40,282 bases of DNA from Zetaproteobacteria bacterium (GTDB lineage Bacteria; Pseudomonadota; Zetaproteobacteria; Mariprofundales; Mariprofundaceae), in the NCBI GenBank assembly GCA_002746295.2, contig NVWS02000027.1, forward strand, positions 1 to 40,282, in the 5' to 3' direction. Position numbers and translations under genes: made by a program. The stretch's first letter is position 1; the number at the start of each line of letters is the position of its first letter. The notes below the pieces were generated by a model. The model had not been told where the DNA came from. It ran no database searches and worked only from the letters and a program-made list of their open reading frames with translations. This document shows, piece after piece, positions 1-40,282 of this stretch.

Positions 1-25
1 CAAGAACCTTATGAAAAATTGGGCG

Positions 26-140
26 ACATCAATATGAAGCAAGTCACATACACATGTTCAATTCTAAAAAAGTCATAAAGTTACTGTGCTTTTTAGATTC
101 CCGATTAAAAGACCACGGGAGTGACCGTGTGCGTAACATC
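26..140. repeat. Dispersed repeat, second family, copy 1
   Basis: The segment shares its two ends with 24894-24969. The left part (AAGCA.GTCACATAC.CATG, then ATTCTAAAAA) and the right part (GGGA.TGACC.TGTGCGTAAC) match with only a few differences. This copy carries extra hairpin-like sequence in the middle (about 71-110). It lies directly upstream of the first gene and probably includes part of that gene's 5' region. Two shared ends with a variable middle suggest a small non-autonomous element; no transposase is visible. Confidence 0.6.
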
Positions 141-183
141 AGTTGGTAAGAAAAACGATAACTAATTAGCAAAAGGAGTAAGG

Positions 184-2091
184 ATGAAAAATAATAAAAA
201 TATTAAAATGGGAGATGGAGTTGTAATTAGTGCTGGCGATATCGCTAAACGTTTATTTGAAGACAACCCAGCTATTCAAGAGAAGGTACGTACAAGGCTT
301 ACTGCTTATAGCAAGAATACTGATAACGAATTCCTTGAGAAACTTACGGGCTTTAATAGCAAAGAGAGGGAGGGTCATACAGCTACGGACCGTAAAGATA
401 AAAACAAACGGTTATTTAAAAACGAAGAACCACAACTATGCTTTATCAACAACTTAATGAACCTTTATTGGTTTTTTACCCCTAAAGATGCTAAAGACAT
501 AGTAATGAATAAAATTAATTCTGTGACACTTAAGAAAAAATTTAACGATCGAATGAGCGAACTCATTTTTTTTGCAACGATGTATGATCAGTATGTGAAA
601 CGTGAAACTGCTATCCAAGAGAAACTTCTTAACGATCCTGATTTTGTTAAAGAAAATATTTTTGCTATTGATGGTAACAACTCTTCAACGACACCTGTTG
701 CTCGCGATGGCACAGTGAACAAATTAATGAAAATAAACTTTTCTGGGTTGTCTCAATTGGAGGAAATTAAGAGCCTGGAAGAAGAAGATATTTTATCCGA
801 ATCGCAGTTGATGGCAAAAAAAGCCATTCTTTATATGGATATGGAAAACCAAAAACTTGCTCTTCAGTGTGCAAACAATGCACTTGAAACGGATCCAGAA
901 AATGGGATTGCTTGGATGGTTAAAGGTCTGATTCTGATTCATGATAAAGAATACAATCGTGGTTTCAGGACTTACCGTAAATATCAAATGAAAGAGTCAG
1001 ATGACAGTAATATTTCAACACTGCTATTAAAAGCTTGGAAATTCTTGCCAAGTACATTGAAAGAGATGCGACCGTTCGCTGGTTATACTTCTACTCAAGT
1101 GTACCCATATCATCCTATTTATAATGAAAAATATTTGATTCGATCTTTTATTTTAAGTGCCAAAGAATTTAATGCTCGCCTATTTCACGATAAGGATACG
1201 GATAAAGAAGTTTTTTTAGATTTGCTTAAAAGAGATTTTGATAAGCTGTCATTTACAGATGAAATATTGAGACCTTATTATTTCATGAAGCTCTTACCGT
1301 TAATTCATGAGGTAGCCCCTGAAGTTGAACGCTGCTTTGCGAAACAGTGGGTAGATAGTATTCTGTCAGTCAACCCAACAAGTGACCTTTTGAGGGATAA
1401 CAAAATAAAAGTTAGTATTGGTGAATTAAGTGAGGATCGTATTTTTCTAACTAAATTATCTTCAGTACTTTCATTTAATGAAGTTATTAGCTTATCAAAG
1501 CATATGCACAATTTGTTTACTGAGTTCGAACGTCAGGGCCACTTAGAATACTTTAGCAATCTTTGCTGGAAAGAATTGGAGAAAAATAATGATAATGTAT
1601 TAACGCAACTAAATATTTGCGACTCAGCATTGAAATCCTTTCCATTTAAAAAAACCAATATTGATAATTCTATCTTAAAGAAGTGGAACTACCTAAAATT
1701 GCGGTTAATAGCAGGACAATCATTTGAATATATGAATAACGAGGACTGGAATGGACTTGCATCTTTCTTTGTAGAAAATATTGATACAAGCTTATTGGAA
1801 CATGCTGCTGAATTAGACTTCCATGATATTCTATGGCCTCGATCTCATTGGAAGCAAGAAGAGGTATGGTTCAAGCTTATTCAAGGTTTTGAGTTAGATA
1901 TGAATGTAAGACCTGATCCACTTCATGATGTACAGTGCCTTAAGCAGTGCGAACTCTCCGCGCTTAAAGGAAACTCCCTTCTTTCTTACCTTCTAAATGA
2001 AGTGCTGAATAATATCCTTGATGAATCTGACCTTACAACGAATCTCAAGAAATTTAAATCAAAGTGTGACCAGTTATGGCAGAACTTTTAA
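184..2091 (+). CDS. Unrecognised 635-residue protein with a TPR-like segment
   Basis: I do not recognise this protein family. The start is supported by AAAGGAG seven bases upstream of the ATG. The product looks soluble, with no signal peptide and no membrane segment. Residues about 208-265 read as a degenerate tetratricopeptide pair (alternating amphipathic helices, with ALQCANNALETDPENGIAWM as the clearest unit), so protein-protein contact is likely. The rest is helical and rich in Lys, Asn, Asp and Glu, with a charged N-terminal third. Codon use is more AT-rich than in the core genes to the right. It stands alone and converges with the AlbA_2 gene, so this looks like accessory, probably transferred DNA. 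A role in stress or defence is possible, but nothing in the sequence proves it. Confidence 0.75.
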   Translation: MKNNKNIKMGDGVVISAGDIAKRLFEDNPAIQEKVRTRLTAYSKNTDNEFLEKLTGFNSKEREGHTATDRKDKNKRLFKNEEPQLCFINNLMNLYWFFTPKDAKDIVMNKINSVTLKKKFNDRMSELIFFATMYDQYVKRETAIQEKLLNDPDFVKENIFAIDGNNSSTTPVARDGTVNKLMKINFSGLSQLEEIKSLEEEDILSESQLMAKKAILYMDMENQKLALQCANNALETDPENGIAWMVKGLILIHDKEYNRGFRTYRKYQMKESDDSNISTLLLKAWKFLPSTLKEMRPFAGYTSTQVYPYHPIYNEKYLIRSFILSAKEFNARLFHDKDTDKEVFLDLLKRDFDKLSFTDEILRPYYFMKLLPLIHEVAPEVERCFAKQWVDSILSVNPTSDLLRDNKIKVSIGELSEDRIFLTKLSSVLSFNEVISLSKHMHNLFTEFERQGHLEYFSNLCWKELEKNNDNVLTQLNICDSALKSFPFKKTNIDNSILKKWNYLKLRLIAGQSFEYMNNEDWNGLASFFVENIDTSLLEHAAELDFHDILWPRSHWKQEEVWFKLIQGFELDMNVRPDPLHDVQCLKQCELSALKGNSLLSYLLNEVLNNILDESDLTTNLKKFKSKCDQLWQNF

Positions 2092-2181
2092 TAAATCAAT
2101 AAAGTGCTGAGAACACAATACGCATCTTAAACCTGAAGTTTCACTGTTTCTGAGTGTTTCGCCTCTATATAAAAAGGATTG

Positions 2182-2213
2182 TCTCGTTACCACGCAGGAG
2201 CGTGAGAACGAGA
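2182..2213. repeat. Imperfect inverted repeat between convergent genes
   Basis: TCTCGTT pairs with AACGAGA and an inner CACG pairs with CGTG around a six-base loop. It lies in the convergent gap after the first gene. No T-run follows on either strand, so it does not look like a factor-independent terminator. The form recalls the short palindromes (CGTTCCCACGC type) scattered through many proteobacterial genomes. Confidence 0.5.
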
Positions 2214-2228
2214 ACACTCCTCCAACTT

Positions 2229-2322
2229 ATAGTGAATCAAGTATAGAAGTGCTATTTTTTCATCACCCAATCGTCACCCTCGAGTGCTTTTATCGAGGGT
2301 CTATCATTAGATTCCCGATAAA
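2229..2322. mobile_element. MITE-like element, truncated copy overlapping a gene's 3' end
   Basis: The left terminus ATAGTGAATCAAGTATAG matches the termini of the copies at 4951-5177 and 38662-38796. Next come the shared CAATCGTCACCC segment, a perfect eight-base stem (ACCCTCGA/TCGAGGGT) and the start of the second hairpin (ATTCCCGATAAA). Similarity to the 4951 copy stops at about 2322, exactly where sequence typical of the neighbouring gene begins. The right half and right terminus are therefore missing. Bases 2252-2322 are translated as the end of the AlbA_2 gene. Confidence 0.75.
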
Positions 2323-3457
2323 CAATACTTTTAAACTGCTCCATCTCCCTATCATTGATAAATTCAACGCTGCTATTGAGTTTCAAGATGCGTTTAATGC
2401 CACTTCCATAACCCGTATATGGCAAAATCGTTTTACAAATTGAGCTTAATATAGGGTTTCTTTGAATAGCAATACCACTTTTTATTTTTTCAACGGTTAA
2501 TGAGTTGATGAGTTTCCCAGGATTGATAATTTCTATGCGATTGTGAAATATAAATATTTTGATGGAGGCGTTGATGTAATAATCCCTATGAACCAAAGCA
2601 TTAACAATCAACTCCGTCAGCACTTCTTGGTTGATCTCCAGCTTGGCATTGGCGTTAAAACCCGCTTCAACTTGATAGCTTCTTAATTGACTGACGATAA
2701 AACGCATACTGTCTTCATAAAGCTCATCCAAGGTACCTTTCAGCGTTTTTTTAGAGATAAAGTGACTAACGCCCACATCATTACCATCAAAGTAGCAACA
2801 ATCCACATAAAAAGATGGGGTAAATCGTTGTGGATTTTCACCGAATATAAGGTTGCCTGCTAGGGTGAGATGGTCATCTCTGAATAATTCCAGATTGTTT
2901 AACACAGTCTTTAAATCGAGATCATGGTGATGGAGTTTATTAAGTATGTCAGGGTTATCGTTTTTTAAGAACTTTCTAAGTTTAGACATGTCCAGATCAT
3001 CCATTGTGGTTCTATGCACAATACTTTCGTCAGGAAAAAGGTTCTTTGACTCCGCAAAAAGCCTGCGTAATTCTTGCGGCGAAATCTTCCGCTTATCGCT
3101 TCCTGCCTTGGTCAGATAGATGCCCTGATGGGTCGCGTATGGCTTATTGCTCCCTTCATCAATTTCAATGGATAAAATCTTTTTCCCTTCAATATTTTCA
3201 ATTTTCACCAAGGGGTAGATGGGCGGCTGGATATGTGTGTGGATGACATGCCCGATCAGTTGGTTCAACCTTCTGATATCATTACCCTCAAGCCCCACAA
3301 CCGCACCGTCATCATCAACACCAATGATCAGTAGTCCACCTCTTGCATTGGAAAATGCCACCAATTCTTGTGCTAATTTTTCACTGTTGGTGATGTTTCT
3401 TTTGAATTGCGTGTAGCTATCTTCACCATTGGCTATGCGTTGCTTTAAATCATCCAT
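2252..3457 (-). CDS. AlbA_2/Schlafen-type DNA-binding protein with GHKL-like C-terminal domain (RecG-like regulator)
   Basis: The product has 401 residues. The N-terminal AlbA_2 domain (about 10-125) shows the typical pattern ELVAFSNARGGLLIIGVDDDG followed by YLTKAGSDKRKIS. The C-terminal half (about 270-370) resembles the HATPase_c_4 domain found with it: ELIVNALVHRDYY, then IEIINPGKL and GYGSGIKRI. Proteins of this layout are often annotated as putative transcriptional regulators or 'RecG-like' but are not helicases. The last 22 residues (from YRESNDRPS onward) and the stop codon are encoded by a mobile repeat shared with intergenic sites, so the native C-terminus has been replaced. The gene stands alone. 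Function is inferred from domains only; a mobile-element or defence-related regulator is possible. Confidence 0.85.
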   Translation of the reverse strand: MDDLKQRIANGEDSYTQFKRNITNSEKLAQELVAFSNARGGLLIIGVDDDGAVVGLEGNDIRRLNQLIGHVIHTHIQPPIYPLVKIENIEGKKILSIEIDEGSNKPYATHQGIYLTKAGSDKRKISPQELRRLFAESKNLFPDESIVHRTTMDDLDMSKLRKFLKNDNPDILNKLHHHDLDLKTVLNNLELFRDDHLTLAGNLIFGENPQRFTPSFYVDCCYFDGNDVGVSHFISKKTLKGTLDELYEDSMRFIVSQLRSYQVEAGFNANAKLEINQEVLTELIVNALVHRDYYINASIKIFIFHNRIEIINPGKLINSLTVEKIKSGIAIQRNPILSSICKTILPYTGYGSGIKRILKLNSSVEFINDREMEQFKSIVYRESNDRPSIKALEGDDWVMKK

Positions 3458-3539
3458 GCGATTCTCCAGTTGGGCTTACGCTTTAGCACTTCGATGATGC
3501 TCACCGCATGAGGAGCGCGAGCGCAGCGAGTATCCCTCT

Positions 3540-3761
3540 CTATACTTTGCTTAGCCCACTTGATGTTTGGGCAACCTTCATTAAGGACTTTAAAGCGTTA
3601 TTGACGGCTTCTTCTGTCGGGAAAGCTTTCGCTACTTCAGGTTGAAGCAACACGATGTTATGTGACGCTTTGTATGATGCGTAATACTTTCCACAAACGC
3701 CTGAACCAAGGTATTCCCTTTTATATTGAACGACTATAGAAACAGCTCTTCCGAAAGTAGC
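3540..3761 (-). pseudogene. Start-less remnant of a small antitoxin-like protein
   Basis: An open frame of 73 codons plus a TAG stop directly follows the metK stop codon in the same frame and has no ATG, GTG or TTG near its beginning. The readable protein contains YLGSGVCGKYYASYK, then NIVLLQPEVAKAFPTEEAVN and ALKSLMKVA. This pattern (GxxGKYY, hydrophobic strand, PEVAxxFPxxExVNxALxxLx) recalls short ribbon-helix-helix-like antitoxins found next to toxin genes, but I cannot name the family. No toxin partner is visible. The probable start is around the ATA codon before GTCGTTCAA, perhaps a mutated ATG. The alternative is chance open sequence, but the composition looks protein-like. Confidence 0.4.
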
Positions 3762-4931
3762 TTACACCCCTAAAGCCGCTTTAAGCGCATCCACTTTATT
3801 CGTTTTTTCCCATGTAAATTCAGGAAGTTCGCGCCCAAAATGCCCATAAGCAGCCGTTTTTGTATAAATAGGGCGCAATAAATCAAGTTCTTGCACAATA
3901 CCTTTGGGGCGCAAATCAAACACTTTACGCACTGCATCGGCAAGTTTGGCTTCATCGACGTTGCCTGTGCCAAAGGTATTGACCATGACGCTGAGTGGGT
4001 GGGCTACGCCAATGGCATACGCCACCTGCACTTCACAACGGTCTGCCAAACCCGCAGCAACAATGTTTTTCGCCACATAACGCATCATATAACATGCTGA
4101 ACGATCGACTTTGGTGGGATCTTTACCTGAAAATGCGCCGCCACCATGATGACCAAAACCACCATAGGTATCCACAATAATCTTACGACCTGTCACACCA
4201 CAATCGCCCACAGGTCCGCCAATCACAAAACGCCCAGTTGGGTTAATATGATATTCTGTTTTATCGTGTAACAACCCTGTTTTATCCAACACAGGATGAA
4301 TAATTTCTTTCATGATACCAGCCACTAAATCATCATGACTAATATCGGCTGAATGCTGTGAGGATAATACGACGGCATCAATGGCAACGGGTTTAAAGTC
4401 TTCATAACGAACGGTGACTTGTGATTTTGCATCAGGGCGCAAATATTTTAATCGTCCACTTTTACGAACTTCCGCTTGTTTTTCCATCAATTGATGCGAT
4501 AAATAAACAGGCATTGGCATCAATACATCCGTTTCATTGGATGCATAACCAAACATCAAACCTTGATCCCCTGCCCCTTGATCCAAATCAATGCCTTCGC
4601 CTTCATTCACGCCTTGGGCAATATCCACCGATTGTTTATCCATGGTGACCAACACCGCACAGGATGCATAATCAAAACCCATTTCAGAAGAGTTATAACC
4701 AATGTCTTTGATGGTATTGCGTGCAATGGCTTGATAATCAATGGTGGCAGAGGTGGTAATTTCGCCCGATAAAACCACCATGCCTGTATTGACCATGGTT
4801 TCACATGCCACACGCGCTGTTGGGTCTTGTTTTAAAATCGCATCCAAAATACTGTCTGAAATTTGATCCGCCACCTTATCAGGATGACCTTCACCCACCG
4901 ATTCCGATGTAAATACAAAGTTACCACTCAT
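3762..4931 (-). CDS. metK: S-adenosylmethionine synthetase
   Basis: MetK makes SAM from methionine and ATP in the cytoplasm. The protein has 389 residues, the usual length. It begins with [20 protein letters not shown], and the ATP and metal-binding signatures [12 protein letters not shown] and [17 protein letters not shown] follow. The start at 4931 is chosen over the upstream ATG at 4946 because GAGGAG lies seven bases before it and [11 protein letters not shown] matches the family start. The gene is transcribed alone. Nearly all of the gap upstream to the previous gene is a repeat element (4951-5177), so the promoter lies in or is displaced by that element. I see no SAM riboswitch. Confidence 0.97.
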
Positions 4932-4950
4932 TATCTGACTCCTCATTCAT

Positions 4951-5177
4951 ATAGTCATTCAACTATATAGAACTATCATTTCTATCATCCAATCGTCACC
5001 CTCGAGTGCTTGTATCGAGGGTCTATCATTAGATTCCCGATAAAAGATTTCGGGAATGACGGGGTGATTTAATCTCTACGGGTCTAATTCCCCGCAGCTT
5101 GCTGCGTAGCAATAAAAGCACCGACACAGCAATACCCCACTGCTTACGCCGAGGATGTCTATTGCTTGAATCACTAT
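4951..5177. mobile_element. MITE-like element with internal insertion, upstream of metK
   Basis: The termini are inverted repeats: ATAGTCATTCAACTAT on the left and GCTTGAATCACTAT on the right. The core (about 4990-5062) holds two perfect eight-base stems, ACCCTCGA/TCGAGGGT and ATTCCCGA/TCGGGAAT, bounded by GTC and GAC. Compared with the copy at 38662-38796, about 90 extra bases (5074-5163) sit between GGTGATTTAAT and the right terminus. That extra part contains a small CAGC-TT-GCTG palindrome and looks like a nested insertion. The element fills the metK upstream region. Confidence 0.75.
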
Positions 5178-5205
5178 TATACGTATGCCTAAGCGTAACA
5201 AGCAT

Positions 5206-6120
5206 TCAATTCAAAGCGAATTCGCGCTGTGAATAGCGATCTTTGGCTGTTAATATTTTACACTGAAACAAAGGACTTTTTCCCGCATATATTTCTTCGC
5301 GCAACCACGTTTCTTCGGTTTCTCGATCAGCTTCGACCACCGACAAACTCCACACGCCTTTTTTGCCATTTTTATTCAAAAAATCGGCTAACCAACGGTA
5401 TCCTCGCTCTTTTAAGGCATCTTTCTTATCAAAAGGAGCTGCCAGAGCAAAGATTCTCACCTTCTTTTGTCGCGCATTCATCAAAAGCTCACCCATCGCA
5501 AGTTTATTGGATTTTGGCAAGGCTCGGGTCAACAAATGTAGCGTGGCTTGGGCATCATTGACCGCACGGTGACCTTCAAAAAAATAGCCCAATTGATAAG
5601 CAATATAATCCAATTTTCGACTACCCACGCCTTCATCTTGCCAGTCCAAATCGGCAAAAGTGCAAGCCCAAGCCATATCTTTCACTTGCGGCAAACGGCG
5701 TTCCATCATGCGTCTGTCAAAGCCTGCATTGTGTGCAATCAACAACGTGGCTTTGTCCAACCATTGTTTGATTTCTACATCATCCAACTGCTGATCTTTG
5801 ACCATAACATCATCAATACCTGTCAGTTCCTTGACAATCTCACTCAACGGTTCTTTTGGATCTTCAAAACCATCATAGGTATGCAATATGCGATAAATTT
5901 TACCTGTACTGGCATCATATTCAAATGCCACAAAGCCCAGCTCGATAATTTTGTCTTTCTCTGTATCCAAACCTGTGGTTTCAGTATCCACCACCAAACC
6001 AATACGCGGCATATCAGGTTTGCCTTCAAAGTATCGCTCAGGTGCTTGCAAACGTTGTAAAACGCGATAATTACCTGAGGCTTGCAAGTGTTCAATGGCG
6101 GCTTGATCTTGGCTGTTCAT
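5206..6120 (-). CDS. DEDDh 3'-5' exonuclease (DnaQ-like)
   Basis: The protein has 304 residues. The exonuclease domain (about 40-210) has the motif residues Asp/Glu in VVDTETTGL (Exo I), Asp in [12 protein letters not shown] (Exo II), and His and Asp in HRAVNDAQ (Exo IIIe), so this is a DEDDh proofreading-type nuclease. A C-terminal domain of about 90 residues (from [20 protein letters not shown] on) is a separate module seen in stand-alone DnaQ-like proteins. It overlaps the tex stop by four bases (ATGA type), so both are translated from one message. It lacks the polymerase III tau-binding tail of DnaQ, so I give no symbol. Likely role: single-strand DNA or RNA trimming in repair. Confidence 0.9.
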
Positions 6121-8462
6121 TTCTTCAAAGCCTTGGCAAATGCCATTTCTAAAGCACTCATTGGCACATCTTTTCTACCATGTTGTTTCTTTTTCTGATG
6201 AAACTGACGCTTCACTTTTTGTTGCGCGCTTTCAGGTTCACGTTTCAAAACATGCCCTGTTGCGTCTTTTTTCCAACGTGGTTTTTCCACTTCTAAGGGT
6301 GGCAATTCATCATCCAAGCGCATGGTCAAAGATATTCGTTTTCGTTTCGCATCCGATGCCAACACTTTAACCTTCACCACATCGCCTGTTTTCACCACTT
6401 TGCGAGGGTCATCAACAAATTTACTCGCCAATGCTGAAATATGAACCAGACCATCTTGATGCACGCCAACATCCACAAACGCACCAAAGTTTGCCACATT
6501 GGTGACCACGCCCTCCAAAATCATACCTTCTTTCAAATCTCGAAGATCATTCACACCTGAACGAAAGTGCGCCGTTTTAAATTCTGGGCGTGGATCACGC
6601 CCAGGCTTTTCAAGCTCCACAAAAATATCCCGAATCGTCATTTCACCAAACACATCATTCACAAAATTCTTGGCTTTCAGACCATGTAACAACGCAGCAT
6701 TGCCCAACAATTCAGACAGACCCACACCCTTGCTTGCAGCGATAGATTCAACGATGGGGTAAGCTTCGGGATGCACACCCGATGCATCCAAGGCATTGTC
6801 ACCGTCCAAAATACGCAAAAAACCAGCGCATTGCTCAAATGCCTTGGGGCCAATGCCTTTGACTTGTTGAATTTCTTGGCGATTTGGGAAACGTCCATGT
6901 TCATCGCGGTAAGCCACGATACGTTCTGCCGTGCTTTTTCCCAAACCTGCGACATAGGCAAGCAAGTGGGCTGAGGCAGTATTCACATCCACGCCGACTT
7001 GATTCACGCAATCTTCCACCACTGCATCCAAAGTACGTGCCAAACGGGTTTGGTTGACATCATGTTGATATTGTCCGACACCAATGGATTTGGGTTCAAT
7101 TTTCACCAATTCTGCCAAAGGATCTTGTAAACGACGGGCAATCGAGACTGCACCGCGCAAGGTCACATCCAAATCAGGAAATTCTTTTGCGCCTGTTTCA
7201 GAAGCAGAATACACCGAAGCACCCGCTTCAGACACAATAACGGGCGTTAAATGCAACTGTGGAAATTGCTCTTGTAAATCATGCACCAGTTTTTCAGTTT
7301 CACGCGAGCCTGTGCCATTGCCAATCGCCACCAAATCCACCTGATGTTTATCTGCCAACACTGCCAAGGCTGCAATGGCTTCTTGCCAACGCTTGGCTGG
7401 TGCATGGGGGTAAATGGTGGTGGTATCCAAGACCTTACCTGTAACATCTGTCACCGCGACCTTTACACCCGTGCGAATACCAGGGTCAAGCCCCATCGTA
7501 GCACGCGGTCCTGCTGGCGCTGCCAACAACAAATCGCGCAAATTATTGGCAAACACCCGAATCGCTTCTTCTTCTGCTTTGGTTCTCAATGCCATCAATA
7601 AATCGGCTTCCAAGTGCATCAACACCTTGGATTTCCAAGCCAAACGTACACATTGTTGCAACCAATCATCGGCAGCCTCACCTTGATGGTGGATATGGAG
7701 TGATTGAGCCAAGGTTTGTTCACACCAAGTATGGGCTTGTTCTTCATCCCTACTGGGTAAAAGTTTTACCCGCAACATACCTTCTTTTTGACCGCGAAAT
7801 AATGCCAAGGCACGGTGGGATGGGATCTTTTTCCATACTTCATCATAATCAAAGTAATCTTTGAATTTCTGCGCATTCTTTTCTTTGCTTTTCACCAATG
7901 TGGCAGTCAATACAGCATGTTGCTGCAAATAATCACGCAAGGCGGCGAGCGCATCGGCTTGTTCCGACAATTGTTCCATGATGATGTGTTGCGCACCATC
8001 CAAAGCTGTTTGAACATCTATAATATGGTGTTCAGGGTTCATAAAATCCACTGCAACTGCATTTGGATTCAAACGATGATCCGACAATATTTTTTGTGCC
8101 AAAGCCTCTAGCCCTGCTTCTTTTGCCATTTGGGCTTTGGTGCGACGACGTGGTTTATAAGGTAAATATAAGTCTTCCAGCCGCGTCATGGTATCTGCGG
8201 TCTGAATATCCTTACGCAAGGCATCGTTTAACAAACCTTGTCCATCAATGCTTTTTAAAATCGCATTGCGGCGTGATTCCAGTTCACGCAAATAGCGCAA
8301 GCGATCTTCCAAGTAACGCAATTGGGTATCATCCATACCTTGGGTGATTTCTTTACGATAGCGGGCAATAAAAGGAACCGTTGCACCACCATCCAATAAG
8401 GTAACTGCCGCGCTCACTTGTTGCATGGTCACATTTAATTCTTGGGCAATTTGCTTGATCAT
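6117..8462 (-). CDS. tex: Tex-type RNA-binding transcription accessory protein
   Basis: The protein has 781 residues with all Tex parts in order: N-terminal helical Tex domain ([17 protein letters not shown]), YqgF/RuvC-like domain ([14 protein letters not shown]), helix-hairpin-helix motifs ([15 protein letters not shown] and [20 protein letters not shown]), and a C-terminal S1 domain ([20 protein letters not shown]). A Lys/Arg-rich tail follows. Tex contacts RNA and the transcription machinery. In other bacteria it affects transcription fidelity and toxin expression. The start is preceded by a GAGAGAG stretch. It is followed by the exonuclease gene with a four-base overlap. Confidence 0.96.
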
Positions 8463-8558
8463 TATGCTCTCTCTTTATCTCATCAACATCTTTCAATCAT
8501 TCAGAAGTACGCTTTCTAACCCACATCCAACAAGCTGCAAGTGGGTGCTGACACTCTG

Positions 8559-9167
8559 TTAAAACTTCGTTGCCCAAGTTGCCAGTTCACCATACACAGG
8601 GTAAATGAACCAAGCTCCCAACAAGCCATCCAAGAGCGGACTGGCTGCCAAAAGTGTGGCCACCATCAGCATACGTTTTTCGCGCATCCATCTGATGTAA
8701 ACCTGCATCCACGCCTTGAAAGGTTGATAACGCTTCAAGCATTCACCCATCAATAGATTGGGTAGCGGCAAAACATGCATGCCCAACATACATAGGTTAA
8801 AAAACATGAATACTTTGGCCCACCAGTGGTGAATCGGCGGCAAACCAGTCGGCGCTAAGTGTGCTAAACTCCAAGCATACAAAAGCAACCCAAATACAGT
8901 TAAGAAGCCATGACTTAAAAAACGTACCCATGCAGCAAACAAACCATCTGATAATGGGCGTGCCAAACAAATAATCACACCTCGCGTGAATGCTATGGAT
9001 GCTAAAAAAGGCAACCAAGTCCCCTTCCAGCCTACAGCATAAAAAGGGTGAGGCATGTTATGCTGACAAAAACGTTGTTCCATCCAGCAAACGACTGTCA
9101 TAGATATCAAGATGGGTAATATATATAATGTTATTTCCTGAACAACAATATAGAGCCAAGTCCCCAC
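8559..9167 (-). CDS. Integral membrane protein resembling a degenerate M50 (YwhC-type) protease
   Basis: A 202-residue protein with four to five hydrophobic segments. Its layout follows small site-2-protease relatives: a first helix ending in LPILISMTV, a GWKGTWLPFLASI stretch, and a late FNLCMLGMHVLPLPNLLMGE. In active M50 enzymes the segment after the first helix carries HExxH and the late segment reads NLLPxPPLDGG. Here these places read VCWME and LLMGE, so zinc-binding residues are missing. The GTG start follows two bases after the stop of the preceding lipoprotein gene, which suggests translational coupling; an internal ATG at 9101 is the alternative but would cut the first helix. M50 kinship is inference. 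Confidence 0.6.
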   Translation of the reverse strand: MGTWLYIVVQEITLYILPILISMTVVCWMEQRFCQHNMPHPFYAVGWKGTWLPFLASIAFTRGVIICLARPLSDGLFAAWVRFLSHGFLTVFGLLLYAWSLAHLAPTGLPPIHHWWAKVFMFFNLCMLGMHVLPLPNLLMGECLKRYQPFKAWMQVYIRWMREKRMLMVATLLAASPLLDGLLGAWFIYPVYGELATWATKF

Positions 9168-9169
9168 CC

Positions 9170-10189
9170 TTATAAGCCTTTGCTGTTTGTCTTTTCTCTT
9201 AAACGCAACAACACTTCAACTTGCCCGAAGCTGCGTTGTAAATTAATATAAACATCTGAACCATGCAGGGTCACGCCCGTGATTTCTCCTGAGTCATGAC
9301 GTGCAATTTCACGCAAGTTCTGTCCATCCCATGCCCATAAAAAAGATGGATCATTATCATCGGTGATCCACAACCAACCCCGTTTTTCATCCCAAGCTAG
9401 GTTATCGGGATGAATCAAGGCATCATCCTCCAACCATGTCGTTACCTTGGGTAAGGCTTGGCTATCATCCAACATTAAAATGCGACCTGTTTTGGTTTCA
9501 GCCAACAAAACCTGTCCATTCGGCAAGGTTTCCATATCTTCAATGCGATTAAAATACTGACCATGCAATTTTTCAGCATCCAGCCTTGCATTTTTAGCAT
9601 CGCGAATCGTCAACCAACCTTTATCTTTGTGTAAAACCTTCAGTTGGTGGCTATGCAAATTATAACGATAAATGCAACCCTCTTTCCATTCATCGGCCAT
9701 ATAAGCAAAGCGCCCATCTTTGGAAAAAGTTAAACCTTCATGCTTAAAGTTTCCGACACGGTGTAAAGGCATAATGGCAGGGCTGGATGATGCCAATGTA
9801 GCACGATCAACACGTTGTTCACTGGGTAACTTATCAGGTTCTGTAATACGCCAAAATAAACCATCTTTAAATTCTTCACCCAACCATAAACTACCATCGG
9901 GTGCCATTTTCAATGCATCGGCTTTATGTAAACCAAACAATAAAATATGTTGTTTTCCAGTCTCAATATTGATCGCCAATAAACTTGGGGCAAGCAAGCT
10001 GGCATTGGTTTCACAACTAATATATAACCATTTTTTATCTTGGGAAACAACGATCATATCAGGATGGTGATTATGCCATGCTGAAAGGGAGTGAGAAGTC
10101 CAAGCTGGGTTCAGTTGAATGCCCGTAGGGTTAAAGTTGCAAGATGTTAACAGTAAAAAAAAACCTAAGTAATAGACCATACGTTTCAT
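9170..10189 (-). CDS. Lipoprotein with PhoX/DUF839-like beta-propeller
   Basis: The protein has 339 residues. It starts with a lipoprotein signal (lipobox LTSC, Cys17), so it should be membrane-anchored in the envelope. The body has repeated propeller-like blades: GNFKHEGLTFSKDGRFAYMA, DMETLPNGQVLLAETKTGRI and HPDNLAWDEKRGWLWITDDN. This pattern matches the phytase-esterase/PhoX DUF839 propellers, which bind calcium or iron and can be phosphatases. I cannot confirm catalytic residues. The start overlaps the Nudix stop by four bases and is preceded by GAGGGG. It is co-transcribed with the M50-like membrane gene that follows, which may be a functional link. Confidence 0.75.
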   Translation of the reverse strand: MKRMVYYLGFFLLLTSCNFNPTGIQLNPAWTSHSLSAWHNHHPDMIVVSQDKKWLYISCETNASLLAPSLLAINIETGKQHILLFGLHKADALKMAPDGSLWLGEEFKDGLFWRITEPDKLPSEQRVDRATLASSSPAIMPLHRVGNFKHEGLTFSKDGRFAYMADEWKEGCIYRYNLHSHQLKVLHKDKGWLTIRDAKNARLDAEKLHGQYFNRIEDMETLPNGQVLLAETKTGRILMLDDSQALPKVTTWLEDDALIHPDNLAWDEKRGWLWITDDNDPSFLWAWDGQNLREIARHDSGEITGVTLHGSDVYINLQRSFGQVEVLLRLREKTNSKGL

Positions 10190-10635
10190 ACATTCCCCCT
10201 CAAATACTCATCCACCTCATCCATAAAAAGCATATTTATCAATGGTTTATTGGCTTCTGGCATGGGGTAATCGTGTAACTGATTGCGCTTGACCCATAGA
10301 TGCTTTGATTCTGGACTCATCTTGGAGATGTCTGGGCAGCAACAAACAAAAAGAAGAAAGTTTAAGATTCGATCATTATAGTGATGCGATGACTTACCCA
10401 AATGCCGCCAAAGCTTTCCAGAAAGGTTGGTTTCTTCTTTTAATTCTCGAATAGCTGCTTGCAAAGGCATTTCACTATCTTCGACTTTACCACCAGGCAA
10501 TGACCACAAACCACCGCAATGGACATCATCAGGTCGTTTGAGTAAAAGTAATTCCTGATGATTAAAGACTGCGACAAGCGCAATAATTTGTGTTTTTTTA
10601 GGTACGATATTCTGCATTGATGACAATATATTCAT
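10186..10635 (-). CDS. Nudix hydrolase (MutT-like)
   Basis: The protein has 149 residues. The Nudix box is clear: GGKVEDSEMPLQAAIRELKE followed by ETNL, with the RE and EE metal-binding residues present and Asn in place of the usual late Gly. The family hydrolyses nucleoside diphosphates linked to other groups; in this position after secA-argJ it is usually a MutT-type 8-oxo-dGTPase. The ATG at 10635 has AGGTGA eight bases before it and lies inside the end of argJ (38-base overlap). A second in-frame ATG at 10617 has no visible ribosome site. Substrate is inferred from synteny. Confidence 0.88.
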   Translation of the reverse strand: MNILSSMQNIVPKKTQIIALVAVFNHQELLLLKRPDDVHCGGLWSLPGGKVEDSEMPLQAAIRELKEETNLSGKLWRHLGKSSHHYNDRILNFLLFVCCCPDISKMSPESKHLWVKRNQLHDYPMPEANKPLINMLFMDEVDEYLRGNV

Positions 10636-11809
10636 GGGTTAAATCACCTGTCCAAATGGTGGCTTCGGCATCGCCCAAGCCCAAATCAACATGCAAGGTA
10701 AATTCTGATTTTTCAAAGACTTTCATGCCATCTTTATCACGGTAATCAGGGTGTAAATTACCTGCTTCAAGCATGGTGACATCATTGGCTTTTAGACCAA
10801 CTTTACGACGATCAATCACTACACCTGCATTGCCAATGGCGACAAGAATACGTCCCCAGTTGGCATCTGAACCAGCAAAGGCTGTTTTAACCAGTGGTGA
10901 TACGGCAATCGCGCGACCCACTGTGCGGGCATCTTCTTCCGTTTTTGAGCCTGAGACTTTAATGGTGACGAATTTACTCACGCCTTCACCATCACGGGTA
11001 ATCAGTTGAGCCAATTCAATGCATAATTCAGTGAGTGCTTGTTCAAATTCAGTTGTGTCCTCTAAAGGTGCGTGACCCAAACCAATACCGCTGGAAAGCA
11101 GGTATAATGTATCATTGGTGGAGGTATCACCATCCACCGAAATGCAATTAAATGAACGGTTTGCCACACGTTTAAGCATAGGTTGTAATTGCTCATGGCT
11201 TAGCGGGGCATCGGTAGCAACAAAAGAAAGCATGGTTGCCATATTCGGATGAATCATACCGCTGCCTTTGGAAATGCCTGTGATGGTATAAGCACCGACC
11301 TTTCGGGATGCCCACTTGGCAAAGGTGTCTGTGGTGCGAATCGCATGGGCGGCAGCTTGCCAGTGATTCGCATCAAGGCTTGTCACAACCTCATTCATAC
11401 CTGCTGCAATACGATCAATAGGAAAAGCTTCCCCAACAACGCCTGTGGAAGCGGATAATACTTGCTCTGACCCACACCCTGCCGCACTTGCAGCCAAATC
11501 AATCAACTGTTGTGACCAAACACGTTCCATATCACCCACACCCGCATTGGCATTGCCCGCATTGCCGATAATGCAGCGAATGTTTTTGCCTTGTTGGTTG
11601 ATCGCTTCTTCACCCAAATCAACACAGGCAGCACGAAATTTATTTTGGGTGAAGACACCCGCAGCATGGGCAGGAACATCGGCGACAATCATCGTTAAAT
11701 CTTGCCGTTTTCCCTTCAAATCAGCTGATTTCACACCACATGAGGCTGTACCAACCCTAAAACCTGGGACAGGCAGTGCGGGTAATAATGCGGGAGGATT
11801 GACTGCCAT
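10598..11809 (-). CDS. argJ: Bifunctional glutamate N-acetyltransferase / amino-acid acetyltransferase
   Basis: ArgJ transfers the acetyl group from N-acetylornithine to glutamate and so recycles it in arginine synthesis. The self-cleavage site is visible: KGSGMIHPNMATMLSF, where the Thr in NMATML becomes the N-terminal nucleophile of the beta chain. Other marks are GNAGNANAG and DTSTNDTLYLLSSG. The start at 11809 (GGGAAA eight bases upstream, just after the secA stop) is preferred to the in-frame ATG at 11830 inside secA; the product is then 403 residues. It lies between secA and the Nudix gene in one minus-strand operon. Confidence 0.95.
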   Translation of the reverse strand: MAVNPPALLPALPVPGFRVGTASCGVKSADLKGKRQDLTMIVADVPAHAAGVFTQNKFRAACVDLGEEAINQQGKNIRCIIGNAGNANAGVGDMERVWSQQLIDLAASAAGCGSEQVLSASTGVVGEAFPIDRIAAGMNEVVTSLDANHWQAAAHAIRTTDTFAKWASRKVGAYTITGISKGSGMIHPNMATMLSFVATDAPLSHEQLQPMLKRVANRSFNCISVDGDTSTNDTLYLLSSGIGLGHAPLEDTTEFEQALTELCIELAQLITRDGEGVSKFVTIKVSGSKTEEDARTVGRAIAVSPLVKTAFAGSDANWGRILVAIGNAGVVIDRRKVGLKANDVTMLEAGNLHPDYRDKDGMKVFEKSEFTLHVDLGLGDAEATIWTGDLTHEYIVINAEYRT

Positions 11810-11811
11810 AC

Positions 11812-14442
11812 TTAGCGTTTCCCATGACACTGTTTGTATTTTTTACCCGAACCACAAGGGCAAGGCTCATTGCGTCCAACCTTGGGATATTTTCGCTTAA
11901 AGGTTTGCACGGGTTCTTCCTCTTCAACACGGTTATAAACGATTTGTTCGGGTTCTGGTTCAGGCGTAATTTCTTCTTGTTCCACTTGTACATTATAAAG
12001 CGTACGCATGGTTTTTTCGCGTACTTCACCCAACATTTTCTCAAACAGCTCAAATGATTCGCGTTTGTATTCTTGAATCGGTTGCTTCTGTGCATAACCA
12101 CGCAAACCCACGCTTTGACGCAAATGATCCATCGCCAACAAATGATCTTTCCAATGATGATCCAAGACTTGAAGAATCAACCATTTTTCAAAACCACGCA
12201 TTTGTTCCTCACCCGTTAAGGCTTCTTTGGTTTCAAGGAAAAGGTTCATCAAGTCCAAGATTTTTTGCGCCGCATCTTCCACATGGTTCACATCTTCATC
12301 GTTAAGCATGGTATCGACATCAACTTCCATACCCAAACGCTCAAGCAATGCCGCTTGCAGCCCTTCATGATCCCATTCATCGGGGCGACCTGATAAAAAC
12401 TCAGCACCTAGACGCTCAGCAAAATCTTCCGACATATCTTCAATCACATCATGCACCGATTCAGCTTCCAATAACTCACGGCGTTGTTCATAAATCACTT
12501 CGCGCTGTTTGTTCATGACATCATCATATTCCAACAATTGTTTGCGAATATCGAAGTTACGTCCTTCCACTTTTTTCTGTGAGTTTTCAATGGCTTTGCT
12601 CACCCATGGGTGTTCAATGGCTTCACCTTTCTCAAAGCCCATCTTGGTGAGCATAGACTGCATTTTTTCGCCACCAAAAATACGCATCAAATCATCTTCT
12701 AAGGACAAATAAAAGCGCGTTAAACCAGGATCGCCTTGGCGACCAGAACGCCCCCGCAATTGATTGTCAATACGACGTGATTCATGCCGTTCTGTGCCTA
12801 AAATATGTAAACCACCTGCTTCCACCACTTCAATATGCTCAGCATCACATTGTTCACGAATGGCTGCTTCACGTGTCGCACGTTCTTCCCCTGATAATTT
12901 TGTAGGAAGCTGGGAAATCATCATACCTGGATTACCACCCAGCATAATATCGGTACCGCGACCTGCCATATTGGTGGCAATGGTTACCGCATCCTTTCGC
13001 CCTGCTTGCGCAACAATATCCGCCTCACGTTCATGATGTTTGGCATTCAACACTTCATGCGGCACATTCATTTTTTTCAACATGTCCGATAAAGCTTCAG
13101 ATTTATCAATGGAGGTTGTACCGACAAGAATAGGGGCATGGGTCGCATGGATGTCTGCAATATCGTTGGCAATGGCTTCGTATTTATCTTCGGTATCACG
13201 GTAAATAAGATCGGGCATATCTTTACGAACCATCGGTTTATTGGTGGGGACAATGACCACCTCTAAACCATAGATTTTGTGAAATTCTTCCGCTTCAGTA
13301 TCGGCTGTACCTGTCATACCTGCTAACACACCATACATGCGGAAAAAGTTTTGGAAGGTCACCGATGCCAAGGTTTGATTTTCAGGTTGAACCGTCACGC
13401 CTTCTTTGGATTCTAAGGCTTGGTGCTGACCATCGGAGTAACGGCGACCTGGCATCATGCGTCCCGTGAATTCATCAATGATAATCACTTCGCCATTGCG
13501 TACAATATAATCCACTTCGCGAGCAAATAGGGTGTGGGCGCGCAAACATTGGGTGATAGCATGATTTAGGTTAACATTATCTGGGTCATATAAATTCCCC
13601 TCTTTCAGCAAATCCGCGTCATAACAAAGTTTTTCGACATGTTCCATACCATTTTCTGTGAAGGAAACGGCTTTATCTTGTTCATTTTTTTCGTAATCAG
13701 CGTCATCCAATTGCAGAATAATAGCATCAGCTTGACCGTATAACTCGGTGGCTTGCTCGGCAGGACCTGAAATAATCAAGGGTGTGCGGGCTTCATCCAC
13801 CAAAATTGAATCCACTTCATCGACAATGGCAAAAGCATAGTCACGTTGTACCAATTCTTCTTGTGTAAATGCCATATTATCACGTAAATAATCAAATCCG
13901 AACTCATTGTTCGTGCCATAAGTGATGTCCGATGCGTAGGCTGCTTTACGTTCTTCATGGGTAATGCCTGCCACAATCACACCCGTGGTTAAACCCAAAA
14001 AACTATAAAGTTCACCCATTTGTTTGGCATCACGGCTGGCAAGATAATCATTGACTGTGACCACATGCGCGCCTTTACCAGCTAAGGCATGCAAATAAAC
14101 GGCTAATGTTGCGGTTAAGGTTTTACCTTCACCTGTTTTCATTTCAGCAATTTTGCCTTCATGCAAAATGATCGCACCCACCAACTGTGAATCAAAATGG
14201 CGCATGCCCATCACACGCTTACTGGCTTCACGACATACGGCAAAAGCTTCTGGCAATAAGTCATCCAAGGATTCATCAGCACTCAATCGTTCACGAAATG
14301 CTTCTGTTTTCGCCGCAAGTTCCATTTCAGACAAATCTTGCATATGGGCTTCCAAGCCGTTGATTTCCTCTACAATAGGGTTGTAAAGCTTCAGAATACG
14401 GTCGTTACGGCTGCCAAAAATCTTGGTTAAAAATGAAAACAT
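11812..14442 (-). CDS. secA: Preprotein translocase ATPase SecA
   Basis: The protein has 876 residues, a usual length. It has Walker A ([12 protein letters not shown], about residue 102), Walker B with [20 protein letters not shown] (about 210), and [16 protein letters not shown] in the second motor domain. The last residues form the SecB/lipid-binding zinc motif ([17 protein letters not shown]). SecA drives export of unfolded proteins through SecYEG. The gene begins the secA-argJ-nudix run. A candidate promoter lies at 14520-14547, and a 6-bp GC-rich hairpin (TCCGCG/CGCGGA, 14482-14505) sits in the leader. I see no SecM-like arrest peptide. Confidence 0.98.
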
Positions 14443-14519
14443 GGGGAGTGTGGCTCCAAAGGTAGCAAAATAGCGTTGATGTCCGCGTACTTACGCGTGC
14501 GCGGATATAAAACGCTGCG

Positions 14520-14547
14520 ATTCTAGCGACCCCTTCACGGATGTCAT
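14520..14547 (-). promoter_or_regulatory. Candidate sigma70 promoter of secA
   Basis: Read on the minus strand, ATGACA (five of six matches to the -35 consensus) is followed after 16 bases by TAGAAT (five of six matches to the -10 box). It lies about 80 bases before the secA start, in the only sizeable gap between dnaB and secA. Assigned by eye. Confidence 0.5.
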
Positions 14548-14704
14548 CCAAGCATCTTACATAGGGAAAATGTAAAGATTACATGGACTAATAAACACTA
14601 AAAGATCCACCCTACATGGCGACAGCAGCAACACCATCCAACATCTGACAGAAAGTGTCAGTAGCAATCAAAAAGCGTCAATTTAAGCAACACAACGCAT
14701 ACCA

Positions 14705-16066
14705 CTAATCCATAGATTTCTGCAAATTTTCAAAGCGTGTGTACTTAGCAATAAAGGCAAGGTTTACGGTACCTGTTGAGCCATTGCGTTGTTTGGCAAC
14801 AATAATTTCAGCAAGCCCCTCATTTTCAGGCTTCTTATTGTAAACCTCATCACGATAAATGAACATAATGACATCAGCATCTTGCTCAATCGCACCCGAT
14901 TCACGCAAATCCGACATCATCGGTCGTTTATCCGCCCGCGCTTCCAAGGAACGGTTCAGCTGGGATAACACAATCACAGGCACATCCAACTCTTTTGCCA
15001 GTGCCTTTAAAGAACGGGTCATTTCACTGATTTCCAAATCTTTACGCTCGGCTGCACGCCCAGACATCAATTGAAGGTAGTCAATCAAGACCAAATCCAA
15101 ACCTTTGGCATCACGCTTTAAACGACGGCATTTGGCACGCACTTCAAGCACAGAAATAGAGGGTGTGTCATCAATATAAATTTCAGCTTCCGCCAAACTA
15201 CCGCTTGCCAAAGCCAAACCTCGCCAATCATCGGCTGAAAAACGCCCTGTTCGCAAGTTCCCCATATCCACCCGTGCTTCCACAGCCAACATACGCATGG
15301 CAATTTGTTGGGATGACATTTCCAATGAGAAAATAGCCACAACTCGCCCTTCTTTGGAGCGAATCGCTGCATTTTGTGCCAAGTTCATCGAAAATGCTGT
15401 TTTACCCATGGATGGACGACCTGCTACAATCACCAAATCACCACGCTGCATACCTGATGTTTTGTCATCCAAATCATCAAAACCCGTGGCAATACCCGTG
15501 ACAGCCTCTTGGTTGGCATAACGATCCTGCAATTCGGTATAAGCATCAGCCATCAAACTGCCAATTTTACTGAAGTTTGGGCGGGACTGATTAAAGCTTT
15601 CAGCCACCTTCAATACCTTCATTTCGGCTTGATCCAAATGATCGCCCACTTCACGCGTGGGCTCTTCGTAGACATCTTGAGAAATATGACCGCAAACTGA
15701 AAGAAGCTGCCTTAATACAGCCCGTTCACGGACAATATGAGCATAATGACGCACATTGGATGCGGTCGGAATCGCTCGCACCAGTTGCCCCAAATATTCC
15801 TCACCACCACACGCATCCAAATCATTGTTTTGTTTTAATAAATCTTTGATGGTCACCACATCCACAGGCTGGTGTCTACTCATCAAAAGTTCGATACAGG
15901 CAAATACCCTGCGGTTGGCATCCACATAAAAATGTTCGGAGAGCAGTACGCCTTCCAAACGCTCATAGGCTTCGCCATCCAACATAATACCCCCCAACAC
16001 CGCACACTCCGCATCAAAAGAATGAGGCGGAACACGCTCACGCAAGGATAATTCTTGTTCTAACAT
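14705..16066 (-). CDS. dnaB: Replicative DNA helicase DnaB
   Basis: The protein has 453 residues. The N-terminal primase-binding domain (PPHSFDAECAVLGGIMLDGE) is followed by a RecA-like motor with Walker A GRPSMGKTAFSMNLAQ, Walker B LVLIDYLQLMSG and arginine-finger region LRESGAIEQDADVIMFIYRD. No intein. The start has AGGA eight bases upstream. It follows rplI at about 150 bases, and the gap is mostly a repeat, so dnaB may be read from the ribosomal operon or from its own promoter. The rplI-dnaB order is common in bacteria. Confidence 0.97.
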   Translation of the reverse strand: MLEQELSLRERVPPHSFDAECAVLGGIMLDGEAYERLEGVLLSEHFYVDANRRVFACIELLMSRHQPVDVVTIKDLLKQNNDLDACGGEEYLGQLVRAIPTASNVRHYAHIVRERAVLRQLLSVCGHISQDVYEEPTREVGDHLDQAEMKVLKVAESFNQSRPNFSKIGSLMADAYTELQDRYANQEAVTGIATGFDDLDDKTSGMQRGDLVIVAGRPSMGKTAFSMNLAQNAAIRSKEGRVVAIFSLEMSSQQIAMRMLAVEARVDMGNLRTGRFSADDWRGLALASGSLAEAEIYIDDTPSISVLEVRAKCRRLKRDAKGLDLVLIDYLQLMSGRAAERKDLEISEMTRSLKALAKELDVPVIVLSQLNRSLEARADKRPMMSDLRESGAIEQDADVIMFIYRDEVYNKKPENEGLAEIIVAKQRNGSTGTVNLAFIAKYTRFENLQKSMD

Positions 16067-16124
16067 ATCAATATCCTACATCACAGTGTTTGGAGGGGCA
16101 TCATTGTTTAAGTCTAAAACTAGC

Positions 16125-16195
16125 GCGTCATCCCCGAAATATTGTATCGGGGATCTATTGTGAATCATAGATTCCCACCTTCGTGGGAATGACGA
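16125..16195. repeat. Two-hairpin repeat between rplI and dnaB
   Basis: GTCATCCCCGA...TCGGGGATC and ATTCCCAC...GTGGGAAT form two perfect eight-base stems bounded by GTCA and TGAC. Same architecture as the core of the MITE-like elements (4951 and 38662 copies) but with different, still complementary stems. The outer terminal inverted repeats are not visible here. Confidence 0.7.
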
Positions 16196-16218
16196 TAAAG
16201 GACAATCAACTGAATCAA

Positions 16219-16668
16219 TTATAAGCTTTCAGCTTCAACCTTGATGGCCATATCTGCTGTCACATCTGGATGCAAACGTACACGAAAAGTATGTTCACCC
16301 ACCGTTTTAATTTGCTCATCCAACAAAATAAAGCGACGTTGTACATCATAACCAGTATCTGACAAAAGAGATGCCAAATCAGTGCTAGAAACAGAACCAT
16401 AAAGGTTCTTACCATCGGATGTTGCGCGAATCACTGATAATTCAAGTTCAGCAAGTTTTCCCGCAACCATTTGAGCCTTGCCCAATTCATCTTGATGTTT
16501 TTCTTCCAAAACAGAGCGACGACGTTCAAAGATTTTACGGTTACCTTCATTGGCCACAATGGCTTTCTCTTGAGGCAACAAAAAGTTACGACCATAACCA
16601 GCTTTTACGCCTACTTCATCACCCACATTTCCTAGACCGTCAACGCGTTCCAATAAAATCAACTGCAT
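16219..16668 (-). CDS. rplI: 50S ribosomal protein L9
   Basis: The protein has 149 residues, the usual length, with the N-terminal 23S rRNA-binding domain (LILLERVDGLGNVGDEVGVK and GYGRNFLLPQEKA), a long linker helix and the C-terminal domain. Two adjacent ATG codons exist. The second (16668) has the better spacing to GGAGG (six bases), the first (16671) only three. The start overlaps the stop of the preceding membrane-protein gene. Confidence 0.97.
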   Translation of the reverse strand: MQLILLERVDGLGNVGDEVGVKAGYGRNFLLPQEKAIVANEGNRKIFERRRSVLEEKHQDELGKAQMVAGKLAELELSVIRATSDGKNLYGSVSSTDLASLLSDTGYDVQRRFILLDEQIKTVGEHTFRVRLHPDVTADMAIKVEAESL

Positions 16669-17663
16669 CATTTTCCTCCAAGCGTCGGATTCACATTCCG
16701 ACGATAATCATACCAAATATCAAGTAGTCCAAGCACGATGAAGGGAATCACCATCATGGACCATATAAATAACAATACATACATCATGGCAATCGCCATC
16801 GGCATTTCACGTGCTTTCAACCATACGTGTGCGACACTCACACCTTGCACTGCCAGCGCACCCGCCAAAACCAGTGCCAAACTAACGGCAATATATTGCA
16901 GCCCTGCCACATTGAAATTCGCCAGAACCAAACAAGCCATCAACATATAGGCAACAGGTTTACCCAAATTTAAGGATAAAATAGAATCCCTATTGCCTGT
17001 ATAAAAGCCATATTTGCAAGCAAATTTGCGCGCATAAATCACACCTGACCACCAAATAGACCACAAGCCAAAAGCCAGCAATCCAGGTAAAGACCAGCTC
17101 AACAAATGTCGAATTTCTTGCAAGCCTTCGGCAGGTAAAGCCCCCGCATCTGTGGGCATAGCCGCAAACATCGGAGCCAACAACGCGTCAACTTCTGCAT
17201 GTAAGCTCAAGCCTTGACTCGAAGCGACAAAACTTAAGCCAAGCAGCACGATTGCACTCAAAGCAAATAGCAACCGTGTCGCACACCATTGCAAACCTTG
17301 CGATCCAGCCAAGCCGCTTGCAGCCCAAATGGGAAGTAATACATACAGCAGACCAATCAACACGCCCAACATCACGCTGCCACCACTCATAAAAATGATA
17401 GCAATCATGACAATCAAAGCCACTTGCAGACTGTAGCGCAAACCGCCGCCCATAAAAATCAAGGCAAACATCGCGGGTGTTAATACATTCAACAGTATGG
17501 CAACAAAACTCATAAGCACAGCCAGCAAGGGCACACTCATGAATAAGTTTGGCAACCACACCACGCTGCTCAACATGGCCACCAGTAAGCCCGAACATGG
17601 CAAATGTTTCGTTAATAGAAACTGTGCAAAAGGCGGAAGTGGCAGAGGCTTATCACGTATCAA
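16668..17663 (-). CDS. DUF2232-like integral membrane protein
   Basis: A 331-residue protein with about eight hydrophobic segments. Membrane proteins of the DUF2232 type commonly sit between rpsR and rplI, and this one fits in length, topology and place. The sequence begins MIRDKPLPLPP from a TTG codon with only a weak upstream GGTG; the next ATG (M30) would remove the first helix, so the TTG is preferred. Its stop overlaps the rplI start, so it is co-translated with the ribosomal cluster. Biochemical role unknown. Confidence 0.8.
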   Translation of the reverse strand: MIRDKPLPLPPFAQFLLTKHLPCSGLLVAMLSSVVWLPNLFMSVPLLAVLMSFVAILLNVLTPAMFALIFMGGGLRYSLQVALIVMIAIIFMSGGSVMLGVLIGLLYVLLPIWAASGLAGSQGLQWCATRLLFALSAIVLLGLSFVASSQGLSLHAEVDALLAPMFAAMPTDAGALPAEGLQEIRHLLSWSLPGLLAFGLWSIWWSGVIYARKFACKYGFYTGNRDSILSLNLGKPVAYMLMACLVLANFNVAGLQYIAVSLALVLAGALAVQGVSVAHVWLKAREMPMAIAMMYVLLFIWSMMVIPFIVLGLLDIWYDYRRNVNPTLGGK

Positions 17664-17693
17664 AATAACACCGGATCAACGATTCTTAAACAA

Positions 17694-18068
17694 TCAACCG
17701 TGATGTAAAGGCGTGAATGACAACAATGCCAAAACACGTGCGCGCTTGATCGCAGTGGTCAAAGCACGTTGATGTTTTGCACATGTACCCGTCACACGCG
17801 ATGGTAAAATCTTATAACGTTCTGTCACAAATTGTCCCAACAATACGGGATCTTTATGATCAATGTTCATTGTCTTATCTGCGCAAAACTTGCAAAATTT
17901 ACGACGACGTTGGAAACGTCCACGTGCGCCTGCAGGCTTACGTGCTGGACGACGGTCGCCTGTTGCTGGACGACGATCCCCCGATGCTGCTGGACGACGA
18001 TCATTTGTTGCTGGTGCGCTTGCCGCTGGCGCAGCTTTTACTTCTGGTGTTTTTGCTTCTTCACTCAT
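17694..18068 (-). CDS. rpsR: 30S ribosomal protein S18 with long Arg/Pro-rich N-terminal extension
   Basis: The start at 18068 is set by AGGAG seven bases upstream; the open frame runs further up but without a ribosome site. The product has 124 residues against about 75 for typical S18. Residues 51-124 are the S18 core, with [29 protein letters not shown] and the Cys residues of a zinc-type S18. Residues 1-50 are an extension: an Ala/Pro/Glu stretch and three copies of DRRPA (at about 23, 31 and 38). S18 pairs with S6 on the 30S platform. S6 in this operon has an acidic tail, a notable charge match. Confidence 0.95.
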
Positions 18069-18085
18069 GTCTTCTCTCCTGAGAA

Positions 18086-18391
18086 TTAATCTATTGCGGG
18101 ATGACAGGCATCCACCCATATTTCAACTTGACCCCAGCGCTGTTCACCATCTCGACTGTAATAGCGGCGGCGCAATGTCCCTTCGATAGCAATCTCACGA
18201 TTTTCTAAACGAACCAGTATTTCAGCCATCCTGCCCACAGCACGCAATGGCATGGGTTGTTCATCGATCATCTGTGCTCGTTGAGGTCCTAAATGGGGAC
18301 GCTCAATGCATAGCGATGCAACAACAGCCAAACTTCCATCGGGGGTCCAACGTTGATGAATATCACTTAATCGACCCGAGAGTCGAACCAA
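18086..18391 (-). CDS. priB: PriB-like primosomal single-strand DNA-binding protein (OB fold)
   Basis: The position between rpsF and rpsR, the size (101 residues) and the OB-fold pattern ([51 protein letters not shown]) fit PriB, the SSB-derived primosome protein that helps restart stalled forks by binding PriA and single-strand DNA. The TTG at 18391 is taken as the start because AAAGG lies seven bases upstream and the fold begins there. The longer frame starting at 18457 would overlap the rpsF tail by 56 bases in another frame and has unlike composition. A short SSB is the alternative. Confidence 0.8.
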
Positions 18392-18401
18392 GTGCTGACC
18401 T

Positions 18402-18899
18402 TTAGGCAGTCGCTTCTTCCGATGTAGATGCAGCTTCAGGTGTTGCTTCAGTTGCATCGGCTTCTGTTGCAGCGGCTTCAGGTGTTTTCGCTTCTACTTC
18501 TGTTGCATCAGCTTCTACAGCAGGCTTAGAATCATCGGTCGTTTCAGGTGTTGTTTCTTCAGTGCTTTCAGCCGCAGGTGTTTTGCGACGTGCCAATGGC
18601 GATGGTGCATCTGATAATTCTGTCAAACGGGTGGTCAAAAAGCGAAGGATGCGTTCTTCCAAACGAATCGCAGATTCAAGTGCTTGAATGGCTTGAGGTT
18701 CGCCATCAGTCACCAACAAGATGTAGTGACCACGCTTACGTTTTTGAATGCTGTAAGCCAATGGACGTGAGCCCCAGTATTCGCGTTTGACGATGCGACC
18801 TGCTGCTTTTTCAACACGTTCAACCAATTCGTCGGTTAATTGTTCGGTATTTTCCTGTGATACGTCAGGATTTACGATAAAGATAGTTTCGTAATACAA
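18402..18899 (-). CDS. rpsF: 30S ribosomal protein S6 with long acidic C-terminal tail
   Basis: Residues 1-95 are S6 (YYETIFIVNPDVS, RPLAYSIQKRKRGHYIL, ERILRFLTTRL). The TTG at 18899 is chosen because it places the family N-terminus (MYYETIFIV) right and has GAGAGG upstream; the longer frame from 18953 runs through leader hairpins. Residues about 107-165 form a low-complexity tail of Ala, Glu, Thr and Asp with about 17 acidic and two basic residues. E. coli S6 also has a Glu tail, but this one is far longer. First gene of the S6-PriB-S18-DUF2232-L9 operon. Confidence 0.95.
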   Translation of the reverse strand: MYYETIFIVNPDVSQENTEQLTDELVERVEKAAGRIVKREYWGSRPLAYSIQKRKRGHYILLVTDGEPQAIQALESAIRLEERILRFLTTRLTELSDAPSPLARRKTPAAESTEETTPETTDDSKPAVEADATEVEAKTPEAAATEADATEATPEAASTSEEATA

Positions 18900-19025
18900 A
18901 GCGCCCTCTCGGTGTACCTCTAAGTACGCTCTGGCTTTGCGCGTCCAGAGCAAGGTATGTTATTTAATTTTACAGCAGTGCTGCAAAGAGCGCAGCACCT
19001 TAGACAGCACACTTTGCCTTGTCAA
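18900..19025 (-). promoter_or_regulatory. Structured rpsF leader, candidate S6:S18 autoregulatory element
   Basis: Read on the minus strand: a TTGACA box (19025-19020) with only a poor -10 partner, then a perfect hairpin GTGCTGC/GCAGCAC (18998-18978), a perfect GCTCTGG/CCAGAGC hairpin (18951-18928), and a GTAC/GTAC stem whose 3' side runs into ACCGAG just before the TTG start. Known S6:S18 leaders hold a conserved CCG in a bulge of a hairpin near the start. An ACCGA is here, but I cannot fold the RNA to prove the bulge. The hairpins are seen; the leader assignment is inference. Confidence 0.4.
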
Positions 19026-19060
19026 AAAAGCAAAGAATAAAATTGAGCATTATTTCAATA

Positions 19061-20521
19061 TTATAAACCCAAATCATCCCACATATCATCCACACGCCGC
19101 TTCACCACGTCACTCATTTGAATCGGACGACCCCATTCTCGATCAGTTTCACCTTTCCATTTGTTGGTTGCATCAATGCCCACTTTAGAACCAAGCCCTG
19201 CCACAGGTGAGGCAAAATCAAGATAGTCAATGGGGGTGTGTTCTGCCATGGTGAAATCACGCATAGGATCACAACGGGTCGTGATTGCCCAAATGACTTC
19301 GTTCCAATCACGGCAATCAATATCATCATCCACAATGATAATAAACTTGGTATACATAAATTGGCGCAAATAAGACCAAACACCAAACATCACCCGTTTG
19401 GCATGACCAGCATAACCTTTTTTGATGGATACAATCGCCATGCGATACGAACAGCCTTCCATCGGTAAGTAAAAATCAACAATTTCAGGAAATTGTTTTC
19501 TCAAAATAGGCGCAAATATTTCATTGAATGCCAAACCAAGTACCGCTGGTTCATCGGGTGGTTTGCCTGTATGCGTTGAATGATAAATGGGGCTTTGACG
19601 CATGGTCATGGTTTCAACGGTAAACACGGGAAACATCTCGGTTTCATTATAATAACCCGTATGGTCACCATAAGGACCTTCTTCGGCATATTCACTCAAA
19701 GAAACATGCCCTTCCAATACAATTTCCGCCGAAGCTGGCACTTGCAAGGGGACGCTGATACAATCGGTCAACAGCGTCCGTTGCCCACGCAAAAGACCAG
19801 CAAATTGATATTCAGACAGTGTATCTGGGATTGGGGTTACGGCAGCAAGAATGGTGGCAGGATCTGCGCCAATCACCACAGCACAAGGAAACGATGTTGC
19901 GCCACTTTTCTTGGCTTCCAAATGATCTTGCGCCCCTCCGCGATGCTTTAACCACCGCATAATCAATTTATTTTTACCCAATTTTTGCTGGCGATAAATC
20001 CCCATGTTTTGACGATCTTTATTCGGTCCTTTGGTCACCACAAGCCCCCATGTCAACAAAGGCGCGACATCTTCAGGCCAGCAAGTTTGAATGGGTAGTT
20101 GATGTAAATCCACATCATCGCCTTGCCAAACAATGTCTTGGCATGCCGCTTTTTTGATGGTTTTGGGGTGCATATCCATCACTTTTTTCAAAATTGGAAA
20201 CTTTGACCACGCATCTTTCAAGCCCTTGGGCGGTTCAGGCTCTTTCAAATAGGCTAAAAGTTCGCCAACACCACGCAATTCATCGGCTGATTCTCGCCCC
20301 ATACCCAAGGCAATACGTTCCGCTGTTCCAAACAAGTTGGTCAGAACAGGCATCGTATAACCCTTCACATTTTCAAACAGTAAAGCAGGTCCAGCAGCTT
20401 TCAAGACACGATCCGAAATTTCTGTCATTTCCAGTTCAGTACTCACTTCACAGGCAATCCGTCGAAGAAGTTTCTTGCTCTCAAGTTCTTGAATAAATGC
20501 GCGTAAGTCCCCCAGACTCAT
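19061..20521 (-). CDS. ubiD: UbiD-family decarboxylase (3-polyprenyl-4-hydroxybenzoate decarboxylase)
   Basis: The protein has 486 residues. It decarboxylates the polyprenyl-hydroxybenzoate intermediate of ubiquinone synthesis using prenylated FMN. The prFMN/metal-binding part [20 protein letters not shown] and the active-site region [14 protein letters not shown] are present, and the N-terminus [17 protein letters not shown] is typical. Its start overlaps the STAS gene stop by four bases, so it is the last gene of the MCE operon. The partner UbiX is not in the window. Quinone supply fits an iron-oxidising respiratory chain. Confidence 0.95.
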
Positions 20522-20841
20522 GCTTGACTGCCAACCATTTCAAACACCGCATCCAACTTTGCTAAGACAAAGATATCATTCACTGTTTCTTGTAAATCAT
20601 GCAAGACAAAACGACCGTTTGTATTTCTTGCCCATTGCAATCCTTCAACTAAAGTGGCAATACCAGAGGAATCCATAAACGAAACACCTGATAAATCAAT
20701 ATGAATTTCGCCTTTTTTTTGTTCAAACAAAGGTTTTAATTTCGCTCTTAATACTGGTGAACTTTGAATATTTACATCCCCTTTCACACGCACCCAAACT
20801 TCACAATCACTTGTTTTCTCTACCTTTACATCAAGTTTCAT
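20518..20841 (-). CDS. STAS-domain protein (anti-sigma antagonist type)
   Basis: The protein has 107 residues and is a single STAS domain. The loop [20 protein letters not shown] holds the Ser that is phosphorylated in SpoIIAA-like antagonists. AAGGAA precedes the start. The gene overlaps the anti-sigma-type ATPase upstream by 11 bases and ubiD downstream by four. Two roles are possible: antagonist of the adjacent HATPase in a partner switch, or a MlaB-like subunit of the MCE transporter, since MlaB is a STAS protein that binds the ATPase MlaF. The intact MDSSG motif favours phosphorylation control; the operon context favours MlaB. I cannot decide. Confidence 0.88.
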
Positions 20842-21289
20842 AGCAATTTCCTTCCCTTATTTTTTTTGGGCGATAAAGCAACATCCAGAGGTTGCCATCT
20901 TCCATGGCTTCATGCCTTACTTCATCCATAATCGCATGAATCAAAGGAATACCCAAACCACCCGGTGTCATATTTTCAGCACAACATGGCTCAATATCAC
21001 CACAGTCCCACCCCGATATATCCACCACGGGTGCATAATCACGAAAGGTAAACTTCAAGCTGACTTCACCATCAGCTTCAACAGGCATATCCGCTTCAAA
21101 TATCAATGGCTTGGGCTCACCTCGGTAGCCATGTCGAACAATATTGGCATACAACTCATCCACAGCCAAACCCACACGATTTTGTTCAATTGCAGACAAC
21201 TTGGATCGTGCACACAATACATTCACCATCGAACGTAAGACCAACACACAATCACATGTTGCATGCAGTTGAAGACTCAGTTTATTCAT
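20831..21289 (-). CDS. Anti-sigma-factor-type serine/threonine kinase (HATPase_c_2)
   Basis: About 152 residues with the GHKL ATPase motifs: N box AVDELYANIVRHGY and G box GGLGIPLIHAIMDEV. Such proteins (SpoIIAB/RsbW type) bind a sigma factor or another partner and phosphorylate a STAS antagonist, here probably the next gene. The ATG at 21289 has GGGTG six bases upstream; longer starts lie inside the lipoprotein gene. No sigma factor or PP2C phosphatase gene is nearby, so the target is unknown. Confidence 0.85.
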   Translation of the reverse strand: MNKLSLQLHATCDCVLVLRSMVNVLCARSKLSAIEQNRVGLAVDELYANIVRHGYRGEPKPLIFEADMPVEADGEVSLKFTFRDYAPVVDISGWDCGDIEPCCAENMTPGGLGIPLIHAIMDEVRHEAMEDGNLWMLLYRPKKIREGNCYET

Positions 21290-22103
21290 ATTCATCACCC
21301 AATAGTGCCATACTCTGTAGCACATCTTCTGCCATTCTCTCACCATGTTTATCTTGTAATAGCTGATACACTTTTATAGCACGCTCGGCGGCATCTCGAC
21401 GTTGCCTTATCGTATAATGACGATCGATTGCAACCATCAAAAGAGCTTGCGCTGTTTTTCTTGGCGCACCAACTTTTCGCAAAAGTTTTAACGCCTGTTC
21501 AACCCAAACCTCGTGTTTTTTTCCTTTCACTTGAGTGGGTAACGAAGCCAATCCCAACATCGCGCGTGCTTGTAACAATAGACCATTCTTTTCATCACCC
21601 GCATTATCCAACACTTGATGGTATGCCCGTCTCGCTCCAATAAAGTCCGCTTGCTTTGCCAACATATACCCCAAACTTAATGCAATATCGGCAGGATCAT
21701 CTTTTTCGAGACTTGGCAACGCTCCTTTTCCATCATGTAAAATGACCCATTGTATTTGCGCACGTTGCGCACTTTTTTTCAGGTGATGCAAACGAGAAAT
21801 ACGCAAAGCCTGCCGCAAAGCATCGTTGGCTTCAGAGAAATTACCCATGGCCTTCCATGCCATGGCATCATTGTACCAAGCCCGCGCTTCCAATGCTGGA
21901 TCACTGAGCAATTGAGCCATCTGCAAGGCGCGTGAAAAAGAATGTTCCGCAGATTTCCAACGCTCTTCATGCATCGCTTTCACACCCATATGGGTAAAAT
22001 CTTTCATGCGATTTTCATACGGGTTATCAATATAAGGTTTTGTCTTGCCACCGCAACCACTCAACACCACCAACAAGCATAAACCAGAAAGAAATTTTAT
22101 CAT
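21282..22103 (-). CDS. Lipoprotein with TPR-like helical repeats
   Basis: The protein has 273 residues. It begins with a lipoprotein signal (LVVLSGC, Cys17). The rest is helical with TPR-like pairs: WKSAEHSFSRALQMAQLLSD, ARAWYNDAMAWKAMGNFSEA and RRAYHQVLDNAGDEKNG. It sits directly after the MCE gene with a four-base overlap, so a scaffold or outer-membrane partner role for the lipid-transport system is a fair guess. No known family can be named beyond TPR. Confidence 0.75.
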   Translation of the reverse strand: MIKFLSGLCLLVVLSGCGGKTKPYIDNPYENRMKDFTHMGVKAMHEERWKSAEHSFSRALQMAQLLSDPALEARAWYNDAMAWKAMGNFSEANDALRQALRISRLHHLKKSAQRAQIQWVILHDGKGALPSLEKDDPADIALSLGYMLAKQADFIGARRAYHQVLDNAGDEKNGLLLQARAMLGLASLPTQVKGKKHEVWVEQALKLLRKVGAPRKTAQALLMVAIDRHYTIRQRRDAAERAIKVYQLLQDKHGERMAEDVLQSMALLGDEYE

Positions 22104-23113
22104 GGTTGAACTTCCAATACAGGTGGTGCGAGCTCAACCGAATCCACCACAGATTTGGGTTTTTCTCCACCACCCAGTAGCCACGATTGTTGTAACTGTT
22201 GCAAAGTGAGTTTCATTTCTGCCAGCGCTTCTTTGGCTTCCCTTGCAACACCCGGAAGTTCTGGGGTTAATTGTGTTAAGTCTGAGGAAACAACCGTTAA
22301 CTCTTCAGATAGCGTATTGACCTGCTTTAAGAGTATATTTAATTTCCCCAAAGCTTTAGGCACTTGCTTGCCAAGACTTTGACTCATCGGCTCGAGACCT
22401 TGCATCACTTTCTCAGTTGCCACCAAGGTTTTTTGTACATGGCTCACAATTTTCTTATGATTCACAGAGGCAATGACTTGATCCAAATCATCAATCATTT
22501 GATGTAGTGTCTTCATTGTTGCCGCCAAATCATCACCCTGAATGCCTTGCGTCATTTGATTCAAATGAGCAAAGGAGGATTGCATGCTTCCCTTAGGGTC
22601 ATTCAGCCATAAAGAAAGTTTTGCTAACTCTTCCAGCAATACATTGGCATTGCCCACCGCAGGCTTTAAATCAATCAACAATTGCTCCAATGATGCTTCT
22701 GTTTGATATTCCAAAAGTTGACCATCATCCAAAGACTTTTTTTCAACATTACCTGCTGTTATTTCCACAATTTGCTCACCAATCAACCCTTCTTTCACAA
22801 AGTGAATGACCGAACCTTGATGAAGCATATGACGATAACGCTCCAATAGTTTCAAACGAATCCGTACCTGACCCTCATGTTGCAATTGAATGTCATCAAT
22901 ATGCCCCACACTAAAACCTTGAAACTTTACAGGTTGTCCTTCATAAAATGTTGAGGCTGATGGCGGCTCAACAAACAATGTGAATTTTTCAGCAAAGACA
23001 TTGCTTCGCATACTGACCAAGATGACGACAAAAACCAAAGCACCCAAACCCAGCAACACAAACCAGCCCACTTGTCGTTTCATTTTGGATACAAAATCCA
23101 TTTCTTCGGTCAT
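22100..23113 (-). CDS. MCE/MlaD-family substrate-binding protein
   Basis: The protein has 337 residues. One N-terminal membrane helix (VGWFVLLGLGALVFVVILV, about 15-33) anchors a periplasmic MCE domain (about 45-120: PPSASTFYEGQPVKFQGFSV, GHIDDIQL and GLIGEQIVEI). A long helical tail (about 140-310) follows, as in MlaD relatives with extended coiled-coil ends. MCE proteins form hexameric rings that carry phospholipid between membranes. The gene is linked by four-base overlaps to the ATPase-like gene upstream and the lipoprotein downstream. Confidence 0.92.
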   Translation of the reverse strand: MTEEMDFVSKMKRQVGWFVLLGLGALVFVVILVSMRSNVFAEKFTLFVEPPSASTFYEGQPVKFQGFSVGHIDDIQLQHEGQVRIRLKLLERYRHMLHQGSVIHFVKEGLIGEQIVEITAGNVEKKSLDDGQLLEYQTEASLEQLLIDLKPAVGNANVLLEELAKLSLWLNDPKGSMQSSFAHLNQMTQGIQGDDLAATMKTLHQMIDDLDQVIASVNHKKIVSHVQKTLVATEKVMQGLEPMSQSLGKQVPKALGKLNILLKQVNTLSEELTVVSSDLTQLTPELPGVAREAKEALAEMKLTLQQLQQSWLLGGGEKPKSVVDSVELAPPVLEVQP

Positions 23114-23778
23114 GCTTGCTCCATATTTGCATCCATGTCACATGTCACGCTATAACTACGATGAAAGGCTAAGCCGGGATTGTCGGACTTTGAACTGGTT
23201 AAATACAAAACACCGGGGTTCAGTATTTTTAATGTTTTAAAGACTTTTCGGCGAAATTTTACGGCAAACTCTGCTTGCATGCCCAAGTGTAACTCCTGTG
23301 CAATCACAATATGTGGTTTTTTCAATAAACAGTGTCCTAAACTCATTAAACCATGCATATATACAGGTCGCTCTCCCGCCTTTTCATTGAGCTTACCATC
23401 CAATTCAAGAAAGTGAGCCACTTGATTCAAATCTTTTTCAGCCTGTTGCAAGCTTGCATGGTCATCGGCATACAAAAATGGCAGCAGTAAATTTTCTTTT
23501 AAGCTTAAATTTGCCAGCAAGCCGCGTTGTCGAATCATACACCCCACGTGCTCACAAAATTCAGCACTACCTGCGGGCAACACTTGCTGGTCACGTTCTA
23601 ACCAGACACCTTGTGAAGAACAACCTTGAGAAAGCGGGCATAGAAAAAATTTTGCCAACAGATCTTTCTGCATATATTCATGCATCACCAAGCGGACACT
23701 CTCACCTTTGAAAACATGATCCTTCTTTAATGTCTGGTCACATAACTTTAGATCATCCCAGTGCAATGCATCACTCAT
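23110..23778 (-). CDS. Degenerate ABC ATPase-like subunit (MlaF position, ATP-site residues missing)
   Basis: About 222 residues in the slot of the MlaF ATPase. The overall ABC pattern can be followed, but catalytic motifs are gone. The Walker A place after FKGESVRL reads MHEYMQKDLLAKF with no GxGKS/T. The Q-loop region survives (GCMIRQRGLLANLSLKENLL). The LSGG place reads YMHGL. Walker B reads HIVIAQE, with Gln instead of Asp. The frame is open throughout and joined by ATGA overlaps on both sides, so it is not an obvious pseudogene. The ATG at 23778 forms the overlap with the permease stop and is preferred to that at 23787. It may be a structural pseudo-ATPase or need an external ATPase. Confidence 0.7.
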   Translation of the reverse strand: MSDALHWDDLKLCDQTLKKDHVFKGESVRLVMHEYMQKDLLAKFFLCPLSQGCSSQGVWLERDQQVLPAGSAEFCEHVGCMIRQRGLLANLSLKENLLLPFLYADDHASLQQAEKDLNQVAHFLELDGKLNEKAGERPVYMHGLMSLGHCLLKKPHIVIAQELHLGMQAEFAVKFRRKVFKTLKILNPGVLYLTSSKSDNPGLAFHRSYSVTCDMDANMEQA

Positions 23779-24686
23779 AGCCGCCATAATAACACCCAGG
23801 CCACATCCAAACTTAAAATCAACATCATCACACCCATCACCCCTGATGAAACACGCACAGGGATTTGATTGGGATCAGAGCCAACACACCGTCCTTGATC
23901 AATCAACACCATACAAGATAATGATGGATAAATGAGTCCTTTTAGAAACATCGCAATCACTTCTTTGAACTCTGTTCCCCGTTGCACTTCGACCAAAAAT
24001 TCACTGAAGTTCAACACATACATCCATGATAATAACAGCCCACCCACCCAAATGGAGATCACTACAAAAATAAACGTTAGAATCACGCCACACAATGCAA
24101 ACGCCAACACCCGTGGCAAATAAATATATTCGAATAAGGAGATGCCAAGGCTATGTAAAAACACATCTTCACCACGCGCCTGCATATGCCCCACTTCGGT
24201 CACCACTGCCACGCCCGAACGTACCAATAAAAATAACATCACCACCATCGGCGCAACTTCTTGCACCAACAATGTATTAATTAAGCTGCCAATCAGTGAT
24301 AAATCTTGCACGCTGCGTGCAAACACAGCGATATTGTAGACTGCCAATACACCTGCAACCAACGCCATCACCGTTACCCAAACCAAGCTTTGCACGCCTG
24401 TAAAATAGATCTGACGAATCACAACATTGGTCACCGCTGGACGAGATAACCAGCGCATACGTATAAACGCACGCGAAGTCCAAAGCAGCAGATGCAGGAA
24501 GCGCCAAATGCCCAGACCCATATTGAGAACCCACGCACCCACATCATCAGCCCGTTCATTTTGTCGTTGAATAAAACCCATCGGCACTGTATAAGATACT
24601 TTCCTTTGAAAAACAAGCCTACTTCCTACACCTCCTGCAACACATCCAAACTTGTCGCCAGCCTTCACGCTTTTGACATCCTCCAT
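23775..24686 (-). CDS. MlaE-family permease of an MCE lipid-transport system
   Basis: Up to 303 residues with five to six membrane segments. VVIRQIYFTGVQSLVWVTVM is the MlaE family start. LVQEVAPMVVMLFLLVRSGV and TEVGHMQARGEDVFLHSLGI follow the canonical ELxPVLTALLLAGRVGSA and ELGTM block, but several usually constant residues differ, so this permease has drifted as well. No good ribosome site is seen before the ATG at 24686; an internal ATG at 24581 (MGFIQRQNERADD) is a reasonable alternative. First gene of the MCE operon; the upstream gap to mpl is filled with repeats. Confidence 0.88.
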   Translation of the reverse strand: MEDVKSVKAGDKFGCVAGGVGSRLVFQRKVSYTVPMGFIQRQNERADDVGAWVLNMGLGIWRFLHLLLWTSRAFIRMRWLSRPAVTNVVIRQIYFTGVQSLVWVTVMALVAGVLAVYNIAVFARSVQDLSLIGSLINTLLVQEVAPMVVMLFLLVRSGVAVVTEVGHMQARGEDVFLHSLGISLFEYIYLPRVLAFALCGVILTFIFVVISIWVGGLLLSWMYVLNFSEFLVEVQRGTEFKEVIAMFLKGLIYPSLSCMVLIDQGRCVGSDPNQIPVRVSSGVMGVMMLILSLDVAWVLLWRL

Positions 24687-24800
24687 GTTATTTTTAAGAA
24701 AACAGGTTTAAACTATCTTCCGATATTCTGTTTCAAAACATTCTTATGGATTCAAATAATTGATGTTACCCACTCTGTCATCCTATACTTCCACCTGCTC

Positions 24801-24866
24801 GTCATACCCGAAATCTTTTATCGGGTATCTATCCATAGACCCTCGATACAAGCATTCGAGGGTGAC
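24801..24866. repeat. Two-hairpin repeat, reverse orientation
   Basis: GTCATACCCGA...TCGGGTAT and ACCCTCGA...TCGAGGGT form two stems, the second identical to that in the 2229 and 4951 copies but in the opposite order. The first stem differs from those copies by a compensated pair (T to A with A to T). Lies in the divergent gap between the MCE operon and mpl. Confidence 0.7.
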
Positions 24867-24893
24867 GTGGTGACAGACTCATGGATGACTAGG

Positions 24894-24969
24894 CGTAACA
24901 TCAGTGAAGCAGGTCACATACGCATGTTCCATTCTAAAAATTCATGGGAATGACCCTGTGCGTAACATC
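24894..24969. repeat. Dispersed repeat, second family, copy 2
   Basis: Matches 26-140 at both ends: GTCACATACGCATG followed by ATTCTAAAAA, then GGGAATGACC and TGTGCGTAAC. The middle hairpin part present in copy 1 is absent here. GCGTAACATC occurs at both edges of this copy. Together with the neighbouring two-hairpin repeat it takes up much of the roughly 350-base gap before mpl; I see no clear promoter boxes there. Confidence 0.6.
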
Positions 24970-25040
24970 CGCCAAGTAACTTAAACCAACATAGCAAGCT
25001 GCGACTTCACTTTTTTTGATCTCTCTGTTTCAATCGCCTC

Positions 25041-26450
25041 ATGCAAACTTCACCCACTCAACATCTTCATATCCTCGGAATTTGTGGCACTGCCATGGCA
25101 GCCATTGCCAAACTTGCACAAGAAAGTGACTGGAAAGTGACTGGCTCCGATGCTGGCATTTACCCACCCATGTCCGATTACTTGCAGAAAATTGGCATCA
25201 CCATCACACCATTTTCATTGCAAAACCTTGTGCCTAAGCCTGACCTTTGCGTGATTGGCAACGCCATGAGTCGCGGTAACATCGAGGTCGAGAGCATTTT
25301 AGAACAAGGTTTGGCATATTGTTCTGGACCTGAATTTATCGGCCGACACATTTTACCCCAACGCCATGCTATCGTCGTGGCAGGTACGCATGGCAAAACC
25401 AGTACCGCAGCCATGCTTGCACATGTATTAGAAGTGACAAAACAGTCACCTGGTTTTTTGATTGGCGGCATCCCTGAAAACTTTGGTGGTGGCGCACGTT
25501 TGGGACAAGGCAAGAGCTTTGTGCTGGAAGGCGATGAGTATGACACCGCCTTTTTCGATAAACGCTCTAAATTTCTACATTACCATGCAAAAACCCTGAT
25601 TCTCAATAATCTTGAGTATGACCATGCCGATATTTTCCCCGATTTGGCAGCCATTAAACGGCAGTTCGCCCATCTTTTACGCACCGTACCCAAAACAGGT
25701 TGTATCATTCGCAATGCCGATGAGCGGAATTTTGATGATGTTTTGGCGCAAGGCTGTTGGACACCCATCACCGAGTTCGCTCACTATCCCCATGCACACG
25801 CTGAATGGCAGTGGCAAGCACTCAAAGATGATGGTTCACATTTTCGCATCTATCACCACAAAAAAATCATCCTAGAAATAACATGGCAAAGCATCGGTAT
25901 CCACCAAATTGCCAATGCCTGTGCTGTGGTGGCTGCTGCACATTCTTTGGGGGTGCAGTTCCCTGTTATACAACAAGCATTGGCTTCCTTTGCAGGTGTG
26001 CGACGACGCATGAGTTTGATTGGCACAGCAGGTGGTGTGCGTATTTTTGATGATTTTGCCCACCACCCTACCGCCATTGCAGGCATGGTCTCTGCCGCCA
26101 AGGCAGCTATGCAGAGCAAAGGAAAACTTTGGGTGATTGTCGAACCACGCTCCAACACCATGCGTACAAATATTCACCAACAACGTCTGCCACAATGTTT
26201 TGATGCTGCGGATGTGGTGATATTTATACCACCATCGCACCGTAATCTTACCGATGATGAAGTGTTGGATATAGATGCTGTCTGCTTGGCTATCGGTAAA
26301 AAAGCACAGGTCATCCAAGATACCCGAAGCATCATTGCATACATTGCCATACACGCTCAAGATGGCGATGACATCTTGATTTTATCCAACGGTGGTTTTG
26401 AGGGTATTCATCAACGTTTGTTAACAACACTCAAGGAGAAAGCATCATGA
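25041..26450 (+). CDS. mpl: UDP-N-acetylmuramate:L-Ala-gamma-D-Glu-meso-DAP ligase
   Basis: The protein has 469 residues. Mpl joins recycled murein tripeptide to UDP-MurNAc in peptidoglycan recycling. HLHILGICGTAMAAIAKLAQ is the N-terminal nucleotide-binding loop of Mpl/MurC; VVAGTHGKTSTAAMLAHVLE is the ATP loop; ILNNLEYDHADIF and FDDFAHHPTAI follow. The TAMAAIA variant and length separate it from MurC. The stop overlaps the mutarotase start by four bases. No strong ribosome site precedes the ATG. Confidence 0.96.
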   Translation: MQTSPTQHLHILGICGTAMAAIAKLAQESDWKVTGSDAGIYPPMSDYLQKIGITITPFSLQNLVPKPDLCVIGNAMSRGNIEVESILEQGLAYCSGPEFIGRHILPQRHAIVVAGTHGKTSTAAMLAHVLEVTKQSPGFLIGGIPENFGGGARLGQGKSFVLEGDEYDTAFFDKRSKFLHYHAKTLILNNLEYDHADIFPDLAAIKRQFAHLLRTVPKTGCIIRNADERNFDDVLAQGCWTPITEFAHYPHAHAEWQWQALKDDGSHFRIYHHKKIILEITWQSIGIHQIANACAVVAAAHSLGVQFPVIQQALASFAGVRRRMSLIGTAGGVRIFDDFAHHPTAIAGMVSAAKAAMQSKGKLWVIVEPRSNTMRTNIHQQRLPQCFDAADVVIFIPPSHRNLTDDEVLDIDAVCLAIGKKAQVIQDTRSIIAYIAIHAQDGDDILILSNGGFEGIHQRLLTTLKEKAS

Positions 26451-27349
26451 ACACACTCAATCAACAATATGGCATTGCCAACACGTTGGCATTTACCTTG
26501 GGCAAGGGCGACATGCCTGTTGCCAAAATTAGTAATGACTTGGGAAGTGCGTCCATTGCTTTGCAAGGCGCACATATCTTGAGTTTTCAACCCAAAGGCG
26601 AGGATGATTTAATTTGGATGTCTGACGATGCAAGTTATGCAACCCAAAAATCATTGCGTGGTGGCGTGCCTGTTTGTTGGCCTTGGTTTGGACCACATGT
26701 CACAGAAAAAACATTACCCGCACATGGCTATGCCCGCACTGTGAACTGGAAGCCTATCGCATCCAAAGCTTTGGATGATGGTTCCACATACCTTTGCTTT
26801 GAACTCGACCACACAAATGTTGCTGAAAATTTACAGGTGCATCCGCTACAGGTAACATTACATATCACCGTCGGTTCGCGTTTACAGCTTCGTTTGGAGA
26901 CCAAAAACTGTGGTGGTTCGGCGTATCAACTCAGCGAAGCCATGCATACTTATTTTAAGGTGGGTGATGTTCGTCAAGTTCGTGTGGAGGGTCTAGATGG
27001 TCGCGAATATTTGGATAAAACCGATCATTTTTCACGCAAGCAACAACAAGGTGATGTTTGTATTGAACAAGAAACCGACCGTGTTTACCTCAATACAAGC
27101 GGGCAACTTCGTATTTGTGATGCCGCACTCCATCGCACTCTTGTCATTGATAGTGAACAAAGCCATGCCACCATAGTTTGGAATCCTTGGATTGAAACGG
27201 CCAACAAAATGGGTGACTTGGGTAAAGATGGTTATTTGCAAATGCTATGCGTGGAAACCGCCAATGCTGCGGAGAACACCATCTCACTTGCGGGGGGTGA
27301 AACCCATCAGATGAGTTGTACATATAGCGTGGAAAAACATGCGAGATAA
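26447..27349 (+). CDS. D-hexose-6-phosphate mutarotase (YeaD-like aldose 1-epimerase)
   Basis: The protein has 300 residues of the galactose-mutarotase fold. Family marks are LQGAHILSFQPKGEDDLIWM, GGVPVCWPWFGPH, HGYARTVNWK and SEAMHTYFKVGD with the catalytic His, and a late WNPWIETANKMGDLG and CVETANA. It interconverts alpha and beta anomers of glucose-6-phosphate-like sugars. It overlaps mpl by four bases and ends 13 bases before the convergent endonuclease gene, with no clear terminator between them. Confidence 0.93.
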   Translation: MNTLNQQYGIANTLAFTLGKGDMPVAKISNDLGSASIALQGAHILSFQPKGEDDLIWMSDDASYATQKSLRGGVPVCWPWFGPHVTEKTLPAHGYARTVNWKPIASKALDDGSTYLCFELDHTNVAENLQVHPLQVTLHITVGSRLQLRLETKNCGGSAYQLSEAMHTYFKVGDVRQVRVEGLDGREYLDKTDHFSRKQQQGDVCIEQETDRVYLNTSGQLRICDAALHRTLVIDSEQSHATIVWNPWIETANKMGDLGKDGYLQMLCVETANAAENTISLAGGETHQMSCTYSVEKHAR

Positions 27350-27362
27350 GCTTTAAAATTAG

Positions 27363-28235
27363 TTAGTAACGTGATCGAAGGTTGGCGACTTGTTTCAAGC
27401 GCCAACCTTTGCTGGAGGTCGAAGCCTCTACTTTATTTTCAATATGATCTGGAAGCTTGGATAAAAAATCAAAACCTGTTCGTTTTTCAATCTCATCAAT
27501 ACTACTGACATATCGGCTCAACGATTCATTGCCTTTTACTTTTTGGGGTATGATAAAACTTAATGTTTTGGGTGCATCGCCTTTCTTTTTTGATGGAACA
27601 ATATAAATTTTGTAAAAGGCATCAGGAATTTCTACACCCGAACGAAGTTTGGTAATATTTTTATCAAAAATAGGACCTGTAATCACCCACATATCCTTAA
27701 ACCAAGTGGCAAACTTGTTGGCTTCCACATCTTCAAGACGTTGCCATATTTTTTGGTTTAAATGAGGACGTTGCGGTGTGATATTGGTCATCACAAAGGT
27801 ATCCAATTGCCCAGGGCGACCATAAATATTAGAAATCGCATAATTGGGTGCCATGTGTCCACGATCATAACCGCTTTTCAAATAATCGTCATGACTCACT
27901 CGGCGAATACTACGCCAATCACTTTGAAAGCGGGATGGTCGTTTTAGTGTTTTCTTTTTACCAATCGGGCGCAGGTGATAGGTCACCCACAACGGATTAC
28001 CTCGCCATTCGGAATAACCGACCATAAAACCTTCATTGCGAAACACACGTGTCCACGTATTCAGAGAGAATGATTGTGCCTTGGGTACGCCTTCATAACT
28101 ATACCGATCACGCTGTGAATAGTCATAAACAACATACGACATGCCGCCCAAAATCATGGCAAACCAAGCATATTTATTAGCAAGTAAGGGTTTTAACAAG
28201 GGTAGAAAAATACGAAACAACTGTTGTCCATTCAT
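27363..28235 (-). CDS. Membrane-anchored DNA/RNA non-specific endonuclease (NUC1 family)
   Basis: The protein has 290 residues. An N-terminal hydrophobic segment (about 10-35) suggests export or anchoring. The nuclease domain has the signature YDRGHMAPNYAIS (catalytic His in DRGH), a metal-binding Asn in TNITPQRPHLNQKIW, and VITGPIFD. This family cleaves single- and double-strand nucleic acid with a divalent metal. It lies 12 bases after a small EF-hand protein in the same direction. Possible roles are nutrient DNA use or defence at the envelope; the sequence does not decide. Confidence 0.92.
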   Translation of the reverse strand: MNGQQLFRIFLPLLKPLLANKYAWFAMILGGMSYVVYDYSQRDRYSYEGVPKAQSFSLNTWTRVFRNEGFMVGYSEWRGNPLWVTYHLRPIGKKKTLKRPSRFQSDWRSIRRVSHDDYLKSGYDRGHMAPNYAISNIYGRPGQLDTFVMTNITPQRPHLNQKIWQRLEDVEANKFATWFKDMWVITGPIFDKNITKLRSGVEIPDAFYKIYIVPSKKKGDAPKTLSFIIPQKVKGNESLSRYVSSIDEIEKRTGFDFLSKLPDHIENKVEASTSSKGWRLKQVANLRSRY

Positions 28236-28247
28236 AAGAATTAAACG

Positions 28248-28526
28248 CTAACGCTGCAAGCGGTAATACGCTGATTGCTCTTTGTTCCAAAAACGGCGAT
28301 ACTCCTTAGCTGACACTGCGCCATCATGGTTGCTATCCATGCGCGAAAATCTTTTTTGAGTACGTTCTCGAACCATCGTCATATATTCCGCGTAAGACAC
28401 ACTATCAGACATATCCCCATCTAAAGCCATAAATGTATCAATAATTTTATCCGTGGGGGTCTTCACTTCTGCATGACCCACAAAAGGCAGTGCTAAAAAC
28501 AACAATAAAACGCTAAGCTTGCGCAT
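28248..28526 (-). CDS. Small exported EF-hand protein
   Basis: The protein has 92 residues. A signal peptide (LSVLLLFLALPFVGHA, cleavage probably after GHA) is followed by two EF-hand loops: a weak first one (DGDMSDSVSYAEY) and a canonical second one (DSNHDGAVSAKEY) with Asp, Asn, Asp, Gly and Glu at calcium positions. Likely periplasmic calcium binding. It precedes the NUC1 endonuclease with 12 bases between them, so they are probably one operon. It diverges from thyA across 62 bases. Confidence 0.85.
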   Translation of the reverse strand: MRKLSVLLLFLALPFVGHAEVKTPTDKIIDTFMALDGDMSDSVSYAEYMTMVRERTQKRFSRMDSNHDGAVSAKEYRRFWNKEQSAYYRLQR

Positions 28527-28588
28527 AAAAACTCCTCAAACAAAATGAGAGCAAGCATAGCAAACTTTAAATAACAGGCGAGGGCAAG

Positions 28589-29422
28589 GTGAAAACATAT
28601 TTGGATCTCATGCAATATGTGCATGAACACGGTACACAAAAAGGTGATCGCACAGGCACAGGCACACGTTCGGTCTTTGGCTATCAAATGCGCTTTGATT
28701 TACAGCAAGGCTTTCCTTTGCTGACCACTAAAAAAATTCATTTAAAATCCATCATCCATGAACTTTTATGGTTTCTAAAAGGTGATACCAATACGTCCTA
28801 CTTACAAGAAAACGGGGTAAAAATTTGGAATGAATGGGCGCGTGAAGATGGTGATTTGGGTCCTGTTTATGGTTATCAATGGCGCAACTGGCCGACACCT
28901 GATGGTCAACACTTGGATCAAATTGCCATGCTGATTGAGCAAATAAAAAATAAACCCAACTCACGGCGTTTGATTGTATCAGCTTGGAATGTCGCCGACT
29001 TGCCCGATGAATCTATGTCACCCCAAGGTAATGTGGCGTGCGGGAAAATGGCACTGGCACCATGCCATGCTTTTTTTCAATTTTATGTTGCGAATGGCAA
29101 GCTGTCTTGCCAACTTTATCAACGTTCTGCTGATATTTTTCTCGGTGTACCCTTTAATATCGCTTCATACGCGCTACTCACGATAATGGTTGCACAGGTT
29201 TGTGAACTGGAGGTGGGTGAGTTTATTCATACCTTGGGCGATGCTCATTTATATAGCAACCACCATGAGCAAGTTGAAACCCAATTGGCACGCGAACCCT
29301 TGACCCTACCCTCCATACATTTGAACCCCAACATCAAAAACATCTTTGATTTCACCTACAATGATTTCAATCTCGAAGATTATACCGCACATGCAAGCAT
29401 ACGTGCGCCCATTGCAGTTTAA
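28589..29422 (+). CDS. thyA: Thymidylate synthase
   Basis: The protein has 277 residues. ThyA makes dTMP from dUMP with methylene-tetrahydrofolate. The catalytic Cys is in [13 protein letters not shown]; dUMP-contact regions [15 protein letters not shown] and [19 protein letters not shown] are present. A short insert ([14 protein letters not shown]) before the active site is known in several proteobacterial ThyA forms. The start is GTG with GAGGG upstream. It is followed after 12 bases by folA, which restores the dihydrofolate it produces. Confidence 0.98.
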
Positions 29423-29434
29423 ACGGGGGATGAT

Positions 29435-29917
29435 ATGGATATTTCACTGATTTGGGGCATGGATAAACAGCGTTTGATTGGTTGTAACAACACCTTGCCA
29501 TGGCATTTACCTGCCGATATGCAGTGGTTTCGCCAACATACCCTAGGAAAACCCATTCTGATGGGGCGTAAAACCTATGAATCCATTGGCAAACCCTTAC
29601 CCAAACGTTTAAATTTGATTCTTACACGACAAAAGAATTTGGATATTGCAGGCTGTACAGTGGTGCATAGCCTTGAAGATGCCACACAGGCTACGGGTGA
29701 TACTGCTGAAATCATGGTCATGGGTGGTGCAGAAATTTATCAGATGTGCTTACCCCATGCCAATCGTTTATATATCACCCATATTGATGGTGATTTTAAT
29801 GGCGACAGATGGTTTCCTGATATAGATTTATCGACATGGCAGTTGGTTTATCAAGAAAAACACCAACCCGATGAGAAAAACACATACCCCTATTGTTTTG
29901 AAATATGGGAAAGGTGA
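29435..29917 (+). CDS. folA: Dihydrofolate reductase
   Basis: The protein has 160 residues. It reduces dihydrofolate to tetrahydrofolate with NADPH. Family marks are LIWGMDKQRLIGCNNTLPWH, LPADMQWFRQHTLGKPILMG, RKTYESIG and VMGGAEIYQ. GGGGG precedes the ATG by about six bases. It pairs with thyA, as in many bacteria. The stop is followed almost at once by a short frame that leads into hemC. Confidence 0.97.
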   Translation: MDISLIWGMDKQRLIGCNNTLPWHLPADMQWFRQHTLGKPILMGRKTYESIGKPLPKRLNLILTRQKNLDIAGCTVVHSLEDATQATGDTAEIMVMGGAEIYQMCLPHANRLYITHIDGDFNGDRWFPDIDLSTWQLVYQEKHQPDEKNTYPYCFEIWER

Positions 29918-29922
29918 AGAAG

Positions 29923-29973
29923 ATGGAATGGCTGTTAAACTTCGCCAAACTTTCTGATTTGGAGTATTTATGA
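29923..29973 (+). CDS. Candidate 16-codon leader peptide coupled to hemC
   Basis: AGGTG, about six bases before an ATG, opens a 16-residue frame (MEWLLNFAKLSDLEYL) whose TGA overlaps the hemC ATG as ATGA. It fills the gap between folA and hemC almost exactly. Such coupling could bring ribosomes to hemC. The hemC start also has its own GGAG. There is no homology evidence for the peptide, so it may be chance. Confidence 0.3.
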   Translation: MEWLLNFAKLSDLEYL

Positions 29974-30905
29974 CCCACATTCGCATTGCAACCCGTCGTT
30001 CACCCCTTGCTTTATGGCAAGCTGAATATGTTTCAGAGACATTAAAAAAACTGGATGCTTCGGTGACCACTGAATTGGTCAAAATTGTCACCAAAGGTGA
30101 TAAAATTCTGGATGTACCGCTGGCTCAAGTGGGTGGTAAAGGCTTGTTCACCAAAGAAATTGATGAAGCATTGCTCGATGGACGTGCTGATATTGCCGTT
30201 CATTCCATGGAAGATGTACCCACGCAACTGCCCGAAGGCACCAGTATTCGTGCCAATCCCAAGCGTGAAGATCCGCGTGATGCCATTGCCACGATCACAG
30301 GTGGAAACATGGATTCTTTACCCAAAAACGCCCGTATCGGCACATCAAGCTTACGCCGTATTGCTCAATTAAAATCCAAATACCCCAGCTTTGAATTTAT
30401 CTCTATTCGCGGCAACATTCAAACCCGTTTATCCAAACTCGGTGAAGAAGTGGATGCTGTCATTTTGGCTGCTGCGGGGGTCTGCCGTATGGGCATGGAA
30501 AATAAAATGCATCAATTCATGGATACAACATTGATGTTGCCTGCTGTTGCACAAGGCACACTGGGCATTCAAACCCGTGATGCTGATACGCTTATCAATG
30601 CCTTGGTGGATCAAATGAACGACCCTGAAACAGTGATTCGCACACGTGCCGAACGCGCATTTTTAGCCCGTTTGGAAGGTGGTTGCCAAGTGCCGATTGC
30701 AGCCTTTGCCACCCTTGATGGCGAACAGTTGCTATTGAAAGGTTTGGTGGGCGATGTGAATGGTGATGTTGTCATTGCCCGTGAAATCGAAGGCTTGGCA
30801 GTGGATGCTGAACAGATGGGCATCGCTTTGGCAGATGAAATTTTGGATGCAGGCGCGCGCCCCATTCTTGAAGCGTTATATGCTGCGGAAGCTGCTACAG
30901 CATAA
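29970..30905 (+). CDS. hemC: Porphobilinogen deaminase (hydroxymethylbilane synthase)
   Basis: The protein has 311 residues. HemC joins four porphobilinogens into hydroxymethylbilane in haem synthesis. IRIATRRSPLALWQAEYV is the family N-terminus; RADIAVHSMEDVPTQLPEGT and GTSSLRRIAQL follow. The dipyrromethane cofactor Cys is in LEGGCQVPIAAFA. GGAG lies about six bases upstream. Haem is needed in quantity by a cytochrome-dependent iron oxidiser. mreB starts about 145 bases downstream. Confidence 0.98.
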   Translation: MTHIRIATRRSPLALWQAEYVSETLKKLDASVTTELVKIVTKGDKILDVPLAQVGGKGLFTKEIDEALLDGRADIAVHSMEDVPTQLPEGTSIRANPKREDPRDAIATITGGNMDSLPKNARIGTSSLRRIAQLKSKYPSFEFISIRGNIQTRLSKLGEEVDAVILAAAGVCRMGMENKMHQFMDTTLMLPAVAQGTLGIQTRDADTLINALVDQMNDPETVIRTRAERAFLARLEGGCQVPIAAFATLDGEQLLLKGLVGDVNGDVVIAREIEGLAVDAEQMGIALADEILDAGARPILEALYAAEAATA

Positions 30906-30938
30906 ATAAGCGTCCAAAATTCAAGCCATGATGCAGAT

Positions 30939-30966
30939 AAACCTTGGCTGTCAAGGTTCAAGGTTT
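30939..30966. other. Overlapping alternative hairpins between hemC and mreB
   Basis: AACCTTG (30940-30946) can pair with CAAGGTT at 30952-30958, or, extended to AAACCTTG, with CAAGGTTT at 30959-30966. The two pairings exclude each other. No T-run follows, so neither is a typical terminator. It lies in the mreB leader or hemC trailer. Confidence 0.4.
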
Positions 30967-31035
30967 ACCTTCAAGCGTTGCACAACTATGCTGCGCGGCT
31001 TATCTTTTATTTTTCCTTCTCATTTTCCAGTTTAA

Positions 31036-32088
<1,053 letters not shown>

Positions 32089-32091
32089 AAC

Positions 32092-32892
32092 TTGTTGAAG
32101 CAGCGCCATACATGGCGATACACGCTGCTTTTTGCCGCAACGCTACTGTTCTTTTATGGCGTAGAAAAATTCCCTGTGGGACAATATATATCATTGGGGT
32201 TGGGAAACGTACTTTATGGGGTGCAAGCGCCCGTCCGCTGGGTCGATGATGCCTCACTATGGCTGAAGAAACGGCAGATTTTACAAGCCGAACTACTTAT
32301 CGCGCGTAAAAACATTGCCCAACGCAGTGTCCTTCTCCAACAAAACAAAAGCTTAAAAGAAGAAAATAAACAGTTGCGATCCTTGCTCAAAATGACAGAC
32401 ATCCAAGGATATCAATGGCGAGCATCTCGCGTATTGGGGCGTACGCCCGAGCAAAAAAGTCAGCATCTTATTTTAGAGACAGTAGCAGCTAAGGTCGATG
32501 ATGTGGTCGTTGCCAGTACAGGTCTGGTTGGACTGGTGGCTCAACATCAGCAACAGATGGCCGTTGTGCGCACCATCCTTGATGGCTCCATTTCTGTACC
32601 TGTCACCTTACCCAACACCTCATTGGCAGCCTTGGTGCGCGGTCAGGGCGAGCATTTAAGTGTAGATTTCATTCCACTTTCTCAAGCCCCTAAGGTGGGT
32701 GATATTTTACAAACCAGCGGTGCAGGTGGCTTGTTTCCACCTGGTATTTCAGTCGCCTATGTCACCCATATTGAGCCCGTTTCAGGGCGTATTTTCGCCA
32801 AGGTTGAAGCTATTCCTACAGCGCATTGGCAACGCGAAGCTTGGCTTGCCATCGCTTCACGCCGGCACCCTCTCCCCAATCCTACACCATGA
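32092..32892 (+). CDS. mreC: Rod-shape-determining protein MreC
   Basis: The protein has 266 residues. One N-terminal membrane helix (YTLLFAATLLFFYGVEKF), a coiled coil (about 65-100, LLQQNKSLKEENKQLRSLL) and the periplasmic beta domains (ASTGLVGLVAQ, GAGGLFPPGISVAYVTHI) fit MreC, which links MreB to PBP2. The TTG start at 32092 has GAGGAG six bases upstream and lies three bases after the mreB stop. Confidence 0.96.
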   Translation: MLKQRHTWRYTLLFAATLLFFYGVEKFPVGQYISLGLGNVLYGVQAPVRWVDDASLWLKKRQILQAELLIARKNIAQRSVLLQQNKSLKEENKQLRSLLKMTDIQGYQWRASRVLGRTPEQKSQHLILETVAAKVDDVVVASTGLVGLVAQHQQQMAVVRTILDGSISVPVTLPNTSLAALVRGQGEHLSVDFIPLSQAPKVGDILQTSGAGGLFPPGISVAYVTHIEPVSGRIFAKVEAIPTAHWQREAWLAIASRRHPLPNPTP

Positions 32893-33290
32893 TGCCGTGG
32901 ATACTTCTGTTGTCGGTGTTCGGACTTGTATTAAACTTAGCTTTTGCAGAAAGTCTGATTCAACCCGATTGGTCATTGGGTTTACTCTTGGGTGCCTTGC
33001 TTGCTCACCGTGGTTATTGGCCTTGGGTGTTTGCAGGCACAGCGCTACATGACTTGGTCTTGCACTGGTCACCTTTTATCACCTTGCCTTGGGTGATGAT
33101 CACCCCGCTGGTGATGATTTGGAGCGATGCACAAGTCGGTGCTAGCTTGGTGCAACGCTTTGTTATTTTGGGCTTCCTCACCTTGATACTATGGATTTGG
33201 GACTGGCTACCCGAAGCTGCACTCTTAACATTCTTACTTGCCACCGTTATTTGGCACTTCGTGGCACAAAAACATGCTAAACCAGCTTAA
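32889..33290 (+). CDS. mreD: Rod-shape-determining protein MreD
   Basis: About 133 residues with four to five membrane helices (PWILLLSVFGLVLNLAF, LLLGALLAHRG, FVILGFLTLILWIWDW). It overlaps the mreC stop as ATGA, and this ATG is preferred to the frame's earlier start at 32826, which lies inside mreC. Identity rests on size, topology and place between mreC and mrdA; MreD is poorly conserved. Confidence 0.9.
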   Translation: MMPWILLLSVFGLVLNLAFAESLIQPDWSLGLLLGALLAHRGYWPWVFAGTALHDLVLHWSPFITLPWVMITPLVMIWSDAQVGASLVQRFVILGFLTLILWIWDWLPEAALLTFLLATVIWHFVAQKHAKPA

Positions 33291-35079
33291 TGTACGTGCG
33301 CGTTTTGAAACGCGCATCACACTGTTGCAACTATCCCTATTGCTACTCATGCTTATTTTATTATCCCGCATGGTCTATTTACAATGGATGCAACACGATG
33401 GTTTGATGCTGCAAGCGGAACAAAACCGCCTCAATGTTGTCCCCATTTTACCCACACGCGGCAGCATCCAAGATCGCTTTGGGGAAGGTCTGGCGGTGAA
33501 TCATGTCTCTTATCAAATATCCATGATGCCAGAGCGTGTGAATGATATGAAGAAAACCATGGCACAACTGATTGGTTTTATGCATTGGTCACCCCGACAA
33601 ATTCGCCGCATTCAAAAACGCATCAAAAAATCACGCAAGGATCGACCTGTTTTACTGGCAGATAAATTGACATGGCAACAAATAGCCCCACTTTCAGCAC
33701 GTTTACACCATCTATCAGGCATTGATGTCAAAGCAGGAACCCATCGTTATTATCCTTACAAAGCGCTTACATCGCATTTGATTGGTTATTTATCCTTGGC
33801 TCGCCCTGAAGATGTTCGTCGTGGTTTTTTACGCAGTGAACATGTGGGGCGCAGTGGTTTGGAACGTATTTTTGAACAACGCCTGCATGGTGTCTTGGGC
33901 AACCAACAAGAAGAAGTTGATGCATTTAACCGTCGGGTTGCAGTCTTGAATCAATCACCACCTCGTATGGGTGAAAATATCCACTTAAGCCTCAATATTC
34001 GTTTGCAACAAGCCGCTGCCAAAGCCATGAAAGGGCGTACAGGTGCTGTTGTTGTCATGGATGTTCATACAGGCGAAATCCTTACCTTGCTCAGCACCCC
34101 CGGCATTGATACCAACCATTTCACCTTGGGTTTGGAGAAAGAAGAATGGTCTTCATGGCTTAACAATCCACAACGCCCTTTACTGAACCGTACGGTGCAA
34201 GCTGCCTACCCACCGGGATCAACATGGAAAATGGTGACGGCTTTTGCTGGCCTTCGCCACCACAGTCAATTGGCACGGGGTCACACGCGCTGCCCTGGTT
34301 ATGTTCAATTGGCTGATCGAAAGCTGCGCTGCTGGAAACGCACAGGGCATGGCAAGGTGAATATACATGATGCATTACAACATTCTTGTGACGTTTATTT
34401 TTATGAACTTGCTGACCAATTGGGTATGCCTGCTTTACGTCAAGAAGCACTGGCTTGGGGGTTTGGCAAAAAAACAGGTGTGTTATTACCACGAGAATCA
34501 CGGGGACACCTTGCTTCTCCCTTGCAGCAATTAAGCCATGGACGCAAACGAACATGGGTTCGGGGTGAAACGATGATTACGGGTATTGGGCAGGGGCAAA
34601 CGACTGTCACCCCCATTCAAATGGCACGTTTTGCGGCTGCGATTGCCAATGGTGGTGATATTTTAAAGCCCCATTTGGAACTTGGGAAAGCCCCTGAAAT
34701 CATACGTCATGTCAAGGTCAACCCTGATGATCTTAAGCGTGTACGTGAAGCCATGTATGCGGTTGCCAATAAACCGGGTGGCACGGCTTATTATCGTTTA
34801 CGCCATGCTGCTTGGAAAATTGCAGGCAAAACAGGTACAGCCCAAGTCGTTGCCATGTCCCAAGATGATGCCCATAAAAGTAAGGTACCATCCGAAGATG
34901 CACATAAAGATCATGCTTGGTTCATGGGATATGCACCCTATGACCATCCCAAAATTGCATTTGCCATTGTCATTGAACATGGCGGGCATGGGGGCAGTGC
35001 GGCAGGTCCTGTAGCATTGGCGATGATTCAAGAACTCAAAGACGAGGAAGATCAACGGACACAAAGCCATGCTTACTGA
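33274..35079 (+). CDS. mrdA: Penicillin-binding protein 2 (elongation transpeptidase)
   Basis: The protein has 601 residues from the ATG at 33274, which overlaps the mreD end; an earlier in-frame ATG at 33238 lies deep in mreD. One N-terminal helix, then a pedestal domain with RGSIQDRFGEGLAVN, and the transpeptidase with SxxK as Ser316 in PPGSTWKM, SxN as Ser371 in HSCDVYFY, and KTGTAQ at about 519. It crosslinks peptidoglycan in the lateral wall together with RodA. Confidence 0.97.
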   Translation: MLNQLNVRARFETRITLLQLSLLLLMLILLSRMVYLQWMQHDGLMLQAEQNRLNVVPILPTRGSIQDRFGEGLAVNHVSYQISMMPERVNDMKKTMAQLIGFMHWSPRQIRRIQKRIKKSRKDRPVLLADKLTWQQIAPLSARLHHLSGIDVKAGTHRYYPYKALTSHLIGYLSLARPEDVRRGFLRSEHVGRSGLERIFEQRLHGVLGNQQEEVDAFNRRVAVLNQSPPRMGENIHLSLNIRLQQAAAKAMKGRTGAVVVMDVHTGEILTLLSTPGIDTNHFTLGLEKEEWSSWLNNPQRPLLNRTVQAAYPPGSTWKMVTAFAGLRHHSQLARGHTRCPGYVQLADRKLRCWKRTGHGKVNIHDALQHSCDVYFYELADQLGMPALRQEALAWGFGKKTGVLLPRESRGHLASPLQQLSHGRKRTWVRGETMITGIGQGQTTVTPIQMARFAAAIANGGDILKPHLELGKAPEIIRHVKVNPDDLKRVREAMYAVANKPGGTAYYRLRHAAWKIAGKTGTAQVVAMSQDDAHKSKVPSEDAHKDHAWFMGYAPYDHPKIAFAIVIEHGGHGGSAAGPVALAMIQELKDEEDQRTQSHAY

Positions 35080-36178
35080 AACCTTTCAAAAACTGGATAA
35101 ATTCTTACTCCTCTGCTTGCTTCTCATCGCAGCTTTGGGACTCATTGTGCTTTATGCGGCGGTTTATCAAGGGAATCATGCGATTTTTCAAAAACAGTGC
35201 ATTTATTGGCTGGTCGGACTCACTGTATTTTTTATCATCTGTTTCGTACCTTTGCGCAGCTTTGCCTTAATGGCTTGGCCTTTTTATTTAATTTCGCTGT
35301 TATGTCTTGCCTTGGTGCCGATCATTGGAGATGTACACATGGGTGCAAGACGCTGGCTAGATTTGGGTCTAGTGTCTTTTCAACCCTCAGAGATGATAAA
35401 GTGGGCTTTGATGTTGGTCTTAGCTCACTGGTTTGCCTCCCGCGAGCCCAATACATGGAAAAACTTCTTCGTTGCCGTGGCTTTGTGTGGCGCACCTGCG
35501 GTATTGATTGTGATGCAACCTGATTTGGGTACCACACTGGTGCTTCTGTTTGCAGCCATTGTGGTCTTGATGGTTGCTGGGTTTGCTTGGAAATGGTTCT
35601 TCGGTGCCATCGCCATGAGTCCTATCCTTGCTTATTTTATCTGGGGGCATTTGCACGGCTATCAAAAACAACGGGTACTTACCTTTATTGATCCTCAATC
35701 GGATCCTTTGGGCGCAGGTTACCATGTGATTCAATCCATGATTGCCATTGGTTCAGGCGGTATTTTTGGCAAAGGTTTTCTGGAAGGCACACAGGTTCGC
35801 TTACATTTCTTACCCGAACAACACACCGACTTTATTTTTTCAGTGTTGGCAGAAGAAGCGGGGCTATTGGGTGTCACAATATTGTTAAGCCTCTATGCCC
35901 TATTGATTTCTCGTATGCTATCCATTGCCAACCATGCCCATACCCGCTTTGGTTCGCTGCTGGTGACAGGCATCAGTGCTATTTTTATTCTTTATGCTTT
36001 CGTCAATATTGGCATGGTGTCAGGCGTTTTACCCGTAGTGGGCGTGCCTTTGCCTTTTATAAGTTATGGTGGTTCAGCATTGCTCACCATGATTACAGCC
36101 TTGGGCATTGTGATGCGGGTTTCGATTGAATCCAAAGGTATGATTCCATGGCAACGTGCCAATAATCCTTTGGTTTAA
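35069..36178 (+). CDS. rodA: Peptidoglycan glycosyltransferase RodA
   Basis: The protein has 369 residues with about ten membrane helices, SEDS family. Family marks are GARRWLDLGLVSFQPSEMIK, QPDLGTTLVLL, FLPEQHTDFIFSVLAEEAG and GVPLPFISYGGSALLT. It polymerises glycan strands for elongation and overlaps mrdA by 11 bases. The gene ends the rod-shape cluster; two repeat cores follow whose hairpins may end transcription. Confidence 0.97.
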   Translation: MLTETFQKLDKFLLLCLLLIAALGLIVLYAAVYQGNHAIFQKQCIYWLVGLTVFFIICFVPLRSFALMAWPFYLISLLCLALVPIIGDVHMGARRWLDLGLVSFQPSEMIKWALMLVLAHWFASREPNTWKNFFVAVALCGAPAVLIVMQPDLGTTLVLLFAAIVVLMVAGFAWKWFFGAIAMSPILAYFIWGHLHGYQKQRVLTFIDPQSDPLGAGYHVIQSMIAIGSGGIFGKGFLEGTQVRLHFLPEQHTDFIFSVLAEEAGLLGVTILLSLYALLISRMLSIANHAHTRFGSLLVTGISAIFILYAFVNIGMVSGVLPVVGVPLPFISYGGSALLTMITALGIVMRVSIESKGMIPWQRANNPLV

Positions 36179-36251
36179 ACACAAAAATTTGTAACGATTC
36201 AGTGCATCATCCTTGAATGCTTGACTCAGGGATTCCCAAAACAACCACATC

Positions 36252-36330
36252 GTCACCCTCGAGTGCTTGTGTCGATGGGTTGTATCAAGGGTCTATGGAT
36301 AGATTCCCGATACAAGATTTCGGGAATGAC
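36252..36330. repeat. Two-hairpin repeat with duplicated arm
   Basis: GTCACCCTCGA begins the core and CGGGAATGAC ends it, with the ATTCCCGA/TCGGGAAT stem intact. The first hairpin has two right arms in a row (TCGATGGGT and TATCAAGGGT), as if partly duplicated. Flanked on the right by GGTGATTTAAT.CTTG, part of the element terminus seen in the 4951 and 38662 copies. Confidence 0.65.
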
Positions 36331-36368
36331 GCGGTGATTTAATGCTTGTGTTGGGGGTCTTCCCTGTC

Positions 36369-36435
36369 GTCACCCTCGAGTGCTTGTGTCGAGGGTCAAT
36401 GGGCTAGATTCCCGATACAAGATTTCGGGAATGAC
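36369..36435. repeat. Two-hairpin repeat, tandem neighbour
   Basis: A second core 38 bases after the previous one and in the same orientation: ACCCTCGA/TCGAGGGT and ATTCCCGA/TCGGGAAT, both perfect. Together they occupy much of the roughly 380-base gap between the convergent ends of rodA and cyc2. Confidence 0.7.
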
Positions 36436-36487
36436 GGAAAATAAAAGCAATGACTTGGAATGACGAGCATGAAAAACAAAAGCAAAT

Positions 36488-36518
36488 AAAAAAAGGGAGC
36501 CTCGAAAGGCTCCCTTTT
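36488..36518 (-). terminator. Factor-independent terminator of cyc2
   Basis: AAGGGAGCC pairs with GGCTCCCTT around a short loop. On the minus strand it is followed by a run of seven T, about 45-70 bases after the cyc2 stop. On the plus strand the 3' flank is only TTTT, so it may act weakly for rodA too. This is the strongest terminator in the window. Confidence 0.85.
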
Positions 36519-36560
36519 CAACAATCAAGCATCAAGTGATGCAAGGATTGAACAATAAAC

Positions 36561-37757
36561 TTACATCAAGAATTCGAAGTCAAGTTTAGTTGTCTTGGTA
36601 GTCACTGCGCCAGCCTTATCTGCTCCATAAGTCAAAGCAATCACGCCATTTTGATACATTTCATATTCAGCACCCACCAAAATTTTATCAGTTTTGGCTG
36701 CACCAGTTTTATCTTGACCCATACCAGCTAAGAAAACCATGTTATGCGTAGGTTTGATCGTTGCACGAAGTGAATAACCTGTACGTGAGCTTACAGTGCT
36801 TGCGTTATAAACATTCGCTGTGGCCAAGGTTCCAGCACTTGCACTTGCATAATCGGCATATACACCATATTGCATGTCAGCAGCTTCGCCTTGAATTTGG
36901 AAGTCAACACCGTAACGTTTCGCATCTTGTTTTGTGCCAATAGCAGCAATTTGATTTTGTCCAGAAACAACGATTGCGCCAGCACCAATTTCCATATCAC
37001 CCACATCAAAGAAACTTTGTACACGAACCATCGGCGCAAGCTTCCATGAAGCACCAACACCAGCACTTGGATCAACCAAGCCCAATGTCACAGCAACTGT
37101 ATCATTGGCAACCCAAGCTGAAACACCCGCCGTACCTTGAGCCATAGCCATAGAACCATTGATAGATAGAGCGCCGCCACCCATCAAGCCAGCATGTTGA
37201 CCCCAAACACTCATCAACTGAAGACCAGCATCTTCACCAAAACCAGTATTGTAGAAGTTTGCGCCGACTTTTAAATCACCCATGTCCCAAGAGTTCATCA
37301 ACTGAACGTTACCAAAACCACCAGCACCACCAGGAGCCGCTGCAGTACCAGCACCACCACCAAAGCTTACTTCAGCAAAAGCACCTGTATGTTCGCCCAC
37401 ACGACCTGCAATCATCAACACTTGGTCAGCAGTTGCATTAATAGCGTTTGTTGTCACGCCTGCTACTGATGTTTTCACAAATTGCGGACGAATCATTGCA
37501 GTGATGTTCAATTGTGCTGGGATGCCCAATTCATCATCTTCAATCAAGGCTTGGTCGCCCATATCTGTGAATGAACCTTTCTTAAAAGCACGACCGAAAG
37601 CGTTCAAGGTTGGAAATGATTGGAAATGGCAGCTCAAGCAAGCCGCGCCAGTTTGACGTGCGAATGCTGGAATCGCTTCAGAAGTGGTGGGTGCGATAGC
37701 GACAGCAGAAACAGCAACAGTGGCGAATGCAGCAGCAGAAAGAAGAGTCTTCTTCAT
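36561..37757 (-). CDS. cyc2: Cyc2-type outer-membrane cytochrome-porin, probable Fe(II) oxidase
   Basis: The protein has 398 residues. The signal peptide covers about 1-28 (cleavage after TSEA). It is followed by PAFARQTGAACLSCHFQSFP with one haem c site (CLSCH, residues 40-44), then TLNAFGRAFKKGSF, the pattern known for Cyc2. Residues about 75-398 alternate polar and apolar strands rich in Gly, Ala and aromatic residues, as in a beta-barrel. In iron-oxidising bacteria Cyc2 takes electrons from Fe(II) at the cell surface. The start at 37757 is chosen because the signal peptide begins there and AGGA lies nine bases upstream; the longer frame runs through operator sequence. The gene is single, with its own operators and strong terminator. 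Confidence 0.88.
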   Translation of the reverse strand: MKKTLLSAAAFATVAVSAVAIAPTTSEAIPAFARQTGAACLSCHFQSFPTLNAFGRAFKKGSFTDMGDQALIEDDELGIPAQLNITAMIRPQFVKTSVAGVTTNAINATADQVLMIAGRVGEHTGAFAEVSFGGGAGTAAAPGGAGGFGNVQLMNSWDMGDLKVGANFYNTGFGEDAGLQLMSVWGQHAGLMGGGALSINGSMAMAQGTAGVSAWVANDTVAVTLGLVDPSAGVGASWKLAPMVRVQSFFDVGDMEIGAGAIVVSGQNQIAAIGTKQDAKRYGVDFQIQGEAADMQYGVYADYASASAGTLATANVYNASTVSSRTGYSLRATIKPTHNMVFLAGMGQDKTGAAKTDKILVGAEYEMYQNGVIALTYGADKAGAVTTKTTKLDFEFLM

Positions 37758-37777
37758 AGTGTGTAATCCTCGTTTAA

Positions 37778-37783
37778 AGAATA
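37778..37783 (-). promoter_or_regulatory. Candidate -10 box of cyc2
   Basis: TATTCT on the minus strand (four of six consensus matches) about 20 bases before the cyc2 ATG. A start site near 37771 would place the centre of the CRP-type palindrome at about -40, close to the -41.5 of class II activation. No good -35 box is seen, which fits an activator-dependent promoter. Confidence 0.4.
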
Positions 37784-37802
37784 ATTTTTTCTCAAATCGG
37801 TG

Positions 37803-37818
37803 TGTGATAAAGCTCACA
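37803..37818. promoter_or_regulatory. CRP-type operator upstream of cyc2
   Basis: TGTGA-N6-TCACA, a perfect match to both half-sites of the CRP consensus, 45 bases before the cyc2 start codon. A CRP/FNR-family regulator is likely to bind; which one is not known from the window. Confidence 0.6.
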
Positions 37819-37851
37819 TACCTGAGAGATGGGCGGACTGTGGCAATGAAT

Positions 37852-37865
37852 TTGATATGCGTCAA
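37852..37865. promoter_or_regulatory. FNR-like dyad upstream of cyc2
   Basis: TTGAT-N4-GTCAA matches the FNR/Anr box (TTGAT-N4-ATCAA) in nine of ten half-site positions. It lies about 100 bases before the cyc2 start. Confidence 0.45.
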
Positions 37866-37868
37866 TTT

Positions 37869-37888
37869 TGATACAGTGATGTGTATCA
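37869..37888. promoter_or_regulatory. Third dyad upstream of cyc2
   Basis: TGATACA-N6-TGTATCA is a perfect seven-base inverted repeat with the six-base spacing of CRP-family sites. It lies four bases from the FNR-like dyad. Confidence 0.45.
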
Positions 37889-37931
37889 TTTTGTCACACA
37901 CACCAACATTGGAAGAAGCCTTGCCCATTCC

Positions 37932-37991
37932 TCATTCCAGAGCGCTTGTATCTGGAATCTAAGACCATCGATAAAAGCACTCGAGGGTGAC
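37932..37991. repeat. Two-hairpin repeat upstream of cyc2
   Basis: ATTCCAGA/TCTGGAAT is a perfect stem that differs from the usual ATTCCCGA/TCGGGAAT by a compensated change. The second stem ACCATCGA/TCGAGGGT has one mismatch. Ends in GGTGACG; a GGGGGTGACG follows a little further on. Lies between the cyc2 operators and the tRNA promoter. Confidence 0.6.
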
Positions 37992-38034
37992 GGGGGAGGC
38001 GTTTGCATTCGGGGGTGACGGTAGGATGACAGTC

Positions 38035-38076
38035 AATCAATCAATGATTGATTAAAGTACAGCGGGGTTTTATTCT
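38035..38076 (+). promoter_or_regulatory. Promoter of tRNA-Arg with overlapping palindrome
   Basis: TTGATT (38048-38053), a 17-base spacer, then TATTCT (38071-38076) followed by GCGC, 15 bases before the tRNA. The -35 box overlaps a nine-base perfect palindrome (AATCAATCA-A-TGATTGATT, 38035-38053). Confidence 0.6.
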
Positions 38077-38091
38077 GCGCAACGTTGTTTA

Positions 38092-38168
38092 GCACCCTTA
38101 GCTCAGCTGGATAGAGTGCTGCCCTCCGAAGGCAGATGTCAGTGGTTCGAATCCACTAGGGTGCACCA
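38092..38168 (+). tRNA. tRNA-Arg (anticodon CCG)
   Basis: 77 bases with CCA encoded. The acceptor stem GCACCCT/AGGGTGC, anticodon stem CTGCC/GGCAG with loop CTCCGAA (anticodon CCG, codon CGG), and T arm AGTGG-TTCGAAT-CCACT are all paired. Phage-like small genes follow directly, as at many tRNA-Arg integration sites. Confidence 0.96.
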
Positions 38169-38262
38169 ATTAAAAAAACTTGCGGTAAAAGGACAAAAAG
38201 ACCCATTATAACACCCATAAGGGTGGCGAGACTCCAGTCCCAATATATCAAGGAGACGCACA

Positions 38263-38469
38263 ATGACTGATTTAGAAATGGAGCAAATACGCTCAAATAT
38301 CAATAAAATGGTTGCTGATGTAGATTTTAGCCATAAAAACTACAAGTTAGACGAGGAAAAGCATAAGCTAGATGAAAAGAAGTATATGCTTGATGCTATC
38401 AAGTTGGTTTTATACGGCGTTGCTGTCGGTGCAGCCGTGGTTCTTGCGACTGTCAAAATATTAGGTTGA
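38263..38469 (+). CDS. Small phage-like membrane protein with heptad segment
   Basis: The protein has 68 residues. The N-terminal part is charged and helical with repeating KLDEEKHKLDEKKYMLD heptads, then one membrane helix (LVLYGVAVGAAVVLATVKIL). AAGGAGA lies eight bases before the ATG. Small proteins of this layout (K-L-x-x-E repeats plus one helix) are common in prophages. It ends overlapping the next gene by one base. Function unknown. Confidence 0.7.
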   Translation: MTDLEMEQIRSNINKMVADVDFSHKNYKLDEEKHKLDEKKYMLDAIKLVLYGVAVGAAVVLATVKILG

Positions 38470-38657
38470 TGAAAGATACGCCAATCCCTGACGAGTTCAG
38501 GTTTTTTCTTTCCAAACATGGATTAACAGGTCGTGAGGCAGGTGCTTTAGTCGGCGTGAATAGTCGGCAGATTCGCAGATATACAAGCGACGATGTTAAA
38601 GTGCCTTATGCTGTGTGGTACACGCTCAATATGAAGCTGGAGAGCCGCGAGGTTTAA
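38469..38657 (+). CDS. Small helix-turn-helix protein, phage-like
   Basis: About 62 residues, ATG overlapping the previous TGA (TGATG). LTGREAGALVGVNSRQIRRY is a helix-turn-helix with the usual Ala/Gly/Val spacing, and the C-terminal VPYAVWYTLNMKLE resembles phage regulators that act on plasmid or prophage genes. Co-transcribed with the membrane protein before it. Probably a remnant or satellite of a mobile element by the tRNA. Confidence 0.7.
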   Translation: MKDTPIPDEFRFFLSKHGLTGREAGALVGVNSRQIRRYTSDDVKVPYAVWYTLNMKLESREV

Positions 38658-38661
38658 GACA

Positions 38662-38796
38662 TATAGTGATTCAAGTATTAAATCACCACGTCATTCCCGA
38701 ATTTTTTTATCAGGAATCTTAATGATAGACCCTCGATACAAGCACTCGAGAGTGACGACTGGGGTGATAGAAATAGCAGTTCTATACTTGAATGAC
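38662..38796. mobile_element. MITE-like element, best-preserved copy
   Basis: Terminal inverted repeats ATAGTGATTCAAGTAT (left) and ATACTTGAATGAC (right). Between them lie TTAAATCACC, the two hairpins (ATTCCCGA.../...AGGAAT and ACCCTCGA/TCGAGAGT, each with a mismatch), and GGGTGATAGAAATAGCAG. About 135 bases, no coding capacity. Same order of parts, on the opposite strand, as the 4951-5177 copy. Confidence 0.75.
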
Positions 38797-38875
38797 GGGG
38801 TTTTACGGTGCGATGGATAAAGGATTTTTTAAGACAATGGGGAGGCACTAGGGATCACATAGCTGTATCAGGAAG

Positions 38876-38907
38876 ACCCGTAAGCCTTGCGCCTGCGGGT
38901 TTTGTTT
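38876..38907 (+). terminator. Likely terminator after the phage-like genes
   Basis: ACCCG pairs with CGGGT around an imperfect inner stem, followed by TTTGTTTG on the plus strand. About 220 bases after the small HTH gene. Confidence 0.55.
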
Positions 38908-38946
38908 GTTGCCACTGTCACGTTGCACTAAGGTTGTGTCTCTATA

Positions 38947-38966
38947 TACCCCATGAAGTCGGGGTA
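38947..38966. terminator. Hairpin before the decarboxylase 3' end
   Basis: TACCCC and GGGGTA pair around an eight-base loop, followed by TTTATTTA on the plus strand. It may end transcription on the plus strand and lies 45 bases after the stop of the minus-strand decarboxylase. No T-run on the minus strand. Confidence 0.4.
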
Positions 38967-39010
38967 TTTATTTAGGGGGCTGAATTTCAACCAACTTTTC
39001 CAAATCAGAT

Positions 39011-40240
39011 TTATTCACCCTTGATGTCATCTTCAGCACTTGAAATCACCATCTCTTGCGGTGTTGGATGACTTAAAAAGGCTTGATTGGACATGCTTAA
39101 ACCATACGCCCCTGCCAAGCCAAACACCGCAATATCGCCAATATCTGCGGCACCAATAACCACATCATTGGCAAGTTTATCTGCGCCTGTACAAAGTGGC
39201 CCTCCAAAATACACATGTTCATCACGCACACGCTCTTGGTAGGTATGCAGTTTGGGGCGATTCATCCAAACAATCCCCATTGGATGGTTGATACCCAACG
39301 CAGCAGGGCGACGAAAATGATTGATACCACCCGCGCAAATCACTTGTTTTTTACCACGTGATTCTTTGATGTCTAAAATTTCGGTGCAGAAAAAACCTGA
39401 ATCTGCCGCCAAATAACGCCCCAATTCCAATTCAAAGTGACGACCTTCAAACTGATAATCCGCAATCAACACTTGCAGACCCTTTGCCCAAGCCTCGGCA
39501 TCAAAATCATGCCCTGTTTCCAAATAGTCCACACCAAAGCCGCCACCAAAATCAATAATATCGCAGCGAACATTTGCATAGTTGCTTTCAATATTTTTAG
39601 CCAATTGAAAAACAAGCTCGCAATTCTTCAATAAATCTTCAAATTTGAGGACACCTGATGCAGCATAGACATGCAAACCCCGAAAATTCAAATGCTCCAA
39701 GGCAAGGATTTCAGGTAAGACTTCATCGAGTTTTTCTTCATCCACACCAAATTTCTTAGAACCACCTGAAAAAGTAGTTTGCGCTTCATGAATATCAAAG
39801 TTCACATTGATGCGCAGTAAAATATCCTGTGATTTCCCTTGTTCACAGCAAATTTGATGCAAACGATAAGCTTCTGTCAGTGATTCGATATGCACGGTGC
39901 GAATGCCATGCTCCACACACCAACGCAATTCTTCAGGTGATTTCCCAGGTCCTGTATAGATTAAACGATGGGGATGAAAACCTGCATCCACCGCCTTTTT
40001 TGCTTCACCCAAACTGGCAATTTCAATGCCTTCAACCTTGGATGCTAACGCTGCTTGCAAAAAAGCAGGGTGGGGGTTCGCTTTCATGGCATAAAATATT
40101 TCAACACCTTGCGGCATCATGCCTTGCAATGTTTTAATTTTTTGACGCATCGGCGCAGTATCATAGATATAGCAATTGAGTGTATGCCCTTGGGCAGCTT
40201 CATCACGAATTTTATCTTCAATATGTTCAGGAATATGCAT
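39011..40240 (-). CDS. PLP-dependent decarboxylase, alanine-racemase fold (DAP/ornithine decarboxylase family)
   Basis: The protein has 409 residues. EIFYAMKANPHPAFLQ has the PLP Lys; IIDFGGGFGVDY is the phosphate-binding Gly loop; FELELGRYLAADSG and GGPLCTGADKLANDVVIG carry the second-subunit active-site residues. It differs from plain LysA in the FSGGSKKFGVD and SNQAFLSHPTPQEM parts, which recall decarboxylases of siderophore (PvsE/SbnH-like) or exosortase-associated gene sets. AGGTG lies about seven bases before the ATG, and the gene follows another minus-strand gene by three bases. Substrate cannot be fixed here; a siderophore role would be of interest in an iron oxidiser. Confidence 0.85.
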   Translation of the reverse strand: MHIPEHIEDKIRDEAAQGHTLNCYIYDTAPMRQKIKTLQGMMPQGVEIFYAMKANPHPAFLQAALASKVEGIEIASLGEAKKAVDAGFHPHRLIYTGPGKSPEELRWCVEHGIRTVHIESLTEAYRLHQICCEQGKSQDILLRINVNFDIHEAQTTFSGGSKKFGVDEEKLDEVLPEILALEHLNFRGLHVYAASGVLKFEDLLKNCELVFQLAKNIESNYANVRCDIIDFGGGFGVDYLETGHDFDAEAWAKGLQVLIADYQFEGRHFELELGRYLAADSGFFCTEILDIKESRGKKQVICAGGINHFRRPAALGINHPMGIVWMNRPKLHTYQERVRDEHVYFGGPLCTGADKLANDVVIGAADIGDIAVFGLAGAYGLSMSNQAFLSHPTPQEMVISSAEDDIKGE

Positions 40241-40243
40241 GAT

Positions 40244-40282
40244 TTACACCTTCACCTTCTTGAGTCGTTCTGCCAATTCTGC
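40244..40282 (-). CDS. 3' end of a truncated upstream gene
   Basis: The last 12 codons and TAA of a gene that runs beyond the window edge (ending AELAERLKKVKV). It stops three bases before the decarboxylase start, so the two are likely one operon. Too short to identify. Confidence 0.6.
   Translation of the reverse strand, partial: AELAERLKKVKV

Follow-up and report, generated by a model that had tools for sequence, protein, structure and literature searches.

A conserved tandem operator and promoter upstream of cyc2 in the Mariprofundaceae, with a predicted structured leader RNA

The DNA analyzed here, a stretch of 40,282 nucleotides referred to as the window, belongs to a Mariprofundaceae genome of 2.09 Mb (G000), the nearest named relative of which is the MAG GS19_ROV16. 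On its minus strand, which also carries all cyc2 elements described below, an ORF at 36561..37757 encodes a fused cytochrome-porin of 398 aa starting with MKKTLL at position 37757. Cyc2 is defined by the motifs AXPXFAR[QK][TY], CXXCH, and PXL (PMC8406198). All three were found in the ORF (AIPAFARQT-GAA-CLSCH-FQSF-PTL), followed by a C-terminus of porin length; by its sequence motifs the protein belongs to Cyc2 (Cluster 1), a probable iron oxidase. Searches with Cyc2 against Pfam and NCBIfam models gave no match, and a sequence search against solved structures found nothing; orthologues exist in most of 74 family genomes. The ribosome-binding region ACGAGGATT is located at 37765..37773, and an AGGA or GAGG equivalent is found in the other leaders. 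The gene is a marker of neutrophilic iron oxidation. One study (PMC7029218), which asks for tests of cyc2 regulation, reports it as often the top-expressed gene in marine iron mats and as rising 3.6-6.5x upon addition of Fe(II). A strong, regulated promoter would suit this behavior. A published promoter or operator of neutrophilic cyc2 was not found in the literature searched, most subscription journals lying outside its scope, in line with the first-pass annotation, which knew of no described operator.

Three dyads had been noticed upstream of cyc2, and all of them are present. A perfect CRP-type dyad, TGTGAGCTTTATCACA (TGTGA-N6-TCACA, exact match), occupies 37803..37818; an FNR-like dyad, TTGACGCATATCAA, which reads TTGAT-N4-GTCAA on the plus strand, 37852..37865; and a third dyad, TGATACACATCACTGTATCA (TGATACA-N6-TGTATCA), 37869..37888. 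With at most one mismatch, TGTGA-N6-TCACA was observed three times in the window versus 1.95 times expected, hence it is not enriched there. Genome-wide pattern searches gave six exact sites, five of them intergenic, and the reversed pattern occurred once; the CRP-type motif therefore does look used. The FNR-like dyad deviates at one position. Counting dyads of its kind with at most one mismatch, the window holds 14 (e.g. 4578-4591), where 4.3 were expected and no shuffle reached 14.

Upstream regions from about 55 loci, with 52 cyc2 orthologues of 13 Mariprofundaceae genera as the comparison set, share a block in which two dyads of 17 bp each, TGTGNCA-N3-TGACACA and a weaker copy of it, are joined to a sigma70-like promoter, TTGAC-N17-CAnnGT-TTCGC. 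In the orthologues the order is TGTGNCAAAATGACACA, a gap of 6-8 bp, and TGTGTCATGTTGACCC. Operator unit 1 of the window, TGTGACAAAATGATACA, extends over 37882..37898 with a predicted centre at about -60 and lies 16-17 bp from TTGAC; its positions G2, T3, A15, C16, and A17 are invariant in 51 aligned orthologues. Unit 2, TGTATCAAAATTGACGC, at 37859..37875 has a predicted centre at about -37 and overlaps the -35 box; the tandem copy occurs in most genera, and its left half is missing in Ghiorsea-type genomes (genus g5). The -35 box TTGACG is located at 37860..37865 (TTGA in 51/51 orthologues, C in 49/51). A spacer of 17 bp separates it from the -10 box CACAGT at 37837..37842, which is followed by CCGCC in the window and by TTCGCC in relatives. 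Of the 51 aligned -10 hexamers, 39 have A at position 2 and 41 have T at position 6, with TTCGC thereafter. The promoter looks sigma70-like in its near-invariant TTGAC, its spacer, and the conserved A2 and T6, and less so in the window's own CACAGT, a weak -10 box which matches TATAAT at only 3/6 positions and was missed by a consensus scan. From this conserved promoter, the transcription start is predicted near 37830.

Two of the three dyads are accounted for by this block. The FNR-like dyad holds the -35 box, and its ATCAA half is not kept even in the relative G014; the third dyad is composed of the right arm of unit 1 and the left arm of unit 2. Units 1 and 2 are 17-bp dyads with an odd centre and hence neither CRP sites (16 bp, even-spaced) nor FNR sites (14 bp), so that the earlier assignment of both upstream dyads to the CRP/FNR type does not hold. 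Comparison across relatives thus retains these two dyads as pieces of a conserved element; the perfect dyad is not found at its place beyond G012 and G014. Only G012 has an exact copy, its upstream region being nearly identical to that of the window throughout; in G014 the dyad has two mismatches (TGCAA-N6-TCACA).

The specificity of the block was determined with a score combining the half-sites of unit 1 with TTGAC at a fixed distance (threshold at least 14 of 17). This threshold was reached by 52 of 53 orthologues and by 7 of 2120 dinucleotide shuffles, and by none of eight cyc2 paralogues of the same genomes or 28 homologues from outside the Zetaproteobacteria. The sole orthologue below threshold, L044, comes from G007, which has two cyc2 copies in tandem, and is the first of them. 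A search of 78 class genomes with a composite pattern (unit 1, 15-18 bp, TTGAC) gave 18 places, and none for the reversed control: 16 places are at mapped cyc2 starts, one is elsewhere (G044:C1:1183778), and one is in G008, where the same operator sequence lies 150 bases from a contig end and cyc2 itself is not seen. By these pattern searches the operator-promoter block is nearly confined to cyc2. The orthologues are related, so that genome counts overstate the independent evidence and 13 genera is the safer number. Two neighboring cyc2 copies are found in G007:C314 and G071:C23; both copies in G071 have the operator and the leader RNA, and the first copy in G007 has kept the leader RNA without the operator.

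The first-pass annotation had read the perfect dyad as a class-II site from which a CRP/FNR-family activator, centred near -40, would drive a promoter with TATTCT (within 37776-37784) as its -10 box. The perfection of the dyad speaks for such a site, as do the intergenic location of five of the six exact copies and the CRP/FNR homologues of the genome, a listing of which yielded three HTH_Crp_2 proteins, one with a CRP-type pocket. However, TATTCT is not conserved beyond the clade, a transcript from the start it implies would begin right at the ribosome-binding site, and the dyad itself is restricted to one near-identical sister and degenerate in G014. Furthermore, the family-conserved TTGAC...CAnnGT promoter lies upstream of the dyad, which spans the predicted positions +13 to +28 of the leader. 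Its centre at about +20 relative to the start predicted from that promoter contrasts with the -41.5, -61.5, or further upstream positions compatible with activation. An activating role is unlikely for a dyad in this place, and we consider the class-II reading as a whole very improbable.

CRP-type dyads were also found in relatives, within the spacer between the -35 and -10 boxes of cyc2 in six other genera (g2, g3, g6, g8, g11, and g12). They begin 7 or 11 bases past the first base of TTGAC, which puts their centre at about -20 (g6: about -16) relative to the predicted start. L039, L092, L094, and L089 carry a perfect dyad; ten further loci deviate at one position and seven at two. When up to one mismatch is allowed, the dyad occurred in 14 of 52 orthologues versus 0.2 expected from shuffles, and with up to two in 21 versus 1.6. 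Of the 74 family genomes, 62 encode a CRP-like protein with a cyclic-nucleotide-type pocket (the copy of the window's genome, G000:C30, has the recognition helix RETISR and the pocket FGEMSLLDRQPRSA); no match to it was found in G012, which carries the site and is 96% complete. Of the proposed CRP/FNR-family control, the involvement of such a protein finds partial support in relatives and the placement for activation does not.

A site between the -35 and -10 boxes in general blocks RNA polymerase. The spacer position at about -20 is thus of the repressor type, and any genuine CRP control would more probably be negative; the window's own CRP-type site, centred at about +20, is also within repressor reach. 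As judged from these positions, a CRP-family regulator may act at cyc2 as a repressor. The spacer site is absent from the window's genus (g1) and from g4, g5, g7, g9, g13, and g14, which means that such control is not universal. The likeness to CRP systems lies in the TGTGA-N6-TCACA dyads, in the spacer or at about +20, and in the CRP-like protein of most genomes; unlike there, the cyc2 dyads are not located at -41.5 or -61.5, and their place is not conserved across the family.

Apart from cyc2, perfect intergenic CRP-type dyads of the window's genome occur at G000:C66:10580, C92:12607, C108:10335, and C123:8955. The genes following them encode a porin-like protein, a probable dicarboxylate symporter, an exported protein, and a PstS-like phosphate-binding protein, and the four dyads possibly mark a CRP regulon. 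Conservation of the pstS site in G014 was considered and dropped; the copy in G014 adjoins a cytochrome-b-like gene.

The transcripts predicted from the conserved promoter have leaders of about 75-190 nt. The cyc2 leaders fold better than shuffled sequences (mean z of -1.85, n = 50) as compared to -0.20 for upstream control segments; 3 of 8 paralogue leaders also had low z values. A stem-loop of 6 bp just 5' of the ribosome-binding site covaries: among 15 distinct sequences, in a test whose input was hairpins of one size only, 100% of the cells were paired and three pairs had changed on both sides. On four of five measures none of 500 shuffles was as good, and on the fifth two of 500 were. Eleven long leaders have in common a GCAGGUCGAAGA element in a four-helix arrangement in which 15 of 22 pairs have changed on both sides, for a structure drawn from the same eleven sequences that were tested; slid controls gave at most 9 pairs. 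A covariance model of the long leaders matched, throughout the class, only cyc2 leaders of that type, and it misses the short leaders, among them the window's own. In an Rfam search only tRNA reached the gathering score, and no family matched the leaders. The GCAGGUCGAAGA module of the long leaders is thus a candidate for a new structured leader RNA. The conserved GCAGGUCGAAGA bulge within covarying helices was seen in L025, L034, L038, L088, L095, L097, L098, L101, L103, L110, L119, and L121.

Highly expressed mRNAs such as that of ompA also have stem-loops in their 5' leaders. The cyc2 leaders resemble them in that the mRNA of an abundant outer-membrane protein forms a stem-loop immediately 5' of its ribosome-binding site; they differ in that the long ones add the conserved GCAGGUCGAAGA bulge module, and in that Rfam gave no match.

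The window's own leader is short and lacks the stem-loop before the ribosome-binding site. Its main stem is formed by the CRP-type dyad, contained in the stem-loop GGTATGTGAGCTTTATCACACACC at 37799..37822 (RNA fold of -8.2 kcal/mol). The minimum-energy folds computed for G000 and G012 contain a possible closing helix spanning 37790..37827, in which TCTCA (37823-37827) pairs with TGAGA (37790-37794). A corresponding 5' helix was found in 38 of 48 leaders versus 26.9 +/- 3.4 for shuffles, which is only moderately above expectation; as a feature common to all leaders, it was set aside at these values.

The dyad at 37803-37818 could be a leader hairpin stem and nothing else, used by no DNA-binding protein. 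It lies within the predicted transcript, the whole leader folds about 3 standard deviations better than shuffles (z of -3.1), and the leader stem-loops of relatives keep their pairing while their sequence changes. On the other hand, the pairing in G014 (7 of 9 pairs; one gained, two lost) has survived no better than the CRP letters have, so that G014 speaks neither for nor against an RNA stem. Compared with the covarying hairpin that relatives have before the ribosome-binding site, the window's hairpin is also more distant from the start codon, by about 15 nt. Moreover, CRP-type dyads recur at the cyc2 promoters of six genera. Taken together, we regard a stem without any protein as a serious alternative, yet the less probable one; the dyad would rather double as CRP-type site and leader stem.

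Which protein might read the tandem operator was approached by a loose search with a single unit in 14 genomes. Besides cyc2, it pointed to the region before a histidine kinase/response regulator pair related to ActS/PrrB/RegB and ActR/PrrA/RegA (best NCBIfam matches, below the curated cut-offs); the RegA-type response regulator has a Fis-type HTH. A near-perfect dyad, TGYGRCA-N3-TGYCRCA, is located by regB in 29 of 30 family loci, mostly before the gene (G000:C31, L064:2985-3001; L131-L160). The dyad suggests autoregulation and, for Zetaproteobacteria, a RegA motif that can be put to use. Across the RegA-type site of the window's genome, regB faces a divergent gene for a TonB-dependent receptor.

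RegA binds the regulatory region of the rus operon of Acidithiobacillus ferrooxidans, for which no binding motif was definable (PMC5506826), and cyc2 of the Mariprofundaceae might likewise be a RegB/RegA target with the tandem dyads as RegA sites. The 17-bp geometry of the dyads by regB is identical to that of the cyc2 units, and the window's genome encodes the RegBA pair. Operator forms cited for RegR/PrrA/RegA (GNGRCRTTNNGNCGC; YSCGGC(5)GWCRMA; PMC5506826) share half-site spacing and outer letters with the cyc2 dyads. However, RegA is present in only 33 of 74 genomes, and the cyc2 operator persists in nine high-completeness genomes that lack RegA. At position 13, all 29 regB sites have Y and 46 of 52 cyc2 sites have A; likewise, position 15 is mostly G in the RegA-type sites of the same genomes and A in the cyc2 dyads. 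RegA was therefore rejected as the cyc2 regulator, the persistence of the operator in RegA-less genomes and the mismatch at position 13 leaving it quite a poor prospect. The A. ferrooxidans system is similar in that a cyc2-type iron oxidase gene has regulator sites upstream of the -35 box; it differs in that the Mariprofundaceae operator is sharply defined, departs from the local RegA-type motif, and persists without RegA.

Fis-type regulators in general bind dyads of such length with TG...CA ends. Both features of the cyc2 dyads would suit an NtrC-like or PilR-like response regulator with a Fis-type HTH, a kind of protein that every one of these genomes encodes. All HTH_8 proteins of the RegA-less genomes examined have the length of enhancer-binding proteins (about 440-520 aa), and one NtrC-like group occurred in 9 of 9 genomes examined. 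Against this, the promoter is sigma70-like and not sigma54-like, and none of these proteins is directly tied to cyc2. Binding by such a regulator is unlikely on balance, and the NtrC-like group is a lead only.

The observed conservation and spacing of the block, its near-exclusive link to cyc2, and the RNA covariation in relatives form the frame of a model in which we infer the regulators and the direction of control. The region would be a dedicated cyc2 promoter of the Mariprofundaceae. A dimeric helix-turn-helix regulator is proposed to occupy the two adjacent 17-bp dyads at about -60 and -37, adjoining and overlying the -35 box of a sigma70 promoter with a weak -10 box; from its position, it would most likely activate transcription, although unit 2 covers the -35 box and the operator could thus equally bind a repressor. 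In many lineages, a CRP-family protein would modulate the promoter from a site overlapping it (the -35/-10 spacer of six genera) or closely following it (about +20 in the window's lineage), with an effect that its position makes most likely negative. The transcript would carry a leader of about 75-190 nt with stem-loops before the ribosome-binding site, and in the window's lineage the CRP-type dyad would serve as leader stem as well. We assign the model as a whole, i.e. a cyc2 promoter with tandem operator, CRP modulation, and structured leader, a probability of roughly 0.7. A bolder version appears doubtful to us: that a dedicated, previously undescribed regulator sensing Fe(II) or redox state runs cyc2 via the tandem operator, with a new class of leader RNA (GUCGA-bulge module and stem-loop before the ribosome-binding site) as a second layer of control. 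With operator, promoter, and leader defined and conserved over 13 genera, the sensing of Fe(II) or oxygen in iron oxidizers becomes directly testable.

Additionally, a 31-nt repeat occurs twice in the window, at 37962-37992 and 38727-38757 (AGACC.TCGATA.AAGCACTCGAG.GTGACG), with 90% identity between the copies. The copies flank a tRNA-Arg(ccg) gene (38092-38168) and two small ORFs, and the element looks like a dispersed repeat.
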